Source: Niveibacterium microcysteis
Lineage (GTDB): Bacteria; Pseudomonadota; Gammaproteobacteria; Burkholderiales; Rhodocyclaceae
Length of the DNA: 64,000 bases
Reading direction: 5' to 3'
NCBI RefSeq assembly: GCF_017161445.1
Contig: NZ_CP071060.1
Coordinates: 2,852,001 to 2,916,000, forward strand
In this document: positions 1-64,000 of the stretch, piece after piece
How the letters are laid out: each line of letters begins with the position of its first letter
Numbering within the stretch: position 1 is the first letter of the stretch
Notes under the pieces: model-generated
The model's database searches: none
Seen by the model: the letters and a program-made list of their open reading frames with translations, nothing else
What the model was told of the DNA's origin: nothing
Made by a program: the position numbers and the translations under genes

Positions 1-342
1 CTCGCGCTTGAGTTCGTCCGCGTTGGTCAGGTTGCCGTTATGCGCAAGCATCAGACCAAACGGCGAGTTCACGTAGAACGGCTGCGCCTCGGCCGGGTTG
101 TAGGCCGAACCGGCAGTGGGATAGCGGCAATGCCCGATTCCCCAGTTGCCGGTTAGGTTACGCATGTTGCGCGTGCGGAACACATCGCGCACCAGCCCCG
201 AGCCCTTGTGCATGTGAAACTTGCCGGCCTGCGCCGTCGCAATGCCGGCCGCGTCCTGCCCACGGTGCTGCAACACCTGGAGCCCGTCATACAACAGCTG
301 GTTGACCGGCGTAGTCGCTACTACACCCAGAATCCCGCACAT
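1..342 (-). CDS. purF: Amidophosphoribosyltransferase, N-terminal part (cut by window edge)
   Basis: First committed step of purine synthesis: transfers glutamine amide nitrogen to PRPP to give phosphoribosylamine. Only the first 114 codons lie in the window; the gene continues past base 1. The start MCGILGVV places the Ntn-hydrolase nucleophile Cys at residue 2 after Met removal, and the glutaminase-domain motifs [21 protein letters not shown] and LAHNGNL follow in the expected order. The PRPP-binding C-terminal half is outside the window. It ends the conserved series folC-dedD-cvpA-purF on the same strand, and its start is about 10 bases from the cvpA stop, so it is likely cotranscribed with it. 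The identification is firm; nothing can be said of the missing part. Confidence 0.97.
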
Positions 343-352
343 CGTCGATCAC

Positions 353-844
353 CTATCTGAATTGAATCCGTTTAGCGAGCGGCTCCGGCATCCACGGCGC
401 CACCGCTAGCACCACCGCCTCAAGCGGGGGCGCCAATACCGCGTCACGCCACCAAGCCTGACGCGGAAGATTTGTCAGCCCGCCGACCATTACCAGTGCG
501 AGCACCAGCAACAACCCGCGCGCCAACCCGAACAGTGCGCCAAAGGCTCGGTCCGCCAGACCAAGCCCAACCGCATGAAGCAACTCGCGCAACAACAAGC
601 GCAGCAAACCAAGCACGAGCAGGCTCGCAATGAACAACAGTGCGAACGCCCCTGCCTGCTGCAATAACGGCTCGCTCGTAAGGCCACTGAACAGCGGCAC
701 GACGAGCGGCGAAAAATGTTTGGCGACGAAGAACGCAATCACCCACGCCAGAAGCGCCAGGACCTCGCTGACCAACCCGCGCCAAGCGCCAAGCGCCAGC
801 GAAATCAGCGTAACCGCGATGACCGCGTAGTCAAAACCGCTCAT
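353..844 (-). CDS. cvpA: CvpA family inner-membrane protein
   Basis: Small (163 aa) integral membrane protein of the CvpA (colicin V production) family, usually found next to purF. The sequence begins MSGFDYAVIAVTLISLALGAWRGL, with the family hallmark GxxRGxxxE (here GAWRGLVSEV), and has about four hydrophobic segments (roughly residues 5-22, 28-48, 62-84 and 100-122). The biochemical role of the family is not settled; links to envelope stress and purine metabolism come from work on other species. It sits between the SPOR-domain gene (4-base gap) and purF (10-base gap) and is almost certainly in one operon with them. Confidence 0.92.
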   Translation of the reverse strand: MSGFDYAVIAVTLISLALGAWRGLVSEVLALLAWVIAFFVAKHFSPLVVPLFSGLTSEPLLQQAGAFALLFIASLLVLGLLRLLLRELLHAVGLGLADRAFGALFGLARGLLLVLALVMVGGLTNLPRQAWWRDAVLAPPLEAVVLAVAPWMPEPLAKRIQFR

Positions 845-848
845 CGAG

Positions 849-1559
849 TCACGAACGAGGTGCTACAACGCCGGCCAGCCCCGCCTTTCGCAACTTCGCT
901 GCCGCAGCGTCGGCCGCATCACGCGTCGCGAACGGGCCTGCACGCACTCGCGTCTTGTCCCCCAGCACCTCGGTGTAGGAATTGTAGCCTTGTGCCTTGA
1001 CCTTGCTCCGGACCGACGAGACGTTGCTCGCGTCCTTGAATGCGCCGAGCTGCACGACGTAGGCCCCGCCCGTTTCAACGGCTGCACTCTTGTCGCCACT
1101 CAGGATCGCCGCGGCACGCTCCGCCTCGGATCGCTTCGCGGCTGGCTCTGCAGACTTGGTCGCTGCTGGCTTTTCGGTCTTCGCAACATGGGGCTCTTCG
1201 GGCGCCGTTGGCTTGGGCGCGCTTTGCGCGGGCGCCGGCTCAGGTGCCTTCGGCGCCGGGCCGGAAGCGGTCGCACCTTCGCTCGGCGACGGCACGTTTC
1301 CACCAGATGGAATCTTGTCGTCCTCAACCGGCACTGCAGGCTTGCTCGGCGCTGGAGCGGTTCCCTGGATCACGCGCGACGCGAAATTCGCGCCCTCCTG
1401 GCTCGGAATGCGGATCTGGATGTCCTGACCGGCCTGCTTTGGCTCATGCTCCATCACAAGGGGCAAGACAATCGCCGCGACAAGCGCTAGTGCGCCTGCG
1501 CCGACCAAGCGTCGGCGCGCGCGCTTCTTCAGTTCGAGTTGGGTGTCGTTCTCGGCCAT
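849..1559 (-). CDS. SPOR-domain protein (DedD/FtsN-like)
   Basis: Predicted bitopic inner-membrane protein of 236 aa that binds denuded septal peptidoglycan during division. Layout: a short basic cytoplasmic tail (LKKRARRRLVGAGA), one transmembrane helix at about residues 18-36, a long Pro/Ala/Lys-rich periplasmic linker (about 60-155), then a C-terminal SPOR domain (about 160-236) beginning YVVQLGAFKDASNVSSV and ending VRAGPFATRDAADAAAAKL. This is the layout of E. coli DedD and FtsN, and the place between folC and cvpA-purF is that of dedD in E. coli. The linker is low in sequence complexity and rich in GC. The function is inferred from family and context. Confidence 0.88.
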   Translation of the reverse strand: MAENDTQLELKKRARRRLVGAGALALVAAIVLPLVMEHEPKQAGQDIQIRIPSQEGANFASRVIQGTAPAPSKPAVPVEDDKIPSGGNVPSPSEGATASGPAPKAPEPAPAQSAPKPTAPEEPHVAKTEKPAATKSAEPAAKRSEAERAAAILSGDKSAAVETGGAYVVQLGAFKDASNVSSVRSKVKAQGYNSYTEVLGDKTRVRAGPFATRDAADAAAAKLRKAGLAGVVAPRS

Positions 1560-1577
1560 TGCAGCAGCGCGCGGGTC

Positions 1578-2843
1578 TCAATGACGCCCCGACGATTGGA
1601 GCACGTCGGAGACAGTAAGGAATGATCCAAAGACTGCGATTCTATCATCCGGCTGAGCGCGCTCCTTGGCGCGATTGAGCCCGGCCGTCGGCCCGTCGCA
1701 GACCTCGATATCGCCCGCCACGCCCGCCTCACGAAGCTTGGCCGCGAGCGCGTCGCCCGATAAACCCCGCGGCCCCGGCAGCGAGCAAGCCAGCCAGTGA
1801 TCGACGCGACGGGCGATCAAGGAGATCGAACCGACCACATCCTTGTCCGACAACATCCCCACAACCGCATAGGTCTCAGGCGCGTAGCCGAGATTGGAGA
1901 TGTTCTCCGCCAACACGCCGATCGACTGTGGATTGTGGGCGACATCAAGAATCACGGTCGGTCGCCCCGGCAGAACCTGGAATCGCCCTGTCAGCTCCAC
2001 ATGCAGCAGGCCTTCGCGAACAGCCTGCATTGAAACCGGCAAACGGTCCGCGAGCGTCTCGAGCGCTGCCAGCACCGCCGACGCATTGAGCAGCTGGTTG
2101 GCCCCCCTCAGGGCGGGGTAGGCCAGCGAGTTGCGATTCATCGACCGCCCGACAAAACTCCATTGCTGCCGATCACCCTTGTACGAGAAATCACGGCCGA
2201 TCAGTCGCAGATCGGCTCCGATCAAGCGCGCGTGTTTGACGAGGGACTCCGGCGGATTCGGATCGGAGCAAATGGCCGGCCGAGCTGGGCGAAAAATGCC
2301 AGCCTTCTCGTAACCGATCTGTTCGCGCGTTGTGCCGAGGAAGTCGGTGTGATCAATCGCCACGCCGGTCACGATCGAACAGTCCGGCTCGAACACGTTG
2401 ACCGCATCCAGGCGGCCGCCCATGCCGACTTCAAGAATGATTACATCGAGCGAGGACTTGCTGAAAACCTGCCATGCAGCAAGGGTCCCGATCTCGAAGT
2501 AGGTAAGCGGCGTCTCACCGCGCGCGCTGTCGATTTCGGCAAAGGCCTCGCACAGCGCCTCCTCTGAGACCTCGGCGCCGTTGATCCGGATGCGCTCGGT
2601 GTATCGAACCAGATGTGGGGACGTATACAAACCGACGCGATAGCCGGCAGCGCGGAGGATAGCCTCCAGCATCGCGCAGGTTGAGCCCTTTCCGTTCGTG
2701 CCACCTACCAGGATGACCGGACAGGTTTGCCGCACGCCGAGGGCAGCGGCGACCGCCCTGACACGATCCAGACCGAGCTCGATTGCATTGACGTGCTGGC
2801 GCTCGGCATAGTCGAGCCAGTCCGACAGGGACTTCGATACCAT
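1578..2843 (-). CDS. folC: Bifunctional dihydrofolate / folylpolyglutamate synthase
   Basis: ATP-dependent Mur-ligase-type enzyme that adds glutamate to dihydropteroate and then polyglutamylates folates in the cytoplasm. At 421 aa it has the normal length. The P-loop GGTNGKGS is at residues 47-54, the Mur-ligase motif YTSPHLVRYTERIRING follows, then EVGMGGRLDAVN and the ATP-binding HTDFLGTT segment. The C-terminal domain contains DVAHNPQSI, typical of FolC. It lies 18 bases after accD and is followed by the SPOR gene, the same accD-folC-dedD-cvpA-purF order as in E. coli. Confidence 0.96.
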   Translation of the reverse strand: MVSKSLSDWLDYAERQHVNAIELGLDRVRAVAAALGVRQTCPVILVGGTNGKGSTCAMLEAILRAAGYRVGLYTSPHLVRYTERIRINGAEVSEEALCEAFAEIDSARGETPLTYFEIGTLAAWQVFSKSSLDVIILEVGMGGRLDAVNVFEPDCSIVTGVAIDHTDFLGTTREQIGYEKAGIFRPARPAICSDPNPPESLVKHARLIGADLRLIGRDFSYKGDRQQWSFVGRSMNRNSLAYPALRGANQLLNASAVLAALETLADRLPVSMQAVREGLLHVELTGRFQVLPGRPTVILDVAHNPQSIGVLAENISNLGYAPETYAVVGMLSDKDVVGSISLIARRVDHWLACSLPGPRGLSGDALAAKLREAGVAGDIEVCDGPTAGLNRAKERAQPDDRIAVFGSFLTVSDVLQSSGRH

Positions 2844-2861
2844 CGCGAAGGAATGCGGCTC

Positions 2862-3725
2862 TTAGTTCGGTGCGCTTTGACGCGTCAGCAACGACAGCAG
2901 ATCGGCCAATTCGTCGCGCAAGGCACGGCGATCCACAATCATGTCGATCGCGCCCTTCTCGAGCAGGAACTCAGAACGCTGGAAGCCTTCCGGCAACTTC
3001 TCGCGCACCGTTTGCTCGATCACGCGCGGCCCGGCAAAGCCGATCAGGGCTCCCGGCTCGCCAATCACGACGTCACCAACAAAGGCAAAGCTGGCCGAAA
3101 CGCCGCCCATCGTCGGGTCGGTGAGCACGGTGATGAACGGCAGCTGGCGTTCAGACAGTCGGGTGAGTGACGCAGTCGTCTTAGCCATCTGCATCAGCGA
3201 GAAAAGCCCCTCCTGCATCCGCGCACCGCCCGAGGCGGTGAAGCAGATGAAAGGCACACCCTGCTCAAGCGCAGCGGTCACGCCACGCACAAAGCGCTCG
3301 CCCACCACAGAGCCCATCGAGCCGCCCATGAAATCGAACTCGAAGACGGCGACAACGCAAGGCACGCTCTTGATCGCCCCTTGCATGACGACAAGGGCAT
3401 CGCCCTCGCCCGTCTCATCGTTCGCTGCCGACAAGCGATCAGGATAACGCTTGCTGTCCTTGAACTTAAGCGGATCGACCGGCACGACCTCTGCGCCAAT
3501 CTCAAACCGTGCGTCCGGATCGAGCAGAAGATCCAGACGTGCGCGTGCACGCAAACGCTTGTGGTGCCCGCACTTCGGGCAGACATGCTGATTGCCTTCG
3601 AGGTCGGAGCGGTACAGGACCGCCTCGCAGACCTCGCACTTGCTCCACAGGCCTTCAGGAATCGACTTGCGAGACGGCGCGTCGCGCTTGATCTTGGGAG
3701 GAAGCAGCTTGTTCAACCAGCTCAT
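2862..3725 (-). CDS. accD: Acetyl-CoA carboxylase carboxyltransferase subunit beta
   Basis: Beta subunit of the carboxyltransferase half of acetyl-CoA carboxylase, which makes malonyl-CoA for fatty acid synthesis with AccA. 287 aa. The N-terminal zinc ribbon has Cys at 30, 33, 49 and 52 (CEVC and CPKC). The core carries the oxyanion-hole and CoA-binding segments [12 protein letters not shown] and [17 protein letters not shown]. The ATG overlaps the trpA stop by four bases (ATGA), so translation is probably coupled to trpA, the usual arrangement in betaproteobacteria. Confidence 0.97.
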
Positions 3726-4540
3726 CGGGCGGACTCCACGACAGGTTCATCGAGTGCCAAGCGAATTTCCGACAGGAACGCTCGCACACGTTGGGGGGCT
3801 TCACCCGCGGGTGCGCGTTCGATTTCTTCAATCACACGACTACCAATCACGACTGCATCGGCCACCGCACCGATCGCGCGGGCAGAAGCCGCATCGCGGA
3901 TGCCGAAACCAACACCTACCGGCATTCCCAAGCGCGCCTTCAGATTGGGAATACGCGACACGACATCCCCAATATCCAGATGGCCAGCGCCGGTAACGCC
4001 CTTGAGGGAGACGTAGTAAGCGTATCCGCTGCCGATGTTCGCAACACCGGCCATGCGCGCGTCGGTCGAGGTCGGGGCAAGCAGGAAGATCGGATCCAGG
4101 CCTGCGGCCTTGAGCGTGTTTGCAAAGTCCGTCGCCTCCTCGGGAGGATAGTCGACGACCAGCACGCCATCGACCCCGGCCTCAGCCGCTGCCGCTACGA
4201 ATCGCTCGACACCCATCGCTTCGATCGGATTGGCATAGCCCATCAGCACCACGGGCGTGGCTGTGTCAGTCGTGCGGAAGGCCTTTACCGTCGCGAGCAC
4301 ATCACGCAGCGAAACGCCGTGTTTCAGTGCGCGCTCCGCGGCACGCTGAATCGTGGGCCCATCAGCCATCGGATCGGAAAACGGCACCCCAAGCTCAATC
4401 ACGTCGGCGCCGCCGGCAACCAGGGCATGCATCAAGGGAAGCGTCTCCGCGGGCGAGGGATCCCCCGCGGCAATGTAGGGGATCAGCGCGGTGCGCTGCT
4501 CTGCACCGAGTCGGTCAAAGACGGTCTTTATTCTGGACAT
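3722..4540 (-). CDS. trpA: Tryptophan synthase alpha subunit
   Basis: Cleaves indole-3-glycerol phosphate to indole and glyceraldehyde-3-phosphate and passes indole to TrpB. 272 aa TIM barrel. The catalytic Glu49 ([11 protein letters not shown]) and Asp60 (ADGPTIQ) are at the same positions as in E. coli, and the phosphate-binding GVGFGI motif is near residue 210. It follows trpB by about 40 bases and overlaps accD. With trpF and trpB it forms a partial trp cluster; trpE, G, D and C are not in the window, which is typical of betaproteobacteria with split trp genes. Confidence 0.97.
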
Positions 4541-4579
4541 GCTGTAGGTATCGAAGGCTTCAATGTGTGGGCAAGCGCA

Positions 4580-5791
4580 TCAGAATTTGATGCCGGACTT
4601 CTCGGCGACGGTATGCATATCCTTGTCACCGCGACCCGAGAGGTTCACCAGCAGGAGCTTTTCCTTCGGCAGCGTCGGCGCAAGCCGCATTGCATGGGCG
4701 ATTGCATGGGACGATTCCAGCGCCGGGATGATGCCTTCCATGCGGCACAGCGTGTGGAAGGCGTGCAGGGCTTCGGCATCGGTAACACCGACATATTCGG
4801 CGCGGGTCGTATCCTTGAGCCACGCGTGCTCCGGGCCAACGCCTGGATAATCCAGTCCCGCCGAAATCGAATGCGTTTCGATGATCTGGCCGTTCGGATC
4901 CTGCAGCAGGTAGGTGCGGTTGCCGTGCAAAACACCCGGGGTACCCGCCGATAGCGACGCAGCGTGACGGCCGGTTTCGATGCCATCACCGGCGGCCTCT
5001 ACACCGATCAGCTTCACCGATGGATGCGGAATGTAAGGATGGAAAATGCCCATCGCGTTCGAACCACCGCCAACGCAAGCGATGACCGCATCCGGCTGGC
5101 GTCCGAAGTCTTCCTGCATCTGGTCGATAGCCTCGCGGCCGATAATCGACTGGAAGTCGCGGACCATCATCGGGTAGGGGTGTGGGCCCGCTACGGTACC
5201 AATAATGTAGAACGTGTCGGCAACGTTCGTGACCCAGTCACGCATTGCCTCGTTCATCGCATCCTTAAGCGTCTTTGAGCCCGACTCCACCGGAATCACG
5301 GTGGCACCCAGCAGCTTCATCCGGTAGACGTTGGCAGCCTGGCGCTTAACGTCTTCCGAGCCCATGTAGACGAAGCACTCCATCCCATAGCGCGCTGCGA
5401 CGGTAGCCGTAGCAACACCGTGCTGACCTGCGCCGGTCTCTGCAATGACGCGCGGCTTGCCCATACGCCGGGCCAGCAAGGCCTGCCCAATGCAGTTGTT
5501 TACCTTGTGTGCACCGGTATGGTTCAGATCCTCACGCTTGAACAGGATCTGCGCGCCGCCGCAGTGGTCGGACAGGCGACGAGCGTGATAGATCGGGCTC
5601 GGACGACCAACGTAGTGCTTCAGCTCATGATCGAACTCAGCCAAAAACGCCGGATCGCTTTGTGCAACGCGGTAGGCTTCATTTAGCTCGGCAAGCGCCG
5701 GAATCAGAGTCTCAGAGACAAAAATCCCGCCGTAGGGACCAAAATGGCCACGCGTATCGGGGAAGTTGTACGGCACTTCAGCCATCTGCAT
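4580..5791 (-). CDS. trpB: Tryptophan synthase beta subunit
   Basis: PLP enzyme that condenses indole with serine to form tryptophan. The pyridoxal lysine is in HTGAHKVNN at about residue 96, and the PLP-phosphate loop GGGSNAMG is present. An open frame continues upstream to 5911 inside trpF, but the ATG at 5791 is preferred: AGGAG lies seven bases before it, the protein (403 aa) has normal length, and homology starts just after ([18 protein letters not shown]). A second in-frame ATG is at 5785. Its start overlaps the end of trpF by 14 bases, so the two are translationally linked. Confidence 0.96.
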
Positions 5792-6401
5792 TGCGCACTC
5801 CTGCAATGAACTCAGCAATCCGCCGGGCATCCTTGATGCCCTTCGCGGCCTCGACACCGCTGCTAACATCGACCGCAGCAGGCCTGACCTGACGAATCGC
5901 CTCTTCGACATTGGCTGGCGAGAGCCCCCCCGAAAGGACCAGGGGGCGCGTCAAACCAGAGGGAATCAGGGACCAATCGAACGTCTGCCCGCCCCCGCCG
6001 AAGCCCTCCACAAAGGCGTCGACCAGAAGCGCTTGGGCAGACCCAAACGAAGCTTCGTAGTGTATCAGATCGACCCCGGGCCTCATTCGAACTGCCTTCA
6101 GGTATGGGCGCCCGAACTGCCTGCAGAAGCCGTCGTCCTCATCGCCGTGGAACTGAAGCAGATGGATCGGCACGGCGTCGAGTACCGCTCGAACATCAGC
6201 AGACTCCGGATTGACGAACAAGCCTACGATTGAGACGAAGGGGGGAACCCGGCGGCTCAATTGCTTAGCGCGCTCTATCGATACAAACCGGGGGCTAGGC
6301 GGATAAAAGACCAAGCCGATCGCATCAGCGCCGGCGCCAACAGCCGCATCGACGTCTTCCTCGCGCGTCAGCCCGCAAATCTTCACACGCGTTCGGCTCA
6401 C
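5778..6401 (-). CDS. trpF: Phosphoribosylanthranilate isomerase
   Basis: Isomerises phosphoribosylanthranilate to CdRP in tryptophan synthesis. 207 aa, stand-alone (not fused to TrpC). The general-base Cys is in VKICGLT at residue 9 and the barrel motif LLQFHGDED is near 145; the phosphate-binding [10 protein letters not shown] and VDVSSGVE segments are near the end. The start is GTG at 6401, overlapping the truA stop in the pattern GTGA, so it depends on readthrough or coupling from truA. Confidence 0.95.
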
Positions 6402-7195
6402 AGAAAACCTCCCCCAAATGTTTCATTCCTCACTCGCCCCTGATTGGGAAGCCCAAATTCTGGCGGGTAATCGACGCCGGCAAGATAGAGCCCATCGGGT
6501 GAGAACGTGGGCGCAGCAAGGGAACGGTTTTTGGCTGCCAGCAACTCATCGATCCAGCTTGGTGGTCTAGCGCCCCGCCCGATCTGGACCAAGGCGCCAA
6601 CCATGTTTCTGACCATGTGATGCAGAAATGCGTTCGCAGAAAACTCGAAGGCGATCAACGGGCCCGTTTCCAGCACCGCCGCCCGTGTCAGCGTTCGCAC
6701 CGGGCTGGCGGCCTGGCACTCCGCTGCACGAAAACTCGTGAAGTCATGCTGCCCAACCAGGCGCGCAGCGGCTTCCTGCATGGCCGCCAAATCGAGATCC
6801 CAATGCGTCCAGCCCCAACGACCGCAGCCGATTGCTGGTCTGATGTCACGACTCAGAAGTAAGTACCGGTAGTGACGCGCCAAGGCCGAAAAGCGTGCAT
6901 GAAAGCGAGTATCAACCTCGCGCGACCAGCGAACAGAAATCGAATCAGGCAAATGCGCGTTCACGCCGCGCACCCACGCAGTCAGGGGTCGAGACACATC
7001 GACATCAAAGTGCACAACCTGCACGGCGGCGTGCACTCCTGTATCAGTCCGCCCTGCGCAGTGGACCCTCACCGGAGCATCCGCAATAACCGACACGGCA
7101 CGCTCCACTGCGTCCTGAATTGACGCCCCGTTGGACTGGGTTTGCCAACCGCAGAACGCGCCACCTTCGTACTCCAGACCAAGCGCAACCCTCAA
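6398..7195 (-). CDS. truA: tRNA pseudouridine(38-40) synthase
   Basis: Converts U38-U40 of the tRNA anticodon stem to pseudouridine. 265 aa, with the catalytic aspartate in AGRTDTGVHA at residue 51 and the second core motif ASFRAAECQ near 155. The start is a TTG at 7195 that shares bases with the stop of the upstream membrane-protein gene (TTGA). GAGGA seven bases before it supports this start, and no in-frame ATG lies closer to the conserved N-terminus (RVALGLEYEG). Cotranscribed with trpF downstream. Confidence 0.94.
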   Translation of the reverse strand: MRVALGLEYEGGAFCGWQTQSNGASIQDAVERAVSVIADAPVRVHCAGRTDTGVHAAVQVVHFDVDVSRPLTAWVRGVNAHLPDSISVRWSREVDTRFHARFSALARHYRYLLLSRDIRPAIGCGRWGWTHWDLDLAAMQEAAARLVGQHDFTSFRAAECQAASPVRTLTRAAVLETGPLIAFEFSANAFLHHMVRNMVGALVQIGRGARPPSWIDELLAAKNRSLAAPTFSPDGLYLAGVDYPPEFGLPNQGRVRNETFGGGFL

Positions 7196-7812
7196 CGGAA
7201 CATCCTCACAATGATTTCGGCCGCCACGGTGAGCAAGAGCAAAGCCATGGCATCAGCTCGCACCCAGTCCGGAAGATGGACCTGTACAACCGCTTCGTTC
7301 GCGCTTTCGGCATCGACCTCCGACGAGAAGCACTCTCGCCAGTTCGGCAAGCCCTCAGGCGCCGACACCATTTCAAGGACGATCGACATACGCATAGCAG
7401 CCCGATCTACCGGAAGGCGCAAGCGACGCAGCGGCGCCAGACATGCGAGCATCCCCCCGACAAGCACGTCACGCGGATAGCTTGTGACCAACATGCAAAC
7501 GAACGCCAGAACACCTGCCAGCCTTGTTGAATGTTCAAGTGCTAACAAGGCGCCTTCGTAGGTCGGCGCCGGCACGAGCGCTACCACCCACATGCGATCC
7601 CCCGGCGTGAAGAAGCTGTATAGAGCCGCAAGCGCCAGAAAAAGAAAACGGCTGCGTCGCATGAGCGACCACAACCGTTTTCCGGACAACCAGGCAGCCA
7701 CGCAAATGGCGACGAACACTGTTGCGAGAAGCGCAGCGCCAGACAAGCGCTGCACCGTTATCACACCCACAACGAAGGCAATCAGCCCTGCGCCTGCCCC
7801 CAGCTTTCGCAA
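7192..7812 (-). CDS. CbiQ/EcfT-like transmembrane protein
   Basis: 206-aa membrane protein that resembles the T component of energy-coupling factor (ECF) transporters. Hydrophobic segments lie at about residues 7-22, 27-42, 52-66 and 93-112. The region TRLAGVLAFVCML, then YPRDVLVGGM, then APLRRLRLPVDRAAMRMSIVLE follows the EcfT/CbiQ pattern of a helix followed by PLRRLGLP and a coupling helix. No ATPase or substrate-binding partner lies nearby, so whether it works as a transporter part is unknown. The start (TTG, 7812) is uncertain and has a weak ribosome site. It sits between fimV and truA with overlapping or near-overlapping ends, so it is part of the same transcript. Confidence 0.65.
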   Translation of the reverse strand: MRKLGAGAGLIAFVVGVITVQRLSGAALLATVFVAICVAAWLSGKRLWSLMRRSRFLFLALAALYSFFTPGDRMWVVALVPAPTYEGALLALEHSTRLAGVLAFVCMLVTSYPRDVLVGGMLACLAPLRRLRLPVDRAAMRMSIVLEMVSAPEGLPNWRECFSSEVDAESANEAVVQVHLPDWVRADAMALLLLTVAAEIIVRMFR

Positions 7813-7829
7813 ACCGCGCCTACCGACTT

Positions 7830-10706
7830 TCAGGACAGGCGGGCAAGCATCGCCTCGGCAGCATCCTTCTGGGCGCTGGTACCTTCCTGCATCACTTCCT
7901 CAAGCAGTTCCTTTGCGCCTTCAAAATCGCGCATCTCTTCGTAGGCCCGAGCAAGCTCCAGCTTGGTATTCACTTCATCGCCAACTTCGAGATCGTCCTC
8001 TGTCATCGGAAGTTCCGGATGGGTATCCACATCCGACTGACGAATGGGCTCAGGCGCCGCCTGAGGGGGCAAATCAAGGTCAATCCCAGACAAATCAAGC
8101 GCGGGGGCTTCCGAAGCCAGCGTTTGCGGCGAGCGATCGACGTCAAAATCAAAGTCGAGCAGACCACCTTCGAAGTTCGTTTTTTCCAGATCAACCACCG
8201 CTTCATGTTGCGGCGCCACAGCGGAAGCCACTGCGATGTCGTCGTGCGAAGGTGCGCCGGAATCAAATCCGTCCAGATCCAAAGTCATCGGCTGTTCGGG
8301 CGAGGCGCCAAGATTTGTTGTGGACAGCTTCGCTTCGGCTGCCGAGAAATCCGCCGCGCTCAGATCCGGCAGCGACTCAGCCTCGGGAGCAGAACCAACC
8401 TCCTCACCCGGCACCATGTCGATGTCGAGATTGAAGTCCAGACCAAGATCATCCGACGAACCCGCCGCTGCCTCAGCAGCAGCAGGGGACTCGCCTTCCA
8501 GCGTGCGAGTAATCTGCCCGATCTCCCCGGGCATCGTCCAAGTCGTCTGCATTTGCGACGGGGACGCCGCAGCAAAGGCCGGCGCGGCGGGCGACTGATC
8601 CGCCGGCGTAAACTCCAGTGCGGCCGGCTCTTCCTCTGCAACGTCAGCAGCCGGTTCAAACTCGAACTCCTGCGGCGTTTCGACGGTTGCGTTGCCAGCC
8701 TCGACGAAGGACAGCTCGTCGAGCATCGCGGGCTCTGCCGCGGTAGCTGCCACCTTGGTCAGCGAACGATAGAGCGGATTATCCGGATCCAGCTTGGTAC
8801 CGAGATCCGCCGCACGAACCCAGTCGGTGCCAACCCCGCCGGTCTGCGTATACAGATCGGTCGCAATGTTTTCGAACTGCTTGAGGCTCTTGCGCTGCGA
8901 GTAGATCTCCAGCAACTTGACGTGGATAGCCGTACGGCTGGGATCGGACTTCAGTGCATCAAGCAGGATTTCTTCCGCTTGCGCGTCACGACCATAGGCC
9001 ATGTAGACGTCAGCTTCCGCGACCGGATCAACGCCCTCATCAGCGTCGATCGACGTCAGACCGGACTGACTGAAATCAGTCGGGAGAACACTGCTACCCG
9101 TATCGACTGTTTGGCCACCCGCCGGTCCAATAACGGACTCGGTACCCGTTTGAGTAGCATTCAAAGCAGTGGTATCGGGGCCAACATTGCGCTTGGGCTT
9201 CCGTGAGCGATAAGCGAGGAAGCCACCCAGACCCAGCACAGCCGCCAGACCACCCACGGCTGCCGGGTTCTCCAGCAACGACGCGAAGAAACCTGGCTCC
9301 TCAACGACCGGCGGGGGTGGCGGCGGTGCGACTTTCTTCGGCACTGGCTTCGGAGCGGGCTTAGGCGCGACTTCGGCCGGCGCACTGGCAGCAACGACGG
9401 GCGCCTCCGCCGGTGCCGACTGAACAGACTCAACAGCGACCGACTGCTCGACCGCGGGCTTGGTTGGCACGGGCTCAGGCTTTGCGGCTTCAGGTGCAGG
9501 CGCCTTATCGGCCGCGGGCTTGGCCGGCTCAGCCTTGGCAGCAGCGGCTTGTTTTTGAAGATCCGCCAGATTCTGGTTCTTCAAATCGACCAGCTTCTGA
9601 AGATCCTTGACGTTCTTTTCAAGTGCGGCAACGCGTTCCGTCGCTTCCTTAAGCGCACGCTCCCGCGCGACCAAGTCCTCTTCCAGAGCCTGGATACGGC
9701 CAGCAGACTTCGGATCGGCCTTGCCTGCGTCCTTCGACACCTGGCTCTTGGAGATCTTCAGTTGATCCTTGGCTTCTTGCGCCTTAGCTGCGTCCTCGAC
9801 CTTCGGCGTAATCTTGCCCGACGACGATTGTTGCGCCGCGCTCTCCTTGGCCTTGCTGTCAGCGACGGCTGCCGCGGCCTTCTGCCGGTAAGCACCGAAA
9901 TTAGCTGATGGTGCCGACAGGATTCGACGTGCTTCGGAAGCGGACAATTCCTTCGCTGCCGAGGATTCAGGCACCTTCAGAATTTGACCCGTCTTCAGGC
10001 GATTGATGTCACCACCAGGAAATGCCGACTCGTTAGCCGAATACAGCGCAGCCAGCATCTGTTCAAGGCTGACGTCGCTTGCCTTGGTTCGGGCCGCAAT
10101 AGAAGTCAGCGAGTCGCCACTGCGTACGGTGTATTCCGAACCAGGAATATCGGTCTTCGGTTTCGCAGGGGCGGTCTCGGCCGATTTCGTCGGACGCTCC
10201 GCACGCTCAACCTTCTCAGCCTTTTCCTTCCGTTTCGAAACCGGGGTGGCTGGCTCCAGCGGTTTTGCGATCGGCGCAGAAACCTGAGGAGCAGCGGCCT
10301 TTGTGCCTTCATCCACCGGATCGAGGAGGAAGGTGTACTCGCGCATCAACCGACCACCAGTCCAATTGAGTTCCAGCAGCAGATCGACAAACGGCTCGCT
10401 GAAGGGACGATCGCTGGCAACCTTGACGACCGCGCCAGCGCCCTTCTTCTCAATTGAAAGCCGCAGCGCGCTGAGCTGAGGCGCGTATTCGATGTTCGCC
10501 CGTCGGAAAGCTTCAGGCGACGCAAGCTTGGCACTCAAGGAGTCCAACTCCTCCGCCGTGCCGGTCACCTCGACTTCCGCGCGAAGCGGTTGACCAAGAC
10601 CGCTGAAAACGTTCAGCCGGCCGAGACCTGCGGCTGAAGCGCCAAATGGCAACGCCGCGATTGCGGCCGCGATGATGGAGGCACGGAGAGTCGTCTTCAT
10701 GGGCAT
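7830..10706 (-). CDS. fimV: FimV/HubP family LysM-containing polar protein
   Basis: Large inner-membrane peptidoglycan-binding scaffold that supports type IV pilus assembly, twitching and polar organisation in related bacteria. 958 aa. Order: signal peptide (to about residue 26), the conserved FimV N-terminal domain beginning LGRLNVFSGLGQPLRAEVEV, a LysM motif (about 190-246), an Ala/Lys-rich coiled-coil stretch (about 330-400), a Pro-rich linker, one transmembrane helix (about 485-503), a long acidic cytoplasmic region and a C-terminal FimV/TPR domain (about 905-958, DEVNTKLELARAYEEMRD). Two in-frame ATGs (10706 and 10700) are possible. Position next to asd and truA is the usual one in this lineage. 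Strong acidic composition of the C-terminal half is normal for the family. Confidence 0.94.
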   Translation of the reverse strand: MPMKTTLRASIIAAAIAALPFGASAAGLGRLNVFSGLGQPLRAEVEVTGTAEELDSLSAKLASPEAFRRANIEYAPQLSALRLSIEKKGAGAVVKVASDRPFSEPFVDLLLELNWTGGRLMREYTFLLDPVDEGTKAAAPQVSAPIAKPLEPATPVSKRKEKAEKVERAERPTKSAETAPAKPKTDIPGSEYTVRSGDSLTSIAARTKASDVSLEQMLAALYSANESAFPGGDINRLKTGQILKVPESSAAKELSASEARRILSAPSANFGAYRQKAAAAVADSKAKESAAQQSSSGKITPKVEDAAKAQEAKDQLKISKSQVSKDAGKADPKSAGRIQALEEDLVARERALKEATERVAALEKNVKDLQKLVDLKNQNLADLQKQAAAAKAEPAKPAADKAPAPEAAKPEPVPTKPAVEQSVAVESVQSAPAEAPVVAASAPAEVAPKPAPKPVPKKVAPPPPPPVVEEPGFFASLLENPAAVGGLAAVLGLGGFLAYRSRKPKRNVGPDTTALNATQTGTESVIGPAGGQTVDTGSSVLPTDFSQSGLTSIDADEGVDPVAEADVYMAYGRDAQAEEILLDALKSDPSRTAIHVKLLEIYSQRKSLKQFENIATDLYTQTGGVGTDWVRAADLGTKLDPDNPLYRSLTKVAATAAEPAMLDELSFVEAGNATVETPQEFEFEPAADVAEEEPAALEFTPADQSPAAPAFAAASPSQMQTTWTMPGEIGQITRTLEGESPAAAEAAAGSSDDLGLDFNLDIDMVPGEEVGSAPEAESLPDLSAADFSAAEAKLSTTNLGASPEQPMTLDLDGFDSGAPSHDDIAVASAVAPQHEAVVDLEKTNFEGGLLDFDFDVDRSPQTLASEAPALDLSGIDLDLPPQAAPEPIRQSDVDTHPELPMTEDDLEVGDEVNTKLELARAYEEMRDFEGAKELLEEVMQEGTSAQKDAAEAMLARLS

Positions 10707-10830
10707 GCCGAAATAGGCGCGTTTATTATGGTTTTATCAAAATAACATCATAGATTTAGCCTCGCAAGCTAAACCTAACTCTGAGTATTTGATGCCGTTG
10801 GCAAACTCACCGGGCGGCGAGCCTTAAGAT

Positions 10831-10856
10831 ACGGGCGTTGCGAACGCAACGCCCGT
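10831..10856 (-). terminator. Perfect 12-bp hairpin after asd
   Basis: Perfect inverted repeat ACGGGCGTTGCG / CGCAACGCCCGT with a 2-base centre, 13 bases after the asd stop. Downstream on the minus strand the sequence is ATCTTAAGG, so there is no real T-run. It may stabilise the asd 3' end or act as a weak terminator between asd and fimV. The 125 bases from here to fimV are AT-rich and probably hold the fimV promoter, but I could not settle on -35/-10 elements. Confidence 0.55.
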
Positions 10857-10868
10857 CATGACAAGGAC

Positions 10869-11972
10869 TTAGCGTCCGAGCAGGATACGCAGCATGCGGC
10901 GCAGCGGCTCGGCCGCACCCCACAGGAGCTGGTCGCCGATTACGAAGGCGGAGAGGTATTCCGGCCCCATGTTCAGCTTGCGAACGCGACCGACACCGAC
11001 CTCCAGGCCACCGGTAATCGACGCTGGCGTGAGCTCCTTGACGGAAACCTCACGGTCATTCGGCACCCACTTCACCCACTGGTTGCCCGATTTGATGATC
11101 GATTCGATCTCGGCGAGCGGCAGATCCTTCTTGAGTTTGAGTGTCAGCGCCAGGCTATGGCAACGCATCGCGCCGATACGGACACACAGGCCGTCGACCG
11201 GAATCGTGCTCGCGGTACCGAGGATCTTGTTGACCTCAGCTTGACCCTTCCATTCTTCCTTCGACTGGCCATTATCGAGCTGCTTGTCGATCCACGGAAT
11301 CAGTCCGCCAGCGAGAGGCGCTCCAAAGAATTCCGTCGGCACGTCTTCGCGAATTGCCTTGGCAACTTTGCGATCGATTTCCAGGATTGCGGACGACGGC
11401 GTCGCGAGGTCATCAGCCACTGCACCATGCACGACGCCCATGCCCTTGAGCAGCTCGCGCATGTGATTTGCGCCGCCACCACTCGCAGCCTGATAGGTCA
11501 TCGAAGAGACCCATTCCACCAAGCCATCACGGAACAAGCCGCCAACGCCCATCAGCAGGATGGAGTTGGTGCAGTTGCCGCCGATGTAGTTCTTCACGCC
11601 CTTTGCCAGGGCCGCATCGATAACGTTGCGATTGACCGGATCAAGGATGATGACGGCATCGTCATCCATTCGCATCGTCGACGCGGCGTCGATCCAGTAG
11701 CCGTTCCAGCCCGCAGCGCGCAGCTTCGGATAGACATCGGTCGTGTAGTCACCACCCTGGCAGGTAATGATGACGTCCATCGCCTTGAGCTCGTCGACGC
11801 TGGAGGCGTCCTTGAGTGGCGGCAGATCGCGCCCAACGTCCGGCCCCTTGCCGCCGACATTGGAGGTGGTAAAGAACACCGGCTCGATCAGCTCGAAGTC
11901 CTTTTCCTCACGCATACGCTGCATCAGCACGGAACCGACCATGCCGCGCCAACCGACAAATCCGACTCGCAT
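10869..11972 (-). CDS. asd: Aspartate-semialdehyde dehydrogenase
   Basis: Reduces aspartyl phosphate to aspartate semialdehyde, the branch point to lysine/diaminopimelate, threonine, isoleucine and methionine. 367 aa, the long gram-negative type. NADP-binding start [14 protein letters not shown]; catalytic Cys134 in GGNCTNS; the active-site His is in [11 protein letters not shown]. The ribosome site AGAGGA lies about 8 bases before the ATG. It is preceded by a Thr/Ile-rich leader ORF and a hairpin (see separate entries), which suggests control by its own end products. Transcribed in the same direction as leuCDB. Confidence 0.97.
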
Positions 11973-11989
11973 TTGAATTTCCTCTTAAT

Positions 11990-12031
11990 GCCCCCTGCCC
12001 GCTTCCCTTGCCTCGACCGCGGGCAGGGAGC
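11990..12031 (-). promoter_or_regulatory. Hairpin immediately upstream of asd (possible attenuator)
   Basis: A 13-bp stem with one G-T pair or mismatch (arms 11990-12002 and 12019-12031, loop 16 bases) ends 17 bases before the asd ATG. It is not followed by a T-run, so it is not a standard intrinsic terminator; it could act on translation or together with Rho. Seven bases of its 5' arm (CCCTGCC) are complementary to GGCAGGG at 12115-12121 inside the leader ORF, giving a possible alternative pairing. Function is inferred from position only. Confidence 0.45.
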
Positions 12032-12054
12032 ATGTGCGCGGAGGAGACAATGGA

Positions 12055-12168
12055 TCAGGCCGGGATGGTTTTAATCCCGGTGGTCGTAATGATGGTGATG
12101 ATGGTCGCGCGCAGCCCTGCCGATTTCGGCAAGGGCTTGCGGAGCACGATGGCGCGCGAACAGTTCAT
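12055..12168 (-). CDS. Putative Thr/Ile-rich leader peptide upstream of asd
   Basis: A 37-codon ORF starting 10 bases after the leuB stop. Its last 16 codons read T-I-I-T-I-I-T-T-T-G-I-K-T-I-P-A: 12 of 14 consecutive codons are Thr or Ile. The E. coli thr operon leader ThrL has the same character. Asd feeds Thr and Ile synthesis, so a ribosome that stalls here when charged Thr or Ile tRNA is scarce could regulate asd. A 7-bp hairpin (12060-12066 with 12074-12080) overlaps the end of the ORF, and a longer hairpin follows before asd. The ATG has a poor ribosome site; an in-frame GTG at 12147 would give a shorter peptide. A leader is the best reading, but it is untested. Confidence 0.55.
   Translation of the reverse strand: MNCSRAIVLRKPLPKSAGLRATIITIITTTGIKTIPA
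12060..12080 (-). repeat. Small perfect hairpin at the end of the asd leader ORF
   Basis: Inverted repeat CCGGGAT / ATCCCGG with a 7-base loop, covering the last control codons and the stop region of the Thr/Ile leader ORF. In attenuators the first stem often overlaps the control codons so that a stalled ribosome disrupts it. This would fit here. Confidence 0.4.
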
Positions 12169-12178
12169 CGGTTTTCGC

Positions 12179-13240
12179 TCAGAGTGCAGCCAGCACGGCG
12201 TCACCCATCTCACGGGTGCCAACGCGGCGCGTGCCCTCTTCCCAGATATCGCCGGTGCGATAGCCCTGTGCGAGCACCTTCTTGACGGCGCTCTCCACAC
12301 ACTGTGCGGCCGCTTCATTGTTGAAGCTGTAGCGCAACATCATCGCTGCCGACAGGATGGTGGCCAGCGGATTGGCCACGCCCTTGCCGGCGATGTCAGG
12401 TGCCGAGCCGTGGCTGGGCTCGTACAAGCCCTTGTTGTTCGCATCCAGAGAGGCGGACGGCAACATGCCGATCGAACCCGTCAACATCGAGGCTTCGTCG
12501 GACAGGATGTCGCCGAACATGTTGCCGGTAACCATGACGTCGAACTGCTTGGGCGCCTTCACCAACTGCATCGCGGCGTTGTCGACCAACATGTGTGAGA
12601 GCTCAACGTCGGGGTAATCAGCCGACAACTCGATCATCACATCGCGCCACAGTTGCGTCGTCTCGAGCACGTTCATCTTGTCGACGGAGCACACACGCTT
12701 GTTGCGCTTGCGCGCCGCCTCGAAGGCGACCTTACCGATACGGCGAATCTCAGCCTCGGAATAGATCATCGTGTTCCAGCCAACGCGCTGACCGTCGCGC
12801 ACCTCGATCCCACGTGGCTCACCAAAGTAGATGTCGCCGGTGAGCTCGCGCACGATCAGGATATCGAGACCGGACACCACTTCCGGCTTCAGCGTCGAAG
12901 CGTTTGCGAGCTCCGGATAGAGAATCGCCGGGCGGAGATTGGCAAAAAGTTGAAGATCCTTGCGGATGCCCAGCAAGCCACGTTCCGGGCGTTGCGGGCG
13001 AGGCAATGCATCCCACTGGGGCCCGCCAACGGCGCCCAGCAGCACCGCATCGGCCTCGCGCGCGAGCTTCTGGGTCGCCTCCGGATACGGCACGCCGGCC
13101 GCATCTACCGCACAACCGCCCAGCAGCGCGGGCTCCATTTCGATCTTGAGACCATCGCTGCGCAGCGCTTCAAGCACACGCACCGCTTCGGCAACGATTT
13201 CCGGGCCGATGCCGTCACCGGCCAGAACACAGACTTTCAT
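12179..13240 (-). CDS. leuB: 3-isopropylmalate dehydrogenase
   Basis: NAD-dependent oxidative decarboxylase, third step of leucine synthesis. 353 aa. Start [20 protein letters not shown] is the family N-terminus; substrate residues in [13 protein letters not shown], the [17 protein letters not shown] helix and the [11 protein letters not shown] segment agree; the NAD site [14 protein letters not shown] is near residue 280. It follows leuD by 8 bases, closing the leuC-leuD-leuB group. leuA is not in the window. Confidence 0.97.
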
Positions 13241-13248
13241 TGAATCTC

Positions 13249-13887
13249 TCAGGTAAAGAGCCAGGGCTGTTCCGCCTGACGGCGCGCCTCGAACTCACGG
13301 ATCTTGTCGGCGTGACGCAAGGTCAGGCCGATATCGTCAAAACCGTTCAGCAGGCAATATTTGCGGAACGGATCCACGTCGAACGGAATCACCTTGCCAT
13401 CAGGCCGAGTGACCGTTTGCGCATCAAGATCGATCCGAAGCTTGTAACCCGGAGTCACGTTAACCTGATCGAACAGGGCGTCGACTTCCGCTGCCGGCAG
13501 CTTGATCGGCAGCAGGCCGTTCTTGAAGCAGTTATTGAAAAAGATGTCGGCGAAACTCGTGCCGATCAGCGCGCGAAAACCGTAGTCTTCGATCGCCCAA
13601 GGCGCATGCTCACGCGATGAGCCGCAACCGAAATTGTCGCGCGTCAGCAGGATGCGGGCACCCTGAAAGCGCGGCTGATTCAGCACGAAATTCGGATTTA
13701 GCGGGCGCTTGGCGTTGTCCATGCCGGGCTCGCCGTGGTCCATATAGCGCCATTCGTCGAACAGGTTCGGGCCAAAGCCTGAACGTTTGATCGATTTCAG
13801 AAACTGCTTGGGGATGATCGCGTCAGTATCGACATTGGCGCGATCCATCGGCGCCACGAGACCATCAAGGACGGAGAACTTTTCCAT
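13249..13887 (-). CDS. leuD: 3-isopropylmalate dehydratase small subunit
   Basis: Small subunit of isopropylmalate isomerase (with LeuC). 212 aa, starting [30 protein letters not shown], typical of the proteobacterial LeuD. The swivel-domain signature [15 protein letters not shown] is present. Its ATG overlaps the TAA stop of the entericidin-like gene by one base (TAATG). Confidence 0.97.
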
Positions 13888-14015
13888 TACTTGCTCGAAC
13901 CCTTCTGAATGGCTTCGCCGGCCTTCTCGATATCCTTGCCAAAGCCATGCACGGTATTGCAGGCGGAGAGCGACGTTGCGAGCAACGCGAGAACGAAAAT
14001 ACGCAGAATTTTCAT
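13887..14015 (-). CDS. Entericidin A/B family small lipoprotein
   Basis: Encodes 42 aa: a signal peptide [18 protein letters not shown] followed by lipobox Cys (LSAC at about 16-19) and a short mature part [20 protein letters not shown], the entericidin signature. The start at 14015 has AGGAG seven bases upstream; an ATG six bases earlier is less well spaced. Entericidins are envelope lipoproteins; in E. coli they are tied to a toxin/antidote pair, but only a single copy is seen here. It lies between leuC and leuD with tight spacing, so it is expressed with leucine synthesis genes; the reason is not known. Confidence 0.85.
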
Positions 14016-14034
14016 ATCCATTCTCCTTGCCGAA

Positions 14035-15444
14035 TCAGAGAATTTCGCGGACGTCGACGAAGCGACCAGCAATTGCCGCCGCCGCGGCCATGGCCGGGCT
14101 CACCAAGTGAGTACGCCCACCCGGCCCTTGACGACCTTCGAAGTTGCGATTGGACGTGGATGCGCACCGCTCACCCGGCTCCAGCCGGTCCGCGTTCATC
14201 GCGAGACACATCGAACAACCCGGCTCACGCCATTCAAAGCCGGCCGCCTTGAAGATCTTGTCGAGCCCTTCCGCTTCAGCCTGACGCTTCACCAAACCCG
14301 AGCCCGGCACGACCAGCGCAAGCTTGACGTTGTCTGCGATGCGTCTGCCGCGTGCAACCGCTGCGGCCTCACGCAGATCTTCGATACGCGAGTTCGTGCA
14401 GGACCCGATGAAAACCTTGTCGATCGCGATGGAGGTGATCGGCATACGTGGCGTCAAACCCATGTATTGCAGCGCGCGGCCGTAACCCTCGCGGCGCACC
14501 GGATCGGTTTCCTTCTCCGGATCGGGCACCAGGCCGTCGATCGTGGTCACCATCTCGGGAGACGTGCCCCAGGTGACTTGCGGCTGAATCTGCCGCGCAT
14601 CGATCTCGACGACGCGGTCGAACTGAGCGCCGTGGTCTGACACCAGTGTGCGCCAGTACGCCACGGCCTGATCCCAGTGATCCCCCTTCGGGGCGAAATC
14701 ACGGCCACGCAAGTATTCAATCGTGACGTCATCAACGCCGACCAGACCGGCGCGTGCGCCCGCCTCGATCGCCATGTTGCACAACGTCATCCGCCCTTCC
14801 ATCGACAGCGCACGGATGGTCGAACCGCCGAATTCCATGGCGTAGCCGGTACCACCTGCAGTGCCAATTCGGCCGATGACGTGAAGCACGATATCTTTGG
14901 CCGAGACGCCCTTACCCAGCGGCCCATCGACCTTGATCAGCAGGGTTCTCGATTTCTTCTGCAGCAGGCACTGCGTCGCCATCACATGCTCGACTTCCGA
15001 CGTGCCGATGCCATGTGCCAGGCAAGCGAATGCACCGTGGGTCGACGTGTGCGAATCGCCGCAAACGACCGTCATCCCCGGCAGCGTGGCGCCGTTCTCC
15101 GGCCCGATCACGTGCACGATGCCTTGGCGAGCATCCTTGAACGGGAAGTAGGCTTTGGCGCCAACTGCGCGAATATTCGCGTCCAGCGTTTCAACCTGAA
15201 GGCGTGAGATCGGATCCTTGATCCCGCTCGCCCAGTCGTTGGTCGGGGTGTTGTGATCCGCGGTCGCGACGATCGAGCCAACCCGCCACGCTTTACGACC
15301 AGCCAGCTTGAGCCCCTCAAAGGCCTGCGGGCTGGTCACCTCATGCACGAGATGGCGATCGATATAGATCAATGCCGTACCGTCGTCCTCGACGTGGACG
15401 ACATGACTGTTCCAGAGTTTTTCGTAAAGCGTGTGCAGTGCCAT
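14035..15444 (-). CDS. leuC: 3-isopropylmalate dehydratase large subunit
   Basis: Aconitase-type 4Fe-4S enzyme that interconverts 2- and 3-isopropylmalate with LeuD. 469 aa from the ATG at 15444, where the conserved start [16 protein letters not shown] begins; an in-frame TTG extends the frame to 15471. Cluster-binding cysteines are in [13 protein letters not shown] and in [11 protein letters not shown]. The 186 bases upstream, up to the M48 peptidase gene, must hold the promoter; I saw only a five-codon ORF (MNLL) there and no convincing leader. Confidence 0.96.
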
Positions 15445-15630
15445 GAGCCAAAAACCGCAACAAAAACGCAATCTTTAATTATTTCACAGCAGGTTCATGC
15501 TGACCAGCCCGCCATGCGGCGGCGCAACAAAACATCATTGCAACGCCTCGCTGCATCTCATCGCCAGGTAGGCATACGTGGCGACGGTCCGTCGGCGCAG
15601 CCAGCAGATACCGAAATCGTTGGGCGCCGA

Positions 15631-16458
15631 TCAGCGCCGTTCGGTTGCCTGCTCATAGAGGGGCATCACCTTGGCCGAGTACACGGCCAGGTCCTTTTGG
15701 CGCGACGCCTGTGATGGGTGGGTAGACAGCCACTGCGGTTGCGAGTTGCCGGCAAGACGCCCCATTTTGTCCCACAGCGAAATTGCCGCGCGAGGGTCGT
15801 AGCCAGCGCGCGCCGCCAGCTCAACGCCGATGCGGTCGGCCTCGGTTTCCTGTTCGCGGGAATTCGGCAGCGCGAACATCGCCTGATAGGCCATGCCGGC
15901 CATGTCCATCGTGGAACCGCTCGCGCCAAGCGCGATACCGATAACCGTGAGTCCAATCTGGGCATTCATGGCCTGCGAAGCGCGCTCCCAGGCATGTTCT
16001 CGCAGGGCATGCGCAATTTCGTGCCCCATCACGGCGGCCAACTCATCGTCGGTAATCTTGAGTTGGTCGATCAGCCCGGAGTACACGGCGATCTTGCCGC
16101 CCGGCATACACCAAGCGTTGACCTCTTTCGAGGTCAGGACGTTGACCTCCCAATGCCAGCCAACAGCATCGGGTCGGAACGCCGCCACAGTCGGCGTGAG
16201 CCGGGCCGCAATCCGGCGTACGCGCTCCGTTTGCACATGATCAACGTTGAGCGCCTTCTTCTGCTCGGCCGTGTTGACGACCTGGCGATATTGCGACGCC
16301 GCCTGTTTGTTCAGCGCATCGCGATTAACCAGTGGCGACACGGTCTGCTTACGATCCACGCCCACCGTGCCGGGCGCTGTGGTCTGCACGGTCGCACAGG
16401 CCACAGCGATGCCGCACAACAACCAGACCGGGACAGCGCGAGCCAAGGAAATCGCCAT
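15631..16458 (-). CDS. M48 family zinc metallopeptidase, lipoprotein
   Basis: 275-aa envelope protease resembling LoiP/YcaL and the BepA catalytic domain. An N-terminal signal with lipobox (GIAVAC, Cys about 21) suggests a lipoprotein. The zinc motif HEIAH is at residues 146-150, and the third-ligand helix ETEADRIGVELAARAGYDP follows about 60 residues later. No TPR domain, so it is the short form. A role in outer-membrane quality control is inferred from the family. It lies about 30 bases after aroC. Confidence 0.9.
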   Translation of the reverse strand: MAISLARAVPVWLLCGIAVACATVQTTAPGTVGVDRKQTVSPLVNRDALNKQAASQYRQVVNTAEQKKALNVDHVQTERVRRIAARLTPTVAAFRPDAVGWHWEVNVLTSKEVNAWCMPGGKIAVYSGLIDQLKITDDELAAVMGHEIAHALREHAWERASQAMNAQIGLTVIGIALGASGSTMDMAGMAYQAMFALPNSREQETEADRIGVELAARAGYDPRAAISLWDKMGRLAGNSQPQWLSTHPSQASRQKDLAVYSAKVMPLYEQATERR

Positions 16459-16487
16459 CTCAGGGCCTCCGGGACGGAACCGTGCGA

Positions 16488-17621
16488 TCAGCCCTTGGGG
16501 CCAGGAACATCCTGATGCCCCGCAGGCGCCAGGCCGGCGATACGCGGCGTCGCGACCTGGACATCGGCGTTCTGTGCGCGGTGGCGCAGCGCGTGATCAA
16601 CCAGCACGAGCGCCAACATCGCCTCGGCAACCGGGGTGGCCCGAATACCAACGCACGGATCGTGACGTCCAGTGGTCATCATTTCGGTCGGCGCGCCTGC
16701 GAGATCGATCGAGCGACGGTTCTGAGGAAGCGACGAGGTCGGTTTGATCGCGATCGAAACGCGAACATCCTGTCCGCTCGATACGCCCCCCAAAACCCCG
16801 CCAGCGTGGTTGGACAAAAAACCGTCCGGCGTCAGCTCGTCACCATGCACCGTGCCCCGCTGCGCAACCACGTCAAATCCGTCGCCGATTTCAACCCCCT
16901 TTACGGCATTGATGCTCATCATCGCGTAAGCGATGTCGGCGTCGAGGCGGTCATAAACCGGCTCCCCCCAACCAACCGGCACACCACTGGCGATCACATC
17001 GATACGGGCACCTATGGAGTCGCGGTCAGCACGGATTTCATCCATGTAGGCCTCAAGGCGCGGGACGATCTCGTCGTTTGCGGCGAAAAAGGCGTTCTCC
17101 GACACATGTTCCCAGCCCTTGAAGGGGATGCGAATCTCACCAAGCTGGCCCATGAATCCGCGAATCACGATGCCGTAACGCTCGCGCAGCCACTTCTTCG
17201 CAATGGCGCCGGCGGCCACGCGAACCGCAGTTTCGCGGGCAGATGAGCGCCCACCGCCACGGTAGTCGCGGATGCCGTACTTGTGCCAGTAGGTGTAGTC
17301 GGCATGGCCAGGGCGAAATGTCTGCGAAATCTTCGAATAGTCCTGGCTTCGCTGATCCGTGTTACGGATCAACAACGCGATGGGATGGCCCGTGGTCTTG
17401 CCTTCGAACACGCCGGAGAGAATCTCGACCGAATCCGGCTCCTTGCGCTGGGTAACGTGGCGCGAGGTACCCGGCTTGCGCCGATCCAGCTCAGCCTGAA
17501 TATCCGCCTCGCTCAGCTCAAGTCCGGGCGGGCAGCCATCGACCACACAGCCGATTGCAGGCCCGTGCGATTCGCCAAAGGAGGTAACCGTGAAGAGAGT
17601 GCCTAGTGTGCTGCCGGACAT
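16488..17621 (-). CDS. aroC: Chorismate synthase
   Basis: FMN-dependent last step of the shikimate pathway (EPSP to chorismate). 377 aa. Start [32 protein letters not shown] is signature 1; [21 protein letters not shown] and the [17 protein letters not shown] signature are present. Supplies chorismate to the trp genes elsewhere in the window. The 110 bases before it, back to ilvN, contain competing small inverted repeats (GGGGAGG/CCTCCCC and ACTCGC/GCGAGT) that may serve as an ilvBN 3' end. Confidence 0.97.
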
Positions 17622-17733
17622 ATCGATGGGTATTTATAGACTCGCTGGGGAGGCGCGAGTTTAGCACCTCCCCTGGCGCCGCCTCGCTGGGCGACGCATC
17701 CCCCCTCGCAACGGTGGCGGCGTCGGGCCGATT

Positions 17734-18045
17734 TCACTGAAAGAAGGCTTCGAGACGCTCGAACACGGCGTGGTCGGCGCCATGCCGCCGCACATCCAGC
17801 ACATCTTCAAGCTTTTCGACTTGTAGCGTCATTTGCGCCAAACGCGCGTCGTCATGGACCAACAGCCAGATCCGGCTCTCTGCCCCATCGCCGACTGGCA
17901 TGCACAGAATGCCCTCTACGTTGAAGGCCCGACGCGCGAACAGCCCGCAAACATGCGTCATCACCCCAGGATGATTGCGCACCGCCAACTCAAGCACGGC
18001 CTTCTTCTGCGCAGCGGCCACCGCCGCATTGTTCATTTCACTCAT
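17734..18045 (-). CDS. ilvN: Acetolactate synthase small (regulatory) subunit, IlvN type
   Basis: ACT-domain regulatory subunit of acetohydroxyacid synthase. At 103 aa it has the short IlvN length of E. coli AHAS I, not the about 160-aa IlvH length. The sequence [30 protein letters not shown] closely follows E. coli IlvN, including the G-V-L valine-binding loop region. It begins three bases after the ilvB stop. Confers valine feedback inhibition in E. coli. Confidence 0.93.
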
Positions 18046-18048
18046 GGC

Positions 18049-19710
18049 TCACCCACCGATCATTTCGATATTGGCGGCCCCCGGAGGGACCATCGGGAAA
18101 ACCTTCTGATTCACATCGATCGAGCAGTGAATCAGCATCGGCCCCTTAGACGCCAGCGCCTCGGCCAACGTCGCGCGCGGATGCGCACTGCGATCCAGAT
18201 CCACGGCTTCCAGCCCGAAGCCCTGCGCAATGCGGATGAAGTCGGTCGGCCGCTTGTAGTCCGCGGCAAAGATCCGCTGGCCGTAGAACATGTCTTGCTG
18301 CTGATGTACCAAGCCAAGTGACTGGTTGTTCATCAGGATGATCTTCACATCAACGCCCTCGTCCGCCGCCGTCGCCATTTCCTGAATGTTCATTTGCAGG
18401 CTTCCGTCGCCGGAGAAGCAGACAACTTTCCGCCCCGGCTCGGCGAGCGCCGCGCCGATCGCGGCTGGCAAGCCAAAGCCCATCGTGCCAAGGCCGCCGG
18501 ATGTCAGCCACTGCCGTGGCCTTCTGAACGGGTAAGCCTGCGCCACCCACATCTGATGCTGCCCGACGTCAGTCGTGATGATGGCCTCATCATCGAGGCA
18601 GGCCGCCACGGCACTGACAAGGCCGTAATGACTGCGCGGGTCGTCGAGCCCCGGCATTTGCAGCGGATGCGCTGAGCGCAGGCTATTCACCCGCGACAGC
18701 CATTTCTTGCGCAACTGGACCTGAACATGGGGCAAGAGGCGCTCCAGCACCGCCGCGACGTCGCCCTGGATGCCGATATGCGCCGTCTTGATCTTGTCGA
18801 TCTCGGAGGCGTCGATATCAACGTGAATGATTTTGGCGTCGGGGCAGAACTGCGCCGCCTTGCCAATCGCCCGGTCGTCGAAGCGAGCGCCAACACAGAT
18901 CAGCAAGTCCGCTTCCTGCAGCACATAGTTGGTGTAGCGAGCGCCGTGCATGCCGAGCATGCCGACCGACAATGGATGATCAACCGGCATTGCGCCCAGC
19001 GCCATCAGCGTCATCGTGGTTGGCAGGCCCGCCTGTTCAGCCAGTGTCGTAGCCAAGTGCGACGCGCCCGAGGCGATCACGCCGCCGCCGAGATACAGCA
19101 CCGGACGCTCGGCGCGGTTGATCATCTCCGCGGCCCGCAGCACGGCCTCTTCACTCACCTCCGGCGGTCGGTCGAGCGCGCAAGCCGTGAGCGCCGGCGC
19201 ATCAACGCGCTGCGTCTGCACATCCTTCGGCACATCCACCCACACTGGGCCCGGGCGCCCCGACTGTGCAATCCGGAACGCGTCGCTGATCACCTGAGGC
19301 AAGTCCTCGGCGCGCCGAACGAGGTAGTTGTGCTTCGTTACCGGAATCGACAGACCATAGGTATCGACTTCCTGAAACGCATCGGTACCGATCATCGAGA
19401 GCGGCACTTGCCCGGTGATGCAGACCAAAGGGATTGAATCGAGCTTGGCATCGGCGATTGCCGTCACAAGATTGGTCGCCCCCGGACCACTGGAAGCAAG
19501 GCAGACGCCTGGCTTACCAGTTGCGCGGGCCATGCCCTGTGCGATAAAGCCCGCACCCTGCTCATGCCTTGCCAGCACATGACGGATGGTGCCGGCGGAA
19601 GCCAGCGCATCGTAGAGCGGCAGCGCCGCCCCGCCGGGAATACCGGCGATCGTATCGACGCCCTGAGCTTCGAGCAGACGGACCAGCAATTGTGCGCCAG
19701 TCATTTCCAT
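18049..19710 (-). CDS. ilvB: Acetolactate synthase large subunit, IlvB (AHAS I) type
   Basis: TPP enzyme that makes acetolactate or acetohydroxybutyrate for Val, Leu and Ile synthesis. The frame opens at 19791, but the ATG at 19710 is preferred: AGGAG lies seven bases before it and homology starts at TGAQLLVRLLEAQG. 553 aa. Conserved pieces include the ARHEQGAGF catalytic Glu, GPGATNLVTAIADA, and the TPP/Mg motif GDGSLQMNIQEMA. Long stretches match E. coli IlvB rather than IlvI (for example SMIGTDAFQEVDTYG and the C-terminus YPMVPPGAANIEM as PMVPPGAAN). Preceded by an IvbL-like leader and attenuator. Confidence 0.95.
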   Translation of the reverse strand: MEMTGAQLLVRLLEAQGVDTIAGIPGGAALPLYDALASAGTIRHVLARHEQGAGFIAQGMARATGKPGVCLASSGPGATNLVTAIADAKLDSIPLVCITGQVPLSMIGTDAFQEVDTYGLSIPVTKHNYLVRRAEDLPQVISDAFRIAQSGRPGPVWVDVPKDVQTQRVDAPALTACALDRPPEVSEEAVLRAAEMINRAERPVLYLGGGVIASGASHLATTLAEQAGLPTTMTLMALGAMPVDHPLSVGMLGMHGARYTNYVLQEADLLICVGARFDDRAIGKAAQFCPDAKIIHVDIDASEIDKIKTAHIGIQGDVAAVLERLLPHVQVQLRKKWLSRVNSLRSAHPLQMPGLDDPRSHYGLVSAVAACLDDEAIITTDVGQHQMWVAQAYPFRRPRQWLTSGGLGTMGFGLPAAIGAALAEPGRKVVCFSGDGSLQMNIQEMATAADEGVDVKIILMNNQSLGLVHQQQDMFYGQRIFAADYKRPTDFIRIAQGFGLEAVDLDRSAHPRATLAEALASKGPMLIHCSIDVNQKVFPMVPPGAANIEMIGG

Positions 19711-19770
19711 GAGGTCTCTCCTGTGAGATGACCCGGCTGCCTGCTGACTGGGATTTGCGGTTCCGCAAAG

Positions 19771-19803
19771 AAAAAACCCCGCCAGCTGCACGCCGGCGGG
19801 GTT
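19771..19803 (-). terminator. Attenuator terminator of ilvBN
   Basis: Rho-independent terminator on the minus strand: 9-bp GC-rich stem AACCCCGCC / GGCGGGGTT (19795-19803 and 19775-19783, 11-base loop) followed by a run of six T (19771-19776). It lies between the Val-rich leader ORF and ilvB, 61 bases before the ilvB ATG, as expected of a transcription attenuator. Confidence 0.9.
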
Positions 19804-19830
19804 GAAATCCTGTTGACCCTAGGACCCCTG

Positions 19831-19923
19831 CTACGGCGCGCAAGCACCTACGCTTACTACGCGTACTACTACCGCTACAGCGGAAGCCGACAGGACGTCG
19901 AAGAAGTACGTAGAAGCGAGCAT
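19831..19923 (-). CDS. ivbL: ilvBN operon leader peptide (IvbL-like)
   Basis: 30-codon leader ending SAVAVVVRVVSVGACAP, strikingly close to E. coli IvbL, which ends SAAVVVVRVVVVVGNAP. Eight Val codons, seven of them GTA, which should be a less-used Val codon in this GC-rich genome. The attenuator terminator starts 28 bases after its stop. When Val-tRNA is short the ribosome should stall in the GTA cluster and allow readthrough into ilvBN; this mechanism is known for E. coli and inferred here. The ATG at 19923 lacks a clear ribosome site; an earlier in-frame start (20028) would give 65 aa. Confidence 0.85.
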   Translation of the reverse strand: MLASTYFFDVLSASAVAVVVRVVSVGACAP

Positions 19924-20194
19924 GGATCGGTTAAGCCAACGGAAACGGAACGACGATTCAATTGCAGCACACAATCCCTGAAAGCTCAAGGGCCTCTTTA
20001 CGAAAAATCGTGCTGCGATCGGCATCAAAGTCAGACAAATTCCTACAAAAAATCAAACCACTACGCGCAATCCGCGAGATCACGAGGCGCACGAAGATGT
20101 CGAAATGGCGTGATTTCCCATGCAGTTTCAATGACATCGACATTGCCAGACAAGCTCTGACAAAGCGGTATGTTTTCACTGTGTTAAATCTGCC
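19924..20194 (-). promoter_or_regulatory. Intergenic region with the ilvBN promoter
   Basis: 271 bases between the fadD stop and the ivbL leader, clearly more AT-rich than its surroundings. It should contain the ilvBN promoter. I see several TTGA-type -35 candidates but no pair with a good -10 at 17 bp that I would defend. No ORF of interest and no T-run terminator for fadD was seen. Confidence 0.4.
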
Positions 20195-21877
20195 TCACGC
20201 GGCCTTCTTGGCTTCGTCGCGAAGGGCGCGCCGCAAGATCTTGCCAACGTTGGTCTTCGGCAACTCAGTCCGGAACTCAACCAACTTTGGCACCTTGTAG
20301 CCAGTCAGCTTTTCGCGGCAATGGGCGATCACGGCCTCGGCGGTAAGGTTCGGATCCTTCTTGACGACGAACACCTTGACGGCCTCACCGGACTTTTCGT
20401 CCTGTACACCAATCGCCGCCACCTCCATTACCCCCGGGTGCGACGCAACGACATCTTCCACCTCGTTCGGATAGACGTTGAAGCCGGATACAAGAATCAT
20501 GTCCTTCTTGCGGTCGACGATTCGGACGAACCCCTTCTCATCGACCACCGCCACGTCACCGGTTTTCAGGAAGCCATCAGGCGTCATGACTTTGGCCGTT
20601 TCGTCCGGGCGGTTGTAGTAGCCCGCCATCACCTGCGGCCCACGCACACAGAGCTCACCGGACTCGCCAACACCCAACTCGCGACCATCTTCATCGCGAA
20701 TCGAAATCTCGGTCGACGGCACTGGCAGGCCGATTGCGCCATTGAAGGCAGGCAGATCGAGCGGATTGATCGTCACCGCCGGCGACGTCTCGGTCAGACC
20801 ATAGGCCTCCACCAACGGACGCCCCGTCAGCGCACGCCATTTGTCGGCGACAGCGCGTTGCACAGCCATGCCGCCGCCCAAGGCGCAGCGCAGCTGCGAG
20901 AAGTCGAGCTTGACGAAATCGGGGTGGTTCAACAACGCGTTGAAGAGCGTGTTAACGCCGGTGATCGCGGTGAAGGGGTGCTTTTGCAACTCTTTCACGA
21001 AACCGGGAATGTCGCGCGGATTCGTAATCAGGACGTTCGTCGCGCCGACCTTGAAGAAAGTAAGGCAGTTCGCGGTGAGCGAGAAGATGTGATAAAGCGG
21101 CAACGCGGTAACGATTACCTCTTCGCCTTCCTTCAGGAAGGGCTTGATCCACGCATGCGCCTGCTGAAGATTGGCAATGATGTTGCGGTGCGTAAGGACG
21201 GCGCCCTTTGAAACACCCGTGGTACCGCCGGTGTATTGAAGGAATGCAATGTCGTCCTGCGTGACCTTCACAGCCGCCAGCTTGCGGCCCTGTCCGCGCG
21301 CCATCGCCTGCTTGAAGGGGATATGCCCGGGAATGTTCCAGGCCGGAACCATCTTCTTGACGCGTTTGACCACAAAGCTGACGAGCGCCCCTTTGAGGCC
21401 ACCCAGCATGTCGCCGATGCGGGTGACGACAACATGCTTGACCGGGGTGTGGCCAAGCACCTCCTGCAGCGTCGAGGCGAAGTTCTCGAGGATCACGATT
21501 ACGTCCGCGCCCGAATCCTTGAGCTGGTGTTCAAGCTCACGCGGCGTATATAGCGGGTTGCAGTTCACGACCACATAGCCGGCGCGCAAAGCGCCCCACA
21601 GACACACCGGATACTGCAGAAGATTCGGCATCATCAGCGCGATACGCGCCCCCTTCGGGAGCTTCAAATCCTGCTGCAGGAAGCCGGCGAACGCAGCACT
21701 CAAGCGATCGAGCTCGTCGTAACTGATCGCTTTGTCCATATTGACATAGGCCGCCCGCGGGCCGAACTTGCGCACGCCCTCGGCAAACAGGTCACCAATC
21801 GCCCCGTACTGCGTCAGGTCGATGTCTGCCGGCACGCCAGCGGGATAGCTCTTGAGCCAGACCTTCTCCATCTCCAT
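20195..21877 (-). CDS. fadD: Long-chain fatty acid-CoA ligase
   Basis: AMP-forming acyl-CoA synthetase that activates long-chain fatty acids for beta-oxidation or lipid synthesis at the inner membrane. 560 aa, like E. coli FadD. N-terminus [17 protein letters not shown] is typical. The ATP/AMP signature [14 protein letters not shown] is near residue 220, the [12 protein letters not shown] motif follows, then the [15 protein letters not shown] and [20 protein letters not shown] segments. A second ATG two codons in is equally possible as start. Stand-alone transcription unit between the CBS gene and the ilv leader. Confidence 0.94.
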
Positions 21878-21972
21878 ACCCCCGGTGTTGTCTTATGTTT
21901 TCCTGAACGCGCTTTGAGTGCCGACTGTTCGATCATCTGCCCAAAAAGCGTCGCCCGGTATCGCCTGAAAGC

Positions 21973-22422
21973 TCACTCGTCGTCCGCCTCGGCGGGCCAA
22001 TTGCGGATGTAGTTCTTGAGCATCTTGTTCTCGAAGCTCTGCTCCTCGAGGACCGCCTTGGCTACATCGTGAAATGAGACAACGCCCATCAGTGTTGTGC
22101 CGTCCATCACTGGCAGGTAACGCTGGTGGTCATCGACCATCACGCGGCGTAGCTCGTCCATCTCCATGTCCGGCCCAGCCGAACGCGGCTCGCGCAGCAT
22201 CACATCCGACACGGTCAGAGCCCCCCAGCCCGCACCAGCGGAAGTCAGCGCTTTGAGCACTTCGCGGAAGGTCAGCATGCCGACCATGCGACCATGATCG
22301 AACACGACGAGCGAACCGACATCCTGTTCGCTCATGACCGATACTGCCTCCGCCAGTACAGTCCCCGGCGCCACGGTGTAAAGCACCTTGCCCTTGATCG
22401 CCAGAATTTCGCTTACCAGCAT
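21973..22422 (-). CDS. CBS-domain pair protein
   Basis: 149-aa soluble protein made almost only of two CBS motifs (about residues 5-60 and 75-130), which bind adenine nucleotides and usually sense energy state. Motif core: VAPGTVLAEAVSVMSEQDVGSLVVFDHGRMVGMLTFREV and the second half LPVMDGTTLMGVVSFHDVAK. ATG at 22422 has AGGAG six bases upstream; a GTG one codon earlier is too close. The ligand and target are not known. Confidence 0.85.
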   Translation of the reverse strand: MLVSEILAIKGKVLYTVAPGTVLAEAVSVMSEQDVGSLVVFDHGRMVGMLTFREVLKALTSAGAGWGALTVSDVMLREPRSAGPDMEMDELRRVMVDDHQRYLPVMDGTTLMGVVSFHDVAKAVLEEQSFENKMLKNYIRNWPAEADDE

Positions 22423-22555
22423 CACTCACTCCTCGTTATGAGACCGCTTCGAAACGGTTTGCGACATGGCGGTTGAATGGCAACCAGGGCAAACCATACT
22501 CTACCGTATGGTCAGGCCGAATGTGAATACCCATCAGCCCTACCAGAAACACAAA

Positions 22556-22575
22556 GGGCGACCCGAAGGTCGCCC
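22556..22575 (-). terminator. fdxA terminator with UUCG loop
   Basis: Perfect 8-bp stem GGGCGACC / GGTCGCCC closed by a TTCG tetraloop and followed on the minus strand by TTTGTG. It lies 26 bases after the fdxA stop. The stem is strong; the T-run is short. Confidence 0.75.
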
Positions 22576-22601
22576 GTGCATCATTACTCGTCGTAGTCAG
22601 C

Positions 22602-22925
22602 TCAGCGCTGCAGATCGCCAAGCTTGCCTTTGACCTTCGCCCACTCGTCCGCATCAGGCAGGGGATCCTTGCGCTCGACGATTGGCTTCCACAACTTGGC
22701 CAACTCGGCATTCAGCGCGATGAACGACTGCTGATCTGCCGGCACGTCGTCTTCAGCATAGATCGCCTCAACCGGGCATTCGGCCACACAGAGGGTGCAA
22801 TCAATGCACTCGTCCGGGTCGATCGCCAGGAAATTCGGGCCTTCGCGAAAGCAGTCGACCGGGCAAACATCCACGCAGTCGGTGTATTTGCACTTGATAC
22901 AGGCTTCAGTCACCACATAAGTCAT
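22602..22925 (-). CDS. fdxA: Seven-iron ferredoxin (3Fe-4S/4Fe-4S)
   Basis: Small electron carrier of 107 aa, FdxA type. N-terminus [25 protein letters not shown] and the second motif [19 protein letters not shown] give the cysteine pattern of one 3Fe-4S and one 4Fe-4S cluster. The C-terminal extension of about 45 residues is normal for FdxA. The ATG at 22925 is chosen because homology begins there and GGAG precedes it; an upstream in-frame ATG would add five residues. Divergent from trxA; the promoters of both must lie in 22926-23169. Confidence 0.93.
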
Positions 22926-23169
22926 TTCTTGTCTCTCCATCGGCGGTTGGGGCGTGTTTCACCGCGAGGCTCAATGATACCGGAGCTTCCTTGCGCTCCA
23001 ACACCACCCGTTTCACGATCCGGCAAAGCGCGCGCCACAACTCATCTTTTTTTAGTAGCATTCACCGCTTGCCCGGACTCAAACCCGGCTCCTGCCCCGA
23101 GATCTGACCGCGTGGCAATCCCCCACGGCGGACATCGGCAATCGAGGCCGTTCCAAACAGCGAGGAATC

Positions 23170-23496
23170 ATGAGCGAACACATCCTTCACGTCACCGACG
23201 CATCTTTCGAGCAGGACGTTCTGCAAGCGCAGACGCCTGTTCTGGTCGATTACTGGGCAGAGTGGTGCGGCCCCTGCAAGAGCATCGCTCCGATTCTTGA
23301 CGAAATCGCCAAGGACTACGCTGGCAAGCTCGTCGTAACCAAGCTCAACATCGACGAAAACGCTGAGACGCCGGCCAAGTACGGCATCCGTGGGATCCCG
23401 ACGCTCATGCTGTTCAAGGGCGGCAGCGTTGAGGCGACCAAGGTTGGCGCGCTCTCCAAATCGCAATTGACCGCATTCATTGACAGCAACCTGTAA
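23170..23496 (+). CDS. trxA: Thioredoxin 1
   Basis: Cytoplasmic disulfide reductase. 108 aa, with the active site WAEWCGPCK at about residues 29-37, the cis-Pro loop [14 protein letters not shown], and normal length. Followed by a strong terminator, then rho, the same trxA-rho order seen in E. coli. Confidence 0.97.
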
Positions 23497-23524
23497 TACG
23501 GCTAGATTGCCGTCATAACTGCTT

Positions 23525-23550
23525 CGGCGCGCCGCCCGGCGCGCCGTTTT
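23525..23550 (+). terminator. trxA terminator
   Basis: 9-bp stem CGGCGCGCC / GGCGCGCCG with loop GCCC, then TTTT, 28 bases after the trxA stop. Standard intrinsic terminator with a short T-run; some readthrough into rho is possible. Confidence 0.8.
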
Positions 23551-23625
23551 CAATCAACACTCCCTTCCCATCCCGTCGTATTCACGACTTCAAACGGCGC
23601 TCAGTCTCGCCGGTCAGGTATTTCC

Positions 23626-24885
23626 ATGCACCTCTCGGAGCTCAAGTCACTCCACGTCAGCCAGTTGCTCGAAATGGCGCACGCCAACGAGATCGACGGC
23701 GCCAACCGCCTCCGCAAACAAGAATTGGTCTTCGCCCTGTTACGCAACCGGGCAAAGAAAGGTGAGCCGATATTTGGCGACGGCGTGCTGGAAGTATTGC
23801 CGGACGGCTTCGGGTTCTTGAGATCACCCGACACGTCTTATCTGGCCGGCACCGACGACATTTATGTCTCCCCCTCCCAGATCCGCCGCTTCAATCTCCA
23901 TACCGGCGACACGATCGAGGGCGAGATCCGGACACCGAAGGATGGCGAGCGCTACTTCGCGCTGGTCAAGGTCGACAAGGTCAACTTTGAATCGCCAGAG
24001 GCATCGAAGCACAAGATCCTGTTTGAAAACCTGACGCCGCTGCATCCGAACCAGTGCCTCAAGCTTGAGCGCGAGATCCGGGCGGAAGAGAACGTCACGA
24101 GCCGGGTCATCGACATGATCGCGCCGATCGGCAAGGGACAGCGCGGCCTGCTGGTTGCCCCACCGAAGTCTGGCAAAACCGTGATGCTGCAGCACATTGC
24201 ACACGCGATCACGACCAACCATCCTGACGTCGTGGTGATCGTGCTGCTGATCGACGAACGCCCGGAAGAAGTGACCGAAATGCAGCGCTCGGTGAAGGGC
24301 GAAGTGGTTGCTTCGACCTTCGACGAACCTGCAACGCGACACGTCCAGGTCGCCGAAATGGTGATCGAGAAGGCAAAGCGCCTCGTCGAGCACAAGCGTG
24401 ATGTCGTGATTCTGCTGGACTCGCTCACCCGCCTCGCGCGTGCCTACAACACCGTCGTCCCAGCCTCGGGCAAGGTGCTCACCGGCGGTGTCGACGCCAA
24501 TGCCCTGCAAAAGCCCAAGCGCTTCTTCGGTGCCGCACGGAATATCGAAGAGGGCGGTTCGCTCACCATCATCGCCAGCGCCCTGATCGACACCGGCTCG
24601 CGCATGGATGACGTGATCTACGAGGAATTCAAGGGCACCGGCAACATGGAGATCCACCTGGATCGTCGCATGGCCGAGAAGCGCGTCTATCCGGCAATCA
24701 ACGTCAATCGCTCGGGCACTCGTCGCGAGGAACTGCTGATCGAGCCGGCCATCCTGCAGAAGGTATGGATCCTGCGCAAGCTCCTGTACGGCATGGACGA
24801 AATCGAGGCGATGGAGTTCCTGCTCGACAAGATCAAGGCAACGAAGACCAACAACGATTTCTTCGATGCCATGCGGCGCGGCTGA
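23626..24885 (+). CDS. rho: Transcription termination factor Rho
   Basis: Hexameric RNA helicase that ends Rho-dependent transcription. 419 aa, the E. coli length. N-terminal helix bundle [26 protein letters not shown]-binding cold-shock domain with [23 protein letters not shown]-loop [12 protein letters not shown] (near residue 180), Walker [18 protein letters not shown]-loop and R-loop region [20 protein letters not shown]. No insertion in the N-terminal region. Ends at a bidirectional terminator shared with the convergent AsmA-like gene. Confidence 0.98.
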
Positions 24886-24902
24886 TCTAGCTGCCCGCCA
24901 AG

Positions 24903-24931
24903 AAAAACGCCGGTCAATGACCGGCGTTTTT
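24903..24931. terminator. Bidirectional terminator between rho and the AsmA-like gene
   Basis: Near-perfect palindrome with core CGCCGGTCA / TGACCGGCG flanked by AAAAA on the left and TTTTT on the right, so it can stop transcripts from both sides. It lies 17 bases after the rho stop and 23 bases beyond the stop of the convergent gene. Confidence 0.9.
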
Positions 24932-24953
24932 GTTTGCTCGTCAGATCGTTACG

Positions 24954-26645
24954 TCACTCGCCCTGTGGCCGCAATTGCATCGTCTTCAAGGTACCCTCAA
25001 CCGAGAACAGACGAACGATGCGTTCGACTGGCGTCTTGACCTCACTGCGGAGCGCCCCGCGTACCACACCTTCGGTATCGACCTGAACACGGCCCGACGC
25101 GCTCAACGCACCAGCATCGAGGCGACGGATCTCCAATCGAACGCCCTTGCCCGGCTCACGAACAACGGCCCCTTCCATAACATTGAAACGCGTTACGCCA
25201 CCGGAAATCGGTGCGTTACCGGAACGTCGCATGGCCTCAACGAGATCAATCCGATTGATCGAACCGTCGGCGATCGCGTAATTCCCCGTCCATTTCGACG
25301 CCCCCGCGAGATCAGCCAGGCTATCCGCTTCGCCGCTGAGCGTCATCGGCCCGGACACACGCCCGCTGACGAGCGATTGTGTATCCATGAGGGCGGCCAA
25401 CTGATCAAAGCTCAGCGCATCAACCTTGAACTGCCCCTTGACGGCTACACGACTCAGGAAGTCCAGACTTACGACACCCTTGATCGCCCCGCCCAGCCAG
25501 TTGGCCGAGAACTGGGCATCGTCCATACCGTTCAAACCCATGCGCCCCGAAATCAAAACGTTATCGAGCTTCGTCTCGCCATACTTGAACTCGGGCGCAA
25601 TAACGCTGGCAAGGATGTTGCCGTCCTGCACCTGCAGTTCATAAGTCACGGCAACTTCTTTCGGCTTCAGACGCGCCGACTCCCATTTCCCATCGCCGGA
25701 GAACAGAAATGCGCCGGACAGGTCGGCAATCACGGCCTTGCCGACCGGCACCGACAACGCGTCGACCTGAACCTCCTTCAAACGCCAAACACGCCCGGGC
25801 GACTCGAGCCCCGAAAGGCGCGCCAGCAGCGACGGTTGCAAACTACCGCCATGCAGCGCGACACGCAGTCGCTGCGGTTGTGATGTCACCCAGCGGAACC
25901 AATCCGGGCCGCCAAAGGCTCGATCGATGTGCGACGTCCCTCCCTCGCCAATCTGGATATCGCCCAACTCAAAGACGGGCCACGGATGGAATGCGACGCC
26001 AACGCGTCCAACCTTCACCGGCTCACCCAACCAGTTCGCCGCATCCTGCTCAACGCGCTGACGCAGGGTGGAGGCTTGCCAGGCCAGCGCGGCCACGGCA
26101 GCCCCAAGACCTCCAACAATTAGGAGCGCCACAACAATCATCAGCCCGCGGCGAATCTTGTCGCCCCCCTTGCCGCCGCCGCTGACCGCTCGATGACCCA
26201 AGGTGCCGAAGAAAACGCGAATCTTGTCAAAAATCGAGGCCTGCGAGCCGGACCCCAGCGCGCGCTCCAGGCGGCGAGCGTCCGCCGTCTGCTTGCGCTT
26301 ATCCGCTGCGGTTGGCGCCGGGTCGGCGGCGGCAGGTGAAGATTGGGCGATTTCGCGGGGCTCGACGCGCGCCGGCGTTTCATCGCCACGCAACCAGCGG
26401 GCTTCTTGCTCCGCCACCCGCGCCATGCGGGCATCAAGCGTCTCGATGAGACCGGCTCGCTCAAGTTCAGTCAGGGCACGCTGAACGGACTTGCCGTCCT
26501 TCAGGCGTGTCACCAGTTCGCCAACAGTCGAAAAGCCATCGACCGCTTCGAGCACGTTTCGCGTCAAACGATCCCCGGAGCCTTTTGGCTCCGCCATCAT
26601 GCGGTCGCCCGCTTCCGTGCGACAAAACACCGAGAACCGGTCCAA
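24954..26645 (-). CDS. AsmA-like membrane protein with cytoplasmic N-terminal domain
   Basis: 563 aa, no precise family assigned. Residues 1-75 form a small domain (DRFSVFCRTEAGDRMM... then VLEAVDGFSTVGELVTRL... LTELERAGLIE) resembling the short winged-helix-like N-terminal module seen before several regulator and membrane proteins in betaproteobacteria. A charged linker follows, one transmembrane helix at about 168-188, then a large predicted periplasmic part with AsmA-type features (VKVGRVGVAFHPWPVFELGDIQIG; repeated LDF/LSGE beta-strand segments). AsmA-like proteins act in outer-membrane lipid homeostasis. The start is TTG at 26645: AGGAG lies six bases before it and the FxVFxRTxxG segment is part of the conserved module; ATG at 26600 is the alternative. 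Confidence 0.7.
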   Translation of the reverse strand: MDRFSVFCRTEAGDRMMAEPKGSGDRLTRNVLEAVDGFSTVGELVTRLKDGKSVQRALTELERAGLIETLDARMARVAEQEARWLRGDETPARVEPREIAQSSPAAADPAPTAADKRKQTADARRLERALGSGSQASIFDKIRVFFGTLGHRAVSGGGKGGDKIRRGLMIVVALLIVGGLGAAVAALAWQASTLRQRVEQDAANWLGEPVKVGRVGVAFHPWPVFELGDIQIGEGGTSHIDRAFGGPDWFRWVTSQPQRLRVALHGGSLQPSLLARLSGLESPGRVWRLKEVQVDALSVPVGKAVIADLSGAFLFSGDGKWESARLKPKEVAVTYELQVQDGNILASVIAPEFKYGETKLDNVLISGRMGLNGMDDAQFSANWLGGAIKGVVSLDFLSRVAVKGQFKVDALSFDQLAALMDTQSLVSGRVSGPMTLSGEADSLADLAGASKWTGNYAIADGSINRIDLVEAMRRSGNAPISGGVTRFNVMEGAVVREPGKGVRLEIRRLDAGALSASGRVQVDTEGVVRGALRSEVKTPVERIVRLFSVEGTLKTMQLRPQGE

Positions 26646-26745
26646 GCTTGACTCCTGCCGGGCCTTTCGGCCCGTAACGGTTAATCACATTGGAATATTA
26701 CAGCAACCCAAATCACCCTTCGAAGCGAAAAGGCGAAAAATCATG

Positions 26746-26774
26746 TTGACAAGCTTCTCGGCCATGTCTATTAT
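26746..26774 (+). promoter_or_regulatory. Sigma-70 promoter of tRNA-Asn
   Basis: Consensus -35 TTGACA (26746-26751), a 17-base spacer, and -10 TATTAT (26769-26774, one base off TATAAT). The tRNA begins 13 bases after the -10, so the transcript has a very short 5' leader. Confidence 0.9.
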
Positions 26775-26786
26775 GGCGGCTTCTGT

Positions 26787-26862
26787 TCCTCGATAGCTCA
26801 GTCGGTAGAGCGCCGGACTGTTAATCCGTAGGTCCCTGGTTCGAGCCCAGGTCGAGGAGCCA
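26787..26862 (+). tRNA. tRNA-Asn (GTT)
   Basis: 76-base cloverleaf with encoded CCA. Acceptor TCCTCGA pairs with TCGAGGA, discriminator G, D-loop AGCTCAGTCGGTAGAGC, anticodon GTT in the loop CTGTTAA, T-arm GGTTCGAGCC. Followed by a terminator. Confidence 0.97.
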
Positions 26863-26875
26863 AAGTTTCAAGAAA

Positions 26876-26900
26876 CGCCCGCAGCGATGCGGGCGTTTTT
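26876..26900 (+). terminator. tRNA-Asn terminator
   Basis: 8-bp stem CGCCCGCA / TGCGGGCG, loop GCGA, then TTTTT; begins 14 bases after the tRNA. Confidence 0.9.
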
Positions 26901-26983
26901 CATTTTCCGCCCCGCTCTCTCAAAATCCAAGGATTTTGATGATTGCGCATCAATCGGGCGGCGCATCGCCGCCCGCCCAACAC

Positions 26984-28120
26984 TTACATCGGATCAAGCC
27001 GGCGAAGATGTGCCAATACCGGCAACAGCATCGCGCTGCCCAGTCGCTTGCTTCGCGCGCCGTTCCAGCCAACGCGTGCGTCAGGCGCGTTGTCGTTGTC
27101 CTTGAACGGCATCTCGAGCGTCAGCGAGACGCAACCGAATCGATGCGCCACCCACTTCGACCCCAGCGTCAGCAGTTCGTCCTGAAAGCGGTCGTCGGTA
27201 TAGCCGTGCCGCTGCTGGAAGTCCGGTGACGCCGCAGCGAGATCGCTGAGGAACTGCGCTTGCAAGGCGGTGTTCGTGCCACCGTAGCCAGGCACCATGT
27301 GCGAACCGTCGATGAAGACGTAAGGCAAGGTCTCGTCGCCGTGAATATCCAGGAAGAGATCGACCCCGCTTTGCGCCATGCCGCCCTGCACCGCGAGTAT
27401 CTCAGGGCTGCGCGAAACTGTCGGCGCATGCCACTCCCGATTGAGATTGACGCCCGCTGCGTTCGATCGCAAGTTGCCGAGCCAAGCGCCGTCCGGATTG
27501 ATATTGGGTACGAGGTGCACCGTTGCACGCCGCCGAATCTCACGCGCGACCGGGTCCGCTTCATCGAGCAGGCGATCCAGCATCCCTTCGGCGAACCACT
27601 CGGCCATGCTCTCGCCCGGGTGTTGACGTGCCACCACCCAGACCTGGCGGGGCCCGCCGCCGAGTTCGATGACGTCGATATCGCGCCCCTGCAGGCTGGC
27701 GCCAAGGCGAACGACACGCGTGCCGTCCGCCGTCGTGGCACGGCCAAGCACCGACAGATGGCGCTCCTGCGAGTAAGGCTCGAAATACGCGAGCCAGATC
27801 GCATCGTGTTTTGGCGTAAGCGACACTGTGAGCACGTCACCGTCGTAGTCACAGTCATCAAGACGGAACCAGTCGGTCCGGTTGTAGGACGCGACCGCCC
27901 GATAGCCGCGCCACCCGTCGGGGTAGGAGCATTGGCCGGCGTTCTCGAAACGCAGCGTCAGGGCCTGGCCGGCGGCGCCAGAGATGCGAAAGTGAAACCA
28001 CTGCCGGAACTCGTTCGAACCATGGTCATCACGGATACGCAAACGTACATTGCCCGGATCCGACGCATCCACGACGTCGATGGATCCGCTGTCGAAGTTG
28101 CTGCTGATACACACAGTCAT
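26984..28120 (-). CDS. M14 family (cytosolic carboxypeptidase-type) zinc carboxypeptidase
   Basis: 378-aa enzyme of the M14 family, cytosolic carboxypeptidase (CCP)-like group: an N-terminal beta-sandwich domain (about residues 1-120, IDVVDASDPGNVRLRIRDDHGSNEFRQWFHFRISG) then the peptidase. Zinc ligands are seen in RQHPGES (His, Glu) and DIHGDET (His), with NINPDG and NLNREW as substrate motifs, and the catalytic Glu in SLTLEMPFKDN. The open frame extends to 28252, but ATG at 28120 has AAGGAT upstream, begins the conserved domain, and avoids overlap with yaaA. It lies 10 bases after the yaaA stop, so the two form a pair. Substrate unknown. Confidence 0.85.
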   Translation of the reverse strand: MTVCISSNFDSGSIDVVDASDPGNVRLRIRDDHGSNEFRQWFHFRISGAAGQALTLRFENAGQCSYPDGWRGYRAVASYNRTDWFRLDDCDYDGDVLTVSLTPKHDAIWLAYFEPYSQERHLSVLGRATTADGTRVVRLGASLQGRDIDVIELGGGPRQVWVVARQHPGESMAEWFAEGMLDRLLDEADPVAREIRRRATVHLVPNINPDGAWLGNLRSNAAGVNLNREWHAPTVSRSPEILAVQGGMAQSGVDLFLDIHGDETLPYVFIDGSHMVPGYGGTNTALQAQFLSDLAAASPDFQQRHGYTDDRFQDELLTLGSKWVAHRFGCVSLTLEMPFKDNDNAPDARVGWNGARSKRLGSAMLLPVLAHLRRLDPM

Positions 28121-28130
28121 CGGTTGATCC

Positions 28131-28919
28131 TTATGCCGCACGGCGGCGGAAGTACCAGGTATCGGCGTCCGACGCCTTGGCATCGAACTCATAGCCATCG
28201 AGGTCGAAGGCTTTGAGCGCATCGACATCGGTAATGTTGTGATCGATCGCAAAACGGGTCATCGCACCACGCGCCCGCTTTGCACTGAAGCTGACGATCT
28301 TGTATTGCCCGTTGCGTAGTTCCTGGAACACGGGCGACACGACGCGGGCGCGCAAGCTGCCAAGCTGCGCAGCCTTCGAGTATTCGGTGGATGCAAGGTT
28401 GACGACCACGCGCGCTTCGCCTGCATCGACCAGCGCATCCAGGCGACGCTCAATCGCGGTAGCGATCACGCCGTCCCAGTATGCGTAGAGATCCCGGCCG
28501 CGCGGGTTTGTGAGCCGCGTGCCCATTTCCAGGCGATAGGGCCGAATCAGGTCCAGTGGACGCAGCAGGCCATAGAGGCCAGAGAGAATGCCCACATGTG
28601 ACTGCAGGTAGCCCTCAAGCCGTTCGGCCCGCACGGACTTGGCGTCGAGGCCGTCATACACATCGCCATCGAACGCCAGCACCGCCTGCTTGGCGATCGG
28701 CGGCTGATGCGCGGGTGCCCACTCCATGTAGCGTGCCGCATTCAGCGCCGCGAGCTTGTCCGACAGACTCATCAGCGTCGCAATCTGCGCTGGTGATCGC
28801 TCGCGCAGCAGCTCGATCAGCGGCTCCGCGTGGTCGAGGAAATCCGGTTGGGTTGAACGTGCGGTATGCGGAGCAGTTTCAAAATCGAGGGACTTGGCGG
28901 GAGACAGAAGAATCAGCAT
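28131..28919 (-). CDS. yaaA: Peroxide stress protein YaaA (DUF328)
   Basis: 262-aa DUF328/UPF0246 protein. In E. coli YaaA lowers free iron under peroxide stress and binds DNA. Start MLILLSPAKSLDFETAP is the family N-terminus; YDGLDAKSVRAERLEGYLQSHVGILSGLYGLLRPLDLIRPYRLEMGTRL and VSFSAKRARGAMTRF are signature segments, described here by their positions near residues 80-130 and 215-230. A frame extending far upstream to 29381 overlaps bioA on the other strand and is rejected. 151 bases separate it from the divergent bioA. Confidence 0.93.
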   Translation of the reverse strand: MLILLSPAKSLDFETAPHTARSTQPDFLDHAEPLIELLRERSPAQIATLMSLSDKLAALNAARYMEWAPAHQPPIAKQAVLAFDGDVYDGLDAKSVRAERLEGYLQSHVGILSGLYGLLRPLDLIRPYRLEMGTRLTNPRGRDLYAYWDGVIATAIERRLDALVDAGEARVVVNLASTEYSKAAQLGSLRARVVSPVFQELRNGQYKIVSFSAKRARGAMTRFAIDHNITDVDALKAFDLDGYEFDAKASDADTWYFRRRAA

Positions 28920-29070
28920 CGAAGCATTAAGGAAACTTGCCGGAACAGCATGATAGCGCCCCCGCGAGTTGCACCCGCCCCGGCCCATGGCAATTTGACA
29001 CACCGCGAGGCGTGGGGAAACATGCAGACCCTTCCCCGCTGTTCCGTGGCAGTTCGCTGCCCTCCCGCCG

Positions 29071-30381
29071 ATGCATAGCAACGATCTCCTGCAACGTTCA
29101 CTCAACGCCGTCTGGCACCCGTGCACGCAGATGAAGCACCACGAGCGCTTCCCGCTGATTCCGCTCGAACGCGGCGAGGGGCTGTGGCTTTTTGATACCG
29201 AGGGGCGTCGGTACTTCGATGCAGTCAGCTCCTGGTGGGTGAACCTCTTTGGCCATTGCAACCCGCGGATCAACGCCGCGCTGCAACGCCAATTGGGGAC
29301 GCTCGAACATGCCATGTTGGCCGGCTTCACCCACCGGCCGGTCGTAGAGCTCTCGGAACGCCTGCGAGCCCTGACGGGCAACGCGCTGGGGCACGCGTTC
29401 TATGCCTCCGATGGCGCCTCGGCGACCGAGATTGCGCTGAAGATGAGCGCGCACTACTGGCGCAACAGCGGGATGCCGGGCAAGAACCGCTTCCTGAGTC
29501 TTGCCGGCAGCTACCACGGCGAAACCGCCGGCGCGCTGTCGGTGACGGACATTGATCTGTTCCGCGACGCCTACGCGCCGCTCGTACGGCAATCGGCAAC
29601 CGTGCCAAGCCCCGCCAGCGCCGACGCTTCGACCCGCGCACAAGCTGCGCACAGCGCAGCCGAAGCGCTGGATGCCTGGCTCGCCGAACACGCGGATAGC
29701 ACCGCGGCGTTGATTGTCGAACCCCTGGTGCAGTGCGCCACCGGGATGGCCATGTACGACGCTGAATACCTGCGTCGCGCCCGCGCCGCCTGTGATCGCC
29801 ACCGGGTTCATCTGATCGCCGACGAAATCGCAGTGGGCTGCGGTCGCACCGGCACCTTCTTCGCTTGCGAGCAGGGCGGCATCCAGCCGGACTTCCTGTG
29901 CTTGTCGAAAGGCATTTCAGGCGGCTACCTGCCGCTCTCGATCGTGCTGAGTACCGACGAAACGTATCGCGCCTTCTACGATGACGCCACCGTGCGGGGC
30001 TTCCTGCACTCGCACTCCTACACCGGAAACCCGCTGGCCTGCACCGCTGCGCTCGCGACGCTCGATATCTTCGAGAGCGACAAGGTGCTCGCGACAAACC
30101 TCGAGCGCGCCGCCGCACTCACCCGTGCGGCAGCACCACTTCAACAGCATGCCCGAATCCGCAACTTCCGCCGCACCGGCATGATCTGGGCGTTCGACGT
30201 CGACTGCGACGATCCGCAGCTATCGCGCAAGATCTTTGCGGCCGGCCTGTCACACGAAGTGCTGCTTCGCCCGATCGGCCGAACGGTCTACTGGATGCCG
30301 CCCTACATTTTCGACGACGCCGACGCGGCTTTTCTGGTGCAACGCACAGGTGCAGCGATCGACGCCGCGCTGGTGGCCTGA
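29071..30381 (+). CDS. bioA: Adenosylmethionine-8-amino-7-oxononanoate aminotransferase
   Basis: PLP class-III aminotransferase; makes DAPA from KAPA using SAM as amino donor. 436 aa. WHPCTQMKHHERFPLIPL, the SSWWVNLFGHCNP substrate motif, DEIAVGCGRTGTFFACEQ and the PLP lysine in LSKGISGGYLPLS are all present. First gene of bioA-F-H-C-D, with only three bases between bioA and bioF. The promoter must be in 28920-29070; no operator was recognised. Confidence 0.97.
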   Translation: MHSNDLLQRSLNAVWHPCTQMKHHERFPLIPLERGEGLWLFDTEGRRYFDAVSSWWVNLFGHCNPRINAALQRQLGTLEHAMLAGFTHRPVVELSERLRALTGNALGHAFYASDGASATEIALKMSAHYWRNSGMPGKNRFLSLAGSYHGETAGALSVTDIDLFRDAYAPLVRQSATVPSPASADASTRAQAAHSAAEALDAWLAEHADSTAALIVEPLVQCATGMAMYDAEYLRRARAACDRHRVHLIADEIAVGCGRTGTFFACEQGGIQPDFLCLSKGISGGYLPLSIVLSTDETYRAFYDDATVRGFLHSHSYTGNPLACTAALATLDIFESDKVLATNLERAAALTRAAAPLQQHARIRNFRRTGMIWAFDVDCDDPQLSRKIFAAGLSHEVLLRPIGRTVYWMPPYIFDDADAAFLVQRTGAAIDAALVA

Positions 30382-30384
30382 TCC

Positions 30385-31542
30385 ATGGCGATCTGGGAAA
30401 CACTTGACGCAGAATTCGCAGCACTCGATGCGGCTGGGCTGCGCCGGCGACGTCGAACGATCAGCGAACGACATGGCGCTGAGGTCGTCGTCGACGACCG
30501 CCGAGCCGTCAACTTCTGCGCCAATGACTACCTGGGCCTTGCTGACCACCCGGCCCTTGTCGACGCCGCGATTGCCGGCGCGCAACGCTGGGGCATGGGC
30601 GCCGGCGCATCGCACTTGGTGAGTGGGCACTTTTCCGCACACGACGCTGCAGAAAGAAAACTGGCCAATTTCGTTGGCTGCGACGCAGCGCTGCTGTTCT
30701 CCACCGGCTACATGGTCAATAGCGGCATCGCCGCCGCCTTGGTCGGCCGTGGCGACGCGGTGTTCGCTGACCGCCTCAATCACGCCTCGCTGGTTGACGG
30801 CGCCCTGCTCAGTCGCGCCGAGCTTCGGCGCTATCCACACGGCGACGTCGCCGCGCTCGAACAGATGCTTGCCGAAAGCACCGCGCCGCGGAAGCTGATC
30901 CTGACCGACAGCGTATTCAGCATGGATGGCGATATCGCCCCCTTGCCGGCGCTCTTCGAACTCGCCGAGCGCTTTGATGCCTGGCTGGTGGTCGATGACG
31001 CGCATGGCTTTGGCGTGCTCGGCCCCCAGGGCCGCGGCGCCCTGCAGCATTACGGCATCCGCTCGCCGCGCGTACTGTATATCGGCACCCTTGGCAAAGC
31101 GGCCGGCGTTTACGGCGCTTTCGTTGCGGGCGACACACAGGTTGTGGCGTGGCTGATGCAGAAAGCGCGCACCTACATCTTTACGACAGGTGCCCCACCG
31201 CTAGTGGCTGAGACGATCTGCGCTGCGGTGGATCTGATCGAGGCAGGCGACGAGCGACGAGCCCAGGTGGCGCAGCTCATCGCGCGACTGAGCAGCCAGC
31301 TCCGCCACCCGGAACGCCTCATGGCATCCACCACGCCAATCCAGCCTGTGTTGGTGGGTGACAACGAGGCGGCGCTAACGCTCGCCGCGCGTTTGCTTGA
31401 GGAAGGCCTCTGGGTGCCGGCGATTCGCCCGCCCACGGTACCGGCGGGCACCGCGCGACTACGGATATCCTTGTCGGCGGCCCACACCACCGCGCAAGTA
31501 GATGCGCTGGCCGCGGCGATCAACCGCCATCTCGCAGTATGA
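30385..31542 (+). CDS. bioF: 8-amino-7-oxononanoate synthase
   Basis: PLP enzyme that condenses pimeloyl-ACP (or -CoA) with alanine. 385 aa. NFCANDYLGLADHP, GMGAGASHLVSGH, VVDDAHGFGVLGPQGRG, and the PLP lysine in GTLGKAAGVYGAF are present. Ends ATGA-overlapped with bioH. Confidence 0.97.
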   Translation: MAIWETLDAEFAALDAAGLRRRRRTISERHGAEVVVDDRRAVNFCANDYLGLADHPALVDAAIAGAQRWGMGAGASHLVSGHFSAHDAAERKLANFVGCDAALLFSTGYMVNSGIAAALVGRGDAVFADRLNHASLVDGALLSRAELRRYPHGDVAALEQMLAESTAPRKLILTDSVFSMDGDIAPLPALFELAERFDAWLVVDDAHGFGVLGPQGRGALQHYGIRSPRVLYIGTLGKAAGVYGAFVAGDTQVVAWLMQKARTYIFTTGAPPLVAETICAAVDLIEAGDERRAQVAQLIARLSSQLRHPERLMASTTPIQPVLVGDNEAALTLAARLLEEGLWVPAIRPPTVPAGTARLRISLSAAHTTAQVDALAAAINRHLAV

Positions 31543-32255
31543 CGATACGCATGCAAGCCTGGCACGGCTGGGGCTTCGACCCAGCCGCATTCGACCCGCT
31601 GCGTGCCGCCCTGGGTGATGGCTGCGAGCTTGTGACGCCGGCGCTCACCGCGCCTGCTTCCGGCGACTTCAACGCCTGGGTTGCGGAACTGGCCGGACAA
31701 GTGAGCGCCAACGAAGTGCTGCTCGGCTGGTCGCTCGGCGCCATGCTGGCGATGGCCGCCGTAGCAGCCGGCGCGCGGCCGAGGGCTCTGGTGTTGATTG
31801 GCGGCAGCCCGCGTTTCGTCACCTCGGCAGCGTGGCCGCACGGTCTGGATGCCAGCACCGTAACTGCATTCCAGACCGGCATCGCGGCACAGCCGGATCG
31901 TACGATGAAGCGTTTCCTCGCACTCCAAACGCTTGGCGACAGCCAGCGGAGCGCTGGACAGGCGGCGCTCGAACACGCCCTTGAAACCGATCCGGCCAAG
32001 CTGTCGCCCGCACTGTCGGCGCTGATCGGGGCGGACCTGCGGACGCAGGTCCGCCATATCGGCGTACCCGCTTTGTTGCTGCATGGCGAAAACGACGCCC
32101 TGATGCCGATGGCTGCGGCCAACTGGCTTTCGGCGCAGCTGCCGCATGCTCAACTGCAGTTATTTCCACAGTGCGGCCACGCACCGCATGTGACGCACGC
32201 GCGAGGTGTGGCTGAAGCATTGCAGCGTTTTCTCGGGGCCTTGCCGGATGCCTGA
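31539..32255 (+). CDS. bioH: Pimeloyl-ACP methyl ester carboxylesterase
   Basis: Alpha/beta hydrolase that removes the methyl group from pimeloyl-ACP methyl ester, ending the BioC-BioH pimelate route. 238 aa. HGWGFDPAAF oxyanion region, nucleophile Ser in GWSLGA, Asp in HGENDALMP, and His in CGHAPHVTH. Unlike E. coli, where bioH is unlinked, it is inside the bio operon. Its start overlaps bioF by four bases and its end overlaps bioC by eight. Confidence 0.94.
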   Translation: MTIRMQAWHGWGFDPAAFDPLRAALGDGCELVTPALTAPASGDFNAWVAELAGQVSANEVLLGWSLGAMLAMAAVAAGARPRALVLIGGSPRFVTSAAWPHGLDASTVTAFQTGIAAQPDRTMKRFLALQTLGDSQRSAGQAALEHALETDPAKLSPALSALIGADLRTQVRHIGVPALLLHGENDALMPMAAANWLSAQLPHAQLQLFPQCGHAPHVTHARGVAEALQRFLGALPDA

Positions 32256-33033
32256 TTCCCTACCGGTGCCGCCGGCTGATCTGAGGCGGCGCATTCGTGA
32301 GGCCTTTGCAGCCGCCGCCGCCCACTACGACCACCACGCCGAAGTCCAACGTGCGATCGTCGCGGACCTGCTCGCATGGATTGAACTGTCTGCCCCGGCC
32401 CGTTTGCCAACGCTCGACGCCGGTTGCGGCACCGGTTACGCAAGTGCTGCCCTGCGCACCGACGATGCACCGGTGATCGGGCTTGATCTTGCCGACACGA
32501 TGGCGCGCCAAGCGCTCCGGCGTGGCGAGCACGGCATCGCCGGAGATCTGGAATGCCTGCCGTTGCGCGACGGATGCGTTGGCCGCTACTGGTCCAGCCT
32601 CGCCTGGCAATGGTGCGCCAGCGGCGCAGCGGCTGCCGAGGCCGCGCGCGTGCTGGCCTCCGGCGGCGTGCTTCAGGTCGCGACACTCGGGCCCGATACG
32701 CTGCGCGAGTTGCGCGAGGTCTTTGCAGCGATCGACGGCGCCGAACATGTGCGCAGCTTCGAGCCACCCGATGCGGTGCTCGCCGCGCTCCGACACGCCG
32801 GCTTCCGGTCGATACGCTTCAAGCAATGCACGCAAACCGGTTTCGCGCCCGATTTGGCGAGCCTGCTCCGCGACATCCGTGGAGTCGGCGCGCACACGCT
32901 GGGCGACAGCCGCCGTCGCGGCATGCTCGGCCGGCAAGCGTGGCAACGCCTCTGCGACGCGTACGAGGTCCACCGCGAAGCCGCCGGTCTGCCAGCGCGT
33001 TACGATGTTCTGATGTTCGAAGCCATCCGCTAA
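32248..33033 (+). CDS. bioC: Malonyl-ACP O-methyltransferase
   Basis: SAM-dependent methyltransferase that starts pimelate synthesis by methylating malonyl-ACP. 261 aa. SAM motif LDAGCGTGYASAAL (about residues 50-63), then DLADTMARQA and GGVLQVATLGPDTLRELREVF, typical of BioC. ATG at 32248 is chosen over a GTG at 32206 because it lies at the bioH stop and begins the conserved region. 142 bases without a gene separate it from bioD. Confidence 0.93.
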   Translation: MPDSLPVPPADLRRRIREAFAAAAAHYDHHAEVQRAIVADLLAWIELSAPARLPTLDAGCGTGYASAALRTDDAPVIGLDLADTMARQALRRGEHGIAGDLECLPLRDGCVGRYWSSLAWQWCASGAAAAEAARVLASGGVLQVATLGPDTLRELREVFAAIDGAEHVRSFEPPDAVLAALRHAGFRSIRFKQCTQTGFAPDLASLLRDIRGVGAHTLGDSRRRGMLGRQAWQRLCDAYEVHREAAGLPARYDVLMFEAIR

Positions 33034-33175
33034 GAATTTCTGAAGAACTCGGCGAGACCGACGCTGCCCAACAGGCACGACAAAGCGCGCGACACATCGG
33101 GACGGCTCTGGCGCCCGCGAGCACCGACCGAATCCCAGCCGCGAAGAGATCAGCCACGAATTCGGATCTACTCTC

Positions 33176-33847
33176 ATGCACTACTACTTCATCACCGGCA
33201 CGGATACCGAGATTGGAAAGACCTTCGTCACCTGCGCACTACTGCACTCGGCACGTGCAGCCGGGCTCAGCGCCGTCGGCTACAAGCCGATCGCAGCTGG
33301 CGCCGAGGAGATCGACGGCATCTGGTCGAACGAAGACGCGCGGCGCCTGCAAAACGCTTCGTCCCCCGGCTTCGTGCTCGACGAGATCAACCCGCTGTGC
33401 CTGCGCGAACCGGTGGCGCCGCACATTGCAGCCGCGTCGGAGAACGTCGCGCTCGACGTACCGCCGCTGGTAGCGGGATTCGAACGCCTCGCGAAGCGGG
33501 CTGACTGCGTCCTGGTTGAAGGCGTCGGCGGCTTCCGCGTGCCGCTGGACGATCGCCTCGACACCGCCGACCTCGCACTCGCGATGCGTTTGCCGGTGAT
33601 CCTGGTGGTGGGCATGCGGCTGGGCTGCATCAACCACGCACTGCTGACCGCCGAGGCCATTACTGCGCGCGGGCTGCATCTCGCGGGCTGGATCGCGAAC
33701 ACGCTGGCGCCTCGCATGAATCGCTTCGATGAGAACCTGGAAGCGCTCGCCGCGCGCCTGCCGGCACCGTTGCTGGGTGTCGTACCGTTCAGCGCGGCAG
33801 GCCCGCAAAGCGCGGCATCACAGGTAAGCCTGCCCGGCACGGTATAA
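33176..33847 (+). CDS. bioD: Dethiobiotin synthetase
   Basis: ATP-dependent ureido-ring closure of DAPA. 223 aa. P-loop GTDTEIGKT at residues 8-16, substrate Lys in GYKPIAAG, VEGVGGFRVPLD and GCINHALLTAEAI. Last gene of the bio operon; bioB is not in the window. Ribosome site before the ATG is weak. Confidence 0.95.
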   Translation: MHYYFITGTDTEIGKTFVTCALLHSARAAGLSAVGYKPIAAGAEEIDGIWSNEDARRLQNASSPGFVLDEINPLCLREPVAPHIAAASENVALDVPPLVAGFERLAKRADCVLVEGVGGFRVPLDDRLDTADLALAMRLPVILVVGMRLGCINHALLTAEAITARGLHLAGWIANTLAPRMNRFDENLEALAARLPAPLLGVVPFSAAGPQSAASQVSLPGTV

Positions 33848-33878
33848 TCCGCAGCCATTCCGCGCAGGAACACCTGTC

Positions 33879-35042
33879 ATGAAACGCTCCCGCTTCGGCC
33901 GCCGTAGCGGCCTCTCCCGCGACGCCGAGAACCTGACCTGGCTCGCCGTCGGACTTGCCGAGTCGGGCAGTCGCGCTGAAGACAGCTTTTGGGAAACCCG
34001 CCTCGCCGAGCAAGTCGAAAAACTGCTCGACGAAGGCGATGAAGACACGCTCAACAGCGCGCTGGATCATCTCTACGCCACGCAGGCCAATGCCTACGAC
34101 GAACTGGCTGACCTCATCGAGTCGCGCGCCGAGTCCGGCATTGCAGGCGATCACGATGTACTGCTGATCGCCGCGCCGGTCATGGCCTGGTCGCGCTTCG
34201 CGATCGCCGCCGCAACGATCCCGCCAGCACAGCTCGCAAACCTGCGGGTGCACCTTCAAGCGCATGTGCTGGCCGACGGCGTAAAGCTCGGCATGGCCGA
34301 TTTCCTCTTCTCCCCCGACCAGTTGCCGCAGGGCTACTGCGAAACGCGCCGTTTCGCGGCCGCGCTGGGCGAGGCCGCTGCAGTTGGGCAGAACCTGCAT
34401 ATCGCTACCGAATCCTTGCCCGAAACAGCAAAGTTTCTCTCCGACGTGCGCTACATCCTGGCCGCTGCCGTCGTACCGCGTGGTGCCGCGCTGTTCCGCT
34501 GGCAGGAGCGCGACGGCAATCGCGAGCAGGCGCTGGCGCAGTGGCGCACGCAGGGCGGCGCGGTGGTTACCACACTGATGCCGGGCTGCGCGCTCGAAGT
34601 CGTGCTACCGGACGCCTACTTTGCGGCAAGCCGGCAGGCAGACCGCGACTCGCGCCCCTACTCGCTGCGCGCATCGGTTGCCTTCCTCACGACGACGCTC
34701 GAGACGCCGCCGGATACGCTGCGCGCGGTGATCGCCCCGTTCCAGGATCGCCAGTTGGAGGAGTACCGCGTCGGCTTCACACGCAAGGGTTCGGACGACG
34801 TGATCCACGGCGTCGTGTGGCCGCTGCTCGGTGCGGAAGACGAGAACAGCGAGATCCCGCAACAGATCGAGACGGCCTTGCGTACCTGCGGCCTGACCGA
34901 CGTCATGCAACTCGACACCACCTTCCCGCTGGAGTACTGCGACGACTGCGGTGCGCCGATGTACCCGTCGCCCGATGGCGAGGCGGTTCACGCCGAGTTG
35001 CCGGAAGACAGCGCCGAAGCGGTGCCGCGCCACCTGCACTGA
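33879..35042 (+). CDS. DUF2863-type conserved protein
   Basis: 387-aa soluble protein that I match to the DUF2863 family of betaproteobacteria; function unknown. It starts KRSRFGRRSGLSRDAENLTWLAVGLAESGSR; a helical N-terminal half is followed by an alpha/beta half, and the C-terminus has a CxxC-like motif (EYCDDCGAPMYPSPDGEAVH) that could bind zinc but has only two close cysteines. No signal peptide or membrane segment. It lies 31 bases after bioD, so it may be cotranscribed with biotin synthesis genes; no link to biotin is known. Confidence 0.75.
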   Translation: MKRSRFGRRSGLSRDAENLTWLAVGLAESGSRAEDSFWETRLAEQVEKLLDEGDEDTLNSALDHLYATQANAYDELADLIESRAESGIAGDHDVLLIAAPVMAWSRFAIAAATIPPAQLANLRVHLQAHVLADGVKLGMADFLFSPDQLPQGYCETRRFAAALGEAAAVGQNLHIATESLPETAKFLSDVRYILAAAVVPRGAALFRWQERDGNREQALAQWRTQGGAVVTTLMPGCALEVVLPDAYFAASRQADRDSRPYSLRASVAFLTTTLETPPDTLRAVIAPFQDRQLEEYRVGFTRKGSDDVIHGVVWPLLGAEDENSEIPQQIETALRTCGLTDVMQLDTTFPLEYCDDCGAPMYPSPDGEAVHAELPEDSAEAVPRHLH

Positions 35043-35104
35043 ACTGACGCCCAGCTTTGCGGTCGATCGTTTCATGCACGATTGCCCGCAGGAGGACAGC
35101 GCAC

Positions 35105-35509
35105 ATGAGCCGTAAAGTCGAACGCCCGGACGCCGAATGGCGCGAGGTGCTGGACCCGCAGCAGTACCACGTCACCCGTGAAAAAGGCACCGAGCGCGCC
35201 TTTACCGGCGCGTACTGGAACGTCTGGGACGCGGGCGATTACCGTTGTGTGTGCTGTGGCGGTGAGCTGTTCCGTTCGGAAGACAAGTTCGATGCCGGCT
35301 GCGGCTGGCCGAGCTTCTCGACCGCCGCCGCGGCCGAGAACATCGAGACATCGACCGACCGTAGCTATGGCATGGTGCGCACCGAAGTGCTGTGCCGCAA
35401 CTGCGGCGCGCACTTGGGTCATGTATTCGAGGACGGCCCCCAGCCGACCGGGCTGCGCTACTGCATCAACTCGGCTTCGCTGAAGCTCGAAAAGGACGCC
35501 GAGAAGTAG
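35105..35509 (+). CDS. msrB: Peptide-methionine (R)-S-oxide reductase
   Basis: Repairs methionine-R-sulfoxide in proteins. 134 aa. Two zinc CxxC motifs (CVCCGG and CRNCGA), GCGWPSFS, and catalytic Cys in RYCINSASL near residue 120. ATG at 35105 has a very strong AGGAGG ribosome site; a longer frame from 35057 is not supported. Confidence 0.95.
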
Positions 35510-35548
35510 GACCTCCTCGCGTCTCTTCTTGCGGTGCCCCCTGCCCGC

Positions 35549-36445
35549 TCAAGCGCTGAGCAGGAAGTCCCGCACCAGCGCGATCTGCGCGCTGTCCATC
35601 AGCATTGGCGCGTGGCCGACCCCAGGTACTTCCATGAGCTTTGCCTGCGGCCCCCGCCGACCCATTTCGCGGTGCGTTTCGGGTGTCAGCAGGTCGGAGC
35701 TTTCGCCACGCAACGCAAGCGTCGGGCATCGAATCGCGTCATAGATCGGCCACAGGTCGACGTCGTTGAGCACGGGCGCGCTTCGGAACACATCGCCGAT
35801 GCCTGGGTCGTAGCGCATCTCAAAGCCGCCGCCTGCGCCCGCACGCACCGAGGTTTGCGTCATGCGACGCCACTGTTCATCGGTTAGCGGGCCGAACGGC
35901 GCGCTGACGGCGCGAATGTAGGTTTCTGCCGCGGCGAAGTCCGGAAAGACTGGCGCACGGCCAACGTAATCGCCTATGCGACGCAATGATGCAGCCGTGA
36001 TGACCGGGCCAACGTCGTTCAGCACGAGGCGCGTGATCGGTGAGTCGGGTTGGGAGGCGATCAGCATGCCGATCAATCCGCCCATCGAAGTGCCCAACCA
36101 ATGGACCGACTCCACACGGCTGCGAGCGAGCAGCACCATCATGTCCGACACATACTGCGGCAGGCCGTAGGCCGATTTTGCCGGCAGCCACTCGCTGCGG
36201 CCTCGCCCCACGACATCGGGGCAGATCACGCGATAGTCCGATGACAGTGCTTCGGCGAGGTCGTCGAAGTCGCGGCCGTTGCGTGTCAGGCCATGAACGC
36301 AGACAAGGACGTCGGGGTTATGCGGATCACCCCACTCGGTGTACGCGATCCGGTGCAAGCCCTGCGGATTCGCACACCGCACGGTGGCCTCACGCATTGC
36401 AGTCGATGAGCCCCCGCCAAACCAAGCCTTGATGCCTGTGAGCAT
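35549..36445 (-). CDS. Alpha/beta hydrolase
   Basis: 298-aa hydrolase of the common alpha/beta fold. HGLTRNGRDFDDLAEAL oxyanion loop, PDVVGRGRSEW, nucleophile Ser in GTSMGGLIGM, Asp near ESSDLLTPE, His in GVGHAPMLM. ATG at 36445 with AGGAGG seven bases upstream; an upstream extension to 36541 runs into comEC sequence. Substrate unknown. Convergent with msrB (39-base gap). Confidence 0.88.
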   Translation of the reverse strand: MLTGIKAWFGGGSSTAMREATVRCANPQGLHRIAYTEWGDPHNPDVLVCVHGLTRNGRDFDDLAEALSSDYRVICPDVVGRGRSEWLPAKSAYGLPQYVSDMMVLLARSRVESVHWLGTSMGGLIGMLIASQPDSPITRLVLNDVGPVITAASLRRIGDYVGRAPVFPDFAAAETYIRAVSAPFGPLTDEQWRRMTQTSVRAGAGGGFEMRYDPGIGDVFRSAPVLNDVDLWPIYDAIRCPTLALRGESSDLLTPETHREMGRRGPQAKLMEVPGVGHAPMLMDSAQIALVRDFLLSA

Positions 36446-36486
36446 TCGGTAACCTCCTGCTGCGTCGCGACCTGTGTTTGAGTCTA

Positions 36487-38820
36487 TCACCGGGAGACTG
36501 ACGACTCCGCGTGCCAGTATCGGCGCGCCACATCGCGCCACCTCGTTACACTGACACCGTCAGGCGCGAATCGCATCTGTATCGCGCCGTCGCGATCCGA
36601 TCGAAGATCCTCGGCGCCGGCTTCACGGTAACGCTCAGTAACTTCCGCATGCGGATGACCGAAGCGACTGCGGTAGCCGACGGCGTACAACACCCAACGT
36701 GGCGACAGGGTGTGCACGAAATCGTCGCCCGACGAACTGCGGCTGCCGTGATGCGGTGCGATGACCACATCGACGGGGCCGAGCAGCCCGGCTTCGATCA
36801 ACTCACGTTCCGAGGCAAGTTCAATATCAGCTGCGAGCAAGGCCGTGTGCACACCGCTGCGCACACGAATCACGCAGCTGTTGCGGTTACCGCCCAAGGC
36901 CCGCCCCGGTGCGGGGTGCAGCACTTCGAAAACAACCCCGTCCCACGCCCATTCATCGCCGCGGGCACAGGGCCTGAAACCGGCGCCACGCAAGAGATGC
37001 GAGGTCGGAAGCGATCCCATCAGCCAATCCGCCGTGATCGAGCCAAGCACCGCTGCAGCACCTCCGGCGTGATCACTGTCGTCATGGCTCACCACCACGC
37101 CCGAGAGACGATTGACACCCTCACCACGCAGGTAAGGCACAACAATCCGCTGGCCCGCATCGCTGCTCGTGCCAAAACGCGGCCCGGTATCAAACACGAG
37201 GTCGTGCGCCGCAGTGCGCACGTGGACCGCCAGGCCTTGGCCCACATCCAGCATCGTCATCTCGAAACTGCCCTTCGGTGGCCGTGCTGGGTGCCAACAC
37301 AGCAAAGACAGCAGGATCACCGCTGCCGCGCCACGCCCGGGTGCCCCACGTGGCGCCAGCAGCCACACGGCGGCCACCGACGCTGCGAGGATCAGAGGCA
37401 AGGGTGCCGCCGCCTGCTGCCAGACAGCCCATTGAGGCCCTGAAAGCCACGCCAGCACCTCGGCAAGTTGCCCGAACAACCACGCCGCAAGGTGGAGCAG
37501 CGGCGCCCAGTCGAGCACCACAAACAAGAACTCCAACGGCAGCAGTACGAAGGTCACCAAGGGTACGGCCACCAGGTTGGCGACCGGCGCCACCCACGAC
37601 ATCTGCCCGGTGAGCGCCAGCAAGGCCGGCAACATGCCAAGCCCGATCGCCCACTGCGCAGCAAGCCAGCGGCGCCACGCCGGACTCGACTGCTCATGCG
37701 GGCTCGCCGCCCACAACAGCAGCGCGACCGCGATGAAGGACAACCACGTTCCCTTGCTCAGCACACACCAGGGGTCCCACAGCAGCACAGAAACCAGCGC
37801 CGCAGCGAGCGCAAGGACCGGCCGCACCGCTCGGCCACCAAAGTTCGCGAACGCAACGACCGCAAGCATCACCAGCGATCGCTGCGCTGGCACGGCAGCC
37901 CCGGCGAGCGCCACATAAGCGGTGGCCGCCAACAAGCCGAACAGGGCCCCGGCGGATTGGGCGGGTAGCCGCAGGGCCAGCCACGGCACGCGCCGCCAAA
38001 GCGCCGCGAGCGCCGACCCTGCAACCAGCGCCCAGATCGTGACGTGCAGACCGGAAATGCTGATCAGATGGGTGATGCCGCTGCGCGAAAACAAGGTCCA
38101 TTGCTCGCTGCTCACACCATCCTGGTCACCGATCGCCAGCGCCACCAGTACCGCACGCCAGGGCGAGTCCGGCAAGGCACGCTCGAAGCGATCGCGGATC
38201 GCCTGCCGCCATTGCTCCACGATGATCATCGGGGAGCGTGTCGTATCCGGCAGTCGCTCAGCATCGCGGGACTCGCGCACGTAGCCACTCGCACCCAGGC
38301 GCTGCGACAGCATTTGCGCCTCGCGATCACTTCCGTGCGGGTTCAGGCTGCCGTGCGGACGCTTGAGGCGGACGGTCAGCGCCCACGCTTCGCCGGCCCG
38401 CAGGTCGGGCACCACCTCGTGCGCATTGCGGTACCAACTCAGTTGCAGACGCGACGGCACCCCAACGGGCGGATCGAGGATTTCAAACACAAATCCGATG
38501 CCGTGATCCACCCGGCGCGGCATCTCGACGATTCGACCCCGTACCGCAATATCCTGCCCCTCAAGTGAGGCCGCAAGGCGGTCTTGCAAGCGGACGGTGG
38601 CGCGCAGCGCGCCCGTACCGTAGCCGAACGTCAGGGCAGCGACGCAGACCAGCGCCCAGGCCAAACGGCGGTCAAGCCGGCCGGACAGGCTGAACAGCGA
38701 CAGCATCGCGCCAAGGCCGACAAGCCCGTACGCGATGTATGTTGGCGGCAGCGTCTGCTGGCTCTGCAGCAGCAACGTGCCCGCGAGCAGGCCAACCGCA
38801 AGGGGAAGGATCAGCGCCAA
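36487..38820 (-). CDS. comEC: ComEC/Rec2 family DNA internalisation channel
   Basis: Inner-membrane channel that passes single-stranded DNA into the cytoplasm during natural transformation. 777 aa. N-terminal DUF4131 with membrane helices, an OB-like periplasmic domain (VRGRIVEMPRRVDHGIGF), the competence domain GITHLISISGLHVTIWALVAG, and a C-terminal metallo-beta-lactamase-like domain (about 505-770) with TMLDVGQGLAVHV, SHDDSDHAGG and HHGSRSSS. The start is a TTG at 38820; the upstream frame is closed by a stop and the ATG at 38834 is out of frame. It lies 96 bases after the Wzz-recombinase fusion gene and in the same direction. Confidence 0.93.
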   Translation of the reverse strand: MALILPLAVGLLAGTLLLQSQQTLPPTYIAYGLVGLGAMLSLFSLSGRLDRRLAWALVCVAALTFGYGTGALRATVRLQDRLAASLEGQDIAVRGRIVEMPRRVDHGIGFVFEILDPPVGVPSRLQLSWYRNAHEVVPDLRAGEAWALTVRLKRPHGSLNPHGSDREAQMLSQRLGASGYVRESRDAERLPDTTRSPMIIVEQWRQAIRDRFERALPDSPWRAVLVALAIGDQDGVSSEQWTLFSRSGITHLISISGLHVTIWALVAGSALAALWRRVPWLALRLPAQSAGALFGLLAATAYVALAGAAVPAQRSLVMLAVVAFANFGGRAVRPVLALAAALVSVLLWDPWCVLSKGTWLSFIAVALLLWAASPHEQSSPAWRRWLAAQWAIGLGMLPALLALTGQMSWVAPVANLVAVPLVTFVLLPLEFLFVVLDWAPLLHLAAWLFGQLAEVLAWLSGPQWAVWQQAAAPLPLILAASVAAVWLLAPRGAPGRGAAAVILLSLLCWHPARPPKGSFEMTMLDVGQGLAVHVRTAAHDLVFDTGPRFGTSSDAGQRIVVPYLRGEGVNRLSGVVVSHDDSDHAGGAAAVLGSITADWLMGSLPTSHLLRGAGFRPCARGDEWAWDGVVFEVLHPAPGRALGGNRNSCVIRVRSGVHTALLAADIELASERELIEAGLLGPVDVVIAPHHGSRSSSGDDFVHTLSPRWVLYAVGYRSRFGHPHAEVTERYREAGAEDLRSDRDGAIQMRFAPDGVSVTRWRDVARRYWHAESSVSR

Positions 38821-38916
38821 TTGCTCAGCGCCATGCCGTTTGCATCATGCGGCGGATTCTCGCCGCATCGGCCTCAGATGCGCGTGCGACGTTTCACATC
38901 AGCGTGACGCAGCAAA

Positions 38917-40911
38917 TCAGTGGACAGGCGGGTAGAACCAATCAACCTGTTCGGCCGCCAAGCGTTGGCCAGTCGGCGCCATCGCACTGTAGGCCGCCAG
39001 GCGCTCAGCAGGCACAGCACCAACGCGAAGCGCCAGATCGCTGAACCGCACGCCCTGTCGCGCCAGATGACTGAGGTAGCTGTGGCGCAAAGCGTCCGCC
39101 GTGACCTCCGCCGGTGCCTGCACCCCGGCATCATGGGCCAGGCAGAGCAACAGGCTATCCAGCGCAGCCCGGTCGAGCGGTGCGCCGGCGGCATTACGCA
39201 GCAAGGGCTGGTCCGGAGCCTCGCTACGCAAATCGGCCAATGCATCGGCGGTCAAACCGATCCGCCTCTGCGACGCTCCGCCAACGCGTAGGGCTGCCTG
39301 CTCGAGATCCACATCGCCCGCCCGCAAAATGAGCAATTCCGAGGGGTCGACACCAGCGAACAGGCAGCGAAGAGCAACCCGTGACGCGCCCGATGCAGCG
39401 GCCAGCAGGGCACTGGATTCCGAGTCCGACAGTTCCCGAGGCAGCGCAAGCGGTGCCGGCAAAAGATCCGGCCGAGCCGCTTGCAACTGCGGTGGCTGCG
39501 CGTTCGGGCCGATCTGCACTGCGCTCGCGCCACCACCCAGCCAGACTGGGCTAACAACAACCGCTGGCTGTGGCCCGCGCGATTGCAGGTAGTCGACAAG
39601 CCACACCGCGAACAGCGCCGCCAGCAGCGCGGCCGCCAAGACAATCGCTGCGTCGCGCGCATAGCGGGGGCGCCAGGTATCGTGTGGCGTACTCGCCCAT
39701 TCGATCACGGACAGCGACGGCATGCGCGCCCGCTCACTCGCCTCAAGCTTGACCAGGCGTTCGAGCGAACTACGATGTAGCGCCTCAAGCTGATCCAGTT
39801 CGTCCTGCATCGCCTTGTACTCGCTCACGCGAATCGCGAAGGACTGCACCACGCCCCGTGCCCCGGCCATTTGCTGACGGAGCCGGTTGGCCGCCTCCTG
39901 GGCGGTGGCGAGCTCCTCCTGTGCTTCGGCGATCGAGGCGTCGCGGCTGGCGCTACGTTGGGCCTTGAGCTGCGCTTCAAGTTCGGCCAGGCGCGCCCGC
40001 AGCGCCCGTGCATTCGGGTCGATGGCCATGTAATCGGCGGTGTAGTTGCGCTCCATGTCGCGCAAGGCCTCACGCGTTTGCGATGCGCGTTGCTCGATCG
40101 AAGCGAGCGTCGGATTGTCGCGGGCGCGCTCGATCGACTTGCCGGCGGCGGCCGACTCACGCAGCGAACGCAGACGCGCTTCGGCCGCCACCACGCGGTC
40201 GTTGGCGACGTTGAGCGAAGTGCTCATGTCCTTCACGCCACTGAGCAGCGCGTTTTCCTGATGGTTCGCCGAAACGATGTTGTGCTGGGCCTGGAAGGCT
40301 TCCACTGCGGCACGCTTCTCCGCGATGCGTGCGCTCAGGCGATCGAGTTCCTCGCGCGACTGCGTAAGTGTCTGCGCCGCAGTCTTCTGGAACTGCTCGG
40401 CGATCTCGTCGCGGTACACACCGATCAATCCATTCACAAGGCGTGCGAGCGCGTCCGGGTGACGGCCCACCGCAGACAGCTCGACGATACGGCTGTCGGC
40501 AACGGCCTCGGCCGACAAAATGCGCTGGATTGCATCGGCAGACTCCAGGCCGTCCATCTCGACGCCCGCCCGATGCAACTGGTCACGCACGCGCTCGATC
40601 AGCGGGCGGCCAGTCAGGCGCTGCACTTCGTCCGCCAGGCCAGGCGCCGGCGGCGGGGCCGCATTGCTCGGCTGCTGCGATGAGGATACTGGGGGCAGGC
40701 TGGCGGCAGGCGTGATCTGGACACGTGCCTCGGCGCGATACTCCGCCGGACGCGAAAAGTCGTAGATCAACCCCAGCACGCTGCAGGCAATGAACACGGC
40801 GCCAAAAACCCGCCAGCGGCGCGAGCGCCGCACCTGAAGATCCGGCCCCAACGCAGGCGGTGCAGAAAACACGCCCGCCCCACGCATCGCCGCTCCGGCA
40901 AATGAACTCAT
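38917..40911 (-). CDS. Wzz/GumC-type polysaccharide co-polymerase fused to a degenerate tyrosine-recombinase-like domain
   Basis: 664 aa from the ATG at 40911 (GGGGAG upstream; a TTG at 40956 is an alternative). Residues 33-50: first transmembrane helix. Residues 55-420: periplasmic Wzz-like part with long coiled coils (about 180-220, 235-300, 300-395) and the GumC-type stretch IEWASTPHDTWRPRYARD before the second helix (about 420-440). Residues 490-655 align by eye with the XerC/D catalytic domain: PRELSDSESSALL, GVDPSELLILRAGDVDLEQAALRV, then TADALRHSYLSHLARQGVRFSDL. Against XerD, Arg148 is replaced by Asp, His244 by Asp and His270 by Ala; Arg247 and the Tyr nucleophile position are kept. 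Catalysis is unlikely; DNA binding is possible. No polysaccharide genes are near. Normal partners at this position in co-polymerases are BY-kinase domains. Confidence 0.7.
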   Translation of the reverse strand: MSSFAGAAMRGAGVFSAPPALGPDLQVRRSRRWRVFGAVFIACSVLGLIYDFSRPAEYRAEARVQITPAASLPPVSSSQQPSNAAPPPAPGLADEVQRLTGRPLIERVRDQLHRAGVEMDGLESADAIQRILSAEAVADSRIVELSAVGRHPDALARLVNGLIGVYRDEIAEQFQKTAAQTLTQSREELDRLSARIAEKRAAVEAFQAQHNIVSANHQENALLSGVKDMSTSLNVANDRVVAAEARLRSLRESAAAGKSIERARDNPTLASIEQRASQTREALRDMERNYTADYMAIDPNARALRARLAELEAQLKAQRSASRDASIAEAQEELATAQEAANRLRQQMAGARGVVQSFAIRVSEYKAMQDELDQLEALHRSSLERLVKLEASERARMPSLSVIEWASTPHDTWRPRYARDAAIVLAAALLAALFAVWLVDYLQSRGPQPAVVVSPVWLGGGASAVQIGPNAQPPQLQAARPDLLPAPLALPRELSDSESSALLAAASGASRVALRCLFAGVDPSELLILRAGDVDLEQAALRVGGASQRRIGLTADALADLRSEAPDQPLLRNAAGAPLDRAALDSLLLCLAHDAGVQAPAEVTADALRHSYLSHLARQGVRFSDLALRVGAVPAERLAAYSAMAPTGQRLAAEQVDWFYPPVH

Positions 40912-41152
40912 GTTGTCTCCCCGCCTACCGGTCCCGGCGACAACGCCTGTCCGCAACCCCCGCGTCGTAGGCAGACCGGTTTTGCCTTAATCCAACAGCA
41001 TGGACCCGATTTCAGGCGATTGCCACCGCAGCAACACCCGGGATACGCGCCGTGTTGAACACGTTGCGTCAGCTGTCACGCTTTTGATCTGCGTCGGGGT
41101 CCTTGCCTGCAAGCGCATGCTCGAATCGTGACACCCGGTGGAAGAACAGATC

Positions 41153-42268
41153 ATGCGACTGCCCAACCCGGTTCGAGCCCTCATACGACGCCGCAAGCGC
41201 ACCCAGCATCACTACACGCTGGCGGTGCACCGCGCCATGTCGCGCACCTCGCTTCGGCTCTCCGCCAAGGCGGCATGGGGGATCGGGGCATTAGGCGCGG
41301 TCATGGTGATCGGCAGCATCGGTTACCACATCATCGGCGGCGACCGGCACAGCTGGCTGGACGCGATCTACATGACCTTCATCACCGTCGCGACAATCGG
41401 CTACGCCGAAGTGATCGAGCTCGACCACAGCCCCGGCGGCCGCATCTTCACGATGCTGATCGGCACCGCGGGGCTCGCCACCGTCTGGTTCCTGTTTTCA
41501 ACGCTGACCGTCTTCCTGCTGGAAGTCGACCTCAACGCCACGCTGCGGAGGAAACGCATGCAAAACCTGATCCGGAAGATGCACGGCCACTACATCGTCT
41601 GCGGCTTCGGGCGGGTCGGGCAGAACGTTGCGGCGGAACTCGAAATGACCGGCCGCGCATTTGCCGCCATCGACCACGATCTGCCGATGCTCGAAGAGCG
41701 CAAGGAACGCGACGAAGCCCTGCTCTATCTGCACGGCGACGCATCCGATGATGAATTGCTGGTTGCCGCCGGGCTCGAGCGCGCACGGGGCATATTTGCC
41801 GTGACCGGCGACGACAGCCTCAACCTGATGATCACGATGACCGCGCGGCAGATCAACCCGCGTATCCGCATCGTTGCGCGCAGCCACGAGCCGCGCAACA
41901 TCGGCAAACTGCGCAAGGCCGGCGCCGACGAGGTGGTGTCGCCCGACTTCACCGGCGGCGTGCGCATCGTCGCCGCGATGATCCGCCCGCACGTGGTGTC
42001 CTTCCTGGACGAGATGCTGCGTTCCGAACACCGGCTGCGTGTCGAGGAAGTCCGAGTACCCGCAGACTTCGAACCGCGCCCGCTATCGTCGCTGCGCACA
42101 CGCAGCGCGCACTTCGTGCTGCTTGCGATCAAGGGCACGCAGGACTGGATCTTCAATCCGCAAGACGACGCCGTGGTGATGCCGGACGACACACTGATTG
42201 CGATGTGCTCGCCCGCCGGACGCCGCGAACTGGAAGAAATGCTCGTACTTGAGCCGCCGCGCGCCTGA
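41153..42268 (+). CDS. Potassium channel with RCK (TrkA-N) domain
   Basis: About 371 aa; two transmembrane helices flanking a pore, then a cytoplasmic TrkA-N and TrkA-C module, the MthK/Kch layout. Pore helix and filter FITVATIGYAEV: the usual GYGD is GYAE here, a variant seen in some bacterial channels. Nucleotide-binding motif VCGFGRVGQNVAAEL follows, with Asp in AAIDHDL; the C-terminal RCK-C segment is near LLAIKGTQDWIFNP. Start uncertain: a GTG at 41138 or ATG at 41153. Divergent from the Wzz fusion gene. Confidence 0.85.
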   Translation: MRLPNPVRALIRRRKRTQHHYTLAVHRAMSRTSLRLSAKAAWGIGALGAVMVIGSIGYHIIGGDRHSWLDAIYMTFITVATIGYAEVIELDHSPGGRIFTMLIGTAGLATVWFLFSTLTVFLLEVDLNATLRRKRMQNLIRKMHGHYIVCGFGRVGQNVAAELEMTGRAFAAIDHDLPMLEERKERDEALLYLHGDASDDELLVAAGLERARGIFAVTGDDSLNLMITMTARQINPRIRIVARSHEPRNIGKLRKAGADEVVSPDFTGGVRIVAAMIRPHVVSFLDEMLRSEHRLRVEEVRVPADFEPRPLSSLRTRSAHFVLLAIKGTQDWIFNPQDDAVVMPDDTLIAMCSPAGRRELEEMLVLEPPRA

Positions 42269-42290
42269 GCGCCGGCGGCGTAACACGCTG

Positions 42291-42974
42291 TCAGGCCTCG
42301 GCGAGCACGCCGTCAGTCAGGGTCAGCCTGCGGTCCGCCCGCGCCGCAAGCGCAGGATCGTGCGTCACGATCACCACCGAGGTGCCGATACGCTGGCGCA
42401 GCGCCAGCATCACATCGAAAACCGTCTCCGCGGTATGGCGGTCGAGGTTGCCGGTCGGTTCATCGGCCAGCAGACAGGCGGGTTCGGTGACCAGCGCCCG
42501 TGCAATCGCCGCGCGCTGGCGTTCGCCCCCCGAGAGCTCGCCCGGCGCGTGCTCAAGTCGGTGCCCCAGCCCAACCGAAGTCAACATCTCGGCCGCTTTG
42601 GCCATTGCCTGCTCGCGCGGCATACGGCGGATCAGCAGCGGCATTGCAACGTTTTCCTGCGCCGAGAATTCCGGCAGCAGGTGGTGGAACTGGTAGACGA
42701 AGCCGAGTGATGCGTTGCGCAGGTGGCCACGCTCGGCCTCGGACAGCGTCGAGAAATCGCGCCCAAGCAGGCGCACCGTCCCGGCCGTCGGCTTATCCAG
42801 ACCGCCCAACAGGTGCAGCAAGGTGCTCTTGCCGGAGCCCGACGCGCCGACGATCGCGACGCTTTCGCCACGCGCCACGGACATCGCCACGCCATCCAGC
42901 ACGACGACCGCACCTGGCCCATCGCCATAGCGCCGGCCCAGGCCGACGCAGGACAAGACTTCGTTCTCACTCAT
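42291..42974 (-). CDS. lolD: Lipoprotein-releasing ABC transporter ATP-binding protein
   Basis: ATPase of the LolCDE complex that extracts outer-membrane lipoproteins from the inner membrane. 227 aa. Walker [11 protein letters not shown], signature [15 protein letters not shown], Walker [12 protein letters not shown] and a His-loop THDP. ATG at 42974 overlaps the lolC stop by eight bases; a longer upstream frame lies inside lolC and is rejected. Confidence 0.94.
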
Positions 42975-44220
42975 AGCGCAGCGCCTCCGCCGGATTGATG
43001 CGTGCAGCACGCCAGCTCGGGTACAGCGTCGCGAGCAGCGTCACTGCGAAGGACAGCACGGTGATCGTGATGACGTCGTTCCACAGCAGTTGCGAGGGCA
43101 GTTCCGAAATGAAGTAGACATCCTTGGCGAGGAACTGCATGCCGAAGGTCCGCTCGATGGCAGGCACGATCACATCGACGTTGAGCGCCAGCAGCACGCC
43201 GCCGGTCACGCCGATGCCGAGCCCGATCAGGCCCATGATCGCCCCCTGAATCACGAAGATCGTCATGATCGATTTGGGCGAAGCCCCCAGCGTACGCAGG
43301 ATCGCAATGTCCGCCTGCTTGTCCTGCACCGCCATCACCAGGGTCGACACGATGTTGAATGCCGCCACCGCAACGATCAGCGACAGGATGATGAACATCA
43401 CATTCTTTTCGATCTGCACCGCGCGGAAGAAGTTGGCGTGGCTGCGCGTCCAGTCCGATACGCCGATGCTCGGGTCGAGCTTGCTCAACAAGCCACGCGC
43501 CACCTTCGGCGCCGCGTAGAGATCGTCCAGCGCGAGCCGCACGCCGGACACTGAATCGCCCATGCGATATAGCGCCTGCGCGTCTTTCATGTGAATCAGA
43601 GCGAGCCCGACGTCGTATTCGAACATGCCGATTTCGAACACGCCGACGACGGTGAATTGCTTCAGGCGGGGCAGGATCGCCGCCGGCGTGACAAGGCCGG
43701 TTGGCGCAATCAGCGTGACCTTCTCGCCGGGCATCACGCCCATCGCCTTGGCGAGTTCCGACCCGAGGATGATGCCGAACTCGCCCGGCTTCAGATCGGT
43801 CAGCTTGCCGGCCTTCATGTTCTTGGCGAAATTCGCGACGCGGTCCTCGGCTTCCGGCATGACGCCACGGATCAGGGTGCCGCGCACGGATTCGCCCATC
43901 GACAACATGCCCTGCTGCTGCACGAAGGGCGCAACCGCCTTGACGCCCGGATACGCCGCCGCAATCTTCGCCGCGCCCTGCCAGTCGGTCAGGTCGCCCT
44001 CGTAGGCAACGATCTGCGCGTGGGCGGCGACGCCAAGGATGCGGGTGCGCAGTTCGCGCTGGAATCCGTTCATCACCGACAGCACCACGATCAGCGCCGC
44101 AACGCCGAGCGCAATGCCGAGCATCGACACCATCGAGATGAAGGAAATGAAACGGTTGCGGCCCGCCGCGCGGCGTCGGGCGCGCACGTAGCGGAGTCCG
44201 ATCAGGAGCTCGTAGTTCAT
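42967..44220 (-). CDS. lolC: Lipoprotein-releasing ABC transporter permease (LolC/LolE)
   Basis: 417-aa permease with four transmembrane helices (one at about 23-45, three near 270-400) and a large periplasmic domain. Start [16 protein letters not shown] is the family N-terminus. Only one permease gene is present beside lolD, as in many betaproteobacteria, so it may act as a homodimer. The frame extends upstream to 44301, but ATG at 44220 starts homology; its ribosome site is weak. Divergent from the RpfE-type gene. Confidence 0.93.
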
Positions 44221-44393
44221 CGGCACCGGTCGGCCGGCGCGGCGCAAATATCGGTTCGCACACGCGTCGGCAGGGAGTTCGAAGGGGTTATCTTTACGCA
44301 CGAGGCCTCAGCCCTTCTGGGCGGAGGCCTCGCGTCGGTGCATGTTACACTCCGCCGCCCGTCGCGCGGGAAGTCATTGATCTGCCTGAGATT

Positions 44394-45428
44394 ATGCAAG
44401 TCTCCATCGTCCTACCCGGGCTCCATAACGATGCCGCAGACGCCGCGTCGGCCCTGCGCAGCACCGCCCTGCCCGGCCTCGCCTGGCTGCTCGGTCGCGC
44501 CACGCTCGCTCAAATTGCACCCGCCAGCAGTACATCGGCCTTCGCCAGCCGTTTTGGTGTTGCAGACTGCGCCACGGCCACCCTGCGGCGCGCCGGGGAG
44601 CAGCATCTCCCCTTGCCGCAACCCGGAGACATCTGGCTATGCGCAGACCTGGTCGGCCTGCATTTTGCGCGCGACCAGATGGTGCTGACCGCGCCTGAGG
44701 GGCTCGCCCTGGACGCGAACGAAGCCCAGTCACTGGCGGAGCCCCTGCGCGACGCGCTGCAGGAAGTCGGCGAATTCGTGCTGGCCGGCCCCGAACGCAG
44801 CTACCTGCGGCTGAACGCACCCAGCGATGCAATCTTCAGTGATCTCATCGACGTTGCCGGTCGCCCGGTCGCACTGTTTCTGCCGGAGGGCCGTGGCGGC
44901 CTGCGCTGGGGGCGAATCATCAATACGGTGCAGATCGCACTGCACGACCACCCGGTAAACCGCGCTCGTGAGGCAGCCGGCCGTCGCGCTGCGAACAGCC
45001 TGTGGTTCTGGGGCGAAAGCCGCTTGACCGCAACGCCCCAGCACAGCGCCGATGCAATCTACTGCGACAACCCCGTGGCAGCCGGCCTCGCACGCCTGGC
45101 CGGCAGCACGCCGCAGGCGCTTGCGACCTTCGCCGACGCACCTGCATGTCGTGAAGCCTTGTTGCTGATCGACGCCCTGGATGCGCCCGCCCGCTTTCGC
45201 GACACCAGCCGCTGGCTCGATGCACTCAAGGCACTGGAAGCCGACGTATTCGCCCCGCTCGCAGCGCGCATGCAACGCAGTGAAGTCACGCGTGCCGAGA
45301 TTGTCGCGCCCGGCGAACGTGGCGGCATCGCGCTTGACGTCACCCCTCGGCGCTGGGCTTTCTGGCGCAAATCGATCGCCCCGGAACAACTGCTCACCAC
45401 GCCAATGCCGGCCGTTGCAGGACGCTGA
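44394..45428 (+). CDS. RpfE-type conserved protein next to recJ
   Basis: 344-aa soluble protein of unknown function, often called RpfE-type because a relative lies beside recJ in the Xanthomonas rpf cluster. Visible features: N-terminus MQVSIVLPGLHNDAADAA, the segment YLRLNAPSDAIFSDLIDVAGRP, and GLRWGRIINTVQIALHDHPVNRAREAAG, then FWGESRL. No signal peptide or membrane helix. Its last base overlaps recJ (TGATG), so they are translated together. The old name does not prove a role in signalling. Confidence 0.7.
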   Translation: MQVSIVLPGLHNDAADAASALRSTALPGLAWLLGRATLAQIAPASSTSAFASRFGVADCATATLRRAGEQHLPLPQPGDIWLCADLVGLHFARDQMVLTAPEGLALDANEAQSLAEPLRDALQEVGEFVLAGPERSYLRLNAPSDAIFSDLIDVAGRPVALFLPEGRGGLRWGRIINTVQIALHDHPVNRAREAAGRRAANSLWFWGESRLTATPQHSADAIYCDNPVAAGLARLAGSTPQALATFADAPACREALLLIDALDAPARFRDTSRWLDALKALEADVFAPLAARMQRSEVTRAEIVAPGERGGIALDVTPRRWAFWRKSIAPEQLLTTPMPAVAGR

Positions 45429-47125
45429 TGCAAATTTCCCGCCGCCCCTGCCCGGAAGCCCCGGCTCGCCGCCTTGCCGACGCCGGGCTGCCGCCCCTGC
45501 TCGCCCGCCTTTACGCCGCACGCGGTGTAGCGCGCAAGGACGAACTCGACTACGCCCTGACCGCACTGCTGCCGCCCGATGGCTTGCGCGGCGTTAAAGA
45601 AGCCGCGGAACTGCTGGCCGACACCCTGGCGGCGCAAGCGCCGATGCTGATCGTTGCCGACTACGACTGCGACGGCGCCACGGCCTGCGCCGTTGGCATC
45701 CGCGCACTGCGTGCCTTCGGCGGCACCGTCGATTACTTGGTGCCGAACCGCTTCAAGTTCGGCTATGGCCTGACACCGGCGATCGTGGCGCTTGCCGCCG
45801 AACGCAAGCCCGCCCTGCTGATCACGGTGGACAACGGCATCGCCAGTGTGGAAGGCGTCGCTGCCGCCCGCGCTGCGGGCATCACAACGCTGATCACCGA
45901 TCACCACCTGCCGGGCGACACGTTGCCCGACGCCGATGTGATCGTGAACCCGAACCAGCCGGGCTGCAGCTTTGCGAGCAAGCACATCGCAGGTGTCGGC
46001 GTCATGTTCTACACGATGCTTGCGCTGCGCGCCGAACTGCGGCGCCGTAACTGGTTTGCCACGCGCGAAGAACCAAAACTCGCCGATCTGCTGGATCTGG
46101 TCGCGCTCGGCACCGTCGCCGACGTGGTGAAGCTGGATCAGAACAACCGGATTCTGGTGCACCAAGGCTTGTCCCGCATGCGTGCCGGCAAGATGCAGCC
46201 GGGCATCCGGGCGCTGTTCGCTGCGGCCTCGCGCGACGCAATGCGGGCCAGCACCTTCGATCTGGGATTTGGCCTCGGCCCCCGGCTCAACGCGGCTGGC
46301 CGGCTCGCCGACATGTCGCTCGGCATCGAATGCCTGATTACCGATGACCCGCTCCGTGCCACGAACCTCGCGCGCGAGCTGGACCGCATGAACCAGGAAC
46401 GACGCAGCATCGAAGAAGACATGCAGGCAAGCGCCGAGCTGATGCTGGACGCGCTGGGCAACTCCGCGGCGCACGGCGTAGCGCTGTTCGATGCCGACTG
46501 GCATCAGGGCGTGGTCGGCATCGTCGCCGGCCGCGTCAAGGAGCGGCTGCATCGCCCGGTGATTGCCTTTGCGCGCAGCGACGATGGCCTGATCAAGGGG
46601 TCAGGGCGTTCCGTCGCCGGCGTGCACCTGCGCGATGCGCTGGACTTGCTCAGCAAACGCCAGCCGGATCTGATCCTGACGTTTGGCGGCCACGCCATGG
46701 CCGCGGGCGTGTTGATCCGTGAAACGGACTTCCCCCGCTTTGCCGCGGGCTTCGATGCCGTAGTGCAGGCGCTGGCCGATGACGAGGCGCTCAACCCGCG
46801 CCTTGAGACGGATGGGGAACTCTCCCCTCACGAGATGTCGCTCGAAGCCGCGCGGTTGATCGAACGCGAGATCTGGGGTCAGGGCTTCCCGGCGCCGCTC
46901 TTCTCAGATGCCTTCGAAGTGGAATCGCAACGGCTGCTGAAGGATCAGCATGTGAAGCTCACGCTGCGGCGCGGCAACGAACGCTACGAAGCGATCCGCT
47001 TCCGCCATGCCGACCCGGCGCCGGATCGCCTGCGTGCAGCGTTCCGGCTCTCGGCCAACGAATACCGCGGCGTGGCATCGTTGCAGCTGCTGATCGAGCA
47101 CTGGGAAGACGCAACAGGGGGCTGA
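45428..47125 (+). CDS. recJ: Single-stranded-DNA-specific exonuclease RecJ
   Basis: 5'-3' ssDNA exonuclease for recombination and mismatch repair. 565 aa. DHH-family motifs: VADYDCDGATACA (motif I), VDNGIAS, TDHHLPGDTLPDADVIVNPN (DHH), LGTVADVVKL, GPRLNAAGRLADMSLGIECL, and the C-terminal GGHAMAAGVLI (DHHA1). Ends 15 bases before the convergent STAS gene with no clear terminator. Confidence 0.96.
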   Translation: MQISRRPCPEAPARRLADAGLPPLLARLYAARGVARKDELDYALTALLPPDGLRGVKEAAELLADTLAAQAPMLIVADYDCDGATACAVGIRALRAFGGTVDYLVPNRFKFGYGLTPAIVALAAERKPALLITVDNGIASVEGVAAARAAGITTLITDHHLPGDTLPDADVIVNPNQPGCSFASKHIAGVGVMFYTMLALRAELRRRNWFATREEPKLADLLDLVALGTVADVVKLDQNNRILVHQGLSRMRAGKMQPGIRALFAAASRDAMRASTFDLGFGLGPRLNAAGRLADMSLGIECLITDDPLRATNLARELDRMNQERRSIEEDMQASAELMLDALGNSAAHGVALFDADWHQGVVGIVAGRVKERLHRPVIAFARSDDGLIKGSGRSVAGVHLRDALDLLSKRQPDLILTFGGHAMAAGVLIRETDFPRFAAGFDAVVQALADDEALNPRLETDGELSPHEMSLEAARLIEREIWGQGFPAPLFSDAFEVESQRLLKDQHVKLTLRRGNERYEAIRFRHADPAPDRLRAAFRLSANEYRGVASLQLLIEHWEDATGG

Positions 47126-47140
47126 CCGCCCCCAAGGCGT

Positions 47141-47446
47141 TCAGGTAATCGTGAACATCTTCGAGAAGTTCGCGATATCCAGCACCTGGCGCACGCTGCC
47201 TTTGACACCGGCCAGTGTGACGAGCTTGTTGGCCTGCTTCGCCTTGTCGCGCAGCAGCAGCAGCATGCCCAGCGCGGAGCTGTCCAGATAGCTGACATCG
47301 GCGAGGTCGACCGTAAAGGAGGTGGTCGCCGGGAGCGCCACCATGCGCTCCAGTGCTTCGCGAAACTCGCGGTGTGCATTGAAATCGAAGCGCCCGCTGA
47401 GTTTCAGCAACGCGACGCCGTCGCGGGTCGTGACATTGGTTTCCAT
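47141..47446 (-). CDS. STAS domain protein (anti-sigma-factor antagonist type)
   Basis: 101 aa, the whole length is one STAS domain, like SpoIIAA/RsbV. Phosphorylatable Ser in the motif YLDSSALGMLLLL at about residues 52-64, preceded by SFTVDLADV. It is the last gene of the che operon, 28 bases after cheB. No anti-sigma kinase is seen in the window. It could act in a switch linked to chemotaxis or biofilm control; that is inference. Confidence 0.85.
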   Translation of the reverse strand: METNVTTRDGVALLKLSGRFDFNAHREFREALERMVALPATTSFTVDLADVSYLDSSALGMLLLLRDKAKQANKLVTLAGVKGSVRQVLDIANFSKMFTIT

Positions 47447-47474
47447 CTTCTGCTCCCTGGCTCAAGCCTTGAAA

Positions 47475-48572
47475 TCAACTGGCGCGGCGCACCGACTGCC
47501 TGAGCCGCGCCACCACCCGCTGGGCTACTTCGTTGAGTGGTGATACCTCGTCCACCGCACCGATCTGCGCGGCCTCACGCGGCATGCCGTACACCACGCA
47601 GCTTTCCTGATCCTGGCCGATGTTCCAGCAGCCAGCTTTCTTCATTGCAAGCATGCCCTGTGCACCGTCCTTGCCCATGCCGGTCAGCATCACACCAACC
47701 CCGTTCGCGCCGACATGCTTGGCGGCCGAGTGAAACAGCACGTCCACCGAAGGGCGATGACGATTCACCGGCTCGGCCTTCGATAGCTCGCAGCAATATA
47801 GCCCGCCACTGCGTTTGACGAGCAGATGCGAATGCCCGGGGGCCAGGTAAGCATGGCCGGGCAGGATCTTCTCGCCGTCCTCGGCTTCCTTGACGCGCAC
47901 CTTGCAGAGGCCGTCCAGCCGCTTGGCGAACGAGCCGGTGAACATCTCCGGCATATGCTGGACGATCAGGATGCCGGGCATCTGCTCGGGGAAACGGGTC
48001 AGTACCTCCTTGATCGCTTCGGTACCGCCGGTCGACGCCCCGATCAATACTAGGCGGTCACGCAAGGTATTGCCATCCAGCGCCGTGGGCGTTGCGCCCC
48101 CCGTGGCGCTCGCGGCGGTGGCAGCCGTTGAAGCCGCTGCCGCCGGCTGCGAGTACTTCGCCGGTGAGCGCAGGCGCGCCTGATGCGCAGCGCGAATCTT
48201 GTCGCAGATCTCGTCCGCGTAAGGGCGGATTCCCTGCGCCGAATTGAGCTTCGGCTTGGTGATGAAGTCGACGGCGCCGAGCTCCAGCGCGCGGAAGGTC
48301 ACATCCGAGCCCCGCTCGGTCAGCGTCGAGATCATCACTACGGGGGTCGGCCGCAGCCGCATCAGCTTGTCGAGAAACTCCAAACCATCCATGCGCGGCA
48401 TTTCGATGTCCAGCGTCACCACATCGGGGTTGAGTTGCTTGATCATCTCGCGCGCAACGATCGGGTCAGTGGCCGTGCCGACGACTTCGATATCCGGTGC
48501 CTGGTTGATCAATTCGGAAAGCACCGAACGCATCACTGCCGAGTCGTCCACGATGAGTACGCGGATTGCCAT
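47475..48572 (-). CDS. cheB: Chemotaxis protein-glutamate methylesterase CheB
   Basis: Removes methyl groups from and deamidates chemoreceptors. 365 aa: receiver domain (residues 1-125; [14 protein letters not shown], phospho-Asp in [13 protein letters not shown]), an Ala-rich linker, then methylesterase with Ser in [16 protein letters not shown], His in [16 protein letters not shown], and Asp in [11 protein letters not shown]. It follows cheD by 12 bases. Confidence 0.97.
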
Positions 48573-48584
48573 GTCTGCTTCGCC

Positions 48585-49217
48585 TTAATCGAACAGTTCC
48601 ACATCACCGCTATGTCGCGGTGCATGGGTGAGCCGCTCGCGGTAATCGCGTTCGCGGTCGATCACGGTTTCGTTCCGCAGATCGACCAGCTTCTTCACCA
48701 TCACGCGCCCGCTCACCGGAAAGAAATACACCTTGCGCGCATACACATCGAGCAGGTCTTGCGCGATCACCGGTATCCGCTCAAGTTTCAAATAGTCGAG
48801 CACAAAAGCCGAATTGCGGTCGCCCACACTTGATCCGGTCAGCGCCGCCATCACGCGGCCACCGCCGAATACCTTCGCTTCGAGGCTGGATCGCCGCGCG
48901 CCCATGCCTAGCAGCCGGTTGATCAACACTTCCATCGCGAATGCGCCGTAGCGGGCGGATTCGGATAGCACACCCCGCTCACCGCTATCGGGCAGCATGA
49001 AGTGGTTGAGCCCGCCGATGCGCTTGTCACGGTCCCGTATGCAGGCCGCAACGCAGGAACCCAGCACCGTCACGATCGCCATGTCGCGCGTCGTGGCGTA
49101 GTACTCGCCGGGCAACACCTTCACCGCATCGCATGCGAAGTTGCGATCGTAGTAGGCGTTGTCCGCCAGGTGTGGATCGAGAGGGTCGTAGTCAGCCCCG
49201 CTGGTCGGTGCGGGCAT
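48585..49217 (-). CDS. cheD: Chemoreceptor glutamine deamidase CheD
   Basis: Deamidates receptor glutamines. 210 aa. Catalytic Cys and His in VTVLGSCVAACIRDRDKRIGGLNHFMLP (positions about 57-85), and KVFGGGRVMAALTG. The protein ends GDVELFD, a tail almost the same as the GDIELF end of the transducer encoded upstream (58564-59727); see findings. The start overlaps cheR by 26 bases. Confidence 0.94.
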   Translation of the reverse strand: MPAPTSGADYDPLDPHLADNAYYDRNFACDAVKVLPGEYYATTRDMAIVTVLGSCVAACIRDRDKRIGGLNHFMLPDSGERGVLSESARYGAFAMEVLINRLLGMGARRSSLEAKVFGGGRVMAALTGSSVGDRNSAFVLDYLKLERIPVIAQDLLDVYARKVYFFPVSGRVMVKKLVDLRNETVIDRERDYRERLTHAPRHSGDVELFD

Positions 49218-50250
49218 ACACCGTTCTCCCGAGCGAGCGGAACAGATCGGCCGCGTGCATGAAGTTCTCGGAGTGGCCCGCGAACATCAGGCCCTCGGGC
49301 CGCAGCAAAGGCACGAAGCGCTTGAGGATCGTGTATTGCGTCGGCTTGTCGAAGTAGATCATCACATTGCGGCAGAAGATCGCATCAAACGGCCCCTGCA
49401 CCGGCCACGAGGGCTCAAGCAGGTTGAGGCGGCGGAAGCTGAGCAGGCGCTGCAACTCGGGCCGCACACGCACCTTGCCCGCCTGCTCGCCGGTGCCTTT
49501 GAGGAAGAACTTCTGCAGCCGGTCGCGCTGCAGGCGATCGACACGGTCCATGCCGTACATGCCCAGTTCGCCATGCCGGAGCACGTTGGTGTCCAGATCG
49601 GTCGCAATGATCTGTACCGGAGGCGAAAGCGTGTTGTAGGCCTCGCAGGCGGTGATCGCGAGCGAGTATGGCTCTTCGCCGGTCGATGCCGCACAGCACC
49701 AGATCTTGACCGTACGCTTGGGGTCGAAGCTGCGCAGCAGGTTCGCCAGCGTGTCGAAGTGGTGCGCTTCGCGGAAGAACGAGGTGAGGTTGGTCGTCAG
49801 CGCATTGACGAATTCTTCCCATTCTTTCGGATCGTTGCTGCGCTCCAGGTTATCCAGGTAATCGGAGAATCGGTGTTCGCCGCGCGCACGCAAACGGCGA
49901 GCAAGGCGGCTGTAGACCATGTCCTGCTTGATCGGTGACAGTGCGATGCCGGCGTGCTTGTAGATGAGCGCCCGGACCCGTTCGAAATCCGCCGGCGTGA
50001 AGGCGAATTCGCGCCCCGACACATCGATCTTGCCAAGCGAATCCACGATCTTCTGGCGTGCAGCCGCGCCCGCAGGCAGCGCGGGGGCCGTTGTGCCACG
50101 CAGCGGCGCGGGCGCTGGCCGCGCAGGTGACAGCGGGGCTAGGGGTTTGCGCGTCGTGGTGCCGAGGGGCGGCCGCGCCGGCGCGGCCGTTGCCCGTGGC
50201 GGCACCAGCGGCGCACGCGGAGGAATCTTCGAATCAGGCTTGTCGCTCAT
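49192..50250 (-). CDS. cheR: Chemotaxis protein methyltransferase CheR
   Basis: SAM-dependent methylation of chemoreceptor glutamates. 352 aa, about 70 longer than usual. Residues 1-70 are a Pro/Ala/Arg-rich tail of low complexity; the CheR N-domain starts near 85 (FTPADFERVRALIYKHAGIAL), with VNALTTNLTSFFREAHHF, the SAM site WCCAASTGEEPYSLA and IFCRNVMIYFDKPTQ. The N-terminal extension may be a flexible tether; the start ATG at 50250 fits the operon spacing, but a later start cannot be excluded. Confidence 0.94.
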   Translation of the reverse strand: MSDKPDSKIPPRAPLVPPRATAAPARPPLGTTTRKPLAPLSPARPAPAPLRGTTAPALPAGAAARQKIVDSLGKIDVSGREFAFTPADFERVRALIYKHAGIALSPIKQDMVYSRLARRLRARGEHRFSDYLDNLERSNDPKEWEEFVNALTTNLTSFFREAHHFDTLANLLRSFDPKRTVKIWCCAASTGEEPYSLAITACEAYNTLSPPVQIIATDLDTNVLRHGELGMYGMDRVDRLQRDRLQKFFLKGTGEQAGKVRVRPELQRLLSFRRLNLLEPSWPVQGPFDAIFCRNVMIYFDKPTQYTILKRFVPLLRPEGLMFAGHSENFMHAADLFRSLGRTVYARTDQRG

Positions 50251-50277
50251 GTCTGCTGCCTTCCCGCCATCTGCTGC

Positions 50278-52539
50278 CTAGAACCCGCGCCGGCCGCGTG
50301 CAGCGGGATGGTGTGTCGCGGTGGAAAGGCGGAAGGTCGCCACGGCCGCGGTAAGGGTATGCGCCTGGTCCTCCAGGCTTTCGGCCGCTGCGGCCGCTTG
50401 CTCGACCAAGGCCGCGTTCTGCTGCGTCACTTCGTCCATCTGCGTCACCGCCGACGCGACCTGATCAATCCCTTCTGCCTGTTCGCGGCTCGAGTTCGCG
50501 ATCTCGTTCACCAACTGCGTCAGCTGGCGGAAGTTGGCGACCATCTCTTCGATCGTCTCCCCCGCCTCGCGCACCTGCTGCACGCCGCCGCGCACCTTGA
50601 CCTCGCTCTCTTCGATCAGGCCCTTGATCTCCTTGGCTGCCTGCGCACTGCGGTGGGCAAGGTTGCGCACCTCGGACGCCACCACCGCGAAGCCCCTGCC
50701 CTGCTCGCCGGCCCGCGCCGCTTCCACAGCGGCGTTGAGCGCGAGGATGTTGGTCTGGAACGCAATCGAGTCGATCACGCTGATGATCTCTGCAATCTTC
50801 GAGGCACTCTTCTGGATTGCGTCCATCGTGCCGACGACCTGGCGCACCATCTCGCCGCCACGCTGCGTGACGCCGTCGGACTGACGCGCCAGCGCACTCG
50901 CATCGGCCGCTGTCTGGGCATTGTTGCGAACGGTGGAGTTCAGTTGCTCCATGCTCGCCGCGGTTTCCTCCAGGCTCGATGCCTGTTCTTCAGTGCGTGA
51001 CGACAGATCCGCATTGCCAGCAGCAATCTCCTTCGCCGCCGTGTTCACCGCTTCCGTAGCCTGCTGGATCGTGCCCATCAGGTCACGCAAACGCGCAACG
51101 GTGGTGTTGGCATCGTCGCGCAGCTGGCCGAACACGCCGCGATAGTCGCCTTCGACGCTGCGTGTCAGGTCGCCCTGCGCGATCGACTGCAGAATCGATG
51201 CAATTGCGCCCAGGCCGGCCGAGGTCGTTTCGACCATGCGGTTGAGGTTTTCGGAGAGCTGCAGGGCGAAGCCTGTCTTGCCCTCAAGCGCCAGCCGGTG
51301 GCTGAAGTCGCCATTTGCGGTGCCCTCGACCAGGGTCGCCACCTCGGCTTCGATCGCGAGCTCCGCAGTGCGGTCCAGCCACTCCACTGCAGTGCCCAGA
51401 CGCACGCCACGGGGGTCGACCACCGGGTTCACTGTCAGCGTGAACGTGCGGCTGCCGATCGACACCACGGCCTTGTGCGTGCCCTGCAGCCTGGCCAGCA
51501 ACTGCTGCTGGTGCGCAGGGTTCTTGTGGAACTGGTCGATCGACGTGCCGATCAGCTTCGAGACATCAAAGCTGCCAAAGGCCTTCCGCATGTCCTCCGT
51601 AGCGTCGCTGAAGGTGCGCTCCAGCGACTTGTTGAGGTAGATGATCCGATTGTCGCGGTCGGCGATCATCACGTTGGTGGCAACGTTGTCGAGGCCGGTC
51701 TTGATGCGCAGGCTTTCTTCGACCACGCGGTTAATCTCCGCGATGTCGAAGCCGTGGCGAATCAACATCGATTCGACACCCTGCACTAGCCGCCCGATCT
51801 CATCGTTGCGCGCCACGGTCAGCCGATCCTTCAGATTGCCCTGCGCCACACGCTCAACCGTGGTGACCGCCGCAGCCAGTCGGCGCTGCAGGTTGTGCGC
51901 CACACTCCTGCCGAGCCCCGCGAGCACCACGAGCATTGCCCCAAGGGGCAGCAGAACATCCGGTGCCCAATGTCCGCCGCCCGCGCGCCATACGGCGGCA
52001 AGCGCCAGCAGCGCCGATAGCGCACAGCCCAGCCAGACTTTGCTGACGAGCGGCACGTCGGCCCACTTCGCCAACAGCGCGGGAATACCGTTGCCGACCA
52101 CCTCGCCGTTGCGCACGACGGCGCTGGCTCGCTGTGCGCGCAGCTGTGCGTAGAAGGTCTCAGCTGCCTGAATCTGCTCGCGGCTCGCCTTGCGGCGAAC
52201 CGACATGTAGCCGGTGATCTGATCGCCCTCGCGCAGCGGCGTCGCATGGGCTTCCACCCAGTAGTAATCGCCGTTCTTGCAGCGGTTCTTCACCATGCCG
52301 ATCCAGGGACGCCCAGCCTTGAGGCACTTCCACAAATCGTCGAAGGCCTCCGGCGGCATGTCCGGATGACGCACGATGTTGTGCGGCTGCCCCATCAGTT
52401 CGGCCTCGGTGAAGCCGCTGATGTCGATGAAGTCGCGGTTGATGTAGGTGATGCGGCCCTTCGTATCGGTCTTCGACACGATCATCGTGTCGACACTGAG
52501 CTCGACCTCGCGGTCGGTCACCGGCGTGTTGATGCGCAT
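50278..52539 (-). CDS. Aer-like methyl-accepting chemotaxis protein with two PAS domains
   Basis: 753 aa. Residues 10-110: cytoplasmic PAS domain with the Aer-type core [37 protein letters not shown], which binds FAD in relatives and senses redox or oxygen. Two closely spaced hydrophobic segments (about 165-185, 192-210) form a membrane hairpin, then HAMP (about 213-262), a second PAS (about 282-385, [20 protein letters not shown]) and the signalling domain with hairpin tip [41 protein letters not shown] (described by its position near 590-630). No periplasmic domain. It is a neighbour and relative of the next gene upstream. Confidence 0.92.
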
Positions 52540-52587
52540 GAAGGCTGTCTCCCCTTTTTGCCGTATCTCGTTGGCCGCTTACGCGGC

Positions 52588-55359
52588 TCAGAATTCCTGC
52601 CAGTCGGACTCAGCGCTTGCCGGTTGCTTGCGCGGCTTCGGGACGCCCTTTGGCGCCACCGGCGTACGAGCGATTGCCGGGGTGCGCACCGATGCAGCAT
52701 GGGCCGGCGCCTGCGCAATGGTGATTGGCGCCTGATAGCCGGCGCCAGCGTCAAGCCGGAAGGCGGCCACCGAACTCGCCAGCATCCTCGCCTGTTCCTC
52801 CAGGCTCTCGGCCGCGGCCGCCGCCTGCTCCACCAGCGCCGCGTTCTGCTGCGTCACTTCATCCATCTGGCCCACGGCGGCGGCGACCTGATCGATACCG
52901 GTGGATTGCTCCCGGCTTGCCTGGGAGATGTCCGTCACCAACCGGGCGAGTTCGGCAAAGTTGCTCACCATCTCGTTGATCGTGGCGCCCGCATCGCGCA
53001 CCTCGCGCGCGCCTTCGCCAACCTTGTCCACACTGTCGGCGATCAGGCCCTTGATCTCCTTCGCGGCTTGCGCGCTGCGCTGCGCAAGGTTGCGCACTTC
53101 CGAGGCAACCACCGCGAAACCGCGCCCCTGCTCACCCGCCCGCGCGGCTTCTACCGCGGCGTTGAGCGCAAGGATATTGGTCTGGAACGCGATCGAATCG
53201 ATCACGCCGATGATGTCTGCGATCTTGGTTGCGCTGGACTGGATCGCATCCATCGTCGTGACGATCTGGCGCACCTTGGCGCCGCCTTCCTGCGCCACCG
53301 CGTTCGACTGCGACGCGAGGCGGTTCGCCTGCGCTGCGCTCTCCGCGTTCTGACGCACCGTGGCGTTCAGTTCTTCCATGCTGGAGGCGGTCTCTTCAAG
53401 GCTGGAAGCCTGTTCCTCGGTGCGACCGGAGAGATCCGAATTGCCGGCGGCGATTTCCTGCGCGGCGGTATTCACGGCATCACTCGCCTCGCGGATCTGG
53501 CTCAGTACCGCGTTCAGGCGATCGACCGTCTGATTCGTATCCTCCTTGAGGCGGCCGAACATGCCCTGGTAGTCGTTCTGGATGCGCACCGTAAGGTCGC
53601 CTTGCGAGATCGCGTTGAGCACACCCGCCACATCTTCAAGACCGCCGGAAACGACGCCGAGCAGCTGGTTCATCGCCTCCGCGAGTTGCCGGAAGAAACC
53701 CTCCTTGTCTGCCACCGTCAGGCGCTGTGCGAAGTCGCCAGCGACTGCGGCACGCAACAGCGCAGCGAGCTCCTCCTCGGCCCTGACCTCGGCCGTACGG
53801 TCGAGCCATTCGATCACCGTGCCGAGCCGGCGACCGGTGCTGTCCATGATCGGGTTGGCAGTCAGCCGGAAGCTGAGCGGGCCGACCTTGATGTTGGCGA
53901 CATGCTTGCCGCGCAGCGCACCGAGCACGTTGCGCTGGTGCGAGGGGTTACGGTGAAACTCATCGAAGTTGCGGCCAACGATCTCCTGCGCCCGGAACTG
54001 CGGCAACACCTTGCGCAGCTCGTTCTCGACGCCGCCCAGCATCGTCACGACGGACTCGTTGCAGTAGAGAATCTTGCCGTCGTTGTCTGCGAGCATCACG
54101 TTGGTGGAGGTCTTGTCCAGCGCGTTGCGGATACGCAAGTTCTCGGCTGCAAGCGCCTGGTCGCTCTCGATCTTCTGGCGCAACTGCGCTCGCATGGTGT
54201 TGAGCGTTGCGGCGATCTCGCCAAACTCGTCGCGCGACGAAACGTCGACGTTGTTCGATAGATCAGCCTGCGCAATACGCCGCGCGCCGTTCTGGATCAT
54301 GTCGATTGCACGCAACATGCCGGACCGGAAGCCAAGGAACAAGTACAGCGCCAGCAGCACCGCCAAAGCGGCCAGCACGAAGGTGGTGTTGCGCTCGCGC
54401 TCAAGGCGAGCGACGCGAATATCGATCGCGTCGTCAAACGCCTTGGCCGCCGCGTCCATCACTGCGTAACCGGCCTGCAGGGCCTCGGTCGACAAGGCCC
54501 AAAGCGCGTCCGGGCTCTCATCCACCTTATCGGCCGAGAGCAGACGCCGCACCTCCTGCCGGAACACGTCTGCCTTGGTTCTGAAGGCCTTGACGCTTGG
54601 CTCCACATCGCGTGAGACCGTACCCGTGTCATCGAACTTCGCCGCCTTCTCGATAGAGGCCTGCATCACCGAGAGACTTTGATCGGATAGCGCGAGCATC
54701 GTTTCCAGTTCGACGCGGTCACTCACCGTCACCTGCTTGGCCAGCACAGCCGAGACCGAGCGCGCTCTCGCCCGACCGAGCGCTTCCACGATGTCCGGCG
54801 CGCGATCGGTAAAGATTGTCATCAGGTAGTAGGTCGAGGCCTCTGGATCCAGCGTGGCGTTCGTGTTGTCGGCGATCAGCGTCATGAACGCCTTGATCTC
54901 ACCGATCAGCTCGGTATGCAGTTTCACGCTATCCGCCGCAGACACCGTGATCGCCTTGGCGCGCACATCCGCCCAGTGCGCCTTGAGCTTGCCCCAGGCA
55001 TCGTCGAGCCCGTACTGCGGGCCTTCGTGTGCAATCACCGCATCCGCTGCCTTGATCGCCGCTTCAACCTTGTCGGCGGCGTCCTTGAGCTTGGGCCGGG
55101 CGCTTTCATTGCCACCGATCAGCTGGCGCGCCTGACCGCGGTGCACCTGCACGCCCTCCATCATCTGGCGAGCCGGCAGGAAGTAGTGCGCCGTAAGCGA
55201 CTCGGTGCGCGCGAAGTGCAGATCCGCCTCGATGCGATGATCCACCTGCCAGACGAGGAATCCGAGCGCGCACAGCACGATCACGCCGATCAGCGCGAAC
55301 TTGCGCGGCACATTCAGCCGGTTCATCAACGCGAGAGAGGGTTTGAGCAGGGCTTGCAT
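52588..55359 (-). CDS. Methyl-accepting chemotaxis protein with PAS and pentapeptide-like tail
   Basis: 923 aa. First transmembrane helix about 20-38, a periplasmic all-helical sensor of nearly 290 residues, second helix about 325-345, HAMP, a cytoplasmic PAS ([18 protein letters not shown]) and a full MA signalling domain with [22 protein letters not shown]. After the signalling domain comes a flexible Ala/Pro-rich linker and the last residues SDWQEF, which fit the xWxxF pattern of the E. coli CheR/CheB tether NWETF. The PAS-to-MA part is closely similar to the downstream transducer, which indicates a local duplication. Ligand unknown. Confidence 0.92.
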
Positions 55360-55392
55360 GTCAGCGCTCCGGTCGGATCGTGTGTCGGTGCG

Positions 55393-55893
55393 TCAGAGAA
55401 TGGCTTCGTCAACAAGCGCCATTTCGCTGGCGCTCATCAGGCGTTCGATGTCGAGCAGGATCAGCATGCGCTCTGCCACCGAGGCGAGGCCGACGATGTA
55501 CTCGGTGCGGATCGCGGAGCTGAACTCCGGCGCAGGGCGTATCTGTTCGGGTGCCAGGGTCAGCACGTCCGACACGCCATCAACCACCACGCCGACTACC
55601 CGCGCCCCAACATTGAGGATGATCACCACGGTGAAGGGCGTGAATTCCGCGGTACCCGCTTTGAACTTGATCCGCAAATCCACGATCGGCACGATGATGC
55701 CGCGCAGATTGATGACACCCTTGATGAATTCCGGCGCGCCGGCAATGCGCGTCACCGCGTCGTAGCCGCGGATTTCCTGAACCTTCAGGATGTCGATCGC
55801 GTATTCCTCGCCGCCCAGCGTGAAGGTCAGGAATTCGCCTGCCACCACACGCCCTTCCTGCGCGACCGTCATCTGCATGTTGGCGTCAACCAT
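55393..55893 (-). CDS. cheW: Chemotaxis coupling protein CheW
   Basis: Adaptor that joins receptors to CheA. 166 aa. [43 protein letters not shown] and [15 protein letters not shown] are standard CheW segments. ATG at 55893 (GGAGG upstream) is preferred over GTG at 55905. It lies 18 bases after cheA. Confidence 0.96.
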
Positions 55894-55911
55894 GCTTGCC
55901 TCCACTGGTAT

Positions 55912-58131
55912 TCATGCTGCGCCCTGGCCGGCGCGGCGCGCCATGCTCACAAGCTGGGGTGGGTCGACGATCAGCGCGACGTGGCCGTCACCCATGATGG
56001 TGGCGCCGGAAATGCCGGGCACCCGTCGGTAATTGGCTTCCAGACTCTTGATCACGACCTGGTGCTGGCCGATCAGTGCGTCGACGAACGCGGCAACCTT
56101 GTTGCCGTCCGACTCAAGGATCACCATGATTCCGGCCTCGTACGCACTGCGCTCGCCCGGCGTATCGAAGGCTTCGTGCAGGTCGACGATGGGCAGGTAT
56201 TCACCGCGCACATCGAGCAAGCGCTCCACGCCTGACACCGCCTTGAGCATCGCCGCCGTTGGCTGCAGCGACTCGACAACGTAGTCGAGCGGAATGATGT
56301 AGGTCTCGCCGGCAAGGCCGACCGACATGCCATCCAGAATCGCCAGTGTCAGCGGCAGACGCACCGTTACGCGGGTGCCGACACCCAGCATCGAGTCGAG
56401 CTCGATGCGGCCACCCAGCGACCCGATGTTGCGCTTCACCACATCCATGCCGACGCCGCGGCCGGAGACGTCCGTGACCTGCTCGGCGGTAGAGAAGCCC
56501 GGCTCGAAAATCAGCTGGAACACTTCCTGATCGGTCATGCTGTCCGACACCGGCAAGCCGCGCTCGCGTGCCTTGGCGAGAATGCGGTTGCGATTGAGCC
56601 CCGCGCCGTCGTCCGCCACCTCGATGACGATATTGCCGCTCTGGTGGTAGGCACGCAGGTTGATGCGGCCGGTTTCGCTCTTGCCCGCCTCGCGCCGCCG
56701 CTCCGGCGATTCGATGCCGTGATCGAGGCTGTTGCGGATCAGGTGCGTCAGCGGGTCAGCAATCAACTCCACCAACCCCTTGTCCAGCTCAGTGTTCTCA
56801 CCCCCGGTGACCAGTTCGACGCGCTTTCCGAGCTTGCCGGAGAGATCACGCACCACGCGCGGGAAGCGATTGAATACCGTCGAGATCGGCAGCATGCGGA
56901 TCGACATCACCGATTCCTGCAGATCACGGGTGTTGCGTTCGAGCAGCGCAATGCCGTTATGCAGGCGCTCGTACAGCACCGGGTCCAGCGCGCCGGCGGC
57001 CTGGCTGATCATGGCCTGGGTGATCACCAGCTCGCCGACGAGGTTGATCATCTGATCGACGCGCTCGATGTTCACGCGGATCGAGCTGGCGTCCGACTTG
57101 CTGACGGGCCGCGCGGCGGCATCCTTCGCCGGCTGAGCGGCGGGCGTTGTGGTGCCGCGCGGGGCAACTTCCGTCGTGGCAGCAATCGCCGGCGACAGAC
57201 GCTCTGCCGCCATCGCGGGCTGCGGCAACGGCTCGAAGAAACCGTAGGAGCCATCGGCGGCATCGCTCGTCGCAGCGGACGCTGCATCGGGCAGCGTTTC
57301 GAAGAAGCCGTATCCCGGATCGTCGCTTGAGCTTGTCGGGGCCGGTTCGCTCAGAGGTTCGAAGAAGCCGTACGCCGTCTCTTCGGCGGCCGGGGCGCCC
57401 GGCGCATCATCGAAGAGACCAAAGGCCTCGTCGGCCTTCGGCGCCACCGGTGCGGCATCGACGACATCGATCGACACAGAAGCGCTGTCGACAACGAACT
57501 CCAATACCGTTCGCAAGGTTTCAGGATCGACATCGCTCGCCAGTTTCACCGACCAGGTGCGAGCGCCTTCGGCAGGCGGGCGAGCATCGATGACTTCCCC
57601 CAGCTCCTTGAGCTCGGCGATCAGATTGGCAACCGATTCGTCCGCCTGCGGATCGCCCGGCAGCATCGCAAAGCCCAGCTGGTAGGTGCGCGCCCGTTTG
57701 TGGGTACCCGGTGCTGCCGGTATCGCGCCGACCGCACGCTGCGCCTCTTCGGCGAGCACGGCAAGGCGCGCACGCATCGCTTCCGCCGCGGCATGGTCGG
57801 CCTCGCCATGGCCCTGATGGGCGTCGAGCAAATTGCGCAGTACGTCGCCTGCTGCGAGGCAAGCGTCGACCATTTCTTCGGTCAGCGTGATGGCCCCGTT
57901 GCGCACGAGATCGAGCAACGTCTCCATCACATGCGTCAGCTCGGCGACATCGGTGAATCCGAAGGTCGCCGCCGAGCCCTTGATCGAATGTGCCGCCCGG
58001 AAGATGGCGGGCAAATCGCCACTCTCGGGCGCCGCAACGTCAACGGCAAGCAGCAAGGACTCCATGTTCTCGAGGTGCTCGCGGGATTCCTCGAAGAACA
58101 CCGCGTGGAACTGGCTCATGTCGAATGACAT
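55912..58131 (-). CDS. cheA: Chemotaxis histidine kinase CheA
   Basis: Core sensor kinase of the pathway. 739 aa from the ATG at 58131 (GGGGAG upstream). P1 domain with phospho-His in RAAHSIKGSAATFGF (His48); a second helical/ferredoxin-like region (about 150-220); then a linker with four [AGS][YF]GxF repeats at about 236-299; the P3 dimerisation (about 350-420); ATP domain with N-box HLIRNSLDHGIE (about 463-474), G-boxes ADDGAGL and GRGVGMDVV; and the CheW-like P5 domain at the end. A canonical E. coli-type P2 is not recognisable; the repeats take its place. Confidence 0.96.
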   Translation of the reverse strand: MSFDMSQFHAVFFEESREHLENMESLLLAVDVAAPESGDLPAIFRAAHSIKGSAATFGFTDVAELTHVMETLLDLVRNGAITLTEEMVDACLAAGDVLRNLLDAHQGHGEADHAAAEAMRARLAVLAEEAQRAVGAIPAAPGTHKRARTYQLGFAMLPGDPQADESVANLIAELKELGEVIDARPPAEGARTWSVKLASDVDPETLRTVLEFVVDSASVSIDVVDAAPVAPKADEAFGLFDDAPGAPAAEETAYGFFEPLSEPAPTSSSDDPGYGFFETLPDAASAATSDAADGSYGFFEPLPQPAMAAERLSPAIAATTEVAPRGTTTPAAQPAKDAAARPVSKSDASSIRVNIERVDQMINLVGELVITQAMISQAAGALDPVLYERLHNGIALLERNTRDLQESVMSIRMLPISTVFNRFPRVVRDLSGKLGKRVELVTGGENTELDKGLVELIADPLTHLIRNSLDHGIESPERRREAGKSETGRINLRAYHQSGNIVIEVADDGAGLNRNRILAKARERGLPVSDSMTDQEVFQLIFEPGFSTAEQVTDVSGRGVGMDVVKRNIGSLGGRIELDSMLGVGTRVTVRLPLTLAILDGMSVGLAGETYIIPLDYVVESLQPTAAMLKAVSGVERLLDVRGEYLPIVDLHEAFDTPGERSAYEAGIMVILESDGNKVAAFVDALIGQHQVVIKSLEANYRRVPGISGATIMGDGHVALIVDPPQLVSMARRAGQGAA

Positions 58132-58171
58132 GCCGCTCTCCCCTGGCCCGGTACGTGTTGCCGCGACAGAT

Positions 58172-58537
58172 TCAGCCGATGACCTTCTTGACGACCTCGA
58201 TGAGCTTCTGCGGATCAAAAGGCTTGACCAGCCACCCCGTGGCCCCCGCGGCACGCCCTTGCTGCTTCATGGTGTCGGACGACTCGGTGGTCAGCATCAG
58301 GATCGGCACGCTGCGGTATTGGGGCAGCGCGCGCAATTGCTTGATCAGGCTGAGGCCATCCATGCGCGGCATGTTCTGGTCCGTCAGCACCAGTGATACC
58401 GGGCGGCCCTTCGCCTTCTCCAGCCCATCCATGCCGTCTACGGCCTCCAGCACGTCGTAGCCAGCACTCTTGAGCGTGAAAGAGACCATCTGCCGGATCG
58501 AAGCCGAGTCATCTACCGTGAGAACCGTCTTTGCCAT
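58172..58537 (-). CDS. cheY: Chemotaxis response regulator CheY
   Basis: Single receiver domain, 121 aa. Acidic pocket VDDSAS (Asp 9-10), phospho-Asp53 in LTDQNMPRMDG, Thr in MLTTESS, and Lys in WLVKPFDP. The order mcp-cheY-cheA is like many betaproteobacterial che operons. It should carry the signal from CheA to the flagellar switch. Confidence 0.93.
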   Translation of the reverse strand: MAKTVLTVDDSASIRQMVSFTLKSAGYDVLEAVDGMDGLEKAKGRPVSLVLTDQNMPRMDGLSLIKQLRALPQYRSVPILMLTTESSDTMKQQGRAAGATGWLVKPFDPQKLIEVVKKVIG

Positions 58538-58563
58538 GATGTTCAGCTTTCCTTGCCTGTTGT

Positions 58564-59727
58564 TCAGAACAGCTCGATATCGCCAACCGCGATCCGAGCC
58601 TGATTCACCGTATGCACATCCTTGATCGCGGGCAGCGCATTGACGCGCGCCGTAATGGCCTGCTCGGCTCGCTCACGCACACCAGGCAGCGCTTGGGCGG
58701 CCGCCAGTTCGCCGATCGACTTCGCGAGGGCTTCCAGCGCATCCACGCGCTGCAGCACATGGCCGACCAACTGCGAGACCATGTCCTGAAACTGCATCGC
58801 CATGATCGCGCGGTTCACTTCGTCGTCCATCGCGCTCGAATGCTGGCTGAGTTGCTCTACGCCCTGGCGGCGCTGGGCGTTGAGGCGCTCAACCGCCGCC
58901 AGCACCTCTTCGACCTCGCTCTTCGAGTTCAGCGCAAAGGTCATGTCCTGCGACGCCATCTGCGAGATCGCCGCTTCGGTGCTGCGCACACCATCCCGCA
59001 TCGATTGCATCAGGCCACCAATCTGTTGCGAGAACGAACTGGTGCGGGCAGACAGGTCGCGCACTTCGTCAGCCACCACGGCGAAGCCCCGGCCCGCCTC
59101 CCCCGCACGTGCAGCCTCGATCGCAGCATTGAGCGCGAGCAGGTTCGTCTGCTTTGCGATCGCGCCGATCTCGCCAAGGATCTGCTCTACATCGGTCGCG
59201 CGTTTCGAAATCGTCTCGGTCAGTTCAACCAACTCCATCGCGATCCGACTGTTCTCGATCACGCTATCAACGATGCGTTGCATCACCGTTGAGGTGTTGC
59301 TGACAAAACGGTCGAAGCCATCCTGATGCGCCACGTCGTCCGAACCTTGCGCCGTGATCTGCAAGGCGATCTCTCGCTGTGCAAGGGTATGGGTATGCAT
59401 ACCGTTGAAGCTGTCACCCAGCTTCTGGATCGCGTCCTGCAGCAGGCTGCGGATCCGCTCGACCTCGCCACGAACCGCGTCGAGTTGCGCGGCGGCACTG
59501 TTGCCGGCATCACCCAAACTGGAGGGCAATGGGCCAGCCACGGGCTCGACTTGCCTCACGGCACCCCGCTCCTCGCCAGCCTCAATCAGGGCGACACAGA
59601 TTGCCCATGGCGCTGCCGCCACGAGAGCCGCGGCAAGACCAGGCCACGCAAACCACCATGCAAGCACCGTCGCCACTACGCTCAGGCCCGCACCGACGCT
59701 CATTGCAGATCGTTTGCTGAACTTCAT
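58564..59727 (-). CDS. Short membrane transducer with MCP signalling domain and CheZ-like motif
   Basis: 387 aa. Two adjacent hydrophobic segments (about residues 10-28, 30-47) form a membrane hairpin with no periplasmic sensor and no HAMP. An MCP-type hairpin with [29 protein letters not shown] lies near 195-225. After it, residues 305-325 read [21 protein letters not shown], close to the E. coli CheZ active-site helix IMMAQDFQDLTGQVIKRM, with the catalytic Asp and Gln (DxxxQ) kept at 315 and 319. The protein ends GDIELF, an acidic-hydrophobic tail in the place where CheZ has its CheY-binding end. It lies between motB and cheY. It may be a receptor-bound CheY phosphatase; this is inference. 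Confidence 0.75.
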
Positions 59728-59745
59728 GTTGGCCTCTGTCTCCGC

Positions 59746-60699
59746 TTACTGCGCCGGCCTTACTGCGTTGCCGTCCATTTCGCGCCCGACATCACTGGCA
59801 GTCGGTGCCGCGCCGCTGACCTCCAGCGTGCGACCTGCCGTTGCGAGTTGCTCCTCAGCGCGCTTGTTCAGCACCACGATGCTGATCCGGCGGTTGATCG
59901 GGTCGTACGGATCTTCGGCTTTGAGTGGAATCGTCGCGGCGAGGCCCACCACGCGCGCCACCCGGTCATCAGTCAGCCCGCCAAAGACCAGTTCGCGCCG
60001 GCAGGCATTGGCGCGATCGGCGGAGAGTTCCCAGTTGCCAAAGCCGCGGTCGCCCCCGGCGTACTGGGTGGCATCGGTATGGCCGGATACGCTGATGCGG
60101 TTGCCGACCTCGTTAAGCGTCTGTGCAACCGCGTGCAGGATCTCGCGGGTGTAGGGCTTGAGCGTCGCCCCACCGCTATCGAACATTGGCCGGTTCTTCT
60201 CGTCGACGATCTGGATCCGCAGACCTTCCGACGTGATGTCGAGCAGCAGTTGTTTGGCGAACGGGCGCAGCACTGGTGACGCCTCGATCATCGCTTCGAG
60301 CTTCTGTTTCACTTCCTCGAAACGCGCGCGCTCGATTGCCTCGTTATCGGCCGGCATGAGCTTAGGTTGGCGCAGACGCTTCTTCGGCTGGTCGTAGTCG
60401 GCGTTGGCCACTTGGCCGACCGATTTGGTGAGGTCGTTGCCGCCGCCGGGGATCACCGATGTCGCATCGCCGGTCCCCCGCCCGCCCTGTGCGGACATCT
60501 TGACCGGTGCCTGAAAGTAATCCGAGATGCCTTTTAGGTCGCCCTCGGTGGTTGAACCCAGCAGCCACATCAGCAGGAAGAAAGCCATCATCGCGGTGAC
60601 GAAGTCCGCGTACGCGATCTTCCATGCACCGCCATGCGCACCACCGCCGCCCTTCTTGATGCGCTTGATGACAATTGGTTGTTGGGTAGCTTCGGCCAT
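59746..60699 (-). CDS. motB: Flagellar motor stator protein MotB
   Basis: 317 aa. N-terminal basic tail, one transmembrane helix with the proton-carrying Asp in WKIAYADFVTAMMAFFLLMWLL, a plug region, then an OmpA/MotB peptidoglycan-binding domain (about 160-280; ISVSGHTDATQY, LSADRANACRRELV, RRISIVVLN). Follows motA by 50 bases. Confidence 0.96.
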   Translation of the reverse strand: MAEATQQPIVIKRIKKGGGGAHGGAWKIAYADFVTAMMAFFLLMWLLGSTTEGDLKGISDYFQAPVKMSAQGGRGTGDATSVIPGGGNDLTKSVGQVANADYDQPKKRLRQPKLMPADNEAIERARFEEVKQKLEAMIEASPVLRPFAKQLLLDITSEGLRIQIVDEKNRPMFDSGGATLKPYTREILHAVAQTLNEVGNRISVSGHTDATQYAGGDRGFGNWELSADRANACRRELVFGGLTDDRVARVVGLAATIPLKAEDPYDPINRRISIVVLNKRAEEQLATAGRTLEVSGAAPTASDVGREMDGNAVRPAQ

Positions 60700-60749
60700 T
60701 TAGTCAGATAGGCGAGTAGTCACTTGGTCCGGCTGGTCAAAGCCCGTGC

Positions 60750-61604
60750 TTACTTCTTGCGGCTCTTGATCTCGTCTTCGAGTTCCTTGAAGCCGGGGCG
60801 GTCCGTCGAGAACAACACCTTACGGCCAAATTCGATGGCGACCTGCGGCGCATAGCCGTTCATGCTTGCGAGCAGTACCACCTTGATGCACTGGAAGATC
60901 TTTCCGCCCTCTTCCATCTTCTGTTCCATCTGGCCAGCCAGCGGACCAACGAAACCGTAGGAAAGCAGGATGCCGAGGAAGGTACCGACGAGCGCGCCGC
61001 CGATCATCTTGCCGAGCACCGCAGGCGGCTGACCGACCGAGCCCATCACGTTCACCACGCCCATCACCGCGACGACGATACCGAAGGCCGGAACGCCGTC
61101 GGCCATTTTGGTCACCGCGTGCACCGGTGTGTGTGCCTCCTGATGGTGGGTCTCGATCTCCATGTCCATCAGGTTTTCGATCTCGAAGGCATTGAGGTTG
61201 CCGCCGACCATCATGCGCAGATAGTCGGTCAGGAACTCCATCGCATGGTGATCACCAGTGACGCTCGGGTACTTGCCAAAGATCGCGCTGCTCTCGGGGT
61301 TTTCGATGTCGTTCTCGATCGACATCAACCCTTCCTTGCGCACCTTGGCGAGGATCTCATAGAGCATCGCGAGCAAATCAACGTACATCGCCTTGTTGTA
61401 AGGCGATCCCTTGAATACGCCTGGAACGGCCCCGGCGACCGACTTGATGGTCTTGAGACTATTGCCGGCCACAAGGCCGCCAATCATCAAACCGAGGATT
61501 GCGATGTACTCGGTGGGGACCCACAACGCCGCAAGGCTGCCGTGGATCGCATATGTGCCGACTGACGCGGCGAGGATGATCACGTAGCCAATGATCAGGA
61601 ACAT
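60750..61604 (-). CDS. motA: Flagellar motor stator protein MotA
   Basis: 284 aa, four transmembrane helices, cytoplasmic loop with conserved charged residues. FLIIGYVIILAASVGTYAIHGSLAALWVP start, then VNVMGSVGQPPAVLGKMIGGALVGTFLGILLSYGFVGPLA near the end are typical of proton-driven MotA. First gene of the operon, with a sigma-28-type promoter 54 bases upstream. Confidence 0.96.
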   Translation of the reverse strand: MFLIIGYVIILAASVGTYAIHGSLAALWVPTEYIAILGLMIGGLVAGNSLKTIKSVAGAVPGVFKGSPYNKAMYVDLLAMLYEILAKVRKEGLMSIENDIENPESSAIFGKYPSVTGDHHAMEFLTDYLRMMVGGNLNAFEIENLMDMEIETHHQEAHTPVHAVTKMADGVPAFGIVVAVMGVVNVMGSVGQPPAVLGKMIGGALVGTFLGILLSYGFVGPLAGQMEQKMEEGGKIFQCIKVVLLASMNGYAPQVAIEFGRKVLFSTDRPGFKELEDEIKSRKK

Positions 61605-61657
61605 TGCCTTCTGCCCTTCCTACAGAAACATCCGTGTTTCAGCACCCGACTGAGCCT

Positions 61658-61684
61658 GTAACGGCGGCGCCAAGAGAAACTTGA
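61658..61684 (-). promoter_or_regulatory. Sigma-28 (FliA) promoter of the motAB-che operon
   Basis: On the minus strand TCAAGTTT (61677-61684), an 11-base spacer, and GCCGTTAC (61658-61665). The enterobacterial consensus is TAAAGTTT-N11-GCCGATAA. Spacing is exact and the match is 13 of 16. The start site would be near 61651, leaving an untranslated leader of about 47 bases before motA. Confidence 0.8.
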
Positions 61685-61731
61685 GCACCCGCGCTGCACT
61701 GCAACAGCCGATTTCGCGGGCCCTACGGCGC

Positions 61732-61764
61732 AAAAAAAGCCGTCGGCACTTGCGTGCCGACGGC
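61732..61764 (-). terminator. flhDC terminator
   Basis: Perfect 11-bp stem GCCGTCGGCAC / GTGCCGACGGC (61739-61749 and 61754-61764, 4-base loop TTGC on the plus strand), followed on the minus strand by seven T. It lies 28 bases after the flhC stop and separates flhDC from motA. Confidence 0.92.
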
Positions 61765-61791
61765 GCAGCTCCTTGCTGAGCAAGGAGGAGG

Positions 61792-62340
61792 TCAGCCGGT
61801 CAGACTGGCGTCGCTTTGGGCGGCGGCGCGGCGGGTCTTGCCCGCACGCGAGGGTACGTTGCACAGCCCACAGACGTAGTCGTGCGTCGGGTCGTAGGCG
61901 TGCGCAACGTAGCGGCCACCACAGCGAGTGCAGCCGGCGAGTTGCAACATGTGCGCGTCAAAAAAACGGATCAGCGTCCAGGCGCGCGTCAGGCTCAAGA
62001 CGCGCTCAAGATCGTGCTCTTCGCAGTGGGCGATGTACAAGCGATAGGCCGAGAGCACCGACTCAAGTCCGCGTTGCCCGCCATGCTCTTGCAGAAACCG
62101 ATGAAACCCCATGAACAGCGAAGCATGAATGTTCTGTTGCCAGGTCATGAACCAGTCGGTCGAGAACGGCAGCATGCCCTTCGGCGGCGATTCGCCGCGC
62201 ACTTCCTTGTAGAGGCGCAGCAACCGCTCGCGCGACAAGGAGGTCTCCGCCTCCAGCATCTGCATGCGCGCCCCCATGCGAATCATCTCGATCGCACTCT
62301 GGGTATCGATCGCATCCTGCACCACGCTTCGGGTTGCCAT
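61792..62340 (-). CDS. flhC: Flagellar master regulator FlhC
   Basis: Zinc-binding half of the FlhD4C2 activator of early flagellar genes. 182 aa. Conserved AIEMIRMGARMQMLEAETSLSRERLLRLYKE; C-terminal zinc cysteines in CTRCGG and CGLC. ATG at 62340 with GAGGG upstream; a longer frame from 62409 overlaps flhD and is rejected. It lies 10 bases after the flhD stop. Confidence 0.95.
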   Translation of the reverse strand: MATRSVVQDAIDTQSAIEMIRMGARMQMLEAETSLSRERLLRLYKEVRGESPPKGMLPFSTDWFMTWQQNIHASLFMGFHRFLQEHGGQRGLESVLSAYRLYIAHCEEHDLERVLSLTRAWTLIRFFDAHMLQLAGCTRCGGRYVAHAYDPTHDYVCGLCNVPSRAGKTRRAAAQSDASLTG

Positions 62341-62350
62341 GGCGCGACCC

Positions 62351-62668
62351 TCAGGCGAGGTTTTCGACCGGGCGGCTGGCCGCCAGGATTGCGGCGTGAA
62401 TGCTTGCAACTGCGGGCTCGCGCTCGTGGTTGGCGAGCAGTTCGAGCAGCAGGCGCTCGTCGAAGCGGACCTGGCATAGCATCATGCCCGAGCTCGACAT
62501 GCGCAGAATCTGCGCCGGAGAGAGCGACTCGAGCACATCGGCCGCGTCTTCACCCACACCCAGGCGGAACATGCCCGCCTGCCGGTCTTCCAGCAGCAGT
62601 CGCTGGGCCAGCATCAGGTAGGACAGATTCAGTTCGCGGATCTCTTCCGCCAAGTTTGCCGTGCGCAT
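62351..62668 (-). CDS. flhD: Flagellar master regulator FlhD
   Basis: 105 aa. Start TANLAEEIRELNLSYLMLAQRLLLEDRQAGMFRLGV is the FlhD signature (positions about 3-38). ATG at 62668 has the strong ribosome site GAGGAGG. Forms the FlhDC complex with the next gene. The 176 bases upstream should hold its promoter and contain a 12-bp hairpin. Confidence 0.95.
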   Translation of the reverse strand: MRTANLAEEIRELNLSYLMLAQRLLLEDRQAGMFRLGVGEDAADVLESLSPAQILRMSSSGMMLCQVRFDERLLLELLANHEREPAVASIHAAILAASRPVENLA

Positions 62669-62787
62669 GGTGACCTCCTCAGTCCGTCGCCTTTTTGGCG
62701 ACTTATCGTGTGGAAGCAACAGTACCAACGGCACTCAGGAAACTTGAGTCGGGCGATTTCGGATAATCGCGTAGGCGAAAACGACCA

Positions 62788-62818
62788 GCGCCATGTAGGA
62801 ATTTCACCTACACGGCGC
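62788..62818 (-). repeat. 12-bp hairpin between the GGDEF gene and flhD
   Basis: Inverted repeat GCGCCATGTAGG / CCTACACGGCGC with a 7-base loop and one G-T pair. No immediate T-run, so it may be a weak terminator for the upstream GGDEF gene or part of the flhD leader. Confidence 0.45.
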
Positions 62819-62844
62819 AAAAATCGGAAACAAACCTCAAACAA

Positions 62845-64000
62845 TCAAGGCGTTACAACACCCTCTCGCTCCGAAAAAAGAGCAAAACCGGCCGCCCGGC
62901 CTGTGCCGGCAACAGCGCCCTTTGAGGCAGAAAGTTCACTTGAGGCCTCGCTGATGAGGGTTTCAGGTGCACTCATCGACGAATTCCGCTGCGCCAACCC
63001 GATCTGGACAGCAATTCGAAGCTGGAGCCGATCAACCCGGAACGGCGTTGCCTCCACTTGCTGACGCAGACGCTCGGCAACAAGGCCCGCACCCTGCACA
63101 TCGGTGTCGGGACACAACACCGAAAACACGCCGTCGTCTGTTCGCGCCAACACATCGTGGGTGCGAAGGGCCTGCTTCAGGACACTGCCAACATGCTTGA
63201 CCACCGCGTCGCCAATCATCTGACCGTAGGTCGAGCGGATCTGGGCCAAGCCATCCACTTCGATCGCCATGCAAACCATCGGGCGCTGGCTGCGCGAAGC
63301 GGCCGACCACTCCTGCTCGACGCGATCGATGAAGTAGCGCCGGTTCGGCAGTGCCGTCAGCACATCGGTCAGCGCGACATCCTGCAAGCGGCGATTCGAG
63401 ACTGCCAATTCCGACGCGAAATGGCGGATCTCCTCGCGATCGCGCTCGATCTCTTCATGCAGCTTCACCACACGCAACCCGGCGCGCATACGCGCCAGCA
63501 GCACGCGGCCGTTGATCGGCTTGGTAATGAAGTCATCCACGCCACATTCGAAGGCTTCGACCAAACGCTGTTCGTTCTCATGGCTGGTCAGCACCAGCAC
63601 GTAGATGCTGCGCCCGACGCGCGTCTGCCGCAGCCGCTCTACAAGCTTCAGGCCGCTGCCGTCGGACAAGGACCACTCGACGATCATCAAATGCGGCTGC
63701 GTCAGGATCGCCGCCTCGGCCGCCTGCGCGATCGTGTCGACCTCATGGACTTCATGGCCGGCGTCGTGGAGCAGCGTACGAATCGAGGCCCTCACCGCAG
63801 CGTCAGACTCAACCACCAGTACCCGCATATGGCGTTTTGCCGGTGGCGGCACGGCAACATCCGTTGGGGCCGCCACAGCGGGAGCCGCCTGCGTCACAGG
63901 CTCCGGCGCGGCCACTGCACTGCGCTCGACGAGGCTCGAAAAAGCGTCAATCTGGACGGGGGCTAGTTGCAGCAGCGACGACCACTCCGACCAATCGCGA
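62845..64000 (-). CDS. Response regulator with degenerate GGDEF domain (5' end beyond the window)
   Basis: The frame stays open from 62845 to the window edge, so the gene continues beyond base 64000; an internal GTG at 63915 would give 356 aa but the coding sequence upstream of it (SSLQLAPVQIDAFSSLVERS) looks real. Receiver domain: RVLVVESDAAVRASI, VEWSLSDGSGLKLV with Glu-Trp in place of the usual phospho-Asp context, and FITKPINGRVLL. Then a coiled segment and a GGDEF-like domain (DVLTALPNRRYFIDRVEQEW). The GGDEF motif itself reads TDDGVF, so cyclase activity is unlikely. Possibly a c-di-GMP receptor or structural regulator of flhDC, next to which it lies. Confidence 0.8.
   Translation of the reverse strand, partial: RDWSEWSSLLQLAPVQIDAFSSLVERSAVAAPEPVTQAAPAVAAPTDVAVPPPAKRHMRVLVVESDAAVRASIRTLLHDAGHEVHEVDTIAQAAEAAILTQPHLMIVEWSLSDGSGLKLVERLRQTRVGRSIYVLVLTSHENEQRLVEAFECGVDDFITKPINGRVLLARMRAGLRVVKLHEEIERDREEIRHFASELAVSNRRLQDVALTDVLTALPNRRYFIDRVEQEWSAASRSQRPMVCMAIEVDGLAQIRSTYGQMIGDAVVKHVGSVLKQALRTHDVLARTDDGVFSVLCPDTDVQGAGLVAERLRQQVEATPFRVDRLQLRIAVQIGLAQRNSSMSAPETLISEASSELSASKGAVAGTGRAAGFALFSEREGVVTP

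What the first reader, a model, noticed from the sequence alone, without database searches (positions are those of the whole stretch)
38917..40911. Polysaccharide co-polymerase fused to a dead XerC/D-like recombinase domain
One protein holds a two-helix Wzz/GumC periplasmic coiled-coil domain and, in the cytoplasm, about 165 residues that follow the tyrosine-recombinase catalytic fold (38977-39444). Compared with XerD from memory, the PxxLSxxE start, GxxxSEL-x-L-x-x-x-D-I/V-D, LRH and the final Tyr spacing (nine residues after the His270 position) agree. The catalytic Arg148, Lys, His244 and His270 are lost. In BY-kinase co-polymerases this place is taken by a kinase. A membrane-anchored, probably non-cutting DNA-binding domain on such a protein is, to my knowledge, not described.
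Basis: partly seen in the sequence, partly recalled or inferred. Interest (0 to 1): 0.8.

Follow-up and report, generated by a model that had tools for sequence, protein, structure and literature searches.

The report
Sugar-chain regulator with dead recombinase tail
A membrane protein built like those that control how bacteria make and export long sugar chains carries, where its relatives have a tyrosine kinase, a DNA-recombinase domain that has lost its cutting residues and reversed its charge, so it probably grips proteins rather than DNA.

The parts
38917..40911 (-). whole gene, 664 residues, PCP-pseudorecombinase fusion
   Evidence: single open frame; 119 of 120 listed family members full length
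40916..40922 (-). ribosome-binding-site-like GGGGAGA upstream of ATG 40911
   Evidence: read from the sequence
40753..40845 (-). residues 23-53, first long helix, holds membrane helix 1 (hydropathy peak from about residue 34)
   Evidence: AlphaFold model; hydropathy
39664..40752 (-). residues 54-416, periplasmic PCP part with long coiled-coil helices
39583..39663 (-). residues 417-443, membrane helix 2
   Evidence: AlphaFold helix; hydropathy
39448..39582 (-). residues 444-488, flexible Pro/Ala-rich linker
   Evidence: pLDDT under 50 at 447-468 and 470-483
38920..39447 (-). residues 489-664, dead tyrosine-recombinase catalytic domain
39265..39267 (-). Arg549, equivalent of XerD Arg177, kept 120 of 120
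39085..39087 (-). Arg609, equivalent of catalytic Arg247, kept 117 of 120
38989..38991 (-). Tyr641, equivalent of nucleophile Tyr279, kept 120 of 120 (26 of 28 in the locus set)

Best explanation
An orphan inner-membrane polysaccharide co-polymerase of the Wzc (PCP-2) build in which the cytoplasmic tyrosine kinase is replaced by a tyrosine-recombinase catalytic domain that cannot cut DNA and most likely does not bind it. Shown by computation: architecture, fold, loss of four of six catalytic residues, reversal of charge, a single clade, purifying selection. Inferred: the domain is a protein-interaction or oligomerisation module under the membrane. Recombinase catalytic domains pack head to tail into rings (recalled), and in Wzc the kinase domains drive octamer assembly; here the pseudo-recombinase would set PCP assembly by binding itself or a partner, without phosphorylation, as the pseudokinase EcpK is proposed to do for the PCP EpsV. 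The likely process is export or length control of an exopolysaccharide.
For: Wzc-like part with two flanking membrane helices. Xer fold. Acidic in 120 of 120. dN/dS of the domain 0.08-0.36 in 8 of 8 pairs. Family-specific invariant residues R-E at the domain start, D594 and Q619 in 120 of 120. Family rows on one side of a 100/100 branch; distances of the two parts correlate, r 0.86. TIGR03007 above cut-off in 23 of 25 carriers; order sample 9 of 10 against 99 of 389. Precedents: Wzc kinase-driven assembly (PMC12881504, passages); EcpK scaffold (PMC12004946, abstract).
Against: No conserved or polysaccharide-type neighbourhood. The TIGR03007 excess is not significant among same-family genomes of 4.0 Mb or more (12 of 13 against 45 of 60, p 0.16), and relatedness was not corrected for. 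No oligomer or partner was modelled. The C-domain evolves faster than the PCP part in 8 of 8 pairs.
Confidence: 0.5

Rival explanations
1. One reading: a membrane-anchored DNA-binding protein that ties a chromosomal site to the envelope, like dead recombinases that became repressors but fixed in the membrane.
For: The fold is a DNA-binding fold; Arg247 and Arg177 equivalents are kept; the dead recombinase MrpR binds DNA (PMC10516654, passages).
Against: Acidic in 120 of 120; 9 of 12 conserved basic columns lost; no core-binding domain.
Confidence: 0.1
2. A Wzc-shaped scaffold whose job has nothing to do with polysaccharide.
For: Orphan gene with no recurring neighbour family in more than 6 of 41 loci and no polysaccharide locus next door in the window.
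Against: Wzc and KpsE structural matches; TIGR03007 in 23 of 25 carriers.
Confidence: 0.25
3. The recombinase domain is a passive spacer or a decaying relic.
For: It evolves faster than the PCP part in 8 of 8 pairs; a PCP-only relative without it exists in L061.
Against: dN/dS 0.08-0.36; invariant residues; kept in 119 of 120 listed members (the fragment P0102 also keeps part of it).
Confidence: 0.1
4. A hidden catalytic activity that uses the kept Tyr and Arg, on DNA or another phosphoester.
For: Tyr279 equivalent in 120 of 120 and Arg247 equivalent in 117 of 120.
Against: Arg148, Lys172, His244 and His270 equivalents lost; Tyr missing in 2 of 28 locus sequences; MrpR keeps its Tyr too and shows no recombination (PMC10516654, passages).
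Confidence: 0.05

Closest known systems
Wzc and other PCP-2 co-polymerases with a fused BY-kinase
   Different: No kinase hit; a recombinase domain stands in its place.
XrtA-system chain-length determinant (TIGR03007)
   Same: Best NCBIfam match of the PCP part; present as a separate gene in 23 of 25 carrier genomes.
   Different: 38.3 bits against a cut-off of 278.85; covers only the PCP part of this protein.
EcpK/EpsV of Myxococcus: PCP-2 with a stand-alone pseudokinase
   Same: A non-catalytic cytoplasmic partner proposed to guide PCP assembly without phosphorylation (PMC12004946, abstract).
   Different: There a dead kinase as a separate protein; here a dead recombinase fused to the PCP.
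XerA/XerC/XerD tyrosine recombinases
   Same: Catalytic-domain fold and sequence profile; Arg247, Arg177 and Tyr279 equivalents.
   Different: No core-binding domain, four catalytic residues lost, acidic, membrane-anchored.
MrpR/YopR and SroF, recombinase-fold phage regulators
   Same: Recombinase fold; MrpR has lost catalysis and keeps the Tyr (PMC10516654, passages); MrpR, YopR and SroF appear in the structural lists.
   Different: MrpR is a DNA-binding repressor with its core-binding domain; this one lacks that domain and is acidic.

Membership tests
PCP-2 co-polymerase (Wzc type) | two membrane helices flanking a long helical periplasmic part | tested here: met
   AlphaFold and hydropathy; Wzc match over 21-444
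PCP-2 co-polymerase (Wzc type) | cytoplasmic BY-kinase fused (PCP-2a) | tested here: not met
   no kinase family hit; C-domain is a recombinase
PCP-2 co-polymerase (Wzc type) | gene in a polysaccharide synthesis locus | tested here: not met
   window neighbours are comEC, K+ channel, lolCD, biotin and chemotaxis genes; no recurring neighbours elsewhere
PCP-2 co-polymerase (Wzc type) | ring-shaped oligomer; effect on polysaccharide | not testable with these tools
   needs biochemistry and genetics
TIGR03007 XrtA chain-length determinant | score above the curated cut-off | tested here: not met
   38.3 against 278.85 bits
tyrosine recombinase | catalytic-domain fold | tested here: met
tyrosine recombinase | catalytic set Arg, Lys, His, Arg, His, Tyr | tested here: not met
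   in P0001 only Arg247 and Tyr279 kept; no member of 120 has Lys172; at most 3 of the other 5 kept
tyrosine recombinase | N-terminal core-binding domain | tested here: not met
   a membrane helix and a disordered linker precede the domain
dead-recombinase DNA-binding regulator (MrpR type) | binds DNA | tested here: inconclusive
   indirect evidence against: acidic 120 of 120, 9 of 12 basic columns lost; not measured

The most novel reading that the evidence does not exclude
A DNA-recombinase domain has left DNA altogether and become the assembly switch of a polysaccharide export machine: its head-to-tail ring-forming ability takes the place of the kinase ring, and the kept Tyr641 (with Arg609) is the on/off point, possibly as a target of a stand-alone tyrosine kinase of an XrtA-type pathway in the same cells.
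Probability: 0.15. Interest if true: 0.9.

Novelty: new variant of a known kind. Interest (0 to 1): 0.72.

Why it matters
PCP proteins set how bacteria assemble and export polysaccharide, and the cytoplasmic control known so far is a tyrosine kinase or a pseudokinase. A family in which a former recombinase sits in that place would show that the control domain can be exchanged, and would be a bacterial case of a recombinase fold re-used, it seems, for protein rather than DNA contacts. Carriers include Zoogloea, Accumulibacter and Thauera, which are known from wastewater flocs and granules (recalled), where matrix polysaccharide matters in practice. Source databases name members and their pieces both 'integrase' and 'exopolysaccharide biosynthesis', so annotation is misleading.

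Tried and rejected
Frameshift or chance fusion: rejected (119 of 120 full length; dN/dS). Link with ComEC: comEC adjoins the gene in the window and in 2 of 28 other loci, L024 and L027, which are the same contig. Of the neighbours, 20 were scanned against Pfam, 2 of them without a hit. For L064-L067 only open frames were listed. Free-standing dead domain: the first 15 hits look like pieces of this family; I read 12 of the 15. Two start in the linker and one inside the domain, most on short contigs, so a free-standing copy is not strictly excluded. TIGR03007 link: reported with its size-matched failure. Position relative to the replication terminus: not tested. Foldseek 'viral' library and multimer models: not run.

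Paper searches listed no work on such a fusion: 0 papers; 12 of 12 listed; 0; 12 of 12; 12 of 43; 12 of 102; 0; 10 of 30. Listings show titles and abstract starts only; preprints and most subscription papers are not held.

XerD residue numbers, the head-to-tail ring packing of recombinases and the ecology of the sludge genera are recalled, not from a call.

Full report
Observation. The gene at 38917-40911 lies on the minus strand and encodes 664 residues, with ATG at 40911 and GGGGAGA at 40916-40922. NCBIfam finds the XrtA-system chain-length determinant over residues 29-372 (E 4.6e-10) and XerA/XerD over about 489-623 (E 6e-8 and 2e-6), each far below the model's own cut-off. Pfam sees both only below its cut-offs, so routine annotation can miss this protein. 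The window lies in a 4.85 Mb genome in two contigs; an 86% homologue sits on a contig titled uncultured Uliginosibacterium sp..

A real family. One search found 170 proteins and listed 120 (the window's own included); 119 are 643-713 residues long. In 199 genomes of the same GTDB family, 13 carry the full-length protein (E below 1e-200); in an order sample 10 of 399; in a class sample 5 of 321, four of them outside the order. These samples overlap in the window's own genome and G071. Six GTDB families are represented (f1, f6, f16, f106, f142, f218). The distribution is patchy but wide. A genome-contig scan gave 24 loci, many with titles such as Accumulibacter, Thauera, Zoogloea, Aromatoleum, Azonexus and Propionivibrio.

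Dead and acidic. Against the genome's own XerD, of 120 members Arg148 is kept in 1, Lys172 in 0 (the hairpin is shorter in all 120), His244 in 5, Arg247 in 117, His270 in 4 and Tyr279 in 120. In a second set of 28 sequences (27 loci and the window) Tyr is kept in 26 and Arg247 in 28. Of the five residues other than Lys172, 109 members keep two, 9 keep three and 2 keep one. The domain has median pI 5.14 and net charge -6, with pI below 7 in 120 of 120; 96 XerC/D-like relatives have median pI 9.74 and net charge +6, one of them below 7. Of 12 columns that are Lys or Arg in at least 60% of those relatives, 9 are basic in at most 4% of the family and 3 stay basic (the 168, 177 and 247 equivalents). 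The core-binding domain, the other half of a recombinase's DNA clamp, is absent. This speaks against DNA binding, though binding was not measured.

Not a relic. In 8 of 8 close pairs the C-domain has dN/dS 0.08-0.36; the PCP part is lower in each, 0.03-0.18. Family-specific residues appear: R-E at the domain start, D594 and Q619 in 120 of 120, and Arg or Lys at 622 in 120 of 120. In a tree of 25 family members and 23 recombinases the family lies on one side of a 100/100 branch of length 1.74, and over 7140 pairs the distances of the two parts correlate with r 0.86. This fits one old fusion followed by joint inheritance.

Context. In the window the gene precedes comEC on the same strand, 96 bases away; a K+ channel gene and lolDC lie on the other side. 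The comEC neighbour recurs in only one other genome (2 of 28 loci, same contig). Over 41 loci no neighbour family recurs in more than 6. Of 20 neighbours scanned, hits include UvrC, GST, phosphoglycerate mutase, transporters and regulators; the only polysaccharide-like ones are a heparinase/VanZ protein at L034 and a family-3 glycoside hydrolase at L028. Guilt by association is therefore not available.

Co-occurrence. The separate chain-length determinant TIGR03007 is present above cut-off in 12 of 13 carriers of the same family, 7 of 8 elsewhere in the order and 4 of 4 in other orders: 23 of 25. The two without are G105 (1240 contigs; a match below cut-off) and G297 (340 contigs, 87% complete). 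Non-carriers have it in 81 of 186 (family), 99 of 389 (order) and 85 of 316 (class). One-sided Fisher p is 6e-4 for the family and 5e-5 for the order, but 0.16 among same-family genomes of 4.0 Mb or more (12 of 13 against 45 of 60). Relatedness is not corrected for. I take this as modest support for a role in the same kind of cell-surface programme.

How it probably works. In Wzc, oligomerisation of the cytoplasmic kinase domains, triggered by dephosphorylation, is proposed to drive assembly with the outer-membrane channel (PMC12881504, passages). In Myxococcus the dead kinase EcpK is proposed to act as a scaffold for the PCP EpsV without phosphorylation (PMC12004946, abstract; passages). Here a dead recombinase sits in the kinase's place on a flexible tether. 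The economical reading is the same logic with another domain: a non-catalytic contact module that sets the assembly state of the PCP. Ring formation through the recombinase interface and a switch role for Tyr641 are bold but testable extensions. MrpR, a dead recombinase repressor, also keeps its tyrosine, and replacing it made that protein temperature-sensitive (PMC10516654, passages); a structural role for Tyr641 is the sober alternative.

Novelty. Eight searches of the paper library listed no PCP-recombinase fusion (some listings were capped). Dead recombinases as DNA-binding repressors and dead kinases beside PCPs are known; a dead recombinase as the cytoplasmic domain of a PCP is, as far as I could see, not. 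I file it as a new variant of a known kind.

Noticed in passing
L061:12022-13032 (G207); G114:C34:17258-18064: A short PCP relative of this family (336 aa in L061) with no recombinase domain; in L061 it lies about 2.1 kb downstream of the full-length gene, in G114 it occurs without a full-length copy above E 1e-200.
   Followed up: partly
window 36487-38820 (-): comEC/Rec2, the DNA-uptake channel gene, directly downstream of the fusion gene; conserved only in the 86% sister genome among 28 loci.
   Followed up: yes
L036:6187-6609 (+): An ExbD/TolR-type gene directly upstream of the family gene in this contig.
   Followed up: no
window 29071-33847 (+): Biotin genes bioA, bioF, a bioH-like gene and bioD in one run, followed by a DUF2863 gene.
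   Followed up: no
window 47475-55359 (-): Chemotaxis genes cheB, cheD, cheR and two receptor genes with PAS and HAMP domains.
   Followed up: no
L048 and L050 (family genes): Two divergent members have lost the otherwise kept tyrosine; L050 also has LRD instead of LRH.
   Followed up: no
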